Notes under the pieces: model-generated
Seen by the model: the letters and a program-made list of their open reading frames with translations, nothing else
What the model was told of the DNA's origin: nothing
Databases searched by the model: none
Made by a program: the position numbers and the translations under genes
Shown: positions 1 to 40,975 of the stretch, in pieces
Numbering within the stretch: position 1 is the first letter of the stretch
Layout of the letters: each line of letters opens with the position of its first letter
Origin: a virus
Virus record (IMG/VR): IMGVR_UViG_3300031576_000141
Coordinates: 1 to 40,975 of that record
DNA: 40,975 bases
Direction: 5' to 3' (one strand)

Positions 1-229
1 CGATACCCCGGAAACGGGGGGCGACAACAGGGCGGTCGCAGCGGATAGCCAGGCCGTGGACGGTGTCGATACCCCGGAAACGGGGGGCGACAACAGGAAA
101 ATCGCGGTCTGCTATGTGAAGGCTGCAGGTGTCGATACCGCGGAAACGGGGGGCGACAACAGGTGCGTTCAAGAATTAGCCACGGTAGCCGTTGGTGTCG
201 ATACCCCGGGAACGGGGGGCGATGACAGG
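1..229 (+). CRISPR. CRISPR-like array inside the TnpB-like frame, left copy
   Basis: Four repeats lie at 1-31 (partial), 62-97, 128-163 and 194-229. Three unique 30-bp spacers lie at 32-61, 98-127 and 164-193. The complete repeat unit is 36 bp and can fold as TGTCG / CCCCG-GAAA-CGGGG / CGACA, a stem with a GNRA tetraloop and a small internal loop. The repeat at 128 has one C-to-G change in the stem. The last repeat (194-229) is degenerate, with loop GGAA and an altered 3' side, as expected at the trailer end of a CRISPR array. The spacers share no sequence with one another, unlike a minisatellite. The 66-bp period keeps the coding frame open, each unit reading GVDTPETGGDNR plus ten variable residues. 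Compared with the right-hand copy this one has the extra unit at 98-163. Confidence 0.8.
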
Positions 230-709
230 AAACGCTTTGATGACCGCCAACACGCGATAGCTGTCGGCACCCATCAGCAGGCGATGGCACGCTGCGTACG
301 CGGCTCGTACCGCTATCGCCAGCACCGAGCCGCCAAGGCGATGCACGAGGCCAGGGATGCCGCGCGCCGCAATTGGCGGCTTCACAACTGGACCACGCGA
401 ATCGTTGCCAGGGCGGCCGATCTCACCGTCGTGAAGCCGCGTTCGATCAAGGCGGCGACCGCGACGGCGCACGGCACGCCTAACGACCCCGGCGCCGAAG
501 TGGTGTTCAAGGCGAAGGTCAATCGCCGCATTCTCGACCAGGCGCCGGCGATGGCAATCGCGATGCTGGAATACAAGGCCGCCGAGGCGGGATGCCGGCT
601 CACGCTGATCGATGCTGCGGTCCACAAGACCGACGTCCCCGCTGCCATCGTGGCGGCGGCTAAAACCGTGAGAAAGGCAAAGCACGATGTCAGCCACGCC
701 AACCGATGA
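1..709 (+). CDS. TnpB/OrfB-like protein, C-terminal part (continues from 39972-40975)
   Basis: This is the 3' part of the gene that starts at 39972; the map is circular and the frame is continuous. The first 76 codons are the in-frame repeat array. After it comes an arginine-rich helix (ARCVRGSYRYRQHRA) matching the region before RuvC-II in TnpB. Next is TRIVARAADLTVVKPRSIK, which aligns with the usual 'strLvr..dvivvEdLnvk', then NRRILD and MLEYKAAEAGCRLTLID, matching the conserved 'LeYKaewaGrrlv.vd' block. The RuvC-II glutamate is a lysine here. The CxxC zinc finger and the RuvC-III 'D.NAA.N' segment are absent; about 30 unrelated residues end the protein. TnpB proteins are RNA-guided nucleases of IS200/IS605 elements; the visible losses predict DNA binding without cleavage. 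The family is assigned by reading motifs, not by a search. Confidence 0.75.
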   Translation, partial: DTPETGGDNRAVAADSQAVDGVDTPETGGDNRKIAVCYVKAAGVDTAETGGDNRCVQELATVAVGVDTPGTGGDDRKRFDDRQHAIAVGTHQQAMARCVRGSYRYRQHRAAKAMHEARDAARRNWRLHNWTTRIVARAADLTVVKPRSIKAATATAHGTPNDPGAEVVFKAKVNRRILDQAPAMAIAMLEYKAAEAGCRLTLIDAAVHKTDVPAAIVAAAKTVRKAKHDVSHANR

Positions 710-920
710 AGTCGCCGAATTGGAGCACATGACGATGGTGTGCACCGCCATGATCGACGTGATCAATGATATCAGGGCCGACACCATCGGCCTTGATGCC
801 GCCGCCGTCATCGTCAACGCCGGCCACGTCGCCGTGCAGGCCATGAAGATCGGATTCCTGATCCGCATGGCCCGGATTGACAACCCGGATGTATTGGCCG
901 AACTGCCCGTAACCGGGTAG
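687..920 (+). CDS. Hypothetical 77-aa protein downstream of the TnpB-like gene
   Basis: The ATG at 687 overlaps the last 23 bases of the TnpB-like gene, and 'agaaaggcaaag' just before it can act as a weak ribosome binding site. The product is acidic at the N-terminus and then has a long alanine/valine-rich helical stretch (GLDAAAVIVNAGHVAVQAMK). I recognise no family. Because it is translationally coupled to the TnpB-like gene it may work with it. It is the last plus-strand gene before the convergent minus-strand block. Confidence 0.55.
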   Translation: MSATPTDEVAELEHMTMVCTAMIDVINDIRADTIGLDAAAVIVNAGHVAVQAMKIGFLIRMARIDNPDVLAELPVTG

Positions 921-1024
921 ACTGTGCGAGTCCTAGACCAACACCTGCCGCGCAGGCGGGGCCGGGCTGAAAGCACGACGGCGCGCCGGCTGTGCGGATC
1001 GAGACTTGTTCGACTAAGCGTTGA

Positions 1025-1204
1025 TCAAGGCCCGAAGCATACGCCGCTCATCCCGCCGCCCAAACCGCCGAGTCCGCCGATTGTTCCGACAACAATCGTG
1101 TGCTGAATATCGAGTCGCAACGATTCCCTGATGCGGTCGCGGCGCATCTGATCCGACCATTCCCTGCCACGCTTCTGATCTTCAATCAGTGCATCCGTCA
1201 CCAT
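1025..1204 (-). CDS. Hypothetical 59-aa protein with hydrophobic C-terminal segment
   Basis: The frame starts at an ATG (1204) and reads MVTDALIEDQKRGREW, a charged N-terminal half, followed by a glycine-rich hydrophobic stretch (IVVGTIGGLGGLGGGM) near the end that could insert in a membrane. No clear Shine-Dalgarno precedes it. It is the last candidate gene of the minus-strand late block and follows small membrane and lipoprotein genes, so a lysis-related or membrane role is possible. It is supported only by position, an open frame and composition. Confidence 0.4.
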   Translation of the reverse strand: MVTDALIEDQKRGREWSDQMRRDRIRESLRLDIQHTIVVGTIGGLGGLGGGMSGVCFGP

Positions 1205-1250
1205 TTCGCGGGCGCGGCGGTTCGATCGTCATGTCGGGCAGACATCGGGT

Positions 1251-1427
1251 TCACTTTTGCGGCTCCTTGATGGCGCCGAAAATCGACTGGAAATTCGCGC
1301 CCGTGTTCGTATCCGCTGAACCGGGAATGCTCCAAGCGCCGTCTTCGCGGCATCGAAAGATCAACTTCTCACCCCCACACTGGACCCAATAAAAACCGGG
1401 CTTGAAGGCATTTCTTCTTTCGCTCAC
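1251..1427 (-). CDS. Small hypothetical protein, 58 aa, aromatic-rich
   Basis: The frame starts with GTG (1427) and overlaps the upstream lipoprotein stop as GTGA, the coupling used throughout this genome. It reads MSERRNAFKPGFYWVQCGG and continues with W and F residues (DGAWSIPGS). The 'GFYWVQ...GAW' pattern resembles small phage proteins of unknown function that present a short beta-rich fold. The 37-aa product at 35275-35388 has a similar 'GYYWVR...W' start. Function unknown. Confidence 0.5.
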   Translation of the reverse strand: MSERRNAFKPGFYWVQCGGEKLIFRCREDGAWSIPGSADTNTGANFQSIFGAIKEPQK

Positions 1428-1774
1428 GGCGTTGTTCCTTGCAGTTCCTTGAGCGTGCTCATCAACGTTACGACGTTCCTGAGTTCCGATGCGAAGTCAC
1501 CATCGGGCACGTCGATGCCGAGACAATCGCGAACAAAGTCCCGTTTCTGCTGGTCGGTGCCGACGCGCCCGACCGCGCCGCCGGCCAAGTCGCAGAGCAA
1601 GTCGAACGTCACGACGGCTTGAAAATCGTTCGCCTGCTTGCGCTCCTCGATCGTCTGCAACATCACGCCGACCCCGGCCGTCTTGGCCAGCTCATAGCCG
1701 GGAATTAGCGAGCACCCCGACAGCGCGACGATGGCGAACGCGGTCGGCCAGGCGTAGCGGAAGGGGTTGATCAC
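1424..1774 (-). CDS. Predicted lipoprotein, 116 aa (possible outer-membrane spanin)
   Basis: The N-terminus has a signal sequence ending in a lipobox (AFAIVALSGC, cysteine near residue 21), so the mature protein should be lipid-anchored. The rest is a soluble mostly helical domain with two further cysteines. It overlaps the stop of the next gene (GTGA) and the holin-like gene upstream (ATGA at 1771-1774). A lipoprotein beside a small two-helix membrane protein fits a phage lysis cassette, where outer-membrane spanins are lipoproteins. At about 95 mature residues it is longer than typical Rz1, so the spanin role is only inferred. Confidence 0.7.
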   Translation of the reverse strand: MINPFRYAWPTAFAIVALSGCSLIPGYELAKTAGVGVMLQTIEERKQANDFQAVVTFDLLCDLAGGAVGRVGTDQQKRDFVRDCLGIDVPDGDFASELRNVVTLMSTLKELQGTTP

Positions 1775-1968
1775 GACAGTTCCCCGCGCGGCAGCAGACG
1801 GTACAGAAGAAAGCCGGCGACGGCGACCGTCAGGCCGACGATCGCGCCGTCCACGTCGGTCGGCAGGTCGCCGGTCATGCTCTCGATGATGTAATGCACG
1901 AGCGTTCCGATATAGGTCGAAATGCCCGTCCCGATGCCGATCGTCACGGCCTTGTTGGTGCGGTTCAT
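1771..1968 (-). CDS. Small two-helix membrane protein, holin-like, 65 aa
   Basis: The protein has a hydrophobic segment near residues 6-28 (AVTIGIGTGISTYIGTLVHYII), an acidic connector (GDLPTDVDG) and a second hydrophobic segment near residues 43-58, ending in a short charged tail. This size and topology match class II phage holins and related superinfection membrane proteins. It overlaps the lipoprotein gene by ATGA. Holins time lysis by permeabilising the inner membrane; the assignment rests on topology and neighbours rather than family resemblance. Confidence 0.6.
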   Translation of the reverse strand: MNRTNKAVTIGIGTGISTYIGTLVHYIIESMTGDLPTDVDGAIVGLTVAVAGFLLYRLLPRGELS

Positions 1969-1978
1969 CAGGGCTCCG

Positions 1979-2194
1979 TTAAGTTCGCCGCGCCAGAAAA
2001 TTCCGGACGCGACAGAGTAGGGCTACAATCCAATCACAGCCGTGGAACGCCGGCACCCGCGCGATCAAGACGCCGTTGTAGCTGCCTATGGCGGCCGTTG
2101 ACAGGCGCCGCCGACCATCGGCCTCGTCCTTAGCTGGAATGGTGATGTTCCATTCCTCGCCGTCCATCCAGTAGCTGAAGTCCTGTCGTTTCAT
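1979..2194 (-). CDS. Hypothetical 71-aa protein
   Basis: The ATG at 2194 overlaps the stop of the upstream 54-aa gene (ATGA). The sequence reads MKRQDFSYWMDGEEWNITIPAK and then a moderately charged domain. No signal peptide or membrane segment is obvious. The compact overlap supports it as a real gene in the late operon. Function not recognised. Confidence 0.6.
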   Translation of the reverse strand: MKRQDFSYWMDGEEWNITIPAKDEADGRRRLSTAAIGSYNGVLIARVPAFHGCDWIVALLCRVRNFLARRT

Positions 2195-2355
2195 GATGGC
2201 TCACAGTCAGATGGCAGCATATCGTACTCTGTGCGCTCGACAACGGGAAAGACCTTGAGCACCGGCATCGGCACTGAGGCGACCAGCGGACAGGGGACCA
2301 TTTTGCTGACGGCAACAAAATGGTCGATAGACCGGAACGGGATCACCTTGCCCAT
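2191..2355 (-). CDS. Hypothetical 54-aa protein
   Basis: This short frame starts at ATG 2355 (MGKVIPFRSIDHFVAVSKMV) and ends in an ATGA overlap with the next gene. It is rich in valine and proline (PVLKVFPVVE). Its position fills the only gap between coupled genes, which is the main reason to accept it. No family recognised. Confidence 0.55.
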   Translation of the reverse strand: MGKVIPFRSIDHFVAVSKMVPCPLVASVPMPVLKVFPVVERTEYDMLPSDCEPS

Positions 2356-2361
2356 GTCACG

Positions 2362-2547
2362 TCACCCGCCGACAAGCGTAGCGCTTTTCGCGCCGCCGAC
2401 AAGCGCGGCGCCGATATCGTCGTATAGCGTGCGGGCCTGCCGATGGGTGAAGAAGAATTCCGTGATCCCGCCGCCCGTCAGCATGACGCGCAGTAGGATC
2501 GTGCCGTCGTCGGCATTCTCGACCTCGAAACAGTGCCTGTCGGTCAC
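2362..2547 (-). CDS. Hypothetical 61-aa protein
   Basis: The frame starts with GTG (2547) overlapping the upstream stop as GTGA. The sequence (FEVENADDGTILLRVMLTGGGITEFFFTHRQARTL) is a plausible alternating beta-strand fold followed by a helix, a pattern of several small phage proteins of unknown role. The base composition and overlap fit the operon. Function unknown. Confidence 0.6.
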   Translation of the reverse strand: MTDRHCFEVENADDGTILLRVMLTGGGITEFFFTHRQARTLYDDIGAALVGGAKSATLVGG

Positions 2548-2933
2548 CGCGCGCTCCGCTCCTGCGGCCGCATCTCCATTGAGTGGATACGCTGCTCGTG
2601 CTTCTCGACCGTCTCGATGAACCGGGCGAAAAGACTCTCAATTGAGTGAATGCGTTCGTTGTGCTTCTCAACCGTCACGATCATCTTATCAAAGACCGCC
2701 AGCCGCGCCAACTGGCGCCCGATGACGGCATCGAGCGCTTCGCTCTGATGGTGCAATCGCAGCTCAATGGCCTCGATCCGCCCGTTGGCGCCGGTGAGAG
2801 ACTGCAATTCCTGAGCGACCAGGGCGATGTCACCCTTGATCGTGTACCAGGCCGCACCGATGCTGAAGCCGAGCAGGATGGTCCGGACCCAGCCGTCGAA
2901 GGACTTGCCGATGCCGTTGCCGATGACCGCCAT
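2544..2933 (-). CDS. Membrane-anchored coiled-coil protein, 129 aa
   Basis: The ATG at 2933 gives MAVIGNGIGKSFDGW followed by one transmembrane segment (about residues 17-34, TILLGFSIGAAWYTI). The remainder is helical with heptad-like repeats; two near-copies of 'TVEKHxxRIHSxE' occur near the C-terminus. One N-terminal helix plus a long periplasmic coiled coil is the topology of an inner-membrane spanin (Rz) or similar lysis protein. No sequence signature proves this. It lies 1 bp after the stop of the secreted cysteine-rich protein. Confidence 0.65.
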   Translation of the reverse strand: MAVIGNGIGKSFDGWVRTILLGFSIGAAWYTIKGDIALVAQELQSLTGANGRIEAIELRLHHQSEALDAVIGRQLARLAVFDKMIVTVEKHNERIHSIESLFARFIETVEKHEQRIHSMEMRPQERSAR

Positions 2934-2934
2934 C

Positions 2935-3246
2935 TCAGAACGCCCCCGGCCAGACGATGCAGCGGACGAAGGACTCGTGCGGGTATTTGCACGCGTGCAC
3001 ATGGCCGTCCGGCGCCACGAAGCCGACGTTGGCGTAAGACGCGAGTGGCCACCACGTCCCGCCGTAACGGACCTTGAAGCCCTCGCCCTCCCGCCGCCAG
3101 TCATCGGCACCGATCTCGCGACAGTGGGTGTTGTCGCAACATGCTTGATCGAGCTCGTTGCGGAGACCGTTGTACCAAGGTTGTCCGTGCTCATGCGCCA
3201 TCGCCGGCGCGGCGGCCAGCAGCAGCGCCAGGATCGCGATCCTCAT
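2935..3246 (-). CDS. Secreted cysteine-rich protein, 103 aa
   Basis: The start at 3246 (ATGA overlap with the upstream gene) gives a clean signal peptide, MRIAILALLLAAAPAMAHEHG, with cleavage expected after AMA. The mature domain is rich in cysteine, histidine and tryptophan (ACCDNTHCREI, GGTWWPLASY, HACKYPHESFVRC). At least five cysteines suggest disulphides in the periplasm. Longer in-frame upstream starts would destroy the signal sequence, so 3246 is chosen. Similar small secreted proteins occur in alphaproteobacterial phages and prophages; I know no defined function. Confidence 0.7.
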   Translation of the reverse strand: MRIAILALLLAAAPAMAHEHGQPWYNGLRNELDQACCDNTHCREIGADDWRREGEGFKVRYGGTWWPLASYANVGFVAPDGHVHACKYPHESFVRCIVWPGAF

Positions 3247-3539
3247 GTCTTGGTATCCGCCGGCGGGATCACCTGCCAACTCTCGCCTGCGCCGATAATG
3301 CAGGCCTGGTCGTTGGCCATGCGCAGCAGGAGCGTCCATGTTGCGCCATCTTGACTTGTCCACAGTTCGATCAGATCACCTTTCTGGACGCCGACCGCAA
3401 CCCGCGACTCGCGGTAGCGCGTCGTGAGCTCGGCCGCCCCCTGAGCATAGCTGCCGCACGTAACTTGTGCCGCTGCGCTGTGTCCGAGCAAGGCCATAGT
3501 CGCGATGGCAATCAAGGGACACCACCAGATCATCGTCAT
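3243..3539 (-). CDS. Secreted protein, 98 aa
   Basis: An AAGGAG ribosome binding site at the right spacing precedes the ATG at 3539, giving MTMIWWCPLIAIATMALLGHSAAAQ, a signal peptide cleaved after AAA. The mature part is a small beta-rich domain (VGVQKGDLIELWTSQDGATWTLLL, WQVIPPADT) with two cysteines. It overlaps the next secreted protein by ATGA, so the two are probably made and exported together. Role unknown. Confidence 0.7.
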   Translation of the reverse strand: MTMIWWCPLIAIATMALLGHSAAAQVTCGSYAQGAAELTTRYRESRVAVGVQKGDLIELWTSQDGATWTLLLRMANDQACIIGAGESWQVIPPADTKT

Positions 3540-3583
3540 TAACTGCTCCTTGCGTGATCCTGAAGAGGCGCCATTATCTGGCA

Positions 3584-3820
3584 ATGATCGGGCGGCATCT
3601 GCTCTTCGCCATTTGCATGGCCGTTATACTGGGTGTCTATGTTGCCGGTGTCGAGTTCGGCGGCACAGGCTTTGTCTTCGGCGTCGCCGCCGGCGCCGCT
3701 CTGGTCGGTCTCATTGTTCGGCTGGACTACGGTTTCTGGGTGGCCGGCCGTAAGAGCGCCAAGGCCGACCTGATCAAGCGCATGACCAAAGATGCGCGTT
3801 GGCGTAACTTGCCGGATTGA
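3584..3820 (+). CDS. Two-helix membrane protein on the opposite strand
   Basis: This lone plus-strand gene lies between minus-strand genes. From ATG 3584 it reads MIGRHLLFAICMAVILGVYVAG, then a second hydrophobic segment (GFVFGVAAGAALVGLIVRL) and a basic tail (RKSAKADLIKRMTK). A GTG at 3554 would add ten residues. No alternative minus-strand frame covers the stretch. It ends exactly one base before the stop of the 716-aa gene. The topology fits a holin-like or superinfection-exclusion protein. A weak promoter-like pair (TTGCGT at 3550, TTATCT at 3574) lies just upstream. Confidence 0.6.
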   Translation: MIGRHLLFAICMAVILGVYVAGVEFGGTGFVFGVAAGAALVGLIVRLDYGFWVAGRKSAKADLIKRMTKDARWRNLPD

Positions 3821-5971
3821 TCATCGTTCGGTTCGTTGCTGCTGATACAACTGGCCGAGAGCTCCACCGGTGCCGATCAACGATGGCGGTTTCTGTCTTG
3901 CCACCCCCATTGTCGCATTGAGCGCCTTCACGCTCGCGACCGGTCCCATGATGGTTTTGAGCAAGGGCGATGTCGCCATGTACGCCAGAAAGCGGGCGCC
4001 AAGCGCCTTCGACAAGCCCTGAATCAGGACCGACCCGCTGGCCACCGTCGAATAGCGCGGGATGTTCGTCGCGGCGACGGCAACACTTGCGAACTGTCGA
4101 ATCAACGCCCTCTCCTGATCGTTAAACAGCAGCTTCACGATCGGCGCATGGTTCATCTGCAGGCGACCCCATGCCTGTTGAAAATTGCCGCCCGAAAACA
4201 GTCGCGTACCGCCTTCCATGGCGCCCTCGCCGGCACGCGCGACGCGAAGGAATGCCTCTGCCTTGAGGGCCTTCCAAGCCTGACTTTCAGCCCCGAGCAG
4301 TTCGCGCATTCGCTCCAAATCACGAGTCAGATTGGCCTTTGGAATCCAGCCGGATTGACTGGCCCCGAAAATGTAATTGCTGGCATCGGCAGGATCAACC
4401 TTGAGCTGCATTGTGCCAGAACGCGAGGCCTTCGTCGTCAACGCTTCGATCAAGTCGCCGCCCTTGAATTGGCCCGCGTACTGCCGATATTCGTCGATCG
4501 CTTCACGCCAAGCGGACAAGGCTGCTTGATCGCCGCGCAAGAGATCATCATTGACGACGCCGCGTATCCATTTGTCGTAGGCTCCGATTGCCGTGCGGAG
4601 CGCGACCCCCTCTTCGTTGGCGGCGTTGCCCCGCATCGCTTCATTGGCCTGCTTGCGCCAGCCAAACAGGGCGCGGATATGGACCGGCGCAACAATATCT
4701 GTGCCTGATTCCGCAATGATCTTGTCGAAGCTGTCAAGTAGTGCATTGGTGCGGGCAAGGCCGGTCAGTTCATGGGTTTCCTCGACTGCCGCCCGGATCG
4801 CCCGCGAACCCGCCAGTACCGACGATTTCGGCAGTTCGGCCGCAGAAGCGCGCGCCGCTTCATAGAGAGTGTCCACATGCCGCTTCGCCGCTTGTCGCTG
4901 TCCGACCAGGCCCGATTGAACGACGGGGCCGGCTTCGCCGATACCGGTCGGCCCGCCGGCAAGCCGTTCGCCGATCGCTGCGACGTTGCCGCGCAATTGG
5001 TTTTGTTGCGTCGCGCGGGCGCCGTGCATGACGCTCGACGCCCCCTCACCCATTGCCCCCTCGCGCATGAGTTGCTCCGAACGGAGTCGCGGTTCGCGGT
5101 TCGTCACCTGCCCACGCGTCAACTGCACCGGGGACGGCAATGAACGGGCTTCGGCGGATCGAAATGCTTCCATCGGCTTGAGCGCCGTTTTCGCCTCTTG
5201 CGCGAACTGCCGCGCCAGATCATCGGTTATCTCGGTGGCGGCAACGCCGAGCTTGCGCAGCGCCTCCCGGCCGGCAGCGGTCAATGCGCCGCGAGCGGCA
5301 TCGTACAATTTATCGCGCTTCACGATAGCGCGATAGATGCCCGCCAGGCCGGCGCCGATGACTTCTCCGCCGGCTCCAAAAGCTGCGGACGTGACGATGC
5401 GGCCGGGATCAAGCAGTTTTTTCGCGCCCATGGAGGCTGCGGCAAGGTCTTGCACCGCACTGGCGCCGCCAACGCCGGCCGCTGATAACCCCATACGGGC
5501 CAGTAGTCCGGCGCCGGGCGCTATTGCGCCGCCACCCATGGCGCCGAGTGTTCCCGCCGTCACCATCGTTGCCGCGCGGGCCGTGTCCTGACCCGACCAG
5601 CCCGGCATATTTAGATAGGCCCGCAAGCGGCCCTGCTCGACGATGACATTGCCGAACTTGTCGGTCACGATACGCGCGTTCGGGAGCGTCTTGGAAATCA
5701 CGTCGAGGAGCTGCTTGTCGTCCTGCGCGATGGCGATGATGTTCGTGAGTGTGCTGAGTTGCTTGGGATCGACCTGAAACTCGTCCTTTGGTCCCTTGCG
5801 CGGCCTGCCGCCCAGGAATGACGGAAGCGCCGGCGCCAACTCGTAGGCCGAGGGCAACATTGCTTGGAATTCCGGCAGGTCGAATTCCGTCTGTTCCGGC
5901 GGCTTGACCGGGACCGCCGGCCCGGCCGGAGCCGCTGTCGATCCGAAGAGTCGCGATGCCCAATCGGTCAT
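3821..5971 (-). CDS. Large internal virion / DNA ejection protein, 716 aa
   Basis: This is the longest protein of the tail-side module after the portal. After a proline-rich N-terminus and an alpha/beta stretch (LSTLTNIIAIAQDDKQLLD) it has glycine/alanine-rich hydrophobic regions near residues 134-180 and 193-214, followed by a long helical, charged body. Short-tailed phages of the P22 and T7 types eject such large amphipathic proteins into the cell envelope to extend their tail. It overlaps the muramidase gene by ATGA and is the last gene of the ejection cluster, where these proteins usually lie. No enzymatic motif was seen. The ejection role is inferred from size, composition and position. 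Confidence 0.65.
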   Translation of the reverse strand: MTDWASRLFGSTAAPAGPAVPVKPPEQTEFDLPEFQAMLPSAYELAPALPSFLGGRPRKGPKDEFQVDPKQLSTLTNIIAIAQDDKQLLDVISKTLPNARIVTDKFGNVIVEQGRLRAYLNMPGWSGQDTARAATMVTAGTLGAMGGGAIAPGAGLLARMGLSAAGVGGASAVQDLAAASMGAKKLLDPGRIVTSAAFGAGGEVIGAGLAGIYRAIVKRDKLYDAARGALTAAGREALRKLGVAATEITDDLARQFAQEAKTALKPMEAFRSAEARSLPSPVQLTRGQVTNREPRLRSEQLMREGAMGEGASSVMHGARATQQNQLRGNVAAIGERLAGGPTGIGEAGPVVQSGLVGQRQAAKRHVDTLYEAARASAAELPKSSVLAGSRAIRAAVEETHELTGLARTNALLDSFDKIIAESGTDIVAPVHIRALFGWRKQANEAMRGNAANEEGVALRTAIGAYDKWIRGVVNDDLLRGDQAALSAWREAIDEYRQYAGQFKGGDLIEALTTKASRSGTMQLKVDPADASNYIFGASQSGWIPKANLTRDLERMRELLGAESQAWKALKAEAFLRVARAGEGAMEGGTRLFSGGNFQQAWGRLQMNHAPIVKLLFNDQERALIRQFASVAVAATNIPRYSTVASGSVLIQGLSKALGARFLAYMATSPLLKTIMGPVASVKALNATMGVARQKPPSLIGTGGALGQLYQQQRTER

Positions 5972-7668
5972 TGCAGTCCGAACTCCGTTGCGAGTTGCGC
6001 GTCCACCTCCGCCGCGATCATGTCGGGATCGGCATTCGGATTGGCTTCCCGCATCTCCGCCTCGATTTCATCGCCGCGCGCGTTCATGATTCCCGTCATT
6101 TGGTCGAGCGACACATCCGGAGCCGTCGTGTCCAGCCCGCGAGTCAGCATGTAATTGTAGCGGGCAATGGCCATCTTCGTCGTTGCCAGCGCATCGTCGA
6201 GGTTGGCCTTGAACGTGACCGGATCGTCGCCATCGAATAGCCCGGTGCCGGGGTCGGGCATCGTCATCCGGATGCGGTTGGCCTCGGCCTCAGTCATCGC
6301 GGCACCGGTCAGTTCCTTGATGGTCAGGTTCAGATTTTCGATCGACCGGCGCTTGTATTGAACGAAATCTATCAGGAACTGTTTCTGCGGCGGGTCGAGA
6401 TCGACGCCGGCCTTGGCTTTCAGAGACGACCAGCCGGCGGCCATGGCCGAACCGTAGGTCTGATATTCCGGCTTGTATGCAGCTTCGATGTTGGTCAGCC
6501 GGGTCATCGCCTCGCCGGCATTGATGCGCCGCTTTTCGACGTCCGTGGTCCCGGCGCGACTGAGCGTGACGTTGCCGTTTTCGTCTACCCGCAAGCCGGT
6601 CAGGGGCGACACCGGCTGATATCCCTGGATTGGTCGCCATGCCCCGGCGCGGCTGTCCCATTCGAGATTGCCATGCGTTTCCGGCGCCGCCGGCGGCCCG
6701 GCGCCTGCCAATATCTGCTGTGCTCCGGCCAGATCGCCGCGCATCAGCGCCACTTGCAGCGCCAACCGCCGTCCCTCCGGCAGGTCCAACGGCGCGCCCG
6801 GGGCCGCCACCGGTGCTGTGGCGGACCCGTCGCCGGCTACTTCCGTTGACAACTCGCCCATTCGCCGCGTCCATGTCGGCAGGGCATCGGCCAATTCAGG
6901 ATTCTGCCCAAGGCGCTCGTAAGCGCTCTGCCGCAGCTCCAAGAACTTGCCGATATCGCCGCCGGATTGGCTAAGGAACTGCTTGGCAACGCCGACGCCT
7001 TGATTGACGGCCGTGTCGAAAGCGACCAGCGCCAAATCTGACGGCAGGCTGTCGCCGCCGATGGCATCCCAATAACGGGTCTTGTAGATGGCCGCCGCCT
7101 TCTGCGGCGTCAGATTGGCGACGTCGACATCCGGGTTCGCTCGCGAGTTGATGCCGAAGTTGGTCGGGCCGGCGCCGGCATCATTGGCGACGTAGCCGCC
7201 TTCTTGGCCCAGGACAAACCGCAGGGCGCGATCAAAGCCGCCCATCGGCGCCAAGGATTCCGCCCGGATAGCCCCGCCAGGGCCACTAGGGGGCGCCGTG
7301 AGTGCGGTTGAGCCGCCGACCGCCCCACCGCCGCCAAACTGGGCTAGAAGCTTGTCCGCCACGCTTTGATCGCGCGCGGTAGCGGCCTTGTCGAGTTCAA
7401 ACCGTTCGGCTTCGCGAGCCGCCTCGGCTTCGCGTCGTTTCATTTCCTCGACCGAGAAGCCGAAGGTCGCTTGCCGCATGGCATCGGCGAGGGCATCCTG
7501 CTGGCCGCGCTGGAATCCCGCCAGGCCGAGCCCGAGCCCTTGCTGCCAGTTACGGCCCGTCAGCAGGCCGATACCGGCGTTGAGCAGGCCCTGACTGAGG
7601 CCGGTACGGCGCAACAGCCGCGGATCAATACCGAATGCGGCCCAGGGCTCAAGGTGACGAAGGGTCAT
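5968..7668 (-). CDS. Virion-associated muramidase (GH108-like), 566 aa
   Basis: A domain at about residues 144-235 reads FDRALRFVLGQEGGYV, then GPTNFGINSR, then AAAIYKTRYWDAIGGDSLPSDLALVAFDTAVNQG. This is the pattern of GH108 N-acetylmuramidases, with the catalytic glutamate in the EGGY motif near residue 156. The flanking parts are alanine/glycine-rich and helical, as in ejected internal proteins. The start at 7668 follows the upstream stop as TGATG; an in-frame start 14 codons further up would run into that gene. The protein probably opens a local hole in peptidoglycan during DNA ejection. It is also the only peptidoglycan hydrolase I could recognise here, so it might serve in lysis too. 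Confidence 0.8.
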   Translation of the reverse strand: MTLRHLEPWAAFGIDPRLLRRTGLSQGLLNAGIGLLTGRNWQQGLGLGLAGFQRGQQDALADAMRQATFGFSVEEMKRREAEAAREAERFELDKAATARDQSVADKLLAQFGGGGAVGGSTALTAPPSGPGGAIRAESLAPMGGFDRALRFVLGQEGGYVANDAGAGPTNFGINSRANPDVDVANLTPQKAAAIYKTRYWDAIGGDSLPSDLALVAFDTAVNQGVGVAKQFLSQSGGDIGKFLELRQSAYERLGQNPELADALPTWTRRMGELSTEVAGDGSATAPVAAPGAPLDLPEGRRLALQVALMRGDLAGAQQILAGAGPPAAPETHGNLEWDSRAGAWRPIQGYQPVSPLTGLRVDENGNVTLSRAGTTDVEKRRINAGEAMTRLTNIEAAYKPEYQTYGSAMAAGWSSLKAKAGVDLDPPQKQFLIDFVQYKRRSIENLNLTIKELTGAAMTEAEANRIRMTMPDPGTGLFDGDDPVTFKANLDDALATTKMAIARYNYMLTRGLDTTAPDVSLDQMTGIMNARGDEIEAEMREANPNADPDMIAAEVDAQLATEFGLQ

Positions 7669-8495
7669 CAGAACCACCCTGCCATGCCCGCCCCGATCGA
7701 CCCCGTCCATGGTGTCGCCAGAATGCCGCCGAGTCCGAGGCCGGCCCCGAGGATTGTCTGCAACGTCCCCGGCCCCGACGAGGTCTGCGTCTGCGTGGCG
7801 TACGGCATCCCCTGGATCATCGCGGCGTAGCGCCGCAACGCTTCATCGTCGGCAGTCTGGCCGAAATCGAACCGCGCCTTCGCCGCGTCAATTTCGGCCT
7901 GGCTTTGCGCCTGCTGCTGTCCGCCGATGCCGGCCAGGGCCGACGCATCGATGTAGTCCTGCCCAGCGAGCTGCATCGCGAGCGGTACCGCGTTCTGTTG
8001 CAAGCCCCGCTCCTGACCGTACAGTTGCGTGGCGTATGGCGCCCATGCGTTGGTCATACCTTCGGCGTAGGCGCGCGCGTGCGCTGGCGACCCGCCGCGG
8101 CCGGCCAGGGCGAATTGCGCCGCCGTTGCCGGCCGAAGGCGGGCATCGAGCGAGTTGAAGAGGTTTTCGCCGCCAGTTCCGGCCAGGTAGGCGTCGGTGT
8201 AGCCGCCGCCCAGCGTACGCTGCACGTACTCGGCCGCCGACCGATTGAGCGGCGAGCCCCCGGTCGCGCGCGCCCGGATGGCGGCTTGCGCCGCGAGCTG
8301 ATCCGGCGAAAAGCCGGCGACCGTCGGATCGGGGAAATACTGATCAGGCCCCAGATTATAGAGCCGCTCGGCTTCGGGCATGATGCCAGTGATCGCCGGC
8401 CTTCTGCCCCTCGCCTCGCGCCCGACAAGATAGGGCCGCATTCCGGACCACGGCGCGGTGCTCGTGGTGGTTGATTGACTGCCAGATCCGGGCAT
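7668..8495 (-). CDS. Internal virion / tail-associated protein, 275 aa
   Basis: A strong AGGAGG site precedes ATG 8495 (MPGSGSQSTTTSTAPWSGM), which decides the start; the frame is open much further up. The middle is a long alanine/glutamine-rich helical region (GGQQQAQSQAEIDAAKARFDFG). The end is glycine-rich and hydrophobic (ILGAGLGLGGILATPW). Proteins with this layout sit just before the muramidase in many short-tailed phages and are ejected or form the internal core. The stop overlaps the muramidase start by one base. No catalytic motif. Confidence 0.6.
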   Translation of the reverse strand: MPGSGSQSTTTSTAPWSGMRPYLVGREARGRRPAITGIMPEAERLYNLGPDQYFPDPTVAGFSPDQLAAQAAIRARATGGSPLNRSAAEYVQRTLGGGYTDAYLAGTGGENLFNSLDARLRPATAAQFALAGRGGSPAHARAYAEGMTNAWAPYATQLYGQERGLQQNAVPLAMQLAGQDYIDASALAGIGGQQQAQSQAEIDAAKARFDFGQTADDEALRRYAAMIQGMPYATQTQTSSGPGTLQTILGAGLGLGGILATPWTGSIGAGMAGWF

Positions 8496-8497
8496 TT

Positions 8498-8941
8498 CTA
8501 ACCTCCTAGAGAACACGCTAGCGCGACGCCATCGTGAACGAACCCGGCGGGGGCCAACACGCGCTGCCAACCCGGCCGACCGATGGCCGTCACCAAATCG
8601 CAGTCTTCGCCGGCGGCCCAGGCCTTCACGTCCGCCATCCATTCTGGCCACAGATCGTGACCCTCGCCGGCTGCCAAGACGACGGCGCACTCCTTGGCGC
8701 CGCCAGGCCAATCTTGGACTTGCGTTACTGCGGCGGCGATGATCCGGCCATCCTCACCCTGAGCTTGTCGAAGAATGGCGACCCAGAGCTGCAGCTGCTG
8801 ATCGATCAGCGCTGCCAGCAACGAAGCCGGGGTGTGCCGGTTCCGCCAAAGGGCGATGGCTGGCGCCAAGACCTCCGCTGCCTCGGGCCACCGGACCGGC
8901 AGGTCATCGCGCTGGACGCACCGGAAGACGATGATTGACAT
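8498..8941 (-). CDS. GNAT-like virion-module protein, 147 aa
   Basis: The sequence has the alternating helix/strand order of a GNAT fold, including RIIAAAVTQV, KECAVVLAAG and a C-terminal GRPGWQRVLAPAGF block. Similar 'vGRpGWxrvL...GF' proteins sit among internal virion genes of many podophages and are annotated as putative acetyltransferases. The acetyl-CoA P-loop (Q/RxxGxG/A) is not clear, so activity is doubtful. Start is ATG 8941 (MSIIVFRCVQ). Confidence 0.6.
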   Translation of the reverse strand: MSIIVFRCVQRDDLPVRWPEAAEVLAPAIALWRNRHTPASLLAALIDQQLQLWVAILRQAQGEDGRIIAAAVTQVQDWPGGAKECAVVLAAGEGHDLWPEWMADVKAWAAGEDCDLVTAIGRPGWQRVLAPAGFVHDGVALACSLGG

Positions 8942-8969
8942 TGACGGTTTCTCGCCGATGTGCTACAAG
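8941..8969 (+). promoter_or_regulatory. Sigma70-type promoter for the 8977 gene
   Basis: TTGACG at 8941-8946 is followed by exactly 17 bp and then TACAAG at 8964-8969. Transcription would begin about 7 bp later, at or next to the ATG at 8977, giving a leaderless or nearly leaderless mRNA. Both hexamers match consensus well for a genome this GC-rich. Confidence 0.5.
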
Positions 8970-8976
8970 ATACGGC

Positions 8977-9174
8977 ATGGCAGCAATGGATCAAATCGCC
9001 GAAGCTCGGGCCGTGGTCGAACTCAGGAAGGGGCTCCTTCGCGGCGCCCGCCGCGGCATCGAACTGGGCAATCTCATACCCGGCAACGATCCCGCCCACG
9101 CCGCCAACCGGCTGACGAACGCCGAGCGCGCGCTTGCAGCGGCCGAAAACGATCTGCGTAGATTGTTGTCCTAA
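8977..9174 (+). CDS. Small helical protein on the opposite strand, 65 aa
   Basis: This plus-strand gene is isolated in the minus-strand structural block. It reads MAAMDQIAEARAVVELRKGLL and then a second helix (HAANRLTNAERALAAAENDLRRLL), so it looks like a small helical hairpin or dimerising protein. There is no Shine-Dalgarno upstream; a good promoter lies directly before the ATG instead. It ends 4 bases into the opposing gene. A separately expressed accessory gene (moron) is the likeliest reading. Function unknown. Confidence 0.55.
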   Translation: MAAMDQIAEARAVVELRKGLLRGARRGIELGNLIPGNDPAHAANRLTNAERALAAAENDLRRLLS

Positions 9175-9833
9175 TCTTTTGTCCACAACCCAAGATCGTT
9201 CGGGAAGCGTGGACGCTCGATGCCGAGCAGTTGCGCCACATAATGATGCGTGGCATCGTTCGCATCCCAAAAATACACGTCGCCCGTGTCCCCGTCAGTG
9301 AACATGCGCAGCGCCTTGTATTTACTCCCATCATAGAGCGCGTCGCGCGCCGTATTTGTTGGATTGCGTAGCACCTTCGTCATCGGGATCTGCGATGATT
9401 GCAGAGCGAGACGAATGGCCTTTGGCGGACTGCGCCGGAGCATCCCGCTCCCCAGCGCCATTCCGCCGCGCGCGATCCCGCCAAGGCCGCCGGTCATCGC
9501 CATCATTGCGGCATTAAGCGACCCCTCTGGCGTACTGAGCGCATCAAGCGAGAAATTCTCGCGCGCGAAGTTGTTCAACCCTTCGTACATTGCTGGCAGG
9601 CGGCCAAACGCTTCCATCGATGGTTGAAACGTCTCGGTAAAGTCCGTGCCGCGTACCTTCGCCGCCAGCAGGCCGGGGAATTCATTCAGCAGAAAGCTGG
9701 GCAATCGCGCCCATTGGCTGGGCTCTTCGGCCGGCGGCCGCATCGTCGCCGGACCCGGTGCGAAGCCGGCCATGCTGTTTGGCCGCGGCCGAAACTGGGC
9801 CATTGAGGAGCGGCCGAAAGGCATCGTCCGCAC
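9171..9833 (-). CDS. Virion-module protein, 220 aa
   Basis: A proline/methionine-rich N-terminus (FRPRPNSMAGFAPGPATM) leads to a helical region, a glycine-rich hydrophobic stretch (AAMMAMTGGLGGIARGGMALGSG) and a compact C-terminal domain (DTGDVYFWDANDATHHYVAQLLG). The glycine-rich hydrophobic part resembles ejected proteins, and it lies between the ejection cluster and the tail fibre genes. Function is not recognised beyond a probable structural or ejection role. Confidence 0.55.
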   Translation of the reverse strand: MRTMPFGRSSMAQFRPRPNSMAGFAPGPATMRPPAEEPSQWARLPSFLLNEFPGLLAAKVRGTDFTETFQPSMEAFGRLPAMYEGLNNFARENFSLDALSTPEGSLNAAMMAMTGGLGGIARGGMALGSGMLRRSPPKAIRLALQSSQIPMTKVLRNPTNTARDALYDGSKYKALRMFTDGDTGDVYFWDANDATHHYVAQLLGIERPRFPNDLGLWTKD

Positions 9834-9839
9834 TCGCTT

Positions 9840-10205
9840 TCAGTACAGTCCGCCGCCGCTCAGGCTGTTGGGATTGCCGCTGGCCGTGCGCCCGGTCCCG
9901 CCGCCATAGCTCCCTGCCATGCTCCCGAGGCCCCCGAGGCCCCCAAAGCCGCCCGGCCGGCCGCGCGAGTCGCCGTAATTGCCCCCAAACGGCCGTTCCC
10001 ACGACTCGCCCGGCATTGCCATGTTCGGGAAGCGCTTGCGCAGGCGCATGATGGCCATCAGTTGCGCGCGCATGTCCGGCGACATGCCTTGCCAGAAGTC
10101 TAACAGCTGTTGTGGCGGCTCGCCTGCCAACCTGAAGCCGGCCATCCCCGGTGCAGCCGCGCGTTGCTGCGGGAAGCCGAATTCTGTCAATCCTGGCATC
10201 ATCAT
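9840..10205 (-). CDS. Glycine-rich hypothetical virion-module protein, 121 aa
   Basis: A GAGGAG site precedes three consecutive ATG codons at 10205-10197, giving MMMPGLTEFGFPQQRAA. The N-terminal half has an amphipathic helix (MSPDMRAQLMAIMRLRKRF); the C-terminal third is almost only glycine, serine and asparagine (GGFGGLGGLGSMAGSYGGG). The start overlaps the upstream stop (10202). Function unknown. Confidence 0.55.
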   Translation of the reverse strand: MMMPGLTEFGFPQQRAAAPGMAGFRLAGEPPQQLLDFWQGMSPDMRAQLMAIMRLRKRFPNMAMPGESWERPFGGNYGDSRGRPGGFGGLGGLGSMAGSYGGGTGRTASGNPNSLSGGGLY

Positions 10206-10408
10206 GGTGATCTCCTCGCGGCCGGTTGCAGGTCGTCGTCGGTCAGCACGCCCTTGGCAATCAGCGCCGCGCGGAGCACCTGCACCTCGCTCTTGCGCGG
10301 CACTACCGGCGGCCGGGCCGCGTTGACCGCCCACTCCGCTTCGATCGCGGCCGTTTCTTGCGGCGTCATTGCGACTGTAACGCCGTTGACGACTCTGGTG
10401 AGGTTCAT
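10202..10408 (-). CDS. Small protein following the tail fibre gene, 68 aa
   Basis: The ATG at 10408 lies one base after the tail fibre stop. The sequence MNLTRVVNGVTVAMTPQETAA, then EAEWAVNAARPP, then VQVLRAALIAKGVLTDDDL resembles the small helical proteins that often follow tail fibre genes and were once called fibre assembly or DUF4376-like proteins. A tail fibre accessory role is inferred from position. Confidence 0.6.
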   Translation of the reverse strand: MNLTRVVNGVTVAMTPQETAAIEAEWAVNAARPPVVPRKSEVQVLRAALIAKGVLTDDDLQPAARRSP

Positions 10409-10409
10409 C

Positions 10410-11708
10410 TTATTTGATCCCATACATGCGAATTGTGCCGGACGCGATGTTGCCGCTGGACATGAGAAACCGCACAGCATCAACATCGCCTGCCGCATCG
10501 CGCGCTGCCATGCCGAGCGGGCCGGCGTAAACACTGGCCGCCGATTGATAGATGCCGCGCCACAATGCCCGTAGATGCCCCGTACCGACCGGGTTGATGA
10601 TCTTGACCTCGCCCGACCAACCTTCATTCGCCACGTTGCCGATGCCAATGCCCGTATCGTTGAGCGCGATGAATGTGGCGCTATTGCCGGTCGCGCCGAC
10701 CACTGTGCCGGTCTCCGTGCGCCCGTCCGCTTGCATGTAGACATAAGCGTTGGCCCCGGCATCGAACGTCGAGCCGCCATCGGTGCTGGTCCGCATGTAC
10801 AAGTCGACGCCATCCGTCGCCGGCAGAACGTGATCCAGGACAAACAAGAAATCAAGCCAGCCGGCGGCGATATAGCTTGTCAGAACGAAATCGAGCGTCG
10901 CGCTCGCGCTAGCCGTGCCGCTGGTGAGGAAGGCCAGCGAGCCGAGGCGGTATGGCAGCGCCTTCCTTGCCGCTGCGGCAGACGTATCGTAGGTGAGAAC
11001 ATAATCCGCATCGGGGTCCGGCGCCGTATCTTCGGTCAGCGCGTTTAGGATCGTGAACAGGTTCGCTAGCGTCATCTTGCGATGCGCGGCGGCCGACACG
11101 TCGTAAATTAGGGCTTCGTCGCCGGTTGCCGGCGCCGTCTCCGCCATCTGTGCCGTGACGCTGACCGTGACGGTGCCCGTAGTCGTGATCGGCCCGCCGG
11201 TTGCGATGCCGGCCGTCGCAACGCTGGTGACGGTGCCCGTGCTGCTTTCCGCCGTCGCCGTCGGCGACATCATCAGCCACTTGTCGAGCGTGCCGTCATA
11301 CTTGAGCAGGACGTGCTGATTCAGCTCGATGTCACCGGCGATGATGTTGACGATCCCGCTGGTCGTCGCCTTCTGAATGTTCTTTGCGCCCAACGCGTTG
11401 ACGTTGAGCGTCGAATTGGCATCGAAATCCGAATTGGCCTTGAAACTGACAATCAAGCCGGTGAACAACGTCGCCGGCGCCGTGTCGAACGTCAGTGTCC
11501 GCGTAGCGCCAGACCCCGCCGATGACAGGATGGCGCCCGCATCGGTGCGGCCGTGGATGCGGTTGTGAAACCGCTTGATTTGCGCCATCAGCTCGCGGAT
11601 CGTGTCGTTGACTCCCGACGGCGCCATGCCCTCGGGCGCCCCGTTCGGCGCGGCCTGATTGTTGCTGGCGGCGGTTTCATCCCAATCGGTCGTCTGAATC
11701 TCGCTCAT
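10410..11708 (-). CDS. Tail fibre protein, 432 aa
   Basis: The N-terminus (TDWDETAASNNQAAPNGAPEGMAPSGVND) is the typical conserved start of phage fibre proteins ('W..ta..N..a.P.G.peg..ps.vNdt.Re'), used to attach to the virion. It is followed by a threonine/serine/alanine-rich beta-repetitive shaft (TGTVTSVATAGIATGGPITTTGTVTVSV) and a C-terminal beta domain that probably binds the receptor. It overlaps the upstream gene by ATGA. No enzymatic motif was seen. Confidence 0.85.
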   Translation of the reverse strand: MSEIQTTDWDETAASNNQAAPNGAPEGMAPSGVNDTIRELMAQIKRFHNRIHGRTDAGAILSSAGSGATRTLTFDTAPATLFTGLIVSFKANSDFDANSTLNVNALGAKNIQKATTSGIVNIIAGDIELNQHVLLKYDGTLDKWLMMSPTATAESSTGTVTSVATAGIATGGPITTTGTVTVSVTAQMAETAPATGDEALIYDVSAAAHRKMTLANLFTILNALTEDTAPDPDADYVLTYDTSAAAARKALPYRLGSLAFLTSGTASASATLDFVLTSYIAAGWLDFLFVLDHVLPATDGVDLYMRTSTDGGSTFDAGANAYVYMQADGRTETGTVVGATGNSATFIALNDTGIGIGNVANEGWSGEVKIINPVGTGHLRALWRGIYQSAASVYAGPLGMAARDAAGDVDAVRFLMSSGNIASGTIRMYGIK

Positions 11709-12046
11709 CCTATCACCGCATAATTGAACGTCTTGTCCGCTTGCGCGTTGTTCGCATGGTTTATGACCACAGTCCCATCGCCGGGCGCGGCAAACCAGGT
11801 CGTTGCCAGTGCCGCCGCCGCGTTGGCGGTAATCGCTTGCAGCAGTACCACGCTATCGCCGCCGATCCGCACATCGGTCAGCGTCGTCGTCGCCGCATTG
11901 GCCGTGAGCGTGACGGAGCCGATGCAGTTGAGCTTGCCGGCCAGTATGCGATTGATGACCACCCAAGCCTTGTGCGCCCATTGATTGAGGCCGTCGATGC
12001 CGCGGCCCGGCGGCGGTGCGCCGGGAAACCCGGTCTGCGCAGTCAC
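11705..12046 (-). CDS. Small tail/fibre-associated protein, 113 aa
   Basis: The N-terminus (GFPGAPPPGRGIDGLNQWAHKAWVVINRIL) resembles an attachment domain. The rest is a beta-rich, alanine/threonine-rich domain (GSVTLTANAATTTLTDVRIGGDSVVLLQAITANAAAA) seen in many short phage virion proteins placed beside fibres. It is coupled to the fibre gene by ATGA. Probably a virion component; exact role unknown. Confidence 0.6.
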   Translation of the reverse strand: MTAQTGFPGAPPPGRGIDGLNQWAHKAWVVINRILAGKLNCIGSVTLTANAATTTLTDVRIGGDSVVLLQAITANAAAALATTWFAAPGDGTVVINHANNAQADKTFNYAVIG

Positions 12047-12339
12047 GGCGGCAGTTCCGTATCGCCACGATCGGCGGCGATCTTGATCGCATCGCCCCGC
12101 GCCTGCCGTGCCACTTTCTCGCCGGGTGTCTCCGTCCAGACGCCGACCATGCCCTGCGCCGCCAACGCGGCGCGCCAGCGATCAAAGGCGGTCGAGTTCG
12201 GCACATCCGGCGCCACGTCGAGGCCGGTCTGCCGATTGAGGAACGCCGTCGCGTCGTCGCTGGTCGCCCTGGCCAGCAAGGGCCAGCGGGCAAGCAGGAT
12301 CGGAAGTATTCCGCGGCGATCAAGATGCGCCGGGATCAT
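12043..12339 (-). CDS. Hypothetical 98-aa protein
   Basis: The start overlaps the upstream 47-aa gene stop (ATGA) and the end overlaps the next gene. The product has a hydrophobic/basic N-terminal stretch ([18 protein letters not shown]) and a helical domain ([33 protein letters not shown]). It is in the tail module, between the stabilisation protein and the fibre. Not recognised. Confidence 0.6.
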
Positions 12340-12479
12340 TGGCCCCGGCTTTTCTTGCGCGGCTTGCCGGCGCTGCGCATGGCGATGGCCACGGCTTGGC
12401 GTTGCGGCTTCCCGGCGGCGATCTCCGTCCGGATGTTCGCCGATATGGCGGCCTTGGATTTTCCCTTTTTCAGCGGCAT
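12336..12479 (-). CDS. Small basic phage protein (DUF6496-like), 47 aa
   Basis: The frame [20 protein letters not shown], then [19 protein letters not shown], is the recognisable short lysine-rich phage protein that reads '[15 protein letters not shown]..e...GKpqkQAvAIAl..AGk'. Such proteins are widespread beside phage structural genes. Biochemical role is not established; a nucleic-acid or virion-packaged role has been guessed from charge. The start is ATG 12479, and the stop overlaps the next start. Confidence 0.7.
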
Positions 12480-12497
12480 GGCAATCACTCCTATGAG

Positions 12498-13973
12498 CTA
12501 CCGGAACCCCGCCGGCTCGGCTTCGATGTCGTCGACTCCCTGGATCGTAATCCAGGTGCCGCCGGCGGCCACGGCGATGCGCGCCCGTGCATAGCGCGCA
12601 TTGAACCGGAGCGGCACGAAGCCGTCTGACTGCATGGCCGCCGCCGCCCCCGTCACCGGCACATCATGGTGGCGATTGCGCGTGATCGGGGTGACTGTGA
12701 TCGTGGCCGACGATCCGTCGACCAGGGGACGCAAGCCCGACACCATCGCCCGTTGTCCCGTGAACAGTTGCGCCTCTGCGGTGTCAACGGTTGCCGCCAT
12801 GTTAGCGCCGTTGAAGAATCCGCTCTTGTGCGTCGTGGCGAACCCGCTGAGCAGGTAGCGCCCGGTGCCTGACCAGATCGGCGAGTCCAGGCTGTAGGCA
12901 AGGGCATCAATCGATGCGTTAACGGCATCCAACCCGTCGAGCGTGTAGCCCGACTGTGATGCGGCGGCGTAGATGATTTCGTGATCGATCTCAGCGCGAG
13001 ACCAGCGCCCCGTCGGCCAGTGATACAGCAGCAGCCGGTTCGGCGTGCCGCCGCTGTTGCCGGCGCCCGCATACCCGACCACGTAAAGCTTGTCCTGCGG
13101 CGAGATGGCCGATGTGATCCGGTGCAGATAGGATTGATCGAGATCGTTGAGGAAATACCTGTCGATCTTCTCCGACCCGATCGGGACAATCTGCGTCTGC
13201 CCGAGAATCTGCTGAAAGCCGCTGTCGCTGAGGAAAAAGCAATCCTGTTCGTAGGATGCGATGCTTCCCTCCGCCATGCAGCCGATGGTTTTGCTGATTT
13301 CGTCGAACTGAAAGATGGGCGGCGGGCCGATGTAGATCGCACGCGCAATGGCGTTGCGCCGGAATACCAGGCCGCTTTCGCCGCCGATCATGCCCATGAC
13401 ATAGCCGCCGTCGGCGAAATCCTGCTGATCGGCCTGCGTCGTCTGCGATACCGTGAAAGTCGTTGGATCGTTGTAGCCGGACCACTGCACCCGGTTGTTC
13501 GCACTCGCCACGCGCCCGAGAAACAGGAAGTCCTTGATGGTCGCGAGAAAGGTGGAAATCGGCGGCGAGCCGACCGCCAAGGCGAATAGGGTATCCGTTC
13601 CCATCGTGAATTCTTGCAACGCATCGACCCCGTTCGACGCGAAGGCACTGTTGCCGTGCTGCGTAAAGACCCACCGGCCATCCGAGCCGGTCGCATAAAC
13701 GCCGCCGACGGCGCGCGATACGTCATCCCAGACGAGGCCGGTCGAGTCGAGCTTGTAGAGCTTCGTGGCATCGCCGGCGAAATTGAAGATGGTTCCCGCG
13801 AGGTTGCGGAACGTCGCCGCGCCCTGAGAGCGCGCCGTCAGCGCCGATGTGACGCTGGAAAATGCCGCCAGCGGCCGATAGCCGCCGGCGCCGGGGATCA
13901 CGTTGAGCGCCTCAAGCGCGCCCGGGTTCATGAATGGCGGCAGGTCGGGCAGGTATTCGCCGAACGGGATCAC
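12498..13973 (-). CDS. Packaged-DNA stabilisation / tail protein (P22 gp10-like), 491 aa
   Basis: A GTG at 13973 overlaps the adaptor stop (GTGA) and gives MIPFGEYLPDLPPFMNPGAL. The body is repetitive beta-rich with WD/propeller-like strands (GRWVFTQHGNSAFASNGVD, LFLGRVASANNRVQWSG, IIYAAASQSGYTLDGL). This N-terminus and beta-propeller-like composition match the phage stabilisation proteins that close the portal-adaptor channel in P22-like phages. Its place directly after the adaptor gene supports this. Longer starts read into the upstream gene and look non-coding. Confidence 0.7.
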   Translation of the reverse strand: MIPFGEYLPDLPPFMNPGALEALNVIPGAGGYRPLAAFSSVTSALTARSQGAATFRNLAGTIFNFAGDATKLYKLDSTGLVWDDVSRAVGGVYATGSDGRWVFTQHGNSAFASNGVDALQEFTMGTDTLFALAVGSPPISTFLATIKDFLFLGRVASANNRVQWSGYNDPTTFTVSQTTQADQQDFADGGYVMGMIGGESGLVFRRNAIARAIYIGPPPIFQFDEISKTIGCMAEGSIASYEQDCFFLSDSGFQQILGQTQIVPIGSEKIDRYFLNDLDQSYLHRITSAISPQDKLYVVGYAGAGNSGGTPNRLLLYHWPTGRWSRAEIDHEIIYAAASQSGYTLDGLDAVNASIDALAYSLDSPIWSGTGRYLLSGFATTHKSGFFNGANMAATVDTAEAQLFTGQRAMVSGLRPLVDGSSATITVTPITRNRHHDVPVTGAAAAMQSDGFVPLRFNARYARARIAVAAGGTWITIQGVDDIEAEPAGFR

Positions 13974-14635
13974 GATGGCCTCACGACCAGCGGCGCGCCG
14001 CCGAACCTGTCGATCTGGTCGGCTGCATTGAGTCCCTGCGCGGTCGCCCGCAGCAGCCGGCACCAGTGCGCCGTCGCCTGATCGGGCGACATGCCGCGCG
14101 GCGCAACACCGTAGATCGCGGCCTCGATCAGCGATCCGTAGAGCCAGAGATTCGGCGCCGCCGTGAACAGCGCGTTGACGGCGCCGGACAAGGCGGAGAA
14201 CTTCGTCCAGAAGCGGGTCTTGACGGTGTAGGCACCGTCCGGCGTCGGGCCGAAAAAGATACTATCGCCCTCGATCGTGAAGGCGTCGGGTTCGCCCGAT
14301 ACGCTGCCAAGCCAGCGATTCCAGAAATCCGTCGGCGGCATGAACTGCAGCGCCTTGATCGGATCGGTATTGATGTAGACGCGCCGCGCCCCGAGCCACC
14401 CCGCGGGCAAGCTTTCTTCTTGCGCATCGATGGCGATGTCGGCCGCCGTCTCCATGAGACGACACCGCACGGCCGGCGAGTGGATCGGATCGCCCGGCTC
14501 GCCGGAACCGTAGTAGATGCGCTGTTCGGCCAGCGTAATCCAATCATCATCATTGTCGGTGACGACGGTATCGCCGGGCCTGCCGAGCCAATTGGCGATG
14601 GCCGTTTGCAGCTCGGCATAAGTGGTCAAGGCCAT
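13970..14635 (-). CDS. Head-tail adaptor protein, 221 aa
   Basis: The N-terminus ALTTYAELQTAIANWLGRPG, then DDWITLAEQRIYYG, is characteristic of the phage adaptor family ('tyaeLqtaIa.wl.R.dl...ipdfI.laE.rinr.L'). A segment NTDPIKALQFMPPTDFWNRW and a beta-rich end follow. These proteins bind the portal and join it to the tail. It overlaps the stabilisation gene and lies upstream of it, the normal podovirus order. Confidence 0.8.
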   Translation of the reverse strand: MALTTYAELQTAIANWLGRPGDTVVTDNDDDWITLAEQRIYYGSGEPGDPIHSPAVRCRLMETAADIAIDAQEESLPAGWLGARRVYINTDPIKALQFMPPTDFWNRWLGSVSGEPDAFTIEGDSIFFGPTPDGAYTVKTRFWTKFSALSGAVNALFTAAPNLWLYGSLIEAAIYGVAPRGMSPDQATAHWCRLLRATAQGLNAADQIDRFGGAPLVVRPS

Positions 14636-14642
14636 GGCGCAC

Positions 14643-15047
14643 CTATCGGATGTACGCTGCGCCGACGCTGAAGGTGAAGGATGGCGTGCCGCCGCCGATC
14701 GTCGCCACCAGGCGCCACGTCGCCGATAGGGCGTCGCTGACGGTCTCGTTGGCCGTTTCGGCGATGCCCGGATAGATCGTCAGATCATCGAACGACACGG
14801 CCGTTTTCTGCGTGAACACAGCACCCGGCAGATCGGCGTAGGTTCCGGAGGCCGGGTCCTTCGTCTGGACCTTCACGTCCAGCGTGGGCGTGGTCCCTGA
14901 TGCCGCCGTCACATCCAGATAGAGCCGGACGCCGCGGCAGGCCGGGTTTTCCTGATCCGGACTGTTCAGCGTCACGGTTCGGGCGGCCGACCCGAGGACG
15001 ATCACCTCGTGATTGGCGTCCGCCTGCTTGAAGAATTTCGCGGCCAT
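14643..15047 (-). CDS. Virion structural protein, 134 aa
   Basis: A single beta-rich domain (EVIVLGSAARTVTLNSPDQ, RGVRLYLDVTAASGTTPTLDVKVQTKD, GTPSFTFSVGAAYIR) typical of small phage head or tail proteins that decorate the capsid or complete the head. Placed between the capsid block and the adaptor. No specific family name can be given with confidence. Confidence 0.6.
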   Translation of the reverse strand: MAAKFFKQADANHEVIVLGSAARTVTLNSPDQENPACRGVRLYLDVTAASGTTPTLDVKVQTKDPASGTYADLPGAVFTQKTAVSFDDLTIYPGIAETANETVSDALSATWRLVATIGGGTPSFTFSVGAAYIR

Positions 15048-15055
15048 GGATCACC

Positions 15056-15484
15056 TCACGCGTATCGCAGGCCGACGGTGATGACGCCGCGTGCCGCCGT
15101 CATGACGCCGGTGATGTCGACGCCGATTGCCGTCCCGGACGGGATATCGAGATCGGCCGATGTGGTCGAAAGCGTCAGCGTCTGATTGGTGTCGACGGTG
15201 CCCTTGAGGTTCATGGTGCCGCTGTGCAACACCGTACCGGCGGCAATGTCGGTGCCCGATGCCACCTTCTTGACGGCGGCAGTGACGGCGCCGGCGTCGG
15301 TGCCGGCGACCTCGACCCGGCCGACGATCGAGACGACGCGCATCTGGCGCGGAGCCACGAAATTCGTCTGATCGAGAGTGTTCGGATCGTAGCGGCAATC
15401 GACATACGCCGTGGCGGCCTCGCCGAAGTCCTTGCCTTCCATTCCCAGTGAGCCATCGGGAAACTGCTTGAGATTCACGCCCAT
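15056..15484 (-). CDS. Virion structural protein, beta-rich, 142 aa
   Basis: The N-terminal LKQFPDGSLGMEGKDF motif and the following beta strands (MRVVSIVGRVEVAGTDAGAVTAAVKKVASGTDIAAGT, ISVD-like strands, RGVITVGLRYA) match a frequent class of capsid-adjacent phage proteins, possibly decoration or head-fibre bases. Starts at ATG 15484. Function inferred from composition and position only. Confidence 0.6.
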   Translation of the reverse strand: MGVNLKQFPDGSLGMEGKDFGEAATAYVDCRYDPNTLDQTNFVAPRQMRVVSIVGRVEVAGTDAGAVTAAVKKVASGTDIAAGTVLHSGTMNLKGTVDTNQTLTLSTTSADLDIPSGTAIGVDITGVMTAARGVITVGLRYA

Positions 15485-15497
15485 GTCGGCATTCCTT

Positions 15498-15851
15498 TCA
15501 AAATTGCCAGAGTGCGGTGCGGAAATGGCGGAAGTCGGGGTCGTTCAGCTTGCGCCGAAGGATATCGCCGAATTCCTTTGAATAGCAGTTGACGCCGGTT
15601 TCCTTCATCCACTGTTCGATGAAGATGTTCGGCACGGATGCGGCCCAGCGTAGATCGCGAGAGGGTGTGTAGCCGTTGCCGGCGGCTTGCAGCCGTTTGT
15701 TGCGTTCGACGATGGCGGAACAGTCCTGCGCCGTGACGATGCGGAATGTCTTCTCGCCGAAATCGTTGACGACAAAGACCCGCCGCGTCGCGCCCCGCGA
15801 GATTGTCGCGCCGCCGGGAATGGCGCCGTTGTAGGAGCCGACAGCGGTCAT
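15498..15851 (-). CDS. Conserved capsid-module protein, 117 aa
   Basis: The C-terminal half (TPSRDLRWAASVPNIFIEQWMKETGVNCYSK, then FGDILRRKLNDPDFRHFRT) matches a conserved small protein found just after the capsid genes of phages with SU10/N4-type heads ('y.PsRe.rh.A.IP..i.e.w..e.G'). Its function is not established to my knowledge. The start overlaps the upstream stop by ATGA. Confidence 0.65.
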   Translation of the reverse strand: MTAVGSYNGAIPGGATISRGATRRVFVVNDFGEKTFRIVTAQDCSAIVERNKRLQAAGNGYTPSRDLRWAASVPNIFIEQWMKETGVNCYSKEFGDILRRKLNDPDFRHFRTALWQF

Positions 15852-16078
15852 GGGGCCGGATTATCCTCGGCTTCGTTCCAGGGCTTGCGGCCGAGGCCGG
15901 CCTTGTGGACGGCCCGCGCATCTTCCTTGGTCAAGATGTAGACCTTGCCCTTGTCGAGCTTGCGCGGCGTGTTGTTGTCCGCCCGCCTCGGCAAGTATGG
16001 TACGGATGCTTCAGACACGAAGCAGGTCTTGGTGATTTCCATTTCGACCGTCGCGGAAGGCTTGGGATCGGGTGGCAT
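15848..16078 (-). CDS. Hypothetical 76-aa protein after the capsid gene
   Basis: The sequence TVEMEITKTCFVSEASVPYLPRR, then KLDKGKVYILTKEDARAVHKAGLG, looks like a small SH3-like or winged domain often found in head modules ('kgkvy.Lt...A..lv..G.a'). It follows the capsid terminator and is coupled to the 117-aa gene by ATGA. Probably a virion-module protein of unknown role. Confidence 0.6.
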   Translation of the reverse strand: MPPDPKPSATVEMEITKTCFVSEASVPYLPRRADNNTPRKLDKGKVYILTKEDARAVHKAGLGRKPWNEAEDNPAP

Positions 16079-16091
16079 TGAACAATCTCCA

Positions 16092-16122
16092 AATGAAACG
16101 GGCGGGACCGTAGCCCCGCCCG
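16092..16122 (-). terminator. Rho-independent terminator after the capsid gene
   Basis: Read on the minus strand, a perfect 8-bp stem (CGGGCGGG / CCCGCCCG) with an 8-nt loop is followed by TTTCATTT. It lies 25 bases after the capsid stop. It would terminate or attenuate readthrough so capsid mRNA exceeds the downstream minor proteins. Confidence 0.75.
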
Positions 16123-16146
16123 CGGGTTATCAGCAGGCATTCACGC

Positions 16147-17097
16147 CTAGCTGGTGGTCAGGTCGGCCGCGATGCCGTGCGCCGCCTCGTTCTTGATGAC
16201 GAGCGTGTATTCGGCGAGCATCTGCCGGCGCTCGTGATCGCCGGTTCTGGCGAGCGGTGCCGTCTGAATCGGTCGCAGCCAAGCCATGCCGATATAGTCC
16301 GGATCGATGAACAGCCCCGAACGGTCACGACTGAATCGGCTGGCCTCGATGTTGTGCGTGCCGAAATCGGAGACGTATACGTCGGTCGTGGCGACGACCT
16401 TACGATCTTCGCTGCGATCAAAGCGCGTGGCGTTGCCGGTGAAGCCGGACGCCGCCTGCTTGTTGAACGGCCCGAGGATGATGTGGCGCGGATCGCCGCC
16501 CGCCGTCCATGCGAGCTTGATCACGTCTTTCATGATCGTTTCCGTAAACACCCGTTGCGTGCCGTCCGTGGGCGCCGCGACGATGCCGGCGCTGAAGCCG
16601 CCCTGTACGCCGCCGGAACCGCGATTGTCGTTGGTGACGATCCACGACTCGAAGGACGCGGACTGCCGCGCCGTGGTATCGTTGCCGGCGACACTGGCCT
16701 TGTTCTGCGAGATTTCCGACTCGATATCACGCTTCAACTCCTTGCCGCGCTTGGCCATTTGATAGCTGAGGCTGGCCACATCGGCGGCCGAGTCGGTGGC
16801 TTCCGCGGTGCCGGATATGACGACGACCTTGTCCGGGATCTGCGTGTAGTTCCCGACGCGGACGGCGATGATCTGCGCATCCGCTGTCGCTTCGTCGCCT
16901 TCGATGTTGGCGTTGGTGGCGACGGCCGCCGCCAGCGTATCGGTGAGCCATTCATGGAAGGTCTGCTTGGCCTTCATGCGCGCCGCCATGCTGAAAAGCG
17001 GCGTGTCCGTCGGATCGATGTTGTAAACAACATCTTCGAGGTCGTCGAAGATGCCGATGATATCGTAGGTGCTGTAGGTGTTGGCGAGCTGTGCCAT
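16147..17097 (-). CDS. Major capsid protein (DUF5309 / SU10 type), 316 aa
   Basis: The protein matches the layout of the SU10-like HK97-fold capsid family. It starts with DDLEDVVYNIDPTDTPLFSM, then FHEWLTDTLAAA, then YTQIPDKVVVISGTAEATD and a long helix KRGKELKRDIESEISQNKASV. The C-terminal half carries RHIILGPFNKQAASGF and FGTHNIEASRFSRDRSGLFIDPDYIGMAWLRPI. Length is normal for the family. It follows the scaffold gene and precedes a strong terminator, consistent with high expression. Start is ATG 17097. Confidence 0.9.
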   Translation of the reverse strand: MAQLANTYSTYDIIGIFDDLEDVVYNIDPTDTPLFSMAARMKAKQTFHEWLTDTLAAAVATNANIEGDEATADAQIIAVRVGNYTQIPDKVVVISGTAEATDSAADVASLSYQMAKRGKELKRDIESEISQNKASVAGNDTTARQSASFESWIVTNDNRGSGGVQGGFSAGIVAAPTDGTQRVFTETIMKDVIKLAWTAGGDPRHIILGPFNKQAASGFTGNATRFDRSEDRKVVATTDVYVSDFGTHNIEASRFSRDRSGLFIDPDYIGMAWLRPIQTAPLARTGDHERRQMLAEYTLVIKNEAAHGIAADLTTS

Positions 17098-17109
17098 TGG
17101 AAGAGTGTC

Positions 17110-18141
17110 CTATCTGGTGCGCAAGCGGTCCCGTTGGCCGGCCGCTTTCATGCGGGCGGCGATGGCGGCTGCCGCCGCGTCGACGGTGCCGGTCTTGCGC
17201 AGGGTTGCGTCTGCCGCGGCAACACCTTCGCGATCTCCGCTGGTCTGCGCAGCGCCGGGCCGTAGCAGCTTCTGGGCCGCCGGCTTCGGGGCCGCCTTCT
17301 CCGCCTTCGCTTTCGCCGCCTGGGCGCGGTCGTACAGCATGGCCTTTCTCACGATGTCGAGCTGCTGCCATTCGCTGATGGCCTGCACCCGTTCGATGGC
17401 AAGTCCGTACTGTTCGCCGGTCAGGTATTCGCCGATGGCGTGATAGGTCTTGCGCGCCGTTTCCGGCTTGCCGAACATATCAGGGGCGATTTCGACCATG
17501 CGTTTGTGCGCCTTGCCTTGCTCCATGCGAATGTGCGCCTGCCAGTCGGCGGCCTGCTTCTGCGCAAGCTCGTACTGTTGGGCGCGCATCCCTTGGATGG
17601 CGACGTGGTGCGCGGCGTAATCGGCTGCCTTCACCGGATCGGCCTGGCCGAGAGCGGCCACGTCGGTCGACGAAAGCTTGTCGTACCCCTTTGCGGCAAA
17701 CGACCGCTCGAGGTCCGACGCGTGCAGGTGGAGACGCTGAGCGTATTGCTCGCGTTCGGATTGCATGGCGGTCTGCGCCATCTCATAGGCGGACAGCCGC
17801 TCTCGATGTTCGTTCTCACGGCGCGACTCGGTGATCCGCAGTTCCCGCTCCCGCTTGTGAATACGCTCCTGGCGCTCGGGAGGAAGGGTTACGAACCATT
17901 CCTGATCAGCCGCCGTCCATCCGGCAGGCGGATCGATGGAAGGCTCTTCAGCCGCATCGTCCGGTGCCGTGTCGTCATCCGATGCGTCGGCGTCGCCGCC
18001 CGCGTCGGTGTCCTGTCCGGGGCGCGCCGTAGCCGGCGCGGCTTCCCTGGCGCCGGGCTGTGCGGCCCGCGCCTTCGCGATTGTCGCACTGATTGCGTCG
18101 GCGGCATCCTGGACGGTGCCGCCCGTGACAGTCTGTTCCAT
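17110..18141 (-). CDS. Scaffolding protein, 343 aa
   Basis: An acidic, alanine/aspartate-rich N-terminal tail (DTDAGGDADASDDDTAPDDAAEE) is followed by a long charged helical body (ERQERIHKRERELRITESRRENEHRERL) and a basic C-terminus (AARMKAAGQRDRLRTR) that would bind the capsid shell. This composition and the position directly before the capsid gene are typical of podovirus scaffolds. Sequence identity between scaffolds is low, so the call rests on layout. Confidence 0.75.
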   Translation of the reverse strand: MEQTVTGGTVQDAADAISATIAKARAAQPGAREAAPATARPGQDTDAGGDADASDDDTAPDDAAEEPSIDPPAGWTAADQEWFVTLPPERQERIHKRERELRITESRRENEHRERLSAYEMAQTAMQSEREQYAQRLHLHASDLERSFAAKGYDKLSSTDVAALGQADPVKAADYAAHHVAIQGMRAQQYELAQKQAADWQAHIRMEQGKAHKRMVEIAPDMFGKPETARKTYHAIGEYLTGEQYGLAIERVQAISEWQQLDIVRKAMLYDRAQAAKAKAEKAAPKPAAQKLLRPGAAQTSGDREGVAAADATLRKTGTVDAAAAAIAARMKAAGQRDRLRTR

Positions 18142-18149
18142 GAAGTCCT

Positions 18150-18410
18150 CTAGATGACCGGCCGCTGTGCGGCCTGATGCTCGACCACGTCGCCGTCGGC
18201 AACCATGGCCTCGAATTGCGCCCGGAATTGCCGGAGCACATGGACGTAGCGATGCAATTCCTCGCGACCGTCGCGGTCGGCGAAGCCGCTTTCGACCCAG
18301 CGCTTGAGGTATTCGCGTTCCAGCGCGCTGAAGGTTTCAGCCACCAGCGGATCGTCGAGGATGCGCCGGGCCGCATTGGCACGGGCGCGCCGTTCCTGTG
18401 CGGTCATCAT
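18150..18410 (-). CDS. Conserved head-module protein, 86 aa
   Basis: The motif ERRARANAARRILDDPLVAETFSALEREYLKRW is shared by short proteins encoded just before scaffolds in many podophages. It is helical and basic at the N-terminus. ATGA-type overlap joins it to the upstream 167-aa gene. Its role is unknown; the conserved place suggests head assembly. Confidence 0.65.
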   Translation of the reverse strand: MMTAQERRARANAARRILDDPLVAETFSALEREYLKRWVESGFADRDGREELHRYVHVLRQFRAQFEAMVADGDVVEHQAAQRPVI

Positions 18411-18910
18411 GCCAGTACTGCGAGCAAGATCATGATCGTCTCCTCATTATCGGTTTCGGCCGCTGCCGCAGCCGCTTGGCTGCGCCACAATTCGGCAAGC
18501 CGCTGCCAAGCGAGCGCCGCGCCATCCGCTTCGGCCGCCAGCCGCCCGACGGCATCAACCCATTCATCCGGTATCTCTGCCGCCTGAGCGGCGATCACGT
18601 CGCGCCGGTGCGCCGTCGCGGCCCGCTTGGCCTTGGCCGTCTTCGGCGGCGGTGTAACCGGCTCTTCATCGGCGAGCTGCAATTCGGCCAGTAGCCGCCG
18701 CAGGTCGTATTCGTCGCGCGGCTCAACCGTTCGACCGTCCGGCATCGTCACCAGTGTCCGGCGCCGCCGTTTCGGTTCCGGAGCAATACCGTATTCGGCG
18801 GCAACGGTGATGGTCGCCGCCGCGCCGCCGCCAAACCCATGCGTCGGGATGAACTTGACACTGCCGGGACTGAAGCCGATACCCTTGGCGATGATGTTGG
18901 CGATCGCCAT
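18407..18910 (-). CDS. Hypothetical head-module protein, 167 aa
   Basis: It starts MAIANIIAKGIGFSPGSVKFI with a glycine-rich stretch (THGFGGGAAATITVA), has a central acidic/basic segment and ends in a long alanine-rich helix (LAWQRLAELWRSQAAAAAAETD). 'IIAKGIGFSPGSVKFIPTHGF' is a start seen in small phage structural proteins. No defined function. Confidence 0.55.
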   Translation of the reverse strand: MAIANIIAKGIGFSPGSVKFIPTHGFGGGAAATITVAAEYGIAPEPKRRRRTLVTMPDGRTVEPRDEYDLRRLLAELQLADEEPVTPPPKTAKAKRAATAHRRDVIAAQAAEIPDEWVDAVGRLAAEADGAALAWQRLAELWRSQAAAAAAETDNEETIMILLAVLA

Positions 18911-18913
18911 CGA

Positions 18914-20248
18914 TCATGTCGCTCGCGTCCGGCTGGTCGGGTTGATCGCATTGTCGAGCGTGAACGTCATCGCCGCTGTCGTGCCGTCCAGCTTTTTCGC
19001 CGTGATCGTGGTGCTGCTGATGGCGAATTCGGCGAGCGCAGCCCAGAGCATGAACTGCATTTCCCCCACCGTCGGCGCGACGCCGTCCGCCGCATAGGCC
19101 TCGGTCATTTGCCGCGCCAGGATGGCGTCGGCTATTTCGTTCGCCGCATCCGCCGCCAGTTCCGAGGCGCCGATGGCGTTGGCGGCAATGGCGGCGGCAT
19201 CGATGGCCCCGGCCGCGAAGGTGGCCGCATCAATGGCCCCATCCGCTATTCCCGCCGCCGTGATCGCATTCGCGGCGACCGCGCCAACCGACGCATCCAT
19301 GCGCCCGCCGACAAGCGCCGCCGGGATGCGGCCATCCAGCGTCGTTCCGGTATCGACCAGGATCGCGGCGGTGTCCGCCTTCACGGCGACGATGTCCGCC
19401 GCTACGTTGACCCCTGCCGCATCGGTTACGACCGACTGGTAAATCGTCGTGGCATCGGCGACAGGATCGCCGATCGCCTGGCCGAAGGTGCCGAGGGTCT
19501 GGTGGGCGGTTGCATCCTCGTTCCAGACGGCCGCGGCGATTTCCGTGCCGGCGTCGGCCGCCAAAGCATCGGCGTCGATGGCGCCCGTAGCGATGGCTGC
19601 GGCGGTTATGGCGTTGGCGGCTACGGCTCCGACCGAAGCGTCGATCCGGCCGCCGACCAGCGCCGCCGGCAATCGCGCCTGAATATCGTTGGTATCGCCG
19701 ATGATATCGCCGGCGGTCTGCAACGTGCCGCCGACGTGGCTGGTGTTGACCTCGGGCCGGCCGGCCGCGAACGTGCCGGCGGTGCCGTTGAAGTGCGTCA
19801 CGTCCACTTCGGGCACGCCGGCCACGGTCGGCGTCGCCGCCGCCGTGCCGATCCAATGAGTGACATCGACTTCCGGCACACCGGCGACCGTCGGCGTGGC
19901 AACGGCCGAACCGTTCCACCGCACCACGTCGGCGCGGTAATCGCCCACCTCCTCCGGATACATGACGATGGTCGTCGTCTTGGCGCCGGCCGTGGACGTC
20001 TTGACGATGACGGCAATTGTATCGCCGTTCATCTCGGCGGCGGTCAGATCGAGGAAATAAACGCCGCTTGCGGTCGCGATCTCCGTCGCTTCGGAAGTCG
20101 CATCGGCGAAGGCGGCTCCATCGATCGATACCTCGCTGTCCAGCGCGGCGGCTCCCGTAACCAAATCTCCATCGGCGTCTAGGATCGGAAAGCTCACGCG
20201 ATAGGCGATGTTCTTCCGCGGGACCGGCCTTGCGTCCGTCGCGGCCAT
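18914..20248 (-). CDS. Head fibre / repetitive structural protein, 444 aa
   Basis: An N-terminal beta domain (AYRVSFPILDADGDLVTGAA, GVYFLDLTAAEMNGDTIAV) is followed by two near-identical copies of ATPTVAGVPEVDVTH and by long alanine-rich low-complexity repeats such as AANAITAAAIATGAIDADA and AALVGGRIDASVGAVAANA (twice). A short C-terminal beta domain closes it. Repetitive collagen-like or helical shafts on a conserved N-terminal head-binding domain are typical of capsid fibres. It is located with minor head genes near the portal. Probably a decoration or adhesion fibre. Confidence 0.65.
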   Translation of the reverse strand: MAATDARPVPRKNIAYRVSFPILDADGDLVTGAAALDSEVSIDGAAFADATSEATEIATASGVYFLDLTAAEMNGDTIAVIVKTSTAGAKTTTIVMYPEEVGDYRADVVRWNGSAVATPTVAGVPEVDVTHWIGTAAATPTVAGVPEVDVTHFNGTAGTFAAGRPEVNTSHVGGTLQTAGDIIGDTNDIQARLPAALVGGRIDASVGAVAANAITAAAIATGAIDADALAADAGTEIAAAVWNEDATAHQTLGTFGQAIGDPVADATTIYQSVVTDAAGVNVAADIVAVKADTAAILVDTGTTLDGRIPAALVGGRMDASVGAVAANAITAAGIADGAIDAATFAAGAIDAAAIAANAIGASELAADAANEIADAILARQMTEAYAADGVAPTVGEMQFMLWAALAEFAISSTTITAKKLDGTTAAMTFTLDNAINPTSRTRAT

Positions 20249-20758
20249 TTACCAGACTCCCGCCTGATGTGCCACAAAGGGCACACCGCCGACGCGCTTC
20301 CTATACGGTTGCCCGACGGTGAACTGATCCACCGTAAAGGTCGGCGTGGCGACGACCTCGACGGCGCCGATCAGAGCGCTGCCCGGCACCGTCACTGTGA
20401 TCGTCTCCTGCGCCGTGATATCGTAGGTCGCGTGTGCTACCAATGTAATGGTGACGACCGTATTCGAAGTACGCACGACCGAGGTGACGGGCTCGGTATC
20501 GCGCACGACGGCGTTCCAGCCCGTCGCCTCGGCTTGGGCGCTGTCGAGACCGTTGATGATGTTCTGGCGCTGGGCATCGAACGACGCGCCCGCCGCCACC
20601 CACTCATCGGCGATCAGGGTAATGATGATGGTCTTGCCGCCGGCAACGATATCGGATTCAGTGACGTTCGCGGTGATCGTGCCGCTGATTTCGGCATAGG
20701 AGCCTATTCTATGCCCGTACTTGACCGGGAATGGCTGGGCGCGGCCGAGCTGCGCCAT
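20249..20758 (-). CDS. Beta-rich virion protein, 169 aa
   Basis: Two immunoglobulin-like or strand-rich segments are visible (ISGTITANVTESDIVAGGKTIIITLIADEWV and ANTVVTITLVAHATYDITAQETITVTVPGSAL). The phrase 'TESDIVAGGKTIIITL..dtWv' is common in metagenomic phage structural proteins. It is next to the head fibre gene and is likely a virion surface component. The exact role is unknown. Confidence 0.6.
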   Translation of the reverse strand: MAQLGRAQPFPVKYGHRIGSYAEISGTITANVTESDIVAGGKTIIITLIADEWVAAGASFDAQRQNIINGLDSAQAEATGWNAVVRDTEPVTSVVRTSNTVVTITLVAHATYDITAQETITVTVPGSALIGAVEVVATPTFTVDQFTVGQPYRKRVGGVPFVAHQAGVW

Positions 20759-20761
20759 GAT

Positions 20762-21226
20762 CTAGCCTCTGGACCACTTGATATAGGCGAGGACGTTGAC
20801 GTTGGCAGTGACGTTGATCCGCAGCAGGAAGGAGTCCGCCGCATCCGAGCCGGGTGATTCTTCCTCGAGGGCGAGGGGGTTCTGGCGCACGAAGATGCCC
20901 ATAAACTGCGGCACGAAGACGCCGCTATGAATCGAGTAGGCCGTGCCTTCGGCGGAGAAGTTCTGTCCGACCGTCAGGCCGTTCGCCTGCGCGCGTCCCT
21001 TGATCTGCGTTGTTACGGCGGTGCCGCTGCCTGTCCCGGGTGTGGTTTCGTCCGAGGTGCCCCACTCGAACGTCGCGGGCACAGCCGAGGCACTCACGCC
21101 GTCCATGGACACGCCGATCTCGTGCACTTTGATGAAGAACGCCGTCGGCGTGATCAGTTTCAACACCGTCTTGGCGCCGGGGGTGGCAGCAAAGACCGTG
21201 TTCCGGGTCATGTAGACCGCGTCCAT
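20762..21226 (-). CDS. Virion structural protein, 154 aa
   Basis: A TAGGAG site precedes ATG 21226 (MDAVYMTRNTVFAATPGAKTV), which fixes the start; upstream in-frame codons are not plausible protein. The product is a beta-barrel-like domain (TFEWGTSDETTPGTGSGTAVTTQIKGRAQA, GIFVRQNPLALEEESPG) of a kind recurrent in phage structural modules. It lies in a group of three small beta-rich genes between portal and head fibre. Confidence 0.6.
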   Translation of the reverse strand: MDAVYMTRNTVFAATPGAKTVLKLITPTAFFIKVHEIGVSMDGVSASAVPATFEWGTSDETTPGTGSGTAVTTQIKGRAQANGLTVGQNFSAEGTAYSIHSGVFVPQFMGIFVRQNPLALEEESPGSDAADSFLLRINVTANVNVLAYIKWSRG

Positions 21227-21237
21227 GGACTCTACTC

Positions 21238-21930
21238 CTACCAGAAAGCCGCACGCTGCACGGCTTGATTGATGATCGTCGGTGGCGGAGGCATGATGAC
21301 GGCGGGCGCCGGCCGCACCGCGACGGTCGCTGCGCTCCAACTGTCCGACGTTTGCCCGGCAATATCGTCGTACGCCCCAGGATCCTCGGTACCAGGCGAT
21401 GCGATCTCCCGGCTGGACGCCATGACGTTTCTAGGACCGTCTTGGATATCCACGAGGTTGGTGTAGTTGGTCGGCGGGTTCGTTACCGCATCGCCCTCTG
21501 ACGAAGCGGCGAAAGGAAGCACCCAAGCGTTCGCGGTTGCGGTCACGATCGAAGGCGGGTCCGGCGTCCCGTTATTAGGTGCCGTCGCAGTAGTGGTCGT
21601 GGCATCTTCAGGTGTGGTGGTATTCACGCCCCGGAGCGTCAATGCGACACCGATGTTATTGGTGCCCGCATCAATCGTCACGCTGCTGTCCGGCGTCGCC
21701 CCCTGGACCTTGCGATAGACTCCAAGGTTCGTGTCGTTGGTGTCGTTGGAATAAAGGTCGGCAAGCTCCGTGTAGGTCCCACTGGACTCCGTCACGTCTT
21801 GATCGGCAATCGTACCTGTCATTCCGGCGGCATAGACGACATCGTTCTGGGCGATGCCGGCCGGCAACGTAATCGTGACGTCGTTGAGCGTCGGCCCGCC
21901 GGTGCTGGTGCCGACCAACGAGATGGCCAC
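21238..21930 (-). CDS. Virion structural / decoration protein, 230 aa
   Basis: The N-terminus MAISLVGTSTGGPTLNDVTITLPAGIAQNDVVYAAG is the well-known start of a repetitive beta-sandwich phage protein family ('gtas...g.s..vTlP.gtaagDlvl'). It continues with threonine/asparagine-rich strands and ends with a proline-rich tail (VIMPPPPTIINQ). Probably displayed on the head surface. No enzymatic motif. Confidence 0.6.
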   Translation of the reverse strand: MAISLVGTSTGGPTLNDVTITLPAGIAQNDVVYAAGMTGTIADQDVTESSGTYTELADLYSNDTNDTNLGVYRKVQGATPDSSVTIDAGTNNIGVALTLRGVNTTTPEDATTTTATAPNNGTPDPPSIVTATANAWVLPFAASSEGDAVTNPPTNYTNLVDIQDGPRNVMASSREIASPGTEDPGAYDDIAGQTSDSWSAATVAVRPAPAVIMPPPPTIINQAVQRAAFW

Positions 21931-21940
21931 GAGAAGCCCC

Positions 21941-22450
21941 CTACGCGGGAGTCGGCCCGAACAGCGCGCGCAAGGCGGTCAGCTGCACTGCCGCCGCAGC
22001 GGGCTTCGCCGTCGTCATCGCCTCGTCCGTCAGGACTGGCGCCCCCTCGGCGTCCATCGCCGCGACTTTCACGGTCGCAAAACCCTGCTTGTATCCCGGC
22101 GCGTTCAATTCGATCCAATCGGCAAGACTGTTCGCGTCCGTGTTGATCGTGGCGAGCTCCGCCGACATCGCCGCCTTCGTCGGCCATTCGCATTTCTTGA
22201 GGGCGAACACGGCTGCAATGCGATCCGCGACGCCGGCGCCGCGCGCTTGGAGCGCCTGATGCCACTGCCGAAACTTTCGCGCGTGGAGTACGAGCTGCAT
22301 GACACGCTTGAGGTTGAGGTCCGGGTCGGCAGTCATCTCGTCGCTCAACCGCGCCAGCCACGCATATTGTGCGAATAAATTGCTGGCCTCGCTTTCGGCG
22401 GGATCGACAGCGGTGCCGGCGACGGCTTCAGGTGGGAATGGGGCTGTCAT
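21941..22450 (-). CDS. Hypothetical helical protein after the portal, 169 aa
   Basis: The ATG at 22450 shares a base with the portal stop (TGATG). The protein is helical: LFAQYAWLARLSDEMTADPDLNLKRVMQLVLHARKFRQWHQAL, then a C-terminal alanine-rich region. Its position directly behind the portal suggests a minor head protein. Not recognised further. Confidence 0.6.
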   Translation of the reverse strand: MTAPFPPEAVAGTAVDPAESEASNLFAQYAWLARLSDEMTADPDLNLKRVMQLVLHARKFRQWHQALQARGAGVADRIAAVFALKKCEWPTKAAMSAELATINTDANSLADWIELNAPGYKQGFATVKVAAMDAEGAPVLTDEAMTTAKPAAAAVQLTALRALFGPTPA

Positions 22451-24774
22451 CAGGCGTTCCCTTGCGTCGGGCCGATGGTGGACAGGGTGATTTCCTGGAC
22501 GCGGCCGGTCGCCGCATCCCGCTTGGTCACCGTCGCCGTTTTCTGCTTGGTCACTGCAGCCACGAGCGCGGCGTTCGACTCTGCCTGCTGCGTCGTGCAC
22601 TGCAACATCATCGTCCCCAGCTTATCGACCACATTGACCAACTGCCCGATGGAGTCCCGATACTCCGATACATCGCTGAGTCGGCCGGTCTTGCCGTCGA
22701 GCGCCATCACCGGCCCCTTGGAGGTCGCAACCAGTTCGCGCGTCGCCGCGTCACGGGCCAACGCCTCCCGCTTGAAGCCCAGCTCTTCGCCGTGCTTCTG
22801 CTTGGCGAAGCTCATGTCGTCCTGCTGCTTGCGTATCCCCATGGCGGCATTCAGTCCCAATTCCTTCTGCTTCAATGCCAGTTCGGCGCTCGCCTTCTCG
22901 CGATCGAATTGCAGCCGCTCGCCGTCGGTCTTCATTTGCACCTGAAGTTCGGCCGCCTTGAGCTTGGCGTCCGTCTCTGCCTTGACGACAGCCGGATCGG
23001 GCGGCGACGGCTCTTGCGGCTGCGCCTGCGCCGGATCAGTGAAGAACTTCCCTTCTTCCTTGAAGCCCAGCGCGTGCGCCATTGCATTGCCCGTGTTGTA
23101 GAGGTTGTCCAACGTGACAAGCGGCCCGTTGGCGCCACCCTGAAGCTGGACGGCCTGCAATTGAAGCTGCCCGATCTGCGTCAGATGCGCCGCCATAAGA
23201 TCGCGGTTGCCAGTGCCGAGACCGACCGACACGGTAAGATCGAAATCCGCCGGCCATGTCGCCGGTTCCATTGCGACGAATGTGTTGCGGAGCCGTATCT
23301 GCCGCGGCTCGTCCTGATGCGTGCGAACCAGGTAGAGGATCAGCGCGAACAGGTCCTTGACGCCGGTTTCGGCGAAGACGCGGGCGATCAGCTCGATCCG
23401 CTGCTGCGCCGCACTCATGATCTGCGAGATGCCGCTCGCCGTCTTGTTCAGGGAGTTCGCGTCGATCCCCTGATTGTAGCGCGTGACTCCGGTCCGATTC
23501 TCACGAACAGTATCAAGATATTCCATCATCGGGAACGCCTGATTGACGACGGCCGGCGTCACCAGCGGCATCACGTGGCCGGTGCCGGGCAACGCACCGT
23601 GCTTGAGCCGCACCAGACCGCCGGGCCGCGACACCAGCATATCATCGAGATTGACTGCGTCGGACACGGCGTAGCGCACGTTGTTCGACAGATAGAGGTT
23701 GTCGAGTATCTGCCGCAGGACCGTGGACTTGATCTCCTGCAAATCCATGACCAGGTCGGCGATCGAGCGGCCGTAGAACCGGTGCGGCATCAGGATCGGC
23801 GTCAAGCTGACGAACGGCCGCGGCCCCTGCCAGGCCTCGTTTTCCAGGATCGTGCAGCCCTTGCCGGCATGAACGACGCGACGCATTTCGGCGATGCCAT
23901 CGCCGTCCCAATCGACCTGAATGTAGCTCTCCGTCAGCATGACGGTCTGCATCGCCTTGTTCGCGCTTTCCGACTCGATGTTTTCCAGCCCGACATCTTC
24001 GATGCCCTGTAGCCGGGCGCGTCGCTCGCCGGTGTCGAAAAGGCTGTCATCGGCGGCGAGGCCGTCCACCACGGACTTGCGAAAGCCGTCCGCTACGAGC
24101 GAGGAGCGCGTCCGCGGCGTGCGATGCGCCACGTAGGCGGCGTCGGCGATCGTCTTTGCGTCTCGGCTGATCAGGAACTCCTCCGGCGGCACCGGTTCGA
24201 CCTTGACGCGCCCGCGCTTGACCTGGCGCGTCGCGACCAGCGTCACGTCACCATCATCGCCGTCCTCTTGGTCCGCTTCCCAATCATCCGCCTCCGCCTC
24301 CGCCGCCGCCAGCGCATAGGAATTGGCGTCCAGTCCGGGAAGCCGCCTGGTTTCGGTCTTCTCGGCGTCATCCCACCAGACCTTGCCGATGCCGTTCTTC
24401 TGCAACAGCGCATCCTTAAACATCGAATGCAGGATGATGAAGCCGGGATTGTCGCGATTAAAAATGAAATTCACATACTCGGTCGCCTGCTTCGCAGCCT
24501 CTTCATCGCCCGGCTCCTGCGGCTCGAAGCGCACCGTTTCCTCGCCGGCGGTGAAGATTTTCAGCAGCGCCGGCAGTATCCACTCGATCGTGTCGGCGAC
24601 CTCGGTCATGACGACCCGCGAACGATCCTTCTGCTCGTTGCCTAGCGGCTCGCCGAGGTAGTAGTCCATTGCCCGTTCGCGATCGATTGTGAGCTGCGAC
24701 GAGAGGTAGCCGAGCGCCGACGATTGTTCGGCCGCCACGAGGGCCGACAATTCGCGTTCGGTCATCTTGGCCAT
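22450..24774 (-). CDS. Portal protein (P22-like), 774 aa
   Basis: The N-terminal half matches the P22-type portal family. It starts with RERAMDYYLGEPLGNEQKDRSRVVMTEVADTIEWILPALLKIFTAGEE and continues with DALLQKNGIGKVWWDD and VPPEEFLISRDAKTIADA. The middle has PFVSLTPILMPHRFYGRSIADLVMDLQEIKSTVLRQILDN. The C-terminal third is a long charged coiled coil (QFDREKASAELALKQKELGLNAAMG) that would form the portal barrel or crown. The length is typical. The portal is the dodecameric ring through which TerL pumps DNA. Confidence 0.9.
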   Translation of the reverse strand: MAKMTERELSALVAAEQSSALGYLSSQLTIDRERAMDYYLGEPLGNEQKDRSRVVMTEVADTIEWILPALLKIFTAGEETVRFEPQEPGDEEAAKQATEYVNFIFNRDNPGFIILHSMFKDALLQKNGIGKVWWDDAEKTETRRLPGLDANSYALAAAEAEADDWEADQEDGDDGDVTLVATRQVKRGRVKVEPVPPEEFLISRDAKTIADAAYVAHRTPRTRSSLVADGFRKSVVDGLAADDSLFDTGERRARLQGIEDVGLENIESESANKAMQTVMLTESYIQVDWDGDGIAEMRRVVHAGKGCTILENEAWQGPRPFVSLTPILMPHRFYGRSIADLVMDLQEIKSTVLRQILDNLYLSNNVRYAVSDAVNLDDMLVSRPGGLVRLKHGALPGTGHVMPLVTPAVVNQAFPMMEYLDTVRENRTGVTRYNQGIDANSLNKTASGISQIMSAAQQRIELIARVFAETGVKDLFALILYLVRTHQDEPRQIRLRNTFVAMEPATWPADFDLTVSVGLGTGNRDLMAAHLTQIGQLQLQAVQLQGGANGPLVTLDNLYNTGNAMAHALGFKEEGKFFTDPAQAQPQEPSPPDPAVVKAETDAKLKAAELQVQMKTDGERLQFDREKASAELALKQKELGLNAAMGIRKQQDDMSFAKQKHGEELGFKREALARDAATRELVATSKGPVMALDGKTGRLSDVSEYRDSIGQLVNVVDKLGTMMLQCTTQQAESNAALVAAVTKQKTATVTKRDAATGRVQEITLSTIGPTQGNA

Positions 24775-24783
24775 GGCGGTGGA

Positions 24784-24975
24784 TCAGTCCGCCGCCGGCA
24801 GCGATACGCACGCCACATACAGCTCGCCGCTTGTCGCCTCGACGACGGCGTGCGTGACGCGCGATCCGCCCGCGACGATCCGCAACGGCTTGGCGTCGCT
24901 GCACTGCTTCAGCGTAGCCTTGAGCGCGCCGACGGTGGTCAGATCCAGGATGGCGGGGGCCGGTTTGTCGGACAT
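24784..24975 (-). CDS. Small hypothetical protein between TerL and portal, 63 aa
   Basis: A TAGGAG site precedes ATG 24975 (MSDKPAPAILDLTTVGALKATLKQ), so this start is chosen over longer frames running into terL. The product is a small alpha/beta domain (LRIVAGGSRVTHAVVEATSGELYVACV). It sits between terminase and portal. Function unknown. Confidence 0.65.
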   Translation of the reverse strand: MSDKPAPAILDLTTVGALKATLKQCSDAKPLRIVAGGSRVTHAVVEATSGELYVACVSLPAAD

Positions 24976-24985
24976 GAACTTGCTC

Positions 24986-26263
24986 CTAGAGTATCCATTT
25001 GGAACTGCCGTATTCGATCGGTGCCATGATTTCGACCTTGCGGAGCCCCAGCGCGAGGTAGCGGAAGGCATCGGCGGCATGACTCGACCAATCGTGCAGC
25101 GGCGTGTCTCGGAATACCTTTTTCTTTTCGTCGAAGTCGCGGCGATACATACGCAGCGCCTCAATGCCCACTGCGCATTTGTCCGCATCCCACCAACACC
25201 GCGGGATCAGATTACGCGCCGCATTGATGCCGTCCTCGATCCGCTGCTGCGCCAGGATGCGGACATTGTGCACGCCCAGGCCCGTCAGCGTCTCGACCCG
25301 CGTCTTGCCACTGCCGAGTTCCCGCGCGTCGCCATCGTGCGGAAGAATGTGCTCCGCCACGCGCCACGGCTTGCCATTGATCACGCCGACGTAGTGATCC
25401 AAGCCGACGCCGCGGCTCTCGTAGTAATCGAGCAGATGCACCTCCTGGCCGACCTGCTGGGCAAACCAGATGGCGGTATCGTCGCCGATGCCGAGGTCCC
25501 ACGCCGCTGTGACCGCCGTTGCCGGATCGTATGGCACACGGCACACGCGGCTGTCGGCCTCCGCCGCCGTAATCAGCTTGCCGTAATAGGAGCCGACGAC
25601 CGGAGCGTCGAAGCTGCACTCGAATTCGGCGGCGTACTCTTCCTCCGACAGATCGCGCCGCAAGGCCTCCAATTCCTCCGCCGGCACCAGGCCGGTGGTA
25701 CTGGCGCGGAGCTTCAGGTGCCCCCACTCCGGATCGGTCAGCGCACGCCGATAGATGGCCGCGAATTCATTCCTGCCGCGCGGCGTGCCGATGAAGATGG
25801 CCCAACCGGCGCGATCGGTCAGGCAGGGACGAATGACCGAGGTCCAGGCCCGCGGGTCCATGTCGCCGAATTCGTCGAGCACCACGCCGTCGAAGTAGAG
25901 GCCGCGCATGGCGTCGTAGTTGTCGGCGCCGTACAGGCGCACGCGGGCGCCGTTCGGAAGGTCGCAGCGCAGCTCAGCCTCGTTGAACTCGACGCCGGGG
26001 ACCGGACCCGCGTACTGCCGGAGATAGGCCCAGGCAACATCCTTCGCCTGGCGGAAGAACGGTGCGATGTACCCGAACCGCGGCCGCGACTCCTTGCAGC
26101 GCAGGGCGGCATCGATCAGGTCGTTGACACAGGCCACCGTCTTACCGGCGCGCCGATGCGCAACGCACACAAACCAGCGCGTCGGGCGCCGGTGCAGCCG
26201 CTCGAATTGAACGCGGTGCGTGTAGCCGGTGCTAACTCGGATCGTCGTCTGGCCGTCCAACAC
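24986..26263 (-). CDS. terL: Terminase large subunit, about 425 aa
   Basis: The ATPase half has a Walker A motif AHRRAGKT (about residues 35-42), a GYIAPFFRQAKDVAW segment, a Walker B motif GVVLDEF (about 127-132) and the coupling motif FIGTPRG (158-164). The nuclease half starts AAWDLGIGDDTAIWF, with the first metal-binding aspartate near residue 256, and ends HDWSSHAADAFRYLALGL. This is the ATP-driven packaging motor and headful nuclease. A GTG at 26263 with GGAG upstream gives a 32-base overlap with terS; an ATG or GTG further up is open but unlikely. Confidence 0.92.
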   Translation of the reverse strand: MLDGQTTIRVSTGYTHRVQFERLHRRPTRWFVCVAHRRAGKTVACVNDLIDAALRCKESRPRFGYIAPFFRQAKDVAWAYLRQYAGPVPGVEFNEAELRCDLPNGARVRLYGADNYDAMRGLYFDGVVLDEFGDMDPRAWTSVIRPCLTDRAGWAIFIGTPRGRNEFAAIYRRALTDPEWGHLKLRASTTGLVPAEELEALRRDLSEEEYAAEFECSFDAPVVGSYYGKLITAAEADSRVCRVPYDPATAVTAAWDLGIGDDTAIWFAQQVGQEVHLLDYYESRGVGLDHYVGVINGKPWRVAEHILPHDGDARELGSGKTRVETLTGLGVHNVRILAQQRIEDGINAARNLIPRCWWDADKCAVGIEALRMYRRDFDEKKKVFRDTPLHDWSSHAADAFRYLALGLRKVEIMAPIEYGSSKWIL

Positions 26264-26630
26264 TGCGCGGCACTCCGCTTTCGACGGTGATCGAGACGTT
26301 GCCCGAAAGCTTCTGGTCGAGATTGTCGCGTTGACCAAGCAATTGCTTGCCGAGCCAAATCAGCATCGTCGGATTGCCGGCCTCCGCTTGGTGCCACTGC
26401 AACCGACGGAGAGTCACGGCGCCTTCGCCGCGCCCTTCGCGGTACTGCCGCGCAAGCCCTTTGTCTACCTTCATGCGGTTGCGGATCGAGTCCTCGCAGA
26501 CACCCATTACGGCCTCTATCTCGATCCAGGTCGCGCCGATGCCCGCCAGATTGCGCAGCAGAGCCGGGTCAATCCGCGCCGGTTTGCGTCCCGCTCCTTC
26601 TCTTTTGCCGCCCACTGCCATATCTTTCAC
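26232..26630 (-). CDS. terS: Terminase small subunit-like DNA-binding protein, 132 aa
   Basis: A basic N-terminus (GGKREGAGRKPARIDPALLRNLA) precedes a helix-turn-helix (ATWIEIEAVMGVCEDSIRNRMK), then an oligomerisation-type helix region (LRRLQWHQAEAGNPTMLIWLGKQLLGQRD) typical of small terminase-like phage proteins. TerS recognises phage DNA to begin packaging. The gene overlaps terL in the expected order. Its start is 2 bp from the divergent plus-strand gene at 26633. Confidence 0.75.
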   Translation of the reverse strand: MKDMAVGGKREGAGRKPARIDPALLRNLAGIGATWIEIEAVMGVCEDSIRNRMKVDKGLARQYREGRGEGAVTLRRLQWHQAEAGNPTMLIWLGKQLLGQRDNLDQKLSGNVSITVESGVPRSVGRPDDDPS

Positions 26631-26632
26631 CC

Positions 26633-26983
26633 ATGCGTGTCGCCATTGTCGGCAGCCGCCGCCGCCGAGACCGACAATCGGTCGTCGATTGCGTCGCCGG
26701 CCTGCCGGCCGATACCGTCATCGTGTCCGGCGCCTGTCGCGGTCCCGATCGATGGGCGGCGGCGGCAGCTGTCGCGCTCGACATGCCGGTGGCTATTCAT
26801 ATTCCCGACCCGACGGGCGTCCGGTGCCGCGGCGAAGCCGCTCGTCGCTATCACGAACGCAATCAACGTATCGTTGATGACTGTGCCCGGGTCATTGCGT
26901 TCCCGGCCGCGGACCGGAAGGGCGGCACAGAGGACACGATCCGCCGGGCGATCAAGGCCGGAAAGCCGGTTGAGATCCGATAG
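26633..26983 (+). CDS. SLOG-superfamily (DUF2493-like) protein, 116 aa
   Basis: The sequence MRVAIVGSRRRRDRQSVVDCVAGLPADTVIVSGACRGPDRWAA has the Rossmann-like strand-loop of SLOG/DUF2493 proteins ('vaivGSR...d...v...l......ivsGgarGaD..A'). A second block RYHERNQRIVDDCARVIAFPAADRKGGTEDTIRRA also fits. Members bind nucleotide-like ligands or cleave nucleotides to free bases. It is transcribed against the late operon and its end overlaps the phosphoribosyltransferase by 32 bases. A TATCTT box lies 7 bp before the ATG, so the mRNA may be leaderless. Confidence 0.75.
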   Translation: MRVAIVGSRRRRDRQSVVDCVAGLPADTVIVSGACRGPDRWAAAAAVALDMPVAIHIPDPTGVRCRGEAARRYHERNQRIVDDCARVIAFPAADRKGGTEDTIRRAIKAGKPVEIR

Positions 26984-27288
26984 TCCCTCCGATCCACGCG
27001 ACCGGGACGCATGCTTGCCCGGCCGATCGGATCATGGTGGCGGCCTCCTCCAAGTGCCAGCCGCTCGTAGCCAGATCATCGATCAGCAACAGCGGCGACG
27101 TCGGCGTCTGGTCCCATTGCAGCGGCGGCAACCGCGCGAATTCCTTCGGGTGACTAGATCCGGACACGAACCGATCGGCGAATACCTGGACGAACGGAAT
27201 GCCGATCTGGCTTGCCGCCGATTTCGCCAGCCGTTTGCCCCAGCAATCCGGCCGGCGGGAGTGGCCGCAAGCGATCGCCGTCGCTCAC
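26952..27288 (-). CDS. Phosphoribosyltransferase-like protein, apparent frameshift near the N-terminus
   Basis: The C-terminal frame (open from about 27284 down to 26952) contains LLLIDDLATSGWHLEEAATMI, the PRPP-binding signature of type I phosphoribosyltransferases, preceded by GHSRRPDCWGKRLAKSAASQIGIPFVQVFADRFVSGSSHPKEFARL, which looks fully coding. That frame has no standard start before GTG 27167. A GTG at 27288 overlaps the upstream stop (GTGA) and reads MSDGDRL before a single-base shift would be needed near 27265 to join it. Either the gene is frameshifted here or the protein is a truncated version from 27167. Its partner by position is the SLOG protein. Confidence 0.6.
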
Positions 27289-27566
27289 CAGCCGACGAAA
27301 CCGCCAAACAGCGCGGCGACCACCTGCGCGACTTCCGCCGCCGCAGCATCGATTACCGCGATCGTCTGCTGCTGCTTCTCAGCCTTGAACGCGGCGATAT
27401 CCAGCCGCCGCGTTGTGGCGCCGAACGATCGGATCGTGAGATAACGAATTGCCTTTCTGTTGCGGAGCGCCGGTCGCCAGACCAAGCCGCCGAGGGGCGT
27501 AGGCGGTTCGACCTCAGGGGCCGGCGCGGCGATGCCGATGCGGCGATCGAGTGCGGCCCAGTCCAT
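27285..27566 (-). CDS. Hypothetical 93-aa protein
   Basis: From ATG 27566 it reads MDWAALDRRIGIAAPAPEVEPPTPLGGLVWRPALRNRKAIRYLTI and ends in an alanine-rich helix (QQQTIAVIDAAAAEVAQVVAALFGG). It is coupled by GTGA to the phosphoribosyltransferase. Upstream in-frame extension to 27758 has arginine/serine composition unlike a protein. Function unknown. Confidence 0.55.
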   Translation of the reverse strand: MDWAALDRRIGIAAPAPEVEPPTPLGGLVWRPALRNRKAIRYLTIRSFGATTRRLDIAAFKAEKQQQTIAVIDAAAAEVAQVVAALFGGFVGW

Positions 27567-27627
27567 GCTTCTTACTTGCCGATTTTTCACGGTTCCGGGC
27601 GCGGGAATCCGAGTGTTGCCCTGCCGC

Positions 27628-28062
27628 CTAATCCGATTCCGGCCGCTTGTCAAGCGGGCTTGGGAACAGCGCGAGATAGAGCTCGAGGCCGCGGCAGAGA
27701 ATCGGTTGCCAAGCCGGCGCGTAAACGCCATTGCCGAGCACGTCCAGGATATCGCCAAGTGCGCGGCGGGGCACCAGCTTCCTTCGCCACACCTGATAAC
27801 GGATTACGGCGGCGTGCTGGCCTGCACTGTCGGCGCCCACGAGTCCGTTGACCCGCGTGGGGTCGGCGCCTCGCGCGAACAGGCCGGCAGACAGGATGGA
27901 GAACGCGAGTCGGATTTCCTGTGCGGCGGAGCTGTAGCGATCGGCGTCGGGGGCGTCGGCCCAGGGCCAACGGGCGGCTCGCGCGGCGGTCTCTGGCGTG
28001 CCGGGATCGAGCACGACGGTCCTGGCTGCGGGCGGGCGGCAGGAGCGGCGGCGGCGTCGCAT
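27628..28062 (-). CDS. Hypothetical 144-aa protein upstream of the packaging genes
   Basis: The core (LDPGTPETAARAARWPWADAPDADRYSSAAQEIRLAF and VWRRKLVPRRALGDILDVLGNGVYAP) resembles small conserved alphaproteobacterial phage proteins ('tpE..a.ar...dp......qaa.eI'). The ATG at 28062 has no ribosome binding site and adds a run of arginines. A GTG near 28014 preceded by AGGA is an alternative start. A DNA-binding or packaging-linked function is possible but not shown. Confidence 0.6.
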   Translation of the reverse strand: MRRRRRSCRPPAARTVVLDPGTPETAARAARWPWADAPDADRYSSAAQEIRLAFSILSAGLFARGADPTRVNGLVGADSAGQHAAVIRYQVWRRKLVPRRALGDILDVLGNGVYAPAWQPILCRGLELYLALFPSPLDKRPESD

Positions 28063-28214
28063 GGAGGAGATTTGTTATCTGATGGGGCCGCTCGTCAAGC
28101 ACGGCTGAGCGCCGGCCCGTCAGGGCGCAAGGAGGGGGCCTACGCGCACGGTGGGTCTTTCCGGCGGGGGGGTTAGCGGAGAGAGTGCCGCCGTGCGTGT
28201 GGGGCCATCCTAGA

Positions 28215-28787
28215 TCAGGTAGCGGCGACTGTTCCAGCGACGTAACAGATCGCTTGGTGTGCTGCGCAGTAGGAGCGACCGGTGAGAGGGTTCCCACACC
28301 AGGCGGCCCAGCCGGGTTGGCTGCAGTCGTTGCGGATGAAACGGCAACCGCCGGGGTCTGGGGCGAGGGGTTGGCGGCGACGGGGGGCTGATTGGCGCTT
28401 TTTCTGTCGCAGGATTTGGCTCACCCTCGTGGCGCCGATGCCGAAAGCATCGGCGATCTCGCGTGGGGTGACGCCATCGTAGTACATGGCGGCTATTATG
28501 GCGTATCGCGCGCGGCTGGCGCGATGGTCCGAAGATAGGCGACGAGCCGCGGGTGCCATAATGCGAGCGAGGGTGGTGGGTGGGCAGGTTGTCAGGAGAC
28601 CGGGTAGCGGGGCCGCGTGTTTGCCGTGGCGGTCGGTCAGCCAACCGGCGGCGACGGCGCGGGCGCGCATTCGGGGGGCGGTTGTTGCGGGGATACCGAG
28701 CTGGGTCGCGGCCGCGGTGGTACTTAGGCCGACGTGAACAAGTTGCGCGAACGTCAGGACGATCGAGTCGGGGTAGCGAGCGGTCAC
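28215..28787 (-). CDS. GcrA-like transcription regulator, 190 aa
   Basis: An AAGGAG site precedes GTG 28787, which overlaps the upstream stop (GTGA); this gives MTARYPDSIVLTFAQLV. Helix-turn-helix segments are visible at the N-terminus (LSTTAAATQLGIPATTAPRMRARAV) and centre (YDGVTPREIADAFGIGATRVSQILRQKK). The C-terminus, CRFIRNDCSQPGWAAWCG then GRSYCAAHQAICYV, matches the cysteine/histidine end of GcrA ('CrwPig.p....f.fCG.p...g.pYC..H...ay'). GcrA is an alphaproteobacterial sigma70 cofactor that activates promoters at methylated GANTC sites. The phage version may redirect host transcription. It could be a related but different zinc-binding regulator. Confidence 0.65.
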   Translation of the reverse strand: MTARYPDSIVLTFAQLVHVGLSTTAAATQLGIPATTAPRMRARAVAAGWLTDRHGKHAAPLPGLLTTCPPTTLARIMAPAARRLSSDHRASRARYAIIAAMYYDGVTPREIADAFGIGATRVSQILRQKKRQSAPRRRQPLAPDPGGCRFIRNDCSQPGWAAWCGNPLTGRSYCAAHQAICYVAGTVAAT

Positions 28788-29257
28788 GGCAGTGCTCCTT
28801 TCACGATGCGTTCCTGGCGCCCCATCATCGCCTCGCCGAGCTGGAGGACGGGGATCATGATGGTCGTGCCGGCGGCGAGGGCATCGTGGGCGGCGCGCAT
28901 GGATGCGAGGTGCCGTTGCCACTGTTCGGGTGTCCAGCGTTCGTTGATGTAATCCGGTGGCGTGAGCGTGCGGCTTGGCGGGGATCGGCTGCCTTGGTCG
29001 CGCTTGGTGTCGCGGATCAGCTTGCAGAGTTCGCCTGGAGTTGGCCAGCACGGGAACTGGTGCAGCCGTTTGAGATTGCGCCAGGCATCGGCGATTGCTG
29101 TTGGATCAATGGTTTCATCGAGGACGGCTTGGGTCCAGGCTTTCAGGTAGATGGCGGCGTCGGCGTCGGTCTTGACGCTCTTGGGCGGCGGCCAGAGCAC
29201 GCGCATTTCGGCGACGATGATATCGATGGCTTGCAGGGATTCGGCGGTGGGGTTCAT
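28784..29257 (-). CDS. Replication-associated protein, possible helicase loader, 157 aa
   Basis: The protein has LQAIDIIVAEMRVLWPPPKSVKTDADAAIYLKAWTQAV, then AIADAWRNLKRLHQFPCWPTPGELCKLIRD, resembling the N-terminal part of phage replication proteins placed after an initiator (lambda P-like arrangement). The C-terminus is helical (WQRHLASMRAAHDALAAG). It overlaps both neighbours (ATGA and GTGA), so initiator, this protein and the GcrA-like regulator are one translational unit. No Walker motif, so loading by binding rather than ATPase is assumed. Confidence 0.55.
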   Translation of the reverse strand: MNPTAESLQAIDIIVAEMRVLWPPPKSVKTDADAAIYLKAWTQAVLDETIDPTAIADAWRNLKRLHQFPCWPTPGELCKLIRDTKRDQGSRSPPSRTLTPPDYINERWTPEQWQRHLASMRAAHDALAAGTTIMIPVLQLGEAMMGRQERIVKGALP

Positions 29258-30075
29258 TTCCGGATTGCCTTTGGGGTTGGCGGCAAGGGCGCTGAGAACT
29301 CGACCACGGCCGCATGGAACGCGGCTACCGCGCGGTCCATTGGGCCTTCCGCTGCGGGATCGTGGCCGTTGGCTTTTCGGGCTGGTGCCGTGCGATCGGC
29401 GACGGCCTGGCGGATGGCGCGATCGAAGTAGCGGAGATTGTGAGGCGAGCCGGCTTTGGTGGCGAGGGTGGCGACGGTGGGGTAGATATCCAACTCGGGG
29501 TCGGCGCCGTTGGCGAGCCAGCCGGCGATGATCGATCCCGGCGAGAGTGGGACGCCGGAGTTGATGATGGCTTCGAGGCGTTCGTAGACCGGCTTCCAGG
29601 ACGGTGCTTTTTCCGCCTCGCGCGGATGCAGATCTCCTGGTGAGTCCTTGAGAGACTCCTCTTTCTTCTCTCCTCTTCTGTCCTCTTGCAGTAGCCCAGG
29701 CATCGGTTGGCTATAGCCTTGGCTATCAGGCCCTTGTTTTTGTTTATTGTTTTTCCAGCGCATTTCCGCGCCTTTTTTGCCTTTTTCTGAAAAAGTTGAA
29801 AGTCGCCTGTCCTGGCGGTCCAATTCGATGTCGCAACGCTTGAGGTGGAGGTGCCCGTTTCGACGCTTGAAAAACGCTCGGATCACGGTGGCGTTGGCAA
29901 GCCATTGATCGAGTCCGATCCGGGCAATTGCAGCTAGCGCCTGGTCGTTGTCCGGCGGCGGACGCCGATTGATCATGTACCAATCGATCAACCGCCCGTA
30001 GATGCCGTCCTGCTCAGCCGACAGGTGCAGTGTGTCGGCGGCATACAACTCCGGGTACCTGGGATACCAGTCCAT
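29254..30075 (-). CDS. DUF1376 replication initiator-like protein, 273 aa
   Basis: The N-terminus MDWYPRYPELYAADTLHLSAEQDGIYGRLIDWYMINRRPPPDN is the DUF1376 signature found in phage and prophage replication proteins (lambda O-like winged helix). After residue 100 there is a basic linker (EKGKKGAEMRWKNNKQKQ) and a C-terminal helical domain (WKPVYERLEAIINSG). ATG 30075 is chosen because the DUF1376 domain begins exactly there; the in-frame upstream 31 codons are arginine-rich and lie in the control region. It is the first gene of the long minus-strand block. Confidence 0.75.
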   Translation of the reverse strand: MDWYPRYPELYAADTLHLSAEQDGIYGRLIDWYMINRRPPPDNDQALAAIARIGLDQWLANATVIRAFFKRRNGHLHLKRCDIELDRQDRRLSTFSEKGKKGAEMRWKNNKQKQGPDSQGYSQPMPGLLQEDRRGEKKEESLKDSPGDLHPREAEKAPSWKPVYERLEAIINSGVPLSPGSIIAGWLANGADPELDIYPTVATLATKAGSPHNLRYFDRAIRQAVADRTAPARKANGHDPAAEGPMDRAVAAFHAAVVEFSAPLPPTPKAIRK

Positions 30076-30124
30076 CCCTTGTCCTCTGCAAGTCGCCGCT
30101 ACAGCGCGGCAGGATTCCAAGGAT

Positions 30125-30205
30125 CGGCGGGCCGGCTTGCAGTCCGGCCGCGCCTTTCGCTTGGACATTGAGGGCCGGCGGGCCGGCGTCGAGTCCGGCC
30201 GCGCC
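30125..30205. repeat. Two hairpin-forming direct repeats, 51 bp apart
   Basis: Copies at 30125-30154 and 30176-30205 agree at 26 or more of 30 positions. Each contains the inverted pair GGCCGG...CCGGCC around an 8-base loop (CTTGCAGT and CGTCGAGT). The differing bases are almost all in the loop, so the stem is what is kept. They may be iterons, operators or paired RNA hairpins ahead of the replication gene. Confidence 0.5.
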
Positions 30206-30294
30206 GACCCCTCAGAGCGGGTGCCGGCCCCGTCGGGACGGCCACGCCATCATGCACAGCCGGGCGCCGGCGTCAACAGGAAAGTCCTGAGAAA

Positions 30295-30310
30295 TGTTTC
30301 ACGTAAAACA
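30295..30310. promoter_or_regulatory. parS-like ParB binding site
   Basis: TGTTTCACGTAAAACA differs at one of 16 positions from the bacterial chromosomal parS consensus TGTTTCACGTGAAACA, and flanking A/T bases extend the dyad to AATGTTT...AAACATT. It lies upstream of the early operon and beside the replication gene. No ParB-like gene was recognised in the window, so a host ParB would be the ligand. Confidence 0.6.
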
Positions 30311-30336
30311 TTGAGCCATGCGCCCGACGCGGGTCA

Positions 30337-30355
30337 GGTATGCGAAGAAAGTGCT
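30337..30355 (+). promoter_or_regulatory. Repeated 19-bp motif, copy 1
   Basis: GGTATGCGAAGAAAGTGCT here matches the copy at 31609-31627 at 18 of 19 positions. Both lie in intergenic DNA upstream of plus-strand early genes, which suggests a shared promoter or regulator site rather than coding sequence. Confidence 0.5.
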
Positions 30356-30516
30356 GGTCATCGGCGCCGATAACGCGTACCTTCGAGTCAGCAACAGACG
30401 GAGAGACTTCAATGACATTACCTCGTGTGCGCAGCGCCTGGTACGACCGGCGCGACGATCCGCAGCTTGAGGCTGGGATGGACGCCTGCCGCCGTAACTC
30501 AATGGAGGACTCTACG

Positions 30517-30960
30517 ATGTCGCTGACCTTGTATTCCGACGCCAACGCGTCGCATTCGCGCTTCGCGATCTGCGACCGCGACGGCAAGCCGCTTTGGTAC
30601 GGCCGCTTTTTCGACAACGATCGCGAATTCGACGGCGAACAGTCGAGCGGCGAAATGGCTGCGGCGAAGAAGGCCGTCTGGCTTGCCGGCAAGATCAAGG
30701 AAGCAATCGGCGCCGACTCGCTGCGCCTTACCTTGATGGTGGACGCGGAATGGCTCTGTTGGGCCAATGAAGCGCTCAAGCCCGACTGGAACGGCAAGAC
30801 CGGCGGCAAGGCGAAGTTTCTGGCATTCGCCGCCAAGAAGGCCGGCGTCGATCTCGACGTCCAGCACGTCCGCGGGGTGGACAACCCGGCCGATCCGTGG
30901 ACGACGGCCGCCGGCTTCAAGAAATGGAGCGACAACGACCTGGCCGCGCTCGCGGCCTGA
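30517..30960 (+). CDS. RNase H-fold protein, 147 aa
   Basis: A GGAGG site precedes ATG 30517. The sequence MSLTLYSDANASHSRFAICDRDG has the beta-hairpin start of RNase H with Asp8. It continues with EMAAAKKAVWLA (Glu46), LRLTLMVDAEWL (Asp76) and HVRGVDNPADPW (Asp126, the 'N.aD' motif). The four acidic residues fit the D-E-D-D metal site of RNase HI. It may remove RNA primers or process RNA-DNA hybrids in phage replication. An alternative in-frame start at 30412 adds 35 residues. Confidence 0.7.
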   Translation: MSLTLYSDANASHSRFAICDRDGKPLWYGRFFDNDREFDGEQSSGEMAAAKKAVWLAGKIKEAIGADSLRLTLMVDAEWLCWANEALKPDWNGKTGGKAKFLAFAAKKAGVDLDVQHVRGVDNPADPWTTAAGFKKWSDNDLAALAA

Positions 30961-30982
30961 GCAACCCAAAGGAGGACTCCAC

Positions 30983-31528
30983 ATGCATTACGAATTCACC
31001 TATTCGAGCGGCCGCCCCTCGCGCGTCTTCGACGATCTCGACGCATTTATCGCGGCGTTGCCTCGCCGCCGCACCGCCGACGCGGTGATCTGGGCCTACA
31101 CGCGGTGGGGCTCCTCGACTGGCCAATGCGTCGAGACGGCCGATGAAGCCCGCCGGGCCGCCGCGCGTATCAGCGAGACGTTGGCCAAGATCGCGGCCGA
31201 CGCCCGCCGGCCGAAGGTTTGGGCGGAGCACGCGCCGGAGCGCTTGGCCGACCACATGGCGACCCGCCCGCACGGTCACTGCCGCGCGGACTGGGCGGAG
31301 AAGCTGACGGATCCCGGCCTGGACGACCAGACGACCGTCGACGAAGAGGTCGCGCGGATCAAGCGCGACGATCCGCAGCGGATGCTGGAACACCGTAGCA
31401 GCCGGCCGGCCGGCTGCAATCGGCCGGACTGGGATCGGCGGATCGTGCTGCCGCCCGTCGGCGGTTACGACGCTTACAAGCGACTCGTCATGGACTCCGG
31501 CCGTCGCCAGGGTCGGACGTCGTACTGA
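30983..31528 (+). CDS. Hypothetical early protein, 181 aa
   Basis: The start ATG 30983 has the strong cassette AAAGGAGGACTCCAC. The protein has an N-terminal alpha/beta segment (MHYEFTYSSGRPSRVFDDLDAFIAALPRRRTADAVIWAY), a helical arginine/alanine-rich centre and a C-terminus with histidines and cysteines (PHGHCRADW, AGCNRPDW; both have 'C..DW'). The repeated C-x(1-2)-R-x-DW pattern may be a metal or protein contact. No family recognised. Confidence 0.6.
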   Translation: MHYEFTYSSGRPSRVFDDLDAFIAALPRRRTADAVIWAYTRWGSSTGQCVETADEARRAAARISETLAKIAADARRPKVWAEHAPERLADHMATRPHGHCRADWAEKLTDPGLDDQTTVDEEVARIKRDDPQRMLEHRSSRPAGCNRPDWDRRIVLPPVGGYDAYKRLVMDSGRRQGRTSY

Positions 31529-31569
31529 ACTCGCATGACCGCAGCCACATTCCAGATCGCGCTGCACCG

Positions 31570-31592
31570 CCTGGGTCTGACTCAGACCCAGG
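31570..31592. promoter_or_regulatory. Perfect 11-bp dyad with one central base
   Basis: CCTGGGTCTGA and TCAGACCCAGG flank a single C at 31581. The site is 42 bp after the upstream stop and 17 bp before the second copy of the 19-bp motif. In RNA it would fold as a 10-bp stem with a 3-nt loop but no U-tract follows, so an operator or pause/attenuation site is likelier than a simple terminator. Its centre contains GACTC, a GANTC site. Confidence 0.5.
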
Positions 31593-31608
31593 CGTCCGGT
31601 GCATGCCT

Positions 31609-31627
31609 GGTATGCGAAGATAGTGCT
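31609..31627 (+). promoter_or_regulatory. Repeated 19-bp motif, copy 2
   Basis: GGTATGCGAAGATAGTGCT differs by one base from the copy at 30337-30355. It lies between the perfect dyad and the start of the 31683 gene, so the two copies probably mark related promoters of the early operon. Confidence 0.5.
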
Positions 31628-31682
31628 ACAAACCGATATCGGAAAATGACATATTGAGGGTATCAACGAAGGAGGACTGATC

Positions 31683-31892
31683 ATGAGAATATCCATAGCC
31701 CGATCGACGCGGACGATTTTTCGCGGCGTGCAAAAGGTCGGCGAGATCGTGCCGGTCGACGGTTCATGGCAGGTTGTTTTGAACGGCAACGGCCGCCGGG
31801 CCGGCCTCGGGGCCGCGCATGGATGGAGGGCGGAATCGATCACTGATTTGGACCGAGTTTTGACGGATATCGAGCACGGATATCGAGCGTAG
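31683..31892 (+). CDS. Hypothetical early protein, 69 aa
   Basis: ATG 31683 follows AAGGAGGACTGATC, the strong early ribosome binding cassette. The product is small and basic (MRISIARSTRTIFRGVQKVGEIVPVDGSWQVVLNGNGRRAGLGAAHGW), then a short helix. It resembles a small beta domain but no family is recognised. Confidence 0.6.
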   Translation: MRISIARSTRTIFRGVQKVGEIVPVDGSWQVVLNGNGRRAGLGAAHGWRAESITDLDRVLTDIEHGYRA

Positions 31893-31939
31893 TGCTCAGC
31901 CGCCACAATTTGGTGCCCGTTCATCACGGCTGCTTTCCA

Positions 31940-31961
31940 GGGCGGGGCTGCGCTCCCGCCC
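31940..31961 (+). promoter_or_regulatory. GC-rich intergenic hairpin resembling the capsid terminator
   Basis: GGGCGGGG-CTGCGC-TCCCGCCC forms an 8-bp stem with a 6-nt loop (one G-T pair). It differs at two loop-side bases from the capsid terminator hairpin at 16092-16122. No T-tract follows, so it may act in RNA processing, stability or pausing before the next gene. Confidence 0.45.
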
Positions 31962-31987
31962 ACGTGAGCAACCCGAGGAGGACTGCC

Positions 31988-32185
31988 ATGAACGTCACCA
32001 TTGATCAATTGAAGGAGTGCCGCCGCCAGCGGGACGAACTGTTGGCAGCACTCGAGGAAATCATCAGCGTTCTACAACACCATTTTGTTGACGCGTGCGC
32101 CGCAAACAACAAGGTCGAACACGGCGCGCGCTACGCTTTGCAACGGGCCAGGGCCATCGTCGCCCACGCAGTGAAGGAGTTCTGA
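31988..32185 (+). CDS. Small helical early protein, 65 aa
   Basis: The cassette GAGGAGGACTGCC precedes ATG 31988. The product is helical and charged: MNVTIDQLKECRRQRDELLAALEEIISVLQHHF, then ARYALQRARAIVAHAVKEF. It may form a coiled-coil dimer. It lies one base before the start of the XRE regulator, so the two are co-expressed. Function unknown. Confidence 0.65.
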   Translation: MNVTIDQLKECRRQRDELLAALEEIISVLQHHFVDACAANNKVEHGARYALQRARAIVAHAVKEF

Positions 32186-32186
32186 A

Positions 32187-32405
32187 ATGACCCCCGACGA
32201 ACTGAAGTCCTGGCGCCACGCCCTCGGCTGGACGCAGGAGCGCGCCGCCCGCGAGGTCTGCATCTCCACCTCGCAATATCGCAACTGGGAACACGGCCGC
32301 ACGCCGATCAACCGACGGCACGTCGTCTTGATCAATCACGCCGGCGCGGCCGAAGCCGAGGCCCGCCGACGCTATTCCGGCGGCGGCAGTTCAAGCGCCG
32401 CTTGA
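32187..32405 (+). CDS. XRE-family helix-turn-helix regulator, 72 aa
   Basis: MTPDELKSWRHALGWTQERAAREVCISTSQYRNWEHGRTPI is a compact XRE helix-turn-helix at residues 3-42 ('lk.wR..lGwtQe.aA...g.s...y.nwE.G...i'). The protein probably represses early or lytic promoters. Its stop overlaps the convergent HNH gene by 34 bases. A 'GGAG'-type site (GTGAAGGAG) is present 12 bp upstream. Confidence 0.8.
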   Translation: MTPDELKSWRHALGWTQERAAREVCISTSQYRNWEHGRTPINRRHVVLINHAGAAEAEARRRYSGGGSSSAA

Positions 32406-32878
32406 GCCGCCGTCTCGGCAGCCGGAACGGCCGGCCGCAGCAGGTCGCCCTGGCCAACTTTTCGAGAGCGCCACCACGCGCTTTTGTGCATTCGGCTGTG
32501 ACAGCCCATGCACAACACCTCTAGATTCTCCGGCCGGTTGTCGCAATGATCTTCGTTCTTGTGGTGCACGCAGAGGCTCGCGGTTGCCGAGCATTTGATG
32601 CAGGCCGTCTTGCTCACCAAGCGGCGATACAGCGGGCTCGCCATCCCATGTCTGTAGCGGCCGTTCTCCGCGCCGCAACGACTTCGTGATCGGGACGCTA
32701 TTCCCAAGCGTCGCAAGGCTTTTTGCAACGCCGCTTGTGTCACGCCGTAGTGTGTTGCGACGCGCTCCTGTGACCAGCGCTCCGCATGATACAGCCGGAC
32801 AATCTCCGACTTCCGGGACATCCACAGAGCCGCCGACTGCTGCCTTCGTCGGATGTTTCCTGCTTGCTGCTTGTTCAT
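32372..32878 (-). CDS. HNH homing-type endonuclease, 168 aa
   Basis: An N-terminal helix-turn-helix (RLYHAERWSQERVATHYGVTQAALQKALRRLGI, about residues 28-60) binds DNA. The HNH domain at about 93-128 has CIKC, then LCVHHKNEDHCDNRPENLEVLCMGCHSRMH, with the two zinc-binding CxxC pairs and the catalytic HH and N residues. Such free-standing HNH proteins are homing endonucleases of phages. It interrupts a second methyltransferase gene: its ATG lies within the reading frame left from 33008. Expressed in the minus operon from 36.5 kb. Confidence 0.85.
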   Translation of the reverse strand: MNKQQAGNIRRRQQSAALWMSRKSEIVRLYHAERWSQERVATHYGVTQAALQKALRRLGIASRSRSRCGAENGRYRHGMASPLYRRLVSKTACIKCSATASLCVHHKNEDHCDNRPENLEVLCMGCHSRMHKSAWWRSRKVGQGDLLRPAVPAAETAAQAALELPPPE

Positions 32879-33008
32879 CCGGCGATGATAGACGATCCGT
32901 CATAACCGCGTCAAGCGCAACCGCGTCGATGCCGGCGCGGCCGGGCAGGATGTCGCGGCAGTCGCCGAGATGCAGCTCGACGCCGGGGAAGCGCTCGACC
33001 CGCGTCAT
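32879..33008 (-). pseudogene. 5' remnant of a second DNA methyltransferase
   Basis: A frame starting at ATG 33008, overlapping the methyltransferase stop (ATGA), reads MTRVERFPGVELHLGDCRDILPG, then GIDAVALDAVMTD. This is the start of an N4/N6 DNA methyltransferase ('l..gDc.dilp.l...DaVvTDPPY'). At 'VMTD', where PPY should follow, the similarity ends and the HNH gene begins. The rest of the methyltransferase is missing from the window. The stump likely records insertion of the endonuclease with deletion of the catalytic part. Confidence 0.6.
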
Positions 33009-34516
33009 GCGAGCAGCGGCGCGTCGGCGGTAATCCTGGACTCGGCCATGTTCGCGTAATCGTCGCTCAACTCGACCAGGATCGCGTCCCGCCCGAGCCG
33101 ATCGGCGACCAGGCCAACCGTGCCGCTCCCGCCGAAGGGATCGAGACAGACGCATGGCCGCACGCCGGCGCCGCACTCGCACGACGGCCGCCAGCCGAGC
33201 GTGATTGTCTCGGAGATATCTCGCCAATGGCCGACTCCGGTCGCGCCGATGCGTTGCGGCGTCCCGTCCGTGCTGCTGCCATGCCAGCTGCCCTGCAACG
33301 GTTCCCCGTCGCGGGTGCGAGTCGTTCTAGTCTCCCGCCGCCACGGCGCCCCGCACTTGGCGCAGGCGCCCTTGGCCGATGTGCCGGCCAGAATCAGCGG
33401 CTCGACAAGCCGCTCCGGAAACGTGGCGAAATGGGCGCCGGGAAAGGGCTGCGGCGGCACATCCAGCGCCAGCGGCTCGCCATCGGCATCTGAGATCAGC
33501 CCGAACGGCGCTTCGAGCGACTGGTAGAACAGATCGCTGTTCCGGAAGTTGCGGCCGTCAGCCTGCTGCTCCTTGCGGCCCATGCGATCCCAGCGATCGT
33601 TGAAGCCGGCATGCGGGCTGGCATGGCCGCGCTGCTTGTCCGGCCGGTTGTGCCGAACCGTGTCATGCGCGCCGGGTGCCGTGTCCCAGCCGGCCGGCTT
33701 GCGCCGCGCCAGGTTTTCCAGGGCATTGCGCGCCGATCGGTTGCCGCTGTGCGGATCCTTCGGCCCGCCGGTCTGCGTGTCGAAGCTCGCCTGCGAGATC
33801 CGCGCCACCGATGCGGTCGCCAGCGGCGATCTCACCGCGACATGATCGTAGAAATATCGCGCTGACTTCGTCAGAAGGAATACATGCTCCACCGCCGACG
33901 TGGGCCGGTCCTTGGCACTTTCAGGCATCGCCGAGCGCTTGACCCAGGGCAGCATCGCCCGCAGATACCAGCCGTCTGCTTGCAGCGCCATCGCCACACG
34001 CGCCGGCATCATCAGCAGATCCTTGGGCTTGGCGCCGAAGGCCCCCGCCGTCGAGAAGGGCTTATCCCTGAATGTCCGGTCGTCGTTGCCGGCGGCTTTG
34101 GTGTCTGCGGCACTGCGGCCGTTGGCCGTGGAGGCATAGGTATCGCCATAATTGAGCCACAGCACGCCATCATGGCGAAGGATTCGCTTCACCTCGCGGA
34201 AGACATCAACCAGGACGGCAATGTGCTCCTCAGCCGTCGCCTCAAGACCGATCTGCCGGTCGATACGCGTGGCGCCACAACGGTAACAATCGCCGGCCCA
34301 TCGGCCGGGATGCGTCTTGCTGTTGCTGTGATTGCGGGTTCGGCCGGCATCGTCAGGCGCGGCGTGCGAACAGGCCGCGTCGCCGCCTTCCCACTGTGCA
34401 GTCCCGTAATCCCTGAGCCCAAAATAGGGCGGAGAAGTGATCACGCACTGCACCGACTCCGCCGCCAGCGTCGGCAGCACGTCCCGCACGTCGCCGCGGA
34501 TCACTCTTGTTGCCAT
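33005..34516 (-). CDS. N4/N6 DNA methyltransferase (beta class), 503 aa
   Basis: MATRVIRGDVRDVLPTLAAESVQCVITSPPYFGLRDYG holds catalytic motif IV (TSPPY, residues 27-31). Near the C-terminus LDPFGGSGTVGLVADRLGRDAILVELS is the AdoMet-binding motif I (about residues 459-466), so the order is IV then I as in beta-class enzymes (CcrM/HinfI type). The large middle region carries possible zinc pairs (CYRCG, CAKCG) and a target recognition region. It would modify phage DNA against host restriction, or alter GANTC-type signals; specificity cannot be read. No paired restriction enzyme is visible, so it is an orphan. Confidence 0.9.
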   Translation of the reverse strand: MATRVIRGDVRDVLPTLAAESVQCVITSPPYFGLRDYGTAQWEGGDAACSHAAPDDAGRTRNHSNSKTHPGRWAGDCYRCGATRIDRQIGLEATAEEHIAVLVDVFREVKRILRHDGVLWLNYGDTYASTANGRSAADTKAAGNDDRTFRDKPFSTAGAFGAKPKDLLMMPARVAMALQADGWYLRAMLPWVKRSAMPESAKDRPTSAVEHVFLLTKSARYFYDHVAVRSPLATASVARISQASFDTQTGGPKDPHSGNRSARNALENLARRKPAGWDTAPGAHDTVRHNRPDKQRGHASPHAGFNDRWDRMGRKEQQADGRNFRNSDLFYQSLEAPFGLISDADGEPLALDVPPQPFPGAHFATFPERLVEPLILAGTSAKGACAKCGAPWRRETRTTRTRDGEPLQGSWHGSSTDGTPQRIGATGVGHWRDISETITLGWRPSCECGAGVRPCVCLDPFGGSGTVGLVADRLGRDAILVELSDDYANMAESRITADAPLLA

Positions 34517-34644
34517 CGCCGCGGCATCCCGTTCCACAGATCGGACTGGATGGAGAACCGCGCAGCATCCCGTCTGTCTGTCCTGAGCGGGACGATCTGG
34601 GTCTCGACAATGCCGCCGACCTCAGCCCATTTGGACCGCATCAT
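34501..34644 (-). CDS. Small hypothetical protein before the methyltransferase, 47 aa
   Basis: ATG 34644 gives MMRSKWAEVGGIVETQIVPLRTDRRD and a tryptophan-containing end (FSIQSDLWNGMPRRWQQE). It overlaps the methyltransferase start by 16 bases. The frame stays open upstream with protein-like sequence (CHERCPHIFLGPAPRLRRDF) but without a standard start. It fills an otherwise empty 230-bp gap in the operon. Function unknown. Confidence 0.4.
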   Translation of the reverse strand: MMRSKWAEVGGIVETQIVPLRTDRRDAARFSIQSDLWNGMPRRWQQE

Positions 34645-34748
34645 CGCAGCCAAGGCGCACGCCCCATCATCATCGGAAAAGTCCCGCCGCAGCCGCGGCG
34701 CCGGACCAAGGAATATGTGGGGGCATCTCTCATGACATTATTCCCGCG

Positions 34749-35249
34749 TCATACCGCGACCCGCGCCCGCAGCGGCACGCCGCGTGTCCCTAGGAACACG
34801 TGCACATCGCTCAGACACCGGCAGACCGTGATCGAGGCGCCGGCGAGATAGAGCCGATCATGAAACGCCTTCTGCGCCCGCGACAGGCCGCCGCGCCCGG
34901 CTTTCAGTTCGATGAAGATCACTTGGCCCCGCCAGATGATCATGATGTCCGGCATGCCGGCCTTTACGCCCATGCCCTTCAAGATGGCGCCGCGGGTCTT
35001 GCCGCCCCCGCCGTGCCCGATCGCCGTCCAGACCGCATCGGCCGGCAGGGCGACGTCCAGGTATTCGGCGACCGCCCGTTGCAGTTGCGCTTCGACATCG
35101 GCGCGGCGCGGCGGGCGCCTGCGCCCGATCACGGCGATCACCGCCAGAGCGTCTGCCCTGCTGCCCGTGCGTTCCAGCCGTCGAGATGCGGCAGACCACG
35201 GTACTGCCCGCGCGGCGGCGGCGATCTGGCGCTTGACGGCTGGCGTCAT
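34749..35249 (-). CDS. VRR-NUC domain nuclease, 166 aa
   Basis: The C-terminal half contains GMPDIMIIWRGQVIFIELKAGRGGLSRAQKAF. This is the VRR-NUC / PD-(D/E)XK signature: Asp in 'PDI', Glu and Lys in 'IELKA', with following 'S..Q'. These are small DNA nucleases, usually involved in junction or flap processing in phages. The N-terminal 50 residues are a separate helical region with SRRLERTGSRADALAVIAVI, a segment shared with the 196-aa neighbour (35407-35997). Starts at ATG 35249. Confidence 0.85.
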   Translation of the reverse strand: MTPAVKRQIAAAARAVPWSAASRRLERTGSRADALAVIAVIGRRRPPRRADVEAQLQRAVAEYLDVALPADAVWTAIGHGGGGKTRGAILKGMGVKAGMPDIMIIWRGQVIFIELKAGRGGLSRAQKAFHDRLYLAGASITVCRCLSDVHVFLGTRGVPLRARVAV

Positions 35250-35274
35250 CGTGATGCCTTTCGGGCCTGTCGCA

Positions 35275-35388
35275 CTATGCGGCGCTCATCAATGGCGTCT
35301 GGCCCCAATCCCATCGTGTCCCATTCCACCAAAGGACGGACCAGGATCGATAGCACCTAACCCAGTAGTATCCCGTCTTGCGCTTCAT
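35275..35388 (-). CDS. Tiny aromatic-rich protein, 37 aa
   Basis: ATG 35388 gives MKRKTGYYWVRCYRSWSVLW, then WNGTRWDWGQTPL. The spacing of aromatic residues matches tiny beta-sheet phage proteins ('GyYWVr....W.v..W....W...g') and resembles the 58-aa protein at 1251-1427. It lies between two minus-strand genes. Function unknown. Confidence 0.5.
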   Translation of the reverse strand: MKRKTGYYWVRCYRSWSVLWWNGTRWDWGQTPLMSAA

Positions 35389-35406
35389 CGCGGCTCTTCT
35401 GATCGC

Positions 35407-35997
35407 TTAGTCGGCGGCGGGCCGGACGCTACGCCGGCTATCATCTTTCCAGGATGACCACTTCATCGGGCCATAACAGGCTTCGACGGTTTGGCCTCCG
35501 TCTCCGATACCTTGCGGGTGTCTGCTTTCCACGCCGCCGCCGCCGACTAAGCGATCCACAAAGCCGGCCGGCGCTTCGCCATCGTCGGCAGCCGCGACGG
35601 CCGGAGTTTGACAGGGAGAGTTGCGGGCTGGCCCGGCGCCCGCCGCCGTTCCGTCGCCCGGAGACGTACCACCCAGCGACGAAAGCCGTTCCATCCGATA
35701 CTTGTCTTCCAGCAACCGTAATTCCATTGCCCCGTCATAATCGAGCTGGCCGACAGCAGCGCGGCACCTGAGCGCGAGCAATCGCATGTCTCGCATGTCT
35801 CGCGTGCGCTCTAGTTCCGCGATCACCGCCACCGCATCGGCAACACTGCCCGAACGTTCGAGTCGCCGTATCAGCCGGGCCAAGACCGGATGTCTGGCGC
35901 GATCGGCGCCCGTGCGCATCAGTGCCGCGCCAGTTCGGAGATCGCGAGCATCAAAGATACCGCCATGTTCGATCACGATCCCATCCGTAGATGGCAC
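35407..35997 (-). CDS. Hypothetical 196-aa protein sharing a segment with the nuclease
   Basis: The central part (LARLIRRLERSGSVADAVAVIAELERTRDMRDMRLLALRCRAAVG) resembles SRRLERTGSRADALAVIAVI in the adjacent VRR-NUC protein. The C-terminal half is glycine-rich and less structured. It may be a partner that uses the same interaction helix. Starts at ATG 35997. No catalytic motif recognised. Confidence 0.5.
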   Translation of the reverse strand: MPSTDGIVIEHGGIFDARDLRTGAALMRTGADRARHPVLARLIRRLERSGSVADAVAVIAELERTRDMRDMRLLALRCRAAVGQLDYDGAMELRLLEDKYRMERLSSLGGTSPGDGTAAGAGPARNSPCQTPAVAAADDGEAPAGFVDRLVGGGGVESRHPQGIGDGGQTVEACYGPMKWSSWKDDSRRSVRPAAD

Positions 35998-36027
35998 CCA
36001 CTATTCGGTTCTGGCATCCATTTCGCG

Positions 36028-36315
36028 CTAAAGCGTTCTTGAAGACTTCCATATCGCGTCACTTTTCCTCATTTCTTCGACGGCAACCAGCCAAGACAAG
36101 TAGCTGTCGCGCCGCGCCTCCTCGCTCGAAAGAAAGTCGCCGTCTTGAGCCGCTTGCGACTCTATGACGAGTGCCGAGGCCGGTCGATCAATGAGCGGCT
36201 CTTGGTGTGCTCCGTCGGACGGCGCGACGGCAGGAGGAACGGCCTCGGATCGGTTGGCGGCGAGCGCCGCGACGATGCACTGCCAGTCGGACGGAATGGC
36301 GCGGCACAGCATCAT
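36028..36315 (-). CDS. Hypothetical 95-aa protein
   Basis: ATG 36315 overlaps the stop of the Cro-like gene (ATGA). The sequence MMLCRAIPSDWQCIVAALAANRSEAVPPAVAPS and the C-terminal helix (DSYLSWLVAVEEMRKSDAIW) do not match a family I know. Coupled expression with the regulator suggests a role in early control or an accessory function. Confidence 0.5.
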   Translation of the reverse strand: MMLCRAIPSDWQCIVAALAANRSEAVPPAVAPSDGAHQEPLIDRPASALVIESQAAQDGDFLSSEEARRDSYLSWLVAVEEMRKSDAIWKSSRTL

Positions 36316-36506
36316 CTTGATGCCTGATCGAAATCTTCTGCCCGCACATTGCCGCGCGTCAGATCGGTGATTCGCCGCAGCACCGACAGACTGGGCAAGC
36401 GCCGCCCGGCCTTCAGCCGGTGTACGAAGGCGGTCGAGACGCCGAGTCGTTTCGCAAATGCGCGATCCGTCAGGTCGGCCTGGGCTAGATATACGGCGAG
36501 CTTCAT
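36312..36506 (-). CDS. Cro/CI-like helix-turn-helix regulator, 64 aa
   Basis: From ATG 36506 it reads MKLAVYLAQADLTDRAFAKRLGVSTAFVHRLKAGRRLPSLSVLRRI, an XRE-type helix-turn-helix filling most of the protein, as in Cro. The in-frame extension to 36557 lies inside the operator region and is unlikely. It is divergent from the 36754 operon, with two TTGCC-type operators between them. This is the classic layout of a lysis-lysogeny or early switch. Confidence 0.75.
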   Translation of the reverse strand: MKLAVYLAQADLTDRAFAKRLGVSTAFVHRLKAGRRLPSLSVLRRITDLTRGNVRAEDFDQASR

Positions 36507-36550
36507 GCCCCGCTCATTGCCGCAACGGCGACCCGGCGTCAAGAAAATAA

Positions 36551-36602
36551 TTGCCAAAGGGGCAAAATAGTTGTTGACAGCAGATTGCCCCTATGGCAAC
36601 GT
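36551..36602. promoter_or_regulatory. Operator pair and promoter between divergent regulators
   Basis: Two 15-bp dyads with arms TTGCC/GGCAA lie at 36551-36565 (TTGCCAAAGGGGCAA) and 36585-36599 (the same element in opposite orientation, one base different). A consensus TTGACA at 36574-36579 sits between them and points to the plus operon; a -10 box is weak (CAACGT at 36597). Binding at the two sites, 34 bp apart, would cover this promoter. The likely ligand is the Cro-like protein next door. Confidence 0.6.
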
Positions 36603-36685
36603 GCCATTGTCGCCTGCCGGGGTCTCCTTCTGACAGGCGGCGGGCGCCGCCGACGGCCTCGAACTGTCGGCAATGCCAGGAGACG

Positions 36686-36722
36686 GGACGGCGTTCGCGT
36701 CATCCCCCCGCGAACACCGTCC
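36686..36722 (+). promoter_or_regulatory. Long hairpin in the leader of the 36754 operon
   Basis: GGACGGCGTTCGCG (36686-36699) pairs with CGCGAACACCGTCC (36709-36722) with one mismatch and a 9-nt loop. GCCGAC/GTCGGC and GGCGGC/GCCGCC hairpins precede it at about 36637-36671. The leader between promoter and ATG is about 150 nt, long for this compact genome, so RNA-level control of the operon is plausible. Confidence 0.5.
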
Positions 36723-36753
36723 TGCCCTTGGAATTGAAACTGCGGAGGTCCCA

Positions 36754-37374
36754 ATGACATTCAAGATGTACGGTCTTCGAACCGTCAACCGTGACGGCAC
36801 CAGCTACAGGGGCTTCGTCTGGCCTCTCGTCGTTGACGCCCGCGTCGAGGCTACGGACTGGGACCCCGCCGATCGCTGCGGCGGGGGGCTTCACTTCCTG
36901 CCCTGGGGCTGCGGCAACGTCAGCACTTGCGACCTCAACGATGGCGCGACCTGGCTCGTGATCGGCACCGATGACGAGGTCGTCGAAATCACCTCCGACG
37001 GCGGCGGCAAGAGCAAGACCAAATCTGCCACCGTCATCTTCGTCGGCAACCGCACGGACGCGATCGACCGCATCCGGGCGCTCGGCGCTGCCGGGAAGCC
37101 CCACATATTCAGCACCGCGACCGCCGGCGAGGGCGGCAATGCGACCGCCGGCCATGGCGGCAACGCCACCGCCGGCGACCGCGGCACCGCGACCGCCGGC
37201 CATGGCGGCACCGCGACCGCCGGCGACCGCGGCACCATCATAATTAAACGGTGGGATGAAAAGACGAAGCGCTATCGGCTCGCGGTGGGCTACGTCGGCG
37301 AGGGCGGCATCGAAGCGGGCACTGCCTATGGCGTCGCCAGTGGAGGAAGAATCATCAAGGCCGTAACAGTATGA
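36754..37374 (+). CDS. DUF7666-like / repeat-containing phage protein, 206 aa
   Basis: A GCGGAGG site precedes ATG 36754. The N-terminal part (MYGLRTVNRDGTSYRGFVWPL, DRCGGGLHFLPWGCG, ATWLVIGTDDEVVEI) resembles phage proteins with the 'GFhf...c' core often fused to pentapeptide-like repeats. Residues 122-161 are five tandem 8-residue repeats (ATAGxxGx), encoded by 24-bp DNA repeats. The C-terminus (TKRYRLAVGYVGEGGIEAGTAY) is a short beta segment. These proteins are common in phages; their biochemical role is not established. Confidence 0.65.
   Translation: MTFKMYGLRTVNRDGTSYRGFVWPLVVDARVEATDWDPADRCGGGLHFLPWGCGNVSTCDLNDGATWLVIGTDDEVVEITSDGGGKSKTKSATVIFVGNRTDAIDRIRALGAAGKPHIFSTATAGEGGNATAGHGGNATAGDRGTATAGHGGTATAGDRGTIIIKRWDEKTKRYRLAVGYVGEGGIEAGTAYGVASGGRIIKAVTV
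37117..37236 (+). repeat. Five tandem 24-bp repeats in the 36754 gene
   Basis: Each unit encodes ATAG followed by EGGN, HGGN, DRGT, HGGT or DRGT. Units two to five alternate between two types and are almost identical in DNA, suggesting recent slippage or unequal exchange. The repeat number could vary between isolates. Confidence 0.8.
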
Positions 37375-37679
37375 CCAGCCGATACCTGACCCACCCCATC
37401 CGATCCCTTGCCGACGCCGCTGCCGACCGTCACGGCTGCCTGCGCCGCTGGCCGGTCGCCTGTATGGAACCGAGCGGCGACGGTGACGTTGAACATTCGA
37501 CCTGCGATGGCTGGGGCCAGACGCCAACCGGGGCTGTGGCCGATGCACGCCGCCGCTGGAAGGGCTATCGCATCCGCGTTCGTGAGACGGTGGACGGCGA
37601 TTGGAACGCGGTGCGTCTGTCGGACGGCCAGATACTATCCCGCGCCGAATTCATCGCGGGGATACTGACAGGTGACTGA
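37371..37679 (+). CDS. Hypothetical early protein, 102 aa
   Basis: ATG 37371 overlaps the upstream stop (ATGA). The protein has two cysteine-containing short segments (DRHGCLRRWPVACMEPSG, HSTCDGWGQTP) and a C-terminal beta-helix stretch (RIRVRETVDGDWNAVRLSDGQILSRAEF). Not recognised. Confidence 0.6.
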   Translation: MTSRYLTHPIRSLADAAADRHGCLRRWPVACMEPSGDGDVEHSTCDGWGQTPTGAVADARRRWKGYRIRVRETVDGDWNAVRLSDGQILSRAEFIAGILTGD

Positions 37680-37965
37680 CATGGTCGCCCCTCTAGAAAC
37701 CACCCTTCGCGAAATCCTGTGCGCACTGACCGAGCGCGAGATCGCGCAGGCGCGCGTCGGTCTGAAAAAGAAAATCATGCGACATGCGCTCCGCGAACTG
37801 AAGGCAGCGGAGGAATCGCTTGATCGCAAATGCGGCACAGCCCGCATCTTGCTGGACCAGATCGACGCCGAACGAGCCGCGACCGCCGATCTGACACGGC
37901 GCCGCGAAGCCGAGGCGGAAGAACGCATTGCCGCCGCGCGGCTGCTGACGGACGCTTACGTATGA
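37672..37965 (+). CDS. Helical early protein, 97 aa
   Basis: GTG 37672 overlaps the previous stop; ATG 37681 is an alternative start. The product is almost entirely helical and charged (REIAQARVGLKKKIMRHALRELKAAEESLDRK, DAERAATADLTRRREAEAEERIAAARLL), likely a coiled coil. It is coupled to the following gene by ATGA. Function unknown. Confidence 0.6.
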   Translation: MTDMVAPLETTLREILCALTEREIAQARVGLKKKIMRHALRELKAAEESLDRKCGTARILLDQIDAERAATADLTRRREAEAEERIAAARLLTDAYV

Positions 37966-38243
37966 GCGACGACATCAACTCCGACCTCGCCGCCGTCGCT
38001 CGCGCACTGTGCCGCGACGCGCACGCACCGGCTGACATCTGTGACTGCCCGGGCCCCAATCCGTGCTTGGCCATAGATCCTGAATACGGATTCCTCCGCC
38101 GCGCCCGCGTCATCCTGTCGGCAGACCCGGTGCGGGCGGTGCTGATAGCTGAACTGACGCGGCTCAGGGATGTTGTCGGCGAGATGGATATCAACTTGAT
38201 GGACGTCGTACTTGACCGCGCGGCGGCACAGGTGGCGGAATGA
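37962..38243 (+). CDS. Hypothetical early protein, 93 aa
   Basis: ATG 37962 overlaps the previous stop (ATGA) and the gene ends in the same way. The sequence has a cysteine-rich segment (CRDAHAPADICDCPGPNPCLAI) then helices (VLIAELTRLRDVVGEMDINL). The spacing could bind metal. Not recognised. Confidence 0.6.
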   Translation: MSDDINSDLAAVARALCRDAHAPADICDCPGPNPCLAIDPEYGFLRRARVILSADPVRAVLIAELTRLRDVVGEMDINLMDVVLDRAAAQVAE

Positions 38244-38332
38244 GCGCAGTCCTCGAATTCCTCGCACTGCTGGCGCTGTTCGCGGTGCTGTACGGATGGC
38301 TATTGCTCGGCTACGGGATGGGGCTGTCGTGA
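38240..38332 (+). CDS. Thirty-residue membrane peptide
   Basis: ATG 38240 (ATGA overlap) gives MSAVLEFLALLALFAVLYGW, a single hydrophobic helix ending LLLGYGMGLS. It could be a small membrane toxin, inhibitor or regulator. Overlap on both sides supports translation. Confidence 0.5.
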   Translation: MSAVLEFLALLALFAVLYGWLLLGYGMGLS

Positions 38333-38400
38333 GCAAGTACCCGCCGGCCCGCGTGTGGCCGGCAACGTTGGCGATCGAAAGGCCGGAGCTGTCGTTATGA
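38329..38400 (+). CDS. Possible 23-residue peptide
   Basis: GTG 38329 overlaps the membrane peptide stop (GTGA) and reads MSKYPPARVWPATLAIERPE before stopping at 38400, where the next ATG overlaps. Its only support is the unbroken chain of overlapping start and stop codons. Confidence 0.35.
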   Translation: MSKYPPARVWPATLAIERPELSL

Positions 38401-38483
38401 TCCAGCCGGACCAGCCGCGGGGCCACTACAAGCCGCGCCTGGTACGCGGAGGCCCCTGGACAAAGAGGAGAAAGAACGCATGA
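38397..38483 (+). CDS. Possible 28-residue basic peptide
   Basis: ATG 38397 overlaps the previous stop and the frame ends in ATGA at 38480. It reads MIQPDQPRGHYKPRLVRGG then PWTKRRKNA, strongly basic. 'GHYkPR.vRGGPWTk' looks like a conserved short nucleic-acid contact segment but no family is known to me. Confidence 0.4.
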   Translation: MIQPDQPRGHYKPRLVRGGPWTKRRKNA

Positions 38484-38734
38484 ACGACCGAATCGAATTC
38501 GAGATGACTGAGGAAGACTTGGCCGCGCTGCTGGCCGCGTGCAAACCGACGCCGGTCATGTTTCTGAGCGGCGGAACCCCGATGTGTGCGTCGCCACAGG
38601 AGAATGCCAATCGTGCGTGGGCGCGGCTTGGCGAGAAGCTCGGGTTCGAAACGATGTCCGTTGTTCCCGATCCCGCGAACCGACAGCGCTTTTTCCTGGC
38701 GCGCCCGACTGGTAAGAAGAATGCGCCAGCATGA
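38480..38734 (+). CDS. Hypothetical early protein, 84 aa
   Basis: AAGAGGAGAAAG precedes ATG 38480. The product is acidic at the start (MNDRIEFEMTEEDLAALLAA) with a central CKPTPVMFLSGGTPMC segment and a basic end (RFFLARPTGKKNAPA). It resembles small early phage proteins of unknown function ('efeiteeDl..ll.Ac.p.p.i......p...q'). Coupled to the next gene by ATGA. Confidence 0.65.
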   Translation: MNDRIEFEMTEEDLAALLAACKPTPVMFLSGGTPMCASPQENANRAWARLGEKLGFETMSVVPDPANRQRFFLARPTGKKNAPA

Positions 38735-38898
38735 ACGACTCGCTCCGCCAATGCGCCGACTGCTCCAATTATTTGGAGTCCGACTGTGATCTGGAAACCA
38801 ATCTGTGTGCCATGTGCCGTGCTGAGTACTATGGTACACCGCGCTGGTGGCGACACGCGCGGCGCGACCCGCGCGAGGATGAGCCGAGGAGGCTGTGA
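38731..38898 (+). CDS. Small zinc-ribbon-like protein, 55 aa
   Basis: ATG 38731 overlaps the previous stop. Two CxxC pairs (CADC and CAMC) with an intermediate cysteine (SDC) suggest a zinc ribbon. The end is basic (RWWRHARRDPREDEPRRL), so nucleic-acid binding is possible. It ends in a GTGA overlap with the next frame. Confidence 0.6.
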   Translation: MNDSLRQCADCSNYLESDCDLETNLCAMCRAEYYGTPRWWRHARRDPREDEPRRL

Positions 38899-39158
38899 GT
38901 AAAGCCGAACTCATCGCCGTGCGTGAGGCGCAGGCCGACAGGATATTGCACCTATGCAGACACATCTGCCGGACGATGATGAATCACGATCCCCCACTCA
39001 CCTCAGCGATGTGGACGTCGCTCACGGAAGCACGCGACTACCTGGACGTCGTACTCCAACCATCTGCGCTTACTGTCGTCACGTTACCGGTTGGTCCGAG
39101 AAGTGGTATCGATGGCGATGTCTCGCGTTCCCGCGAGCCGCCAGGTTCAACGCCGTGA
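38895..39158 (+). CDS. Hypothetical protein, N-terminal frame of an overlapping pair
   Basis: GTG 38895 overlaps the previous stop and gives MSKAELIAVREAQADRILHL, then CRHICRTMMNHDPPLTSAMWTSLTEARDYLDVV. This first half looks clearly coding; after about 39060 the frame loses protein-like character while the next frame (38954-39280) becomes clearly coding. Either two genes overlap heavily or one frameshift joins them. Confidence 0.45.
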   Translation: MSKAELIAVREAQADRILHLCRHICRTMMNHDPPLTSAMWTSLTEARDYLDVVLQPSALTVVTLPVGPRSGIDGDVSRSREPPGSTP

Positions 39159-39280
39159 CAGGCGAAACCGTCGCCGATCCGCCACACGACTACTGCCGGC
39201 ACCGAAACCAGGTGGGGGCCTGTGAAAGATACGAGGATAACCCCAATGGTCCCGTCCCCTTCAAGGAGAGAGTATACTAG
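38954..39280 (+). CDS. Cysteine-rich phage protein, up to 108 aa
   Basis: The C-terminal part, TICAYCRHVTGWSEKWYRWRC then FNAVTGETVADPPHDYCRHRNQVGACERYEDN, has four to five well-spaced cysteines and the 'fN.vTG.t..dp...CR..N..G.C..y' pattern of small zinc-binding proteins in alphaproteobacterial phages. The start is uncertain: ATG 38954 gives an unlikely N-terminus (MQTHLPDDDESRSPTHLSDV) overlapping the better coding frame of the previous gene. Function unknown. Confidence 0.6.
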   Translation: MQTHLPDDDESRSPTHLSDVDVAHGSTRLPGRRTPTICAYCRHVTGWSEKWYRWRCLAFPRAARFNAVTGETVADPPHDYCRHRNQVGACERYEDNPNGPVPFKERVY

Positions 39281-39281
39281 G

Positions 39282-39923
39282 ATGCCGAACACGTTGCCCC
39301 AACCAAGCGCCGGCGGCGATTTTATTCCACCCCCGGCCGGTTCCCACGCCGCAATCTGCTACCGGATCGTGGACCTCGGCACACAGCAAAGCGAATTCCA
39401 GGGCGCGATCAAGTTTCAGCGCAAAATCCTGATATCGTGGGAGCTGCCGGATGAATTGATGGAGACCGGTGATCCTTTCACGATCCATCAGCGCTACACT
39501 TGGTCGATGCATGTGAAGGCCGCGTTACGCAAGGCGCTTGAAAGCTGGCGCGGTGTTCCGTTTAAGGACATGGACTTCGGACCCACCGGCTTCCAGATAA
39601 GCAAGATACTGGGCGCCGGTTGCCTACTCAACATTATCCATGTCGAGAAGATGGGCAAGACGTATGCCAACATCGCCGCCATCAGCAAGCTACCCAAGTC
39701 AATGAAGGTTGGCCAACCCGCCAATACATCGATCTTCTTCGACCTCGACGCATTCGACCCGACCGTCTACAACATGCTGACGGACGGATTGAAGAAAATC
39801 ATCGCAATGTCTCCGGAGTATCAGGAGGCGTTGCGGCCGAAACCGATCGTCAGCGGCGAGCACCATGGTGAGGAGCCGCCGCCAGCCATGCCGGACGATC
39901 TTGTCGACGATATTCCATTCTGA
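39282..39923 (+). CDS. Single-stranded DNA-binding-like protein, 213 aa
   Basis: AAGGAG precedes ATG 39282. The body (FIPPPAGSHAAICYRIVDLGTQQSEFQGAIKFQRKILISWEL, then GPTGFQISKILGAGCLLNIIHVEKMGKTYANIAAIS) matches a phage family with an OB-fold-like barrel used in replication or recombination. The acidic tail ends DDLVDDIPF, the SSB-type tip that recruits replication proteins. It is the last normal gene before the TnpB-like locus and is likely co-transcribed with it. Confidence 0.75.
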   Translation: MPNTLPQPSAGGDFIPPPAGSHAAICYRIVDLGTQQSEFQGAIKFQRKILISWELPDELMETGDPFTIHQRYTWSMHVKAALRKALESWRGVPFKDMDFGPTGFQISKILGAGCLLNIIHVEKMGKTYANIAAISKLPKSMKVGQPANTSIFFDLDAFDPTVYNMLTDGLKKIIAMSPEYQEALRPKPIVSGEHHGEEPPPAMPDDLVDDIPF

Positions 39924-39971
39924 ACGACGCGGCACGGCCGGCAACAAACGCGCCCCGGAGCTTGAAAAGCG

Positions 39972-40975
39972 ATGGCCGATTCCGTCATCCGCCGCTACAC
40001 CTACAAGGTGTATCCATCGGCCGACCAGAAGGCCGAGCTGGATCGCGTGCGGCGGATGTGCGCGAGCTTGTACAATGCGCTGCTACAGCAGCGAATCGAG
40101 GCGTACCAGCGGCGGCGGAAGACCCTCACCTATTACGACCAATGCAAGGAGCTGACCGCGCTGCGCCATGAAATGCCGGAATGGGCTGCGCTGTCATCAT
40201 CGATGATGGCCGCAACAGCGCAGCGGCTCGACCGCGCCTACAAGGCATTTTTCTGTCGCGCCAAGGGCGGGGCCGGCGCCGCCAGCGGGTTCCCGAAGTT
40301 CCAGCGATCCGAGGACTATCCCTCGATCCCGTTCAAGCGGCACCGCGATTGCTGGCGCCTGGACGGCGAGGATAGGTATAAGAACCCGCGCCTATGGGTG
40401 CGAGGCATCGGTACCATGGAGACGCGCGGGCGATTGCCTGGCGTACCGGCGGAACTCAGGATCGGTGAACTGCTTTGGCGTCAGAGTGCGTGGTGGCTTT
40501 CTATCGTGGTCAAGATGTCGCCGCGCCGAGTGGCCGGCCAGGACGCCGGTCGGATCAACTTCGATCTGATCGACACGTTTGCGGAGGTTACATGGGAGTC
40601 TAATCCAGACCACGGCCGATGTCCGGCCGGCGCCGAGGACGCGGTTTCGGCCGCGCCCAAAGCGCGAATCAATCCTCGAATTCATGGGGTTAAGGAGTCA
40701 TCGGGTGTCGATACCCCGGAAACGGGGGGCGACAACAGGTCAGTGCCCGCTGGCGTGTCGTCGATGATCGGTGTCGATACCCCGGAAACGGGGGGCGACA
40801 ACAGGGCGGTCGCAGCGGATAGCCAGGCCGTGGACGGTGTCGATACCCCGGAAACGGGGGGCGACAACAGGTGCGTTCAAGAATTAGCCACGGTAGCCGT
40901 TGGTGTCGATACCCCGGGAACGGGGGGCGATGACAGGAAACGCTTTGATGACCGCCAACACGCGATAGCTGTCGG
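39972..40975 (+). CDS. TnpB/OrfB (Cas12-ancestor)-like protein, N-terminal part, array inside
   Basis: ATG 39972 gives MADSVIRRYTYKVYPSADQK, a TnpB start. The helical recognition region follows (LYNALLQQRIEAYQRRRKTLTYYDQCKELTALRHEMPEW) with AYKAFFCRAKGG and GFPKFQ. Then comes the beta-barrel part (WRLDGEDRYKNPRLWVRGIGTME, LLWRQSAWWLSIVVKM). RuvC-I reads INFDLIDTFAEV, with the catalytic-position Asp198 kept but the usual glycine after DL lost. INPRIHG corresponds to the 'nPr' segment after RuvC-I. At residue 245 the frame enters the repeat array and stays open to the window end, continuing at position 1. Without the array the full protein is about 400 residues, close to TnpB. No TnpA or IS ends were recognised. 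Confidence 0.8.
   Translation, partial: MADSVIRRYTYKVYPSADQKAELDRVRRMCASLYNALLQQRIEAYQRRRKTLTYYDQCKELTALRHEMPEWAALSSSMMAATAQRLDRAYKAFFCRAKGGAGAASGFPKFQRSEDYPSIPFKRHRDCWRLDGEDRYKNPRLWVRGIGTMETRGRLPGVPAELRIGELLWRQSAWWLSIVVKMSPRRVAGQDAGRINFDLIDTFAEVTWESNPDHGRCPAGAEDAVSAAPKARINPRIHGVKESSGVDTPETGGDNRSVPAGVSSMIGVDTPETGGDNRAVAADSQAVDGVDTPETGGDNRCVQELATVAVGVDTPGTGGDDRKRFDDRQHAIAV
40704..40937 (+). CRISPR. CRISPR-like array inside the TnpB-like frame, right copy
   Basis: Four 36-bp repeats start at 40704, 40770, 40836 and 40902, separated by three 30-bp spacers (40740-40769, 40806-40835, 40872-40901). The first three repeats are identical; the last is degenerate (loop GGAA, altered 3' side), marking the trailer end. 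Each repeat folds as an extended hairpin with GNRA loop, 5' of its spacer on the gene's sense strand, as in type V crRNAs. Compared with the left copy this one lacks the unit at 98-163 but shows the leader-proximal spacer 40740-40769. Joined on the circle, the longest supported array is five repeats and four spacers, 300 bp. Confidence 0.8.
40775..40975 (+). repeat. Terminal redundancy with the window start
   Basis: These 201 bases equal bases 1-267 except for a 66-bp unit (98-163) present only on the left. This indicates a circular or terminally redundant genome of about 40,774 bp and shows that the overlap is not exact because of the array. Confidence 0.85.

What the first reader, a model, noticed from the sequence alone, without database searches (positions are those of the whole stretch)
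1..229. The two terminal copies differ by exactly one spacer-repeat unit
Seen: bases 98-163 (spacer plus repeat, 66 bp) are present at the left end and absent at the right end, all other overlapping bases being identical. An internal unit is gained or lost while flanking spacers stay the same. Inference: the sampled population is mixed for array content, i.e. the array loses or gains units in nature. An assembler artefact at a repeat is the main alternative, but the extra spacer sequence itself cannot be created by collapse.
Basis: partly seen in the sequence, partly recalled or inferred. Interest (0 to 1): 0.8.

Follow-up and report, generated by a model that had tools for sequence, protein, structure and literature searches.

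The report
CRISPR-like array inside a TnpB gene
A phage genome carries a small CRISPR-like array in the middle of, and in frame with, a gene related to the gene-editing ancestor TnpB, and two versions of this array that differ by one unit were caught in the same sample; a second phage shows the same unusual layout with a different repeat.

Summary
The two ends of the contig overlap, and the only difference is one 66-nt repeat-spacer unit (98-163; equally placeable from 75-140). The ends share exactly 127 nt after the point of rejoining, the signature of a k=127 assembly graph. The contig is therefore a complete 40,708-bp circle WITHOUT the unit plus a 140-nt dead-end branch WITH it. So two array versions were sequenced; a single chimeric fragment is not excluded.

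A second phage (L009) has the same layout with an unrelated repeat, also 36+30 nt. Ordinary TnpBs lack the insert. Three bacterial relatives carry 36+30-nt arrays just downstream of the gene (type V-U-like). The phage proteins lost the RuvC-II glutamate and zinc finger, so are probably nuclease-dead.

Unexpectedly, the "spacers" encode hydrophobic 10-residue peptides in the gene's frame (p about 5e-5 over six frames), which captured spacers should not. No spacer target was found. Best reading: an intragenic array, possibly a guide array read from its own mRNA (unproven); main rival: a translated variable repeat domain.

The parts
39972..40703 (+). 5' half of TnpB-like gene: HTH_OrfB_IS605, wedge-like beta region, RuvC-I (FDLIDTFAEV, Asp kept)
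   Evidence: Pfam PF12323 E 3e-8; PHROG 506 transposase 8e-20; ISDra2 TnpB 8h1j residues 8-219, E 3e-15
40704..40937 (+). Array version without the extra unit: repeats 40704-40739, 40770-40805, 40836-40871, 40902-40937 (last one degenerate); spacers 40740-40769 (S1), 40806-40835 (S2), 40872-40901 (S4)
   Evidence: in frame with the gene
1..229 (+). Array version with the extra unit: partial repeat 1-31, S2 32-61, repeat 62-97, S3 98-127, variant repeat 128-163, S4 164-193, degenerate repeat 194-229
98..163 (+). Extra 66-nt (22-codon) unit, present only at the left end; equally placeable from 75-140
1..140 (+). Side branch (dead end) of the assembly graph carrying the extra unit
   Evidence: inference from the exact 127-nt shared stretch that follows
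141..267 (+). 127-nt stretch identical to 40849-40975: closes the genome as a 40,708-bp circle
230..709 (+). 3' part of TnpB-like gene: arginine-rich helix and RuvC-II region with the catalytic Glu replaced by Lys (LTVVKPRSI), zinc finger lost
   Evidence: residual TNB match 557-619 only
687..920 (+). Small downstream gene (77 aa), weakly similar to the gene at the same place in L009
   Evidence: 27% identity, shared MIDV and AGHVA motifs

Best explanation
Shown: a phage gene for a TnpB-like protein, probably nuclease-dead, carries an array of 36-nt hairpin repeats and 30-nt spacers inside its own reading frame, between RuvC-I and RuvC-II, and the array occurs in two versions that differ by one in-frame 22-codon unit. 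Inferred: it derives from a TnpB plus mini-array (type V-U-like) locus, and one unit was lost from part of the population by recombination between repeats. Proposed mechanism (not shown): the gene's mRNA doubles as guide precursor. The TnpB-like protein binds repeat hairpins in its own message, trims them into guides and uses them for RNA-guided DNA binding without cutting (as Cas12m and TldR do), so that processing also limits its own synthesis. The array must stay translatable, which keeps unit lengths at multiples of three and spacers free of stops.
For: In-frame continuity N-half / array / C-half; both halves align to ISDra2 TnpB on either side of the insert; second phage with the same position, period and frame across the array but an unrelated repeat. 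Repeat/spacer contrast: repeats 33-36 of 36 identical, spacers at chance (7-12 of 30). Repeats of both phages fold into two stems with an internal loop (z -3.6 and -1.8). Bacterial relatives found with the C-half profile have arrays of the same 36+30 size directly 3' of tnpB-like genes (L057, L062, L115). RuvC-II Glu lost in both phages. Precedent: TnpB makes its guide RNA from its own mRNA (PMC10278001).
Against: Spacers read in the gene frame are strongly hydrophobic (mean KD 1.27; p 5e-5 for the best of six frames; each phage alone p<0.01), not expected of captured DNA and not seen in the V-U-like control arrays. No spacer target in the phage itself or, above chance, in 50,697 phage records. 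Only two phages, six spacers. L009 has a frame break before RuvC-I. No expression data.
Confidence: 0.4

Rival explanations
1. A translated variable repeat domain: each 22-aa unit is a conserved glycine-rich turn (GVDTPETGGDNR or GADAGKSAGERG) plus a variable hydrophobic 10-mer. The array acts as protein, with unit number changing as in any coding minisatellite, and the RNA hairpins are incidental.
For: Only the gene frame is stop-free in all six spacers; hydropathy and valine content far above coding and random nulls; all units are 66 nt and in frame; codon-position GC of spacers resembles coding sequence.
Against: Repeats are near-identical at DNA level while spacers are unrelated, which ordinary tandem duplication does not produce; repeat peptides are poorly conserved between the phages while hairpins persist; AlphaFold gives the array part no structure (pLDDT about 26, shallow alignment); no Pfam match.
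Confidence: 0.3
2. A decaying V-U-like locus: array and gene collided and the gene is a pseudogene without function; the open frame is luck in GC-rich DNA.
For: RuvC-II Glu and zinc finger lost in both phages; L009 lacks about 30 residues before RuvC-I and changes frame there; chance that six random 30-nt spacers are stop-free is about 0.32.
Against: The same architecture in two divergent phages (57% and about 40% identity in the halves) with different repeats; the window frame is intact over 481-503 codons; hydrophobic spacer bias is not expected of decay.
Confidence: 0.17
3. The unit difference is a laboratory or assembly artefact: PCR recombination between 36-nt repeats, or a chimeric fragment, with only one array version in nature. 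This concerns the indel, not the array.
For: The branch is a dead end with only 97 nt upstream of the divergence; direct repeats promote template switching; no reads were available.
Against: S3 is unique sequence found nowhere else in the window; a 140-nt branch at k=127 needs several staggered 150-nt reads unless reads were merged; the extra unit also has a private repeat base.
Confidence: 0.18
4. A phage mini-array or solitary-repeat decoy that uses or blocks a host CRISPR system, unrelated to the TnpB protein.
For: Phages carry such mini-arrays and single repeats (PMC11656645).
Against: Such repeats match host repeats; none matched in 398 sampled Pseudomonadota genomes with up to 3 mismatches (host unknown). 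The in-gene position in two phages with different repeats is not explained.
Confidence: 0.05

Closest known systems
Type V-U CRISPR loci (TnpB homologue next to an array, no adaptation genes; PMC6452270), including the V-U-like loci L057, L062 and L115 found here
   Same: TnpB-like protein; 36-nt repeats and 30-nt spacers, period 66; no cas1 in the contig; unrelated spacers
   Different: In the phages the array is inside the gene and in frame; the zinc finger and RuvC-II Glu are lost; spacers are hydrophobic when translated; repeat sequence unrelated to those loci apart from a short CCCCGGAA-core resemblance to L057
TldR (phage-encoded, TnpB-derived RNA-guided regulators; PMC13418256)
   Same: Phage gene, TnpB descent, probable loss of nuclease activity
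   Different: An array of several spacers lies inside the gene instead of one guide outside it; no link to flagellin or other known TldR targets seen
Cas12m, type V-M (PMC10442227, PMC11013384)
   Same: Compact TnpB-derived effector that binds rather than cuts DNA
   Different: Cas12m arrays lie outside the gene (own knowledge)
TnpB of IS200/IS605 (ISDra2, 8h1j)
   Same: Both halves of the phage protein align to it on either side of the insert
   Different: No tnpA recognised next to the phage gene; no array in ordinary TnpBs
TIGR-Tas (PMC12045711)
   Same: Phage-borne repeat array with an RNA-guided protein
   Different: No Nop domain; 36/30 units instead of alternating 8-12-nt repeats with 9-nt spacers

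Membership tests
Type V-U CRISPR-Cas | Effector homologous to TnpB | tested here: met
   Pfam PF12323; ISDra2 TnpB E about 1e-15
Type V-U CRISPR-Cas | Array next to the effector gene | tested here: not met
   Array lies within the reading frame of the gene; in L057, L062, L115 it lies just downstream
Type V-U CRISPR-Cas | Conserved repeats separated by unrelated spacers of regular length | tested here: met
   36-nt repeats, 30-nt spacers, spacer similarity at chance
Type V-U CRISPR-Cas | Spacers match mobile elements | tested here: inconclusive
   No match above chance in the phage collection or the phage itself; IMG/VR and metagenomes not searched with spacers
Type V-U CRISPR-Cas | No adaptation module | tested here: met
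   No Cas1 in the complete circle
Type V-U CRISPR-Cas | Array transcribed and processed into guides used by the effector | not testable with these tools
   Needs RNA data
TldR | TnpB homologue with mutated RuvC catalytic residues | tested here: met
   RuvC-II Glu replaced by Lys (window) or Ala (L009); zinc finger lost; RuvC-I Asp retained
TldR | Single guide RNA encoded at the edge of the gene, with promoter targets | not tested
   No guide scaffold was sought beyond an Rfam scan of the region without meaningful hits
TIGR-Tas | Nop-domain protein | tested here: not met
   Only OrfB/TnpB domains found
Phage CRISPR mini-array or solitary repeat unit | Repeat identical to a host CRISPR repeat | tested here: inconclusive
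   No match in 398 Pseudomonadota genomes; host unknown
Coding tandem repeat (minisatellite) | Whole unit, including the variable part, related by duplication | tested here: not met
   Spacers unrelated to each other (7-12 of 30 identities) while repeats are 33-36 of 36 identical
Coding tandem repeat (minisatellite) | Unit length a multiple of three, open frame, protein-level constraint | tested here: met
   66 nt, no stops, hydrophobic spacers in frame

The most novel reading that the evidence does not exclude
One stretch of phage DNA serves twice: it is translated as part of a dead TnpB-like protein, whose variable hydrophobic peptides are under selection, and the same RNA is cut into guides for that protein. 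The array is thus both a protein domain and a guide library, and unit gain or loss changes protein and targeting at once.
Probability: 0.2. Interest if true: 0.88.

Novelty: new variant of a known kind. Interest (0 to 1): 0.62.

Why it matters
CRISPR-like arrays are thought to lie beside effector genes. An in-frame array inside a TnpB-derived gene, seen in two phages with unrelated repeats, would be a new way of coupling guides to their protein and a possible link between TnpB, which cuts its guide out of its own mRNA, and CRISPR arrays. The spacers' protein-level signature is a sharp, testable anomaly: either arrays can be made under a translation constraint, or a protein repeat can imitate a CRISPR array closely enough to mislead array finders. 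The unit polymorphism, if confirmed by reads, shows that the array changes in the wild and by whole codons.

Tried and rejected
Repeat core in IMG/VR: no other record. C-half, upstream gene and small downstream gene in IMG/VR: no further relatives; a degenerate motif scan gave two chance hits in ERF-like proteins. Spacer self-targets and phage targets: chance level. Spacer peptides against the phage's own six-frame translation: no match above shuffles; S4 was marginal (28 against a shuffle maximum of 29). Rfam: nothing meaningful. AlphaFold of the right-hand reading frame: TnpB-like N-part modelled, array part unstructured, so no beta-solenoid claim is made. Structure-preserving substitutions in the last repeat: 3 of 3 keep the fold, but 16% of random triples do too, so this is not used as evidence. 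TIGR-Tas rejected (no Nop domain). Origin of the spacers as original TnpB sequence interrupted by inserted hairpins rejected: ordinary TnpBs have no such residues there. Closest plasmid TnpBs are plain IS200/IS605 elements.

Full report
Observation. The contig ends in an array of 36-nt repeats and 30-nt spacers that is also found at its start. Bases 1-97 equal 40775-40871 and 164-267 equal 40872-40975 without a mismatch; 98-163 is the only difference. Because neighbouring repeats are alike, the unit can be placed anywhere from 75-140 to 98-163. The repeat is far from chance (7 full copies, 0 expected).

What the ends mean. Read backwards from the right end, the two versions are identical over exactly 127 nt (141-267 = 40849-40975). 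127 is the largest k-mer commonly used by metagenome assemblers of the SPAdes type (own knowledge), so the match marks a graph vertex with two incoming paths. I infer that the contig consists of a 140-nt dead-end branch with the extra unit, followed by a complete circle of 40,708 bp without it. The closed genome therefore has spacers S1-S2-S4, and S3 belongs to an alternative molecule. S3 occurs nowhere else in the window, so it was not made by collapse. With unmerged 150-nt reads a 140-nt branch needs several staggered reads; with merged pairs one fragment could suffice, so PCR recombination is not excluded. Loss versus gain cannot be decided. There is no Cas1 in the contig, which favours loss by recombination between repeats.

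The array is inside a gene. The plus-strand frame that starts at 39972 runs through the right-hand array to the contig end, and the frame that enters at base 2 runs through the left-hand array to a stop at 709. Joined across the circle this gives proteins of 481 aa (without the unit) and 503 aa (with it). The part before the array has the HTH_OrfB domain (3e-8) and aligns with ISDra2 TnpB residues 8-218 (about 1e-15). The part after it aligns weakly with ISDra2 residues 227-273, that is, directly behind, and a second TnpB-like structure, 9j09, matches 337-451 of the joined protein (1e-7). The array thus splits a TnpB-like protein between RuvC-I and the arginine-rich helix before RuvC-II. The RuvC-I Asp is kept; the RuvC-II Glu is Lys here, and the zinc finger is gone (residual TNB score only). 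The protein is probably unable to cut DNA.

A second phage. L009 (IMGVR_UViG_3300022723_000281) encodes a relative, 57% identical over the N-terminal part and about 40% over the C-terminal part. At the same position it has two perfect repeats 66 nt apart and one degenerate repeat. Its repeat is GGTGCAGACGCCGGCAAATCGGCCGGTGAACGCGGG, unlike the window's. Frame is kept from RuvC-I through the array to the end, but there is a frame change with loss of about 30 residues upstream of RuvC-I, so the L009 copy may be damaged or made as two proteins. Both genes are followed by a small gene with a shared AGHVA motif. All other relatives fetched are TnpB-like genes of about 370-430 aa (a few longer) without an insert in the gene.

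Kinship with V-U-like loci. The C-half profile finds bacterial TnpB-like genes that carry arrays of the same dimensions directly behind the gene: L057/L072 (six repeats), L062/L073 (seven plus a degenerate one) and L115 (about three, decaying); L087/L104 has a similar array upstream. Type V-U is defined as TnpB homologues next to arrays without adaptation genes (PMC6452270). The phage loci share the unit size, but the array is inside the gene. I therefore do not file them as V-U, but as a variant derived from or parallel to it.

RNA or protein? For RNA: repeats nearly identical with unrelated spacers; hairpins with the same two-stem plan in both phages (z -3.6 and -1.8); the V-U-like relatives; and TnpB's known ability to cut its guide RNA out of its own mRNA (PMC10278001). 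For protein: the gene frame is the only one of six that is free of stops in all six spacers, and in it they encode SVPAGVSSMI, AVAADSQAVD, KIAVCYVKAA, CVQELATVAV (window), LGVVRSVVSV and SLGFTFAAIS (L009). Mean hydropathy is 1.27 against -0.27 for coding segments of this phage (0 of 20,000). Taking the best of six frames for random 30-nt sets, p is 5e-5 for all six, 0.005 for the window and 0.008 for L009 alone. I noticed the bias before testing it, so these values are somewhat optimistic. The spacers of L057 and L062 show no such bias in their coding strand. Freedom from stops alone is weak evidence (about 0.32 by chance).

Targets. No spacer matches the phage itself above shuffles, and matches in 50,697 phage records are at chance level (E 0.6-8). 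The repeat is absent from 398 Pseudomonadota genomes and from other IMG/VR records. Host and targets are unknown.

Verdict. The larger finding is an in-frame, CRISPR-like array inside a probably nuclease-dead TnpB-like phage gene, in two phages. I commit, at 0.4, to a guide array read from the gene's own mRNA, with a translated variable repeat domain as the main rival (0.3). Translated CRISPR arrays are a known source of false proteins (PMC7673337); here the homologous halves on both sides and the second phage argue against that simple error. I found no description of such an in-gene array in the papers searched, a limited library.

Noticed in passing
window 141-40975: Complete circular phage genome (40,708 bp by the 127-nt overlap) that the database classes as linear, apparently because the 140-nt side branch hides the end repeat. 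Portal, major head, scaffold and terminase proteins are recognisable.
   Followed up: partly
L057/L072 5980-6290, L062/L073 6881-7330, L115 about 960-1195: TnpB-like genes in bacterial genomes with 36+30-nt arrays starting at or just behind the 3' end of the gene; in L057 the gene's frame runs on through four units. They look like unclassified V-U-type loci.
   Followed up: partly
L009 6455-6534: Frame change and loss of about 30 residues before RuvC-I: the second phage's gene is either broken, made as two proteins, or misassembled.
   Followed up: partly
window 36673-37374: Protein with in-frame 24-nt tandem repeats (TATAGHGG/TATAGDRG) and a weak DUF7666 match.
   Followed up: no
window 33008-34537, minus strand: DNA methyltransferase match (PHROG 67) stretched over about 500 residues against about 220 profile positions, suggesting a large insertion in the middle.
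   Followed up: no
L105, L106: TnpB-like proteins closest to the phage C-half (order of Azospirillum) have lost the zinc-finger cysteines but keep the RuvC-II Glu (TEAL) and a RuvC-III Asp: a possible intermediate subfamily.
   Followed up: no

What the first reader, a model, noticed from the sequence alone, without database searches (positions are those of the whole stretch)
230..709. Effector looks nuclease-dead
Seen: RuvC-I aspartate retained but motif altered (DLID in place of DLGI), RuvC-II 'VVEDL' is VVKPR (Glu to Lys), and the zinc finger plus RuvC-III are missing. Known: TnpB-like nuclease-dead repressors (TldR) and Cas12m bind DNA through guides and silence genes without cutting. Inference: this phage protein may be a guide-directed repressor, possibly of host or rival-phage genes.
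Basis: partly seen in the sequence, partly recalled or inferred. Interest (0 to 1): 0.7.

Follow-up and report, generated by a model that had tools for sequence, protein, structure and literature searches.

The report
Dead TnpB gene hosting CRISPR array
A bacterial virus carries a TnpB-type RNA-guided protein that has probably lost its DNA-cutting residues, and a small CRISPR-like array of guides sits in reading frame inside the gene for that protein, which would be an unusually compact gene-silencing system if it works.

Summary
The window is a phage record whose two ends meet inside one locus. Window 230-709 is the C-terminal half of a TnpB-like protein; the N-terminal half is 39972-40703. 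Between them, in the same reading frame, lies a CRISPR-like array: 36-nt repeats, unrelated 30-nt spacers, period 66 nt = 22 codons. The contig ends hold two array states, one unit apart. The nuclease-dead reading holds: RuvC-II Glu is Lys (ungapped against RdCas12n) and the zinc finger is absent; 28 of 29 readable relatives keep everything. The RuvC-I Asp is kept but its position is ambiguous, and a possible RuvC-III Asp survives, so 'RuvC-III missing' is only partly right. One second phage, L001, has the same architecture and also lost the Glu (Ala). Both halves evolve under purifying selection, which argues against a plain pseudogene, but L001's own copy is frame-broken. Most likely it is a TnpB/Cas12n-derived, nuclease-dead, guide-directed DNA binder with its own array; guide use, DNA binding and targets are inferred. 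No spacer target was found, and my paper searches listed no effector gene with its array inside it.

The parts
39972..40703 (+). N-terminal half of the TnpB-like effector (WED/REC-like, up to the RuvC-I region; candidate Asp at 40542-40544 and 40563-40565)
   Evidence: PF12323 HTH_OrfB_IS605 E 3e-8; phrog_506 7.8e-20; ISDra2 TnpB 3e-15; AF2 model pLDDT 74, Foldseek top hits ISDra2 TnpB E 4e-9
40704..40937 (+). CRISPR-like array as at the right contig end: repeat, s1 (40740-40769), repeat, s2 (40806-40835), repeat, s4 (40872-40901), degenerate last repeat (40902-40937); in frame with the effector, no stop
1..229 (+). The same array at the left contig end in another state: partial repeat, s2 (32-61), repeat, s3 (98-127), repeat with one change, s4 (164-193), degenerate last repeat (194-229); in frame, no stop
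230..709 (+). C-terminal half of the effector: helical linker, RuvC-II strand with Lys (434-436) in place of Glu, no zinc finger, possible RuvC-III remnant KTDVPAA, conserved basic tail; first in-frame ATG after the array at 284
687..920 (+). 77-aa ORF overlapping the effector's end; 27% identical to the ORF at the same place in L001 (5239-5502); function unknown
   Evidence: selection test not significant

Best explanation
This is a phage-borne, nuclease-dead TnpB derivative (C-terminal half nearest to Cas12n/V-U4 among solved chains) whose gene also contains its own mini CRISPR array, in frame, between the RuvC-I and RuvC-II coding parts. Shown: homology to TnpB, loss of the RuvC-II Glu and zinc finger, array structure, in-frame position in two different phages, two array states at the contig ends, purifying selection on both halves. 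Inferred: one transcript is both mRNA and crRNA precursor; hairpin repeats are processed into guides; the protein binds guide RNA and holds on to matching DNA without cutting, blocking transcription or replication of a competitor or host target, as Cas12m and TldR do.
For: TnpB/Cas12 homology of both halves. Glu to Lys (window) and Ala (L001), zinc finger gone in both; 28 of 29 readable relatives intact, 9 of 38 rows unreadable at the motif. Array: identical 36-nt repeats, spacers no more alike than 6-13 of 30 bases, no in-register peptide similarity, P 0.79. The window repeat folds better than 200 of 200 shuffles, z -3.56. One unit differs between the ends. L001: same 36+30 design, same place, same frame, in a contig without the window's terminase; repeats 20 of 36 identical in register, shuffle P 0.0012. 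Selection: N part pS 0.735 vs pN 0.324, C part pS 0.701 vs pN 0.485; pN>=pS in 0 of 1000 bootstraps each.
Against: No spacer target found. No cas1/cas2 recognised in the ORF table by eye, but most ORFs were not scanned by profile. L001's copy is frame-broken between N part and RuvC-I part. L001's repeat folds only slightly better than its shuffles, z -1.28, 21 of 200 as good. Openness of the array is weak evidence: six spacers would all be open by chance in 33% of draws, and a minus-strand frame is open too. Only two family members. The downstream ORF shows no significant selection.
Confidence: 0.55

Rival explanations
1. A decaying tnpB: an array or repeat tract landed in a dead transposon gene, and the catalytic losses are simple decay.
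For: L001's copy lacks about 15 codons and changes frame between the N part and RuvC-I part; catalytic residues and zinc finger lost.
Against: The window frame is open from 39972 to the right end and from base 2 to 709. pN is below pS in both halves, 0 of 1000 bootstraps contrary. The architecture, the frame and a conserved new C-terminal tail (KTxV...VRxAK) are shared by two phages. Past selection would leave the same mark, so recent decay is not excluded.
Confidence: 0.2
2. A viral mini-array for the host's own CRISPR effector; the TnpB-like gene around it is incidental.
For: Phage mini-arrays that borrow the host's system are known (PMC11656645, passages read).
Against: The repeat was absent (up to 3 mismatches) from 4 of 4 genomes holding TnpB relatives and from 385 of 385 genomes of one class; the host is unknown, so this is weak. 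The repeat co-occurs with the same effector in two phages with diverged repeats.
Confidence: 0.1
3. Not CRISPR: a protein-level tandem repeat of 22 residues (12 fixed, 10 variable) inserted in a TnpB-derived protein.
For: In frame in both phages; spacers carry a weak coding signal in the effector's frame (rank sum 12, null mean 21, P 0.019; 0.05 given openness; n = 6).
Against: Repeats are identical at silent sites too, while the 30-nt parts are unrelated in DNA and show no in-register peptide similarity; the window repeat forms a strong hairpin.
Confidence: 0.1
4. An active nuclease whose acidic residues lie elsewhere (for example the Glu of 'PGAEV' or the Asp of 'KTDVPAA').
For: MAFFT places the gap so that a later stretch faces EDL; an Asp is present in KTDVPAA.
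Against: phmmer aligns VVKPRSI to FEDLNV ungapped; the 'GAE' Glu lies in a loop of pLDDT under 50 and is Ala in L001; the KTD Asp is Ala in L001.
Confidence: 0.05

Closest known systems
TnpB of IS200/IS605 elements (ISDra2 TnpB)
   Same: N part homologous over 210 residues (E 3e-15); fold match
   Different: No intact catalytic set, no zinc finger, and an array of several spacers inside the gene. tnpA and transposon ends were not looked for.
Cas12n (subtype V-N, formerly V-U4; RdCas12n)
   Same: C part best PDB hit, E 4.7e-8. Cas12n is close to TnpB and its tracrRNA lies inside the Cas12n mRNA (PMC11641405, passages).
   Different: Cas12n cleaves DNA (same passages); this one lacks the Glu and zinc finger. 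The PADLOC Cas12u4 hit is not specific: full-length ordinary TnpBs score far higher on it.
Cas12m (subtype V-M)
   Same: Array-guided, binds DNA without cutting and silences phages and plasmids (PMC11013384, abstract and passages). C-part model matches Cas12m2 weakly.
   Different: Cas12m keeps a zinc finger and has a 'Roof' insertion; that its array lies outside the gene is recalled.
TldR
   Same: Phage-borne TnpB derivative with inactivated RuvC (PMC13418256, passages)
   Different: TldR works with a guide RNA beside the gene and with partner genes such as flagellin; here there is a multi-spacer array in the gene.
Cyanophage CL131 V-U2 system
   Same: Phage with a TnpB-like protein, an array and no other cas genes (PMC6293099, passages)
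   Different: There the array is adjacent to the gene, not inside it.

Membership tests
TnpB (IS200/IS605 OrfB) | Sequence homology over the WED/REC and RuvC regions | tested here: met
TnpB (IS200/IS605 OrfB) | RuvC D-E-D triad and zinc finger | tested here: not met
   Glu is Lys; no zinc finger
Cas12n / V-U4 | C-terminal RuvC closest to Cas12n | tested here: inconclusive
   Best PDB hit, but full-length ordinary TnpBs match the Cas12u4 profile better than this half-protein does
Cas12n / V-U4 | Active nuclease with tracrRNA | tested here: inconclusive
   Glu lost, so activity is unlikely; no tracrRNA search was made
Cas12m / V-M | Association with a CRISPR array plus an altered RuvC site | tested here: met
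Cas12m / V-M | Cas12m-specific sequence, Roof insertion and zinc finger | tested here: not met
   No zinc finger; Cas12m not among the single-sequence PDB hits; Roof not examined separately
TldR | Nuclease-dead TnpB | tested here: met
TldR | Single omega-RNA-type guide beside the gene, matching a host target | tested here: inconclusive
   A multi-spacer array is present instead; host unknown; omega RNA not searched for
CRISPR array | Near-identical repeats with equal-length unrelated spacers and a degenerate terminal repeat | tested here: met
CRISPR array | Spacers matching foreign DNA | tested here: inconclusive
   No match found; s1 and s3 sought as 21-mers in IMG/VR only, s2 and s4 among phage records only; L001's two spacers only against window and L001
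CRISPR array | Transcription and processing into guides | not testable with these tools
   needs RNA data

The most novel reading that the evidence does not exclude
A one-gene adaptive silencer: the array is translated as part of its own effector, so every spacer must keep the frame and lack stops, and cutting the transcript into guides destroys the message for the effector, giving built-in feedback. The nuclease-dead protein then holds target DNA as a roadblock. This would be a CRISPR design in which guide store and effector are the same open reading frame.
Probability: 0.3. Interest if true: 0.92.

Novelty: new variant of a known kind. Interest (0 to 1): 0.72.

Why it matters
TnpB gave rise to type V CRISPR several times, and how a single transposon guide became an array is open. 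A nuclease-dead TnpB with an array nested inside its gene, in two different phages, would be a concrete intermediate or side branch and directly testable. It would also be one of the smallest natural multi-guide DNA-binding systems, and would imply a coding constraint on spacers that, to my knowledge, no standard array has.

Tried and rejected
PADLOC labels Cas12u4/Cas12f for the C part looked like membership; the control with three full-length ordinary TnpBs scored 111-198 bits on the same two models against 64-68 for this half-protein, so the label is not specific.

The reading-frame openness of the array was first thought striking; by chance six random 30-nt pieces of this genome are all open in 33% of draws, so it is weak alone.

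MAFFT put the array peptide (GVD/GAD) against the TnpB RuvC-I motif GID; I take this as an alignment artefact, because FDL[IV]DxFAxV upstream is shared by both phages.

One row (RuvC-I to array) was read in the wrong frame and is void; recomputed (pS 0.518, pN 0.415, not significant). In one search the L001 RuvC-I piece was also read in the wrong frame; only its N and C parts were used from there.

Searches without result: closer relatives in IMG/VR with the window C part, A1 (only L001's contig) and L001's own piece (only itself); exact 18-nt repeat core in IMG/VR; L001 piece in phage records. Array-like runs in L013 and L032 have other periods and were not pursued.

Paper searches for an array inside an effector gene listed none; this covers the open-licence library only, by words.

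Full report
What is there. The window is a 40,975-base virus record. Its right end and left end overlap in the same array, differing by one 66-nt unit, so the record is most simply a circular or circularly permuted phage genome opened inside this locus by an assembly that met two array states. Read that way, one reading frame starts at ATG 39972, passes the array and ends at 709. The frame is open on both sides of the break. I did not see reads, so the join is inferred.

The gene. The N-terminal half (39972-40703) is TnpB-like: Pfam PF12323 E 3e-8, PHROG 506 E 7.8e-20, ISDra2 TnpB E 3e-15 over 210 residues. Its AlphaFold2 model (mean pLDDT 74; residues 188-245 below 50) matches ISDra2 TnpB best, E 4.4e-9. 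The C-terminal half (230-709) matches Cas12f/Cas12u4 models at 2e-19 and 2e-18 and RdCas12n at 4.7e-8. Its model (pLDDT 74) matches TnpB and Cas12m2 only weakly, E 0.02 or worse. Full-length ordinary TnpBs match the same PADLOC models far better, so these names show descent, not subtype.

Nuclease residues. The ungapped phmmer alignment to RdCas12n sets VVKPRSI against FEDLNV: Glu is Lys. In the model the strand ends on that Lys. In the one close relative, L001, the same place reads ITAPASI: Ala. MAFFT, given intact TnpBs, opens a gap instead and faces EDL with a later stretch; that alternative Glu lies in a loop of pLDDT under 50 and is Ala in L001, so I do not accept it. The zinc finger is absent in both. 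A possible RuvC-III Asp survives in the window (KTDVPAA) but is Ala in L001. The RuvC-I Asp is present, but two candidates exist. Among 38 relative rows read, 9 were unreadable at the motif (L001 among them; others truncated, frame-broken or off-motif); of the 29 readable, 28 keep Asp, Glu, zinc finger and the last Asp, the other being cut short. Some of these rows are near-duplicates. So the loss is specific to the window and L001.

The array. Repeats are 36 nt (GGTGTCGATACCCCGGAAACGGGGGGCGACAACAGG), spacers 30 nt, the last repeat degenerate. Six distinct spacers from the two phages share 6-13 of 30 bases pairwise and show no in-register peptide similarity (P 0.79). The window repeat folds to -17.4 kcal/mol, better than all 200 shuffles; L001's repeat is unremarkable, 21 of 200 shuffles as good. 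The two ends of the record carry s1-s2-s4 and s2-s3-s4, as expected of an array losing or gaining units; an assembly error is not excluded.

A second phage. A scan of IMG/VR with the N half found L001 (IMGVR_UViG_3300022723_000281), 53% identical there. It has two 36-nt repeats with 30-nt spacers at the same place and in the same frame, then a C half 39% identical to the window's. Repeats of the two phages share 20 of 36 bases in register (shuffle P 0.0012). The window's terminase was not found in that contig, so the phages differ, though the contig may be incomplete. A small ORF follows the effector in both, 27% identical. L001's copy lacks about 15 codons and changes frame between the N part and the RuvC-I part: it is broken as assembled. 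Three further scans found no other close member (L003, L026 and L043 are L001's contig again). One search found 22 other viral contigs and sixteen genome loci with TnpB relatives; of the loci held, only L001's contig and the window with L002 (a stretch of the window) showed a 66-nt array.

Selection. Between window and L001, N part pS 0.735, pN 0.324 (147 codons) and C part pS 0.701, pN 0.485 (145 codons); pN reached pS in 0 of 1000 bootstraps for each. Both halves were therefore translated in this frame for much of their history. The stretch from RuvC-I to the array (52 codons) and the downstream ORF were not significant (161 and 307 of 1000). Synonymous sites are near saturation, so the ratios are to be trusted for direction only.

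Is the array translated? No stop interrupts it, and every unit is 22 codons, in both phages. Openness alone is weak (33% by chance). Spacers look slightly more coding in the effector's frame than chance (P 0.019; 0.05 given openness; six spacers). In L001 the C half has no start of its own before the motif HMWTT except inside or upstream of the array (from the sequence); in the window an ATG lies at 284 without a clear ribosome site, so separate translation of the window's C half is possible.

Function. By what the families do (Cas12m passages; TldR passages), a TnpB derivative that lost catalysis and kept guides acts as an RNA-guided roadblock. Here this is inference: no guide RNA, binding or target was shown. 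No spacer match was found, with s1 and s3 tested only as exact 21-mers in IMG/VR and s2 and s4 only among 50,697 phage records. The repeat was not found in 385 of 385 genomes of the class of one TnpB-bearing bacterium, which lightly disfavours a borrowed host system.

Literature. Seen: passages of PMC12607003, PMC13418256, PMC6293099, PMC11656645, PMC11641405 and PMC11013384; only listings for the rest. Phage TnpB-like genes beside arrays are known; Cas12n carries its tracrRNA within its mRNA. I found no account of an array inside the effector gene, in an open-licence library searched by words only.

Verdict. Nuclease death: about 0.85 likely. Array-guided DNA binding by this protein: about 0.55. 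Translation through the array with guide production from the same transcript: about 0.3.

Noticed in passing
window 1-229 and 40704-40975: The two contig ends carry two states of the same array, differing by one repeat-spacer unit (s3) and a single-base repeat variant, which probably kept the assembler from closing the circle.
   Followed up: partly
L001 4440-4520: The relative's gene lacks about 15 codons and changes frame between its N part and RuvC-I part; real lesion or assembly error is not known.
   Followed up: partly
window 687-920; L001 5239-5502: Small ORF with a shared 'AGHVA' motif follows the effector in both phages, overlapping its end; no Pfam or PHROG match for the window copy.
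   Followed up: partly
window 36673-37374: ORF with short tandem peptide repeats (ATAG..G), and 48-nt DNA repeats at 37141 and 37168.
   Followed up: no
window 33005-34537 (-): DNA methyltransferase (phrog_67).
   Followed up: no
alignments A4 and A6, window 40704-40937: The repeat-encoded peptide GVDT/GADA resembles the TnpB RuvC-I motif GIDxG; probably chance, but an origin of the repeat from duplicated RuvC-I coding DNA was not tested.
   Followed up: no

What the first reader, a model, noticed from the sequence alone, without database searches (positions are those of the whole stretch)
40704..40937. CRISPR-like array embedded in frame inside a TnpB-like gene
Seen: identical 36-bp hairpin repeats alternate with unrelated 30-bp spacers, with a degenerate terminal repeat. 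They lie in a single open frame between RuvC-I and the arginine-rich helix of a TnpB-family protein. Known: CRISPR arrays and TnpB guide RNAs normally lie outside, or at the 3' end of, the effector gene; Cas12 proteins descend from TnpB. Inference: one phage gene may encode both the effector and a multi-guide RNA, or a fusion intermediate between TnpB-omegaRNA and type V CRISPR systems.
Basis: partly seen in the sequence, partly recalled or inferred. Interest (0 to 1): 0.96.

Follow-up and report, generated by a model that had tools for sequence, protein, structure and literature searches.

The report
Guide-RNA array inside dead TnpB gene
A phage gene for a TnpB/Cas12-like protein that has lost its DNA-cutting residues carries, in frame inside its own coding sequence, a CRISPR-like array of repeats and changeable spacers; relatives in 18 other phage records show that this is a real family in which the array later moved outside the gene, so phages seem to have turned a transposon nuclease into a multi-guide DNA-binding system.

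Summary
Four 36-nt hairpin repeats (the last degenerate) alternate with unrelated 30-nt spacers at 40704-40937, in frame in a TnpB-like ORF.

Nineteen IMG/VR phage records (window included) carry this TnpB-derived family (100/100 clade). No member keeps more than one of the three RuvC acidic residues and all lack the zinc finger, so the protein is predicted nuclease-dead. Six members have in-frame arrays with different repeats and spacers; all 13 units are multiples of 3 (66 or 72 nt), against 11 of 34 in outside arrays. In-frame members branch first; derived members carry arrays beside the gene, whose repeats form a covarying pseudoknot. G016 has both, the outside one being a copy of in-gene leader plus array. 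One G016 in-frame spacer matches its own replication-initiation gene 30/30.

Best reading: a phage nuclease-dead, multi-guide, RNA-guided DNA-binding system (TldR/Cas12m-like in action) whose mRNA doubles as guide precursor. RNA production and targets are untested. The 'intermediate' idea is partly supported; an active nuclease is not.

The parts
39972..40975 (+). 5' part of the nuclease-dead TnpB-like gene; it continues across the record ends into 268-709 (or, in the other array version, from within repeat 1 into 1-709)
   Evidence: open frame; HTH_OrfB_IS605 5e-8; guided_TnpB 4e-20 and 5e-11 for the two halves
40548..40589 (+). altered RuvC-I strand GRINFDLIDTFAEV; Asn (40557-40559) at the catalytic Asp position
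   Evidence: alignment with 11 active TnpBs
40590..40703 (+). in-gene leader before the first repeat (coding)
   Evidence: position; in relative G016 the equivalent 88 nt are duplicated outside the gene together with repeats
40704..40739 (+). repeat 1, 36 nt
40740..40769 (+). spacer A
40770..40805 (+). repeat 2
40806..40835 (+). spacer B
   Evidence: same spacer at 32-61
40836..40871 (+). repeat 3
40872..40901 (+). spacer D
   Evidence: same spacer at 164-193
40902..40937 (+). degenerate last repeat; hairpin kept (-15.6 kcal/mol)
1..31 (+). last 31 nt of a repeat at the record start (second array version)
32..61 (+). spacer B (second version)
62..97 (+). repeat
98..127 (+). spacer C, absent from the version at the record end
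128..163 (+). repeat with one change (CCGCGG)
164..193 (+). spacer D (second version)
194..229 (+). degenerate last repeat (second version)
230..709 (+). 3' part of the gene: arginine-rich helix, RuvC-II strand LTVVKPRS (422-445; Val 431-433 at the Glu position), shortened C-terminus without zinc finger
687..920 (+). small helical ORF (77 aa) overlapping the gene's end; an ORF of this kind follows the gene in all 13 members inspected
   Evidence: no Pfam or PHROG match

Best explanation
A phage-encoded, nuclease-dead TnpB derivative that uses several guides. The mRNA of the gene contains, in frame, a leader and an array of hairpin repeats and spacers. The same sequence is (i) translated as a flexible loop of 22-aa (or 24-aa) units between RuvC-I and the arginine-rich helix, and (ii) a precursor of guide RNAs (repeat hairpin 5', spacer 3', as in type V crRNA and TnpB omegaRNA). 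The protein-guide complex binds DNA that matches a spacer and, having no nuclease, acts by blocking transcription or replication there, probably of genes of related phages (exclusion) and possibly also of its own genes. Processing the array cuts the gene's own mRNA, which would make the system self-limiting. Shown: array, frame constraint, loss of catalytic residues, RNA-structure covariation in the relatives' outside repeats, unit gain or loss, one perfect protospacer in a relative. Inferred: guide-RNA production, DNA binding, silencing, feedback.
For: 17-row clade of TnpB relatives, 100/100, 0/16 with RuvC-II Glu and none with two catalytic acids, against 3 of 3 acids in 11 active TnpBs. Fold matches TnpB 8exa (4e-14), Cas12f, Cas12m. 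Arrays in 15 of the 17 members that are not truncated before them, on the gene's strand. Repeats of the outside arrays form a stem plus pseudoknot with 26 two-sided changes against 5.2 in shuffles, 0/500, loop T-A and C-G exchanged together in 54 of 55 distinct repeats although these letters were left free; same topology with unrelated letters in G017. In-frame units 13/13 multiples of 3 against 11/34 outside, p 2.6e-5, and no stops in the gene frame. Spacers differ between relatives and between the two versions in the window. G016 in-frame spacer 1 equals 30/30 nt of the phage's own replication-initiation gene, read in another frame, match ending at the repeat borders. Array-coded residues 294-325 of G005 overlap the low-confidence segment 297-315. 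Precedents: TnpB processes its own mRNA (PMC10278001); Cas12m protects by binding (PMC11013384); phage TldR are nuclease-dead TnpB-like repressors (PMC13418256).
Against: No RNA data. Window spacers have no known target. No Cas1 in 14 records, so the source of new spacers is unknown. Repeats of in-frame arrays are too few for a covariation test; those of G001, G007 and G019 fold only moderately. Cutting or masking its own mRNA would cost protein. Two members (G002, G018) have no array found. The best protospacer is in the phage's own genome.
Confidence: 0.72

Rival explanations
1. A purely coding tandem repeat: a variable loop of 12 constant and 10 changing residues, with no RNA role.
For: In frame, all units multiples of 3, no stops in the gene frame: the array is surely under coding constraint.
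Against: Closest relatives in the family carry arrays outside any long ORF; the outside repeats covary as a pseudoknot; G016 has a copy of leader plus repeats outside the gene; a G016 spacer is a 30-nt copy of a gene read in another frame; repeat amino acids differ entirely between members (GVDTPETGGDNR, GADAGKSAGERG, GLVTPHLSGDEN, DNAADAVADGR) while a hairpin is kept.
Confidence: 0.1
2. A mini-CRISPR array used by a host CRISPR-Cas system (superinfection exclusion or anti-CRISPR decoy), with the TnpB-like gene as a mere landing place.
For: Phage mini-arrays and single repeats of this sort are known (reviewed in PMC11656645); no Cas1 in the phages; 36+30 nt is a common CRISPR geometry (own knowledge).
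Against: Exact window repeat absent from 84,980 species genomes (near matches not searched). Arrays stay with this one protein family in many divergent phages while the repeats change sequence. Repeats covary with each other, not towards one host repeat.
Confidence: 0.08
3. Same dead-TnpB guide system, but its main task is control of the phage's own genes (lysis-lysogeny or replication timing) rather than action on rivals.
For: The only convincing spacer matches are to the own genome: G016 30/30 in the replication-initiation gene, G005 17/17 about 75 nt upstream of the terminase small subunit gene. TldR are regulators (PMC13418256).
Against: All other spacers show no self matches above the cross-genome background; diverse, changing spacers are unlike a fixed circuit; own genes and relatives' genes cannot be told apart by sequence alone.
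Confidence: 0.25
4. An active TnpB/Cas12 nuclease with an array (a working type V-U system).
For: TnpB fold; live TnpB with a neighbouring array does exist in another phage (L123) and in cyanophage CL131, V-U2 (PMC6293099).
Against: No member has more than one of the three RuvC acids; zinc finger deleted.
Confidence: 0.02

Closest known systems
TldR, TnpB-like nuclease-dead repressors (phage fliC-tldR; PMC13418256)
   Same: TnpB-derived, RuvC inactivated, phage-borne, expected RNA-guided binding without cutting
   Different: The TldR paper read here speaks of a guide RNA next to tldR and never of an array (0 uses of the word); here there are many guides, in frame inside the gene or in arrays
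Subtype V-M, Cas12m (PMC11013384) and other inactivated type V effectors (V-C, V-O, V-P; PMC12669027)
   Same: Inactivated RuvC-like effector with a CRISPR array; interference by binding
   Different: Only remote sequence kinship (Foldseek 1.6e-9 to 8hhm); smaller; array in frame in basal members; phage-borne
Type V-U2, C2c8, including phage copies (cyanophages CL131 and N1; PMC6293099)
   Same: TnpB-sized phage protein beside an array without cas1; a CL131 spacer resembles a primase pseudogene, a G016 spacer matches a replication-initiation gene
   Different: C2c8 model scores at most 56.6 bits here against a cut-off of 350; arrays in V-U2 lie outside the gene
IS200/IS605 TnpB with omegaRNA
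   Same: Fold (8exa, 4e-14) and guide 3' of a structured RNA; TnpB makes its guide from its own transcript (PMC10278001)
   Different: TnpB cuts DNA and has one guide at the 3' end of the gene; no tandem spacers
Virus-borne mini-CRISPR arrays (PMC11656645)
   Same: Short arrays in phage genomes without adaptation genes
   Different: Those use the host's repeat and effector; here repeats follow the phage's own TnpB-like family
TIGR-Tas (PMC12045711)
   Same: Phage-borne tandem guide arrays with one effector
   Different: Tas proteins belong to a Nop-domain (box C/D-like) family, not to TnpB (own knowledge)

Membership tests
TnpB/Cas12 superfamily | TnpB-type sequence and fold | tested here: met
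   guided_TnpB 4e-20 (window); G005 at 109 bits and G019 at 111 pass the cut-off of 100, the other members stay below it; Foldseek top hits TnpB
Active TnpB (IS200/IS605) | RuvC D-E-D and zinc finger | tested here: not met
   0/16 Glu, never two acids, no zinc finger
TldR-like nuclease-dead repressor | inactivated RuvC in a TnpB-derived protein | tested here: met
TldR-like nuclease-dead repressor | guide RNA bound by the protein and represses a target promoter | not testable with these tools
   needs RIP-seq and a reporter
CRISPR array | near-identical repeats, unrelated spacers of regular length, degenerate distal repeat | tested here: met
CRISPR array | spacers copied from other DNA (protospacers) | tested here: met
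   one 30/30 case in relative G016; none found for the window's own spacers
CRISPR array | transcribed and processed to crRNA | not testable with these tools
   no RNA data
Type V CRISPR-Cas with adaptation module | cas1/cas2 in the same element | tested here: not met
   no Cas1 in 14 records, control genomes ring; Cas2 not tested
Subtype V-U2 (C2c8) | reaches the curated C2c8 score | tested here: not met
   best 56.6 bits against 350
Subtype V-M (Cas12m) | sequence grouping with Cas12m | not tested
   only a structure comparison was made
Virus-borne mini-CRISPR array | repeat identical to a host array repeat | tested here: inconclusive
   no exact match in 84,980 genomes; host unknown, near matches not searched

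The most novel reading that the evidence does not exclude
A CRISPR-like array whose home is inside the effector's own reading frame: spacers are gained and lost as in-frame units, the message is both protein template and guide precursor, and this embedded state is ancestral within the family, with free-standing phage arrays later escaping by duplication (as in G016): a living record of how a single TnpB guide could become an array.
Probability: 0.5. Interest if true: 0.96.

Novelty: new variant of a known kind. Interest (0 to 1): 0.91.

Why it matters
How CRISPR arrays arose from single TnpB guides is an open question. Here one phage protein family shows in-frame arrays in its early branches, both in-frame and outside arrays in G016, and outside arrays in derived members, so the step becomes testable with small proteins. 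It also adds a multi-guide, binding-only system to phage arsenals, and a triple constraint on one stretch of DNA (protein frame, RNA hairpin, targeting spacer) that was not found in the papers searched here.

Tried and rejected
Exact window repeat in IMG/VR and in 84,980 genomes: none. Spacers against isolate phages and PLSDB plasmids: none. General self-targeting of spacers: no excess over cross-genome controls; only the G005 and G016 cases stand out. Cross-phage spacer hits of 14-21 nt judged too weak: 58 hits against 31 for reversed and 18-34 for shuffled spacers, and many of the 58 are repeat sequence or a spacer finding its own site. My first reading of the RuvC-I motif (Asp replaced by Phe) was off by one residue and was corrected by alignment. 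Plasmid hit H9 (Methylovirgula) lies beside an IS200/IS605 tnpA and is not a family member by context. L028 (Dadabacteria) and most loci are ordinary active TnpBs without arrays. Rfam: nothing near a gathering score. Papers: no description of an array in frame inside a Cas12/TnpB gene found, but preprints and most subscription journals are not held, among them the 2023 TnpB/Cas12 survey.

Full report
1. What is in the window. The repeat is a strong hairpin. The two ends of the record overlap (88% over 267 bp): the record is a circle opened inside the array. The end reads spacers A-B-D, the start B-C-D; the versions differ by one 66-bp unit and by one base in a repeat. The gene therefore runs 39972-40975 and on to 709 (481 residues in the A-B-D version). 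A false joint between B and D made by the assembler with short k-mers cannot be excluded, but spacer C is real sequence.

2. Relatives. An N-terminal search found G001 (L003), 53% identical, with another 36-nt repeat, other 30-nt spacers and a degenerate last repeat in frame at the same place; its N-terminal part is split by a frameshift. A DNA pattern for the altered RuvC-I strand gave G002-G005, a C-terminal profile gave G006-G013, an N-terminal profile gave G015-G018 and G019 (L113). In-frame arrays: window, G001, G005, G007 (36+36 = 72), G016, and a diverged pair of repeats in G019. Outside regular arrays downstream of the gene and of the small ORF after it: G006, G012, G013, G017. Irregular hairpin arrays around the gene: G004, G008-G011. 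No array seen: G002, G018. Truncated in the gene: G003, G015.

3. The protein. Eleven ordinary TnpBs all keep the three RuvC acids; the family has the RuvC-II Glu in 0 of 16, the RuvC-I Asp in 3, the RuvC-III Asp in 3, never two together, and the zinc finger is deleted. The G005 model (mean pLDDT 77) matches TnpB, Cas12f and Cas12m structures; its low-confidence segments are 297-315 (array-coded residues are 294-325) and 146-193, an extra N-terminal insertion. It is predicted to bind, not to cut. A small ORF follows the gene in all 13 members inspected, without a family match.

4. Two codes in one stretch. Protein: 13 of 13 in-frame units are multiples of 3; outside arrays have 11 of 34, the chance third (Fisher p 2.6e-5; units within one array are not fully independent). 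The gene frame has no stops, the other two frames together have 1 to 5 per array. RNA: in the outside class the loop CTCG pairs with CGAG near the repeat's 3' end. The varying loop letter and its partner were left free in the harvest, and T-A (44) or C-G (10) occur together in 54 of 55 distinct repeats; formal count 26 two-sided changes against 5.2 in shuffles, 0/500. G017 has unrelated letters, the same topology, and its own exchange (CGTGC/GCACG to CGCGC/GCGCG). In-frame repeats instead fold as nested hairpins about the same centre, strongly in the window, G005 and G016, weakly in G007 and G019; they are too few for a covariation test.

5. Spacers are copied DNA, at least once. G016 spacer 1 equals 30/30 nt of its own genome at 37633-37662, inside a replication-initiation gene (PHROG 7e-22) but in another reading frame; the match stops at the repeat borders. 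The G005 spacer matches 17/17 nt (positions 2-18) about 75 nt upstream of its own terminase small subunit gene. Other spacers, the window's included, have no match in the collections searched. No Cas1 was found, so the source of new units is unknown; host adaptation proteins or recombination are options.

6. Order of events. The tree puts G019, G001, window, G005, G016 and G007 as successive early branches and the outside-array members mostly in a later group. The fork above the window has 97/96 and the next 100/100; the forks around G016 and G007 have only about 83. With active TnpBs as outgroup, the embedded state looks ancestral within this family. G016 shows a route outward: 88 nt of the in-gene leader lie, identical, downstream of the small gene in front of two repeats with a new spacer. 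G008 has one repeat-like unit inside the gene at the same loop, absent in its close relative G012.

7. How it probably works. The transcript supplies both the protein and the guides; guides load the protein, which binds matching DNA and blocks transcription or replication, as shown for Cas12m (PMC11013384), reported for V-C (PMC12669027) and for TldR (PMC13418256). TnpB processing its own mRNA (PMC10278001) is the precedent for one transcript serving both ends. Whether targets are rival relatives, the own genome, or both is open: the two matches found are in the own genome, which relatives would share.

8. Verdict. Observation confirmed and extended; interpretation partly supported. It is a new variant of TnpB-derived, CRISPR-like systems; the in-frame array is, as far as the held literature shows, undescribed.

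Noticed in passing
L123:5980-7275 and about 7302-7540 (UViG_3300033233_000004, 171.8 kb): A TnpB with intact D-E-D motifs in a large phage, followed directly by a regular array (32-33-nt identical stretches, period 66-68): looks like an active V-U type system.
   Followed up: no
L103:6419-6608 (G016:about 38930-39120, minus strand): Identical 88-nt copy of the in-gene leader plus two repeats and a new spacer downstream of the small gene: an array that seems to have left the gene by duplication.
   Followed up: yes
L052:7900-8060 region (G005 residues 143-193): A second in-frame insertion in the N-terminal domain, rich in inverted repeats and predicted disordered; perhaps another embedded RNA element.
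   Followed up: no
window 40640-40703; L103 5470-5526; L003 6590-6634; L113 6650-6693: The stretch before the first repeat shares a motif like GCGAATCACC after a small hairpin (AAGCGCGAATCAAT, AAGAGCAAATCACC, AAGGGCGAATCACC, GACGAATCACC); it could be a conserved leader or a conserved peptide (GRIT..Q).
   Followed up: partly
L063:6411-9600, L064, L062 (G010, G011, G009): About 25 hairpin units with guides of uneven length are scattered on both sides of the gene and overlap its start and stop, as if units spread singly rather than as one array.
   Followed up: partly
L060:7813-7890 (G008): A single repeat-like unit inside the gene at the same loop as the window's array, about 25 residues that the close relative G012 lacks.
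   Followed up: partly
G008, G012, G003 and window record ends: Several records of this family begin or end inside the array, so arrays break assemblies and may often be lost from databases.
   Followed up: no
window 37112-37236: A 24/48-nt GC-rich tandem repeat inside ORF 36673-37374 (ATAGDRGTATAGHGG units); an ordinary coding repeat, unlike the array.
   Followed up: no
window 687-920: Small helical ORF kept directly after the gene in this family (for example MTISKSQ...NVMLGAGRVLQGAARQRLTQRL in G010), no known family; a possible partner protein.
   Followed up: partly
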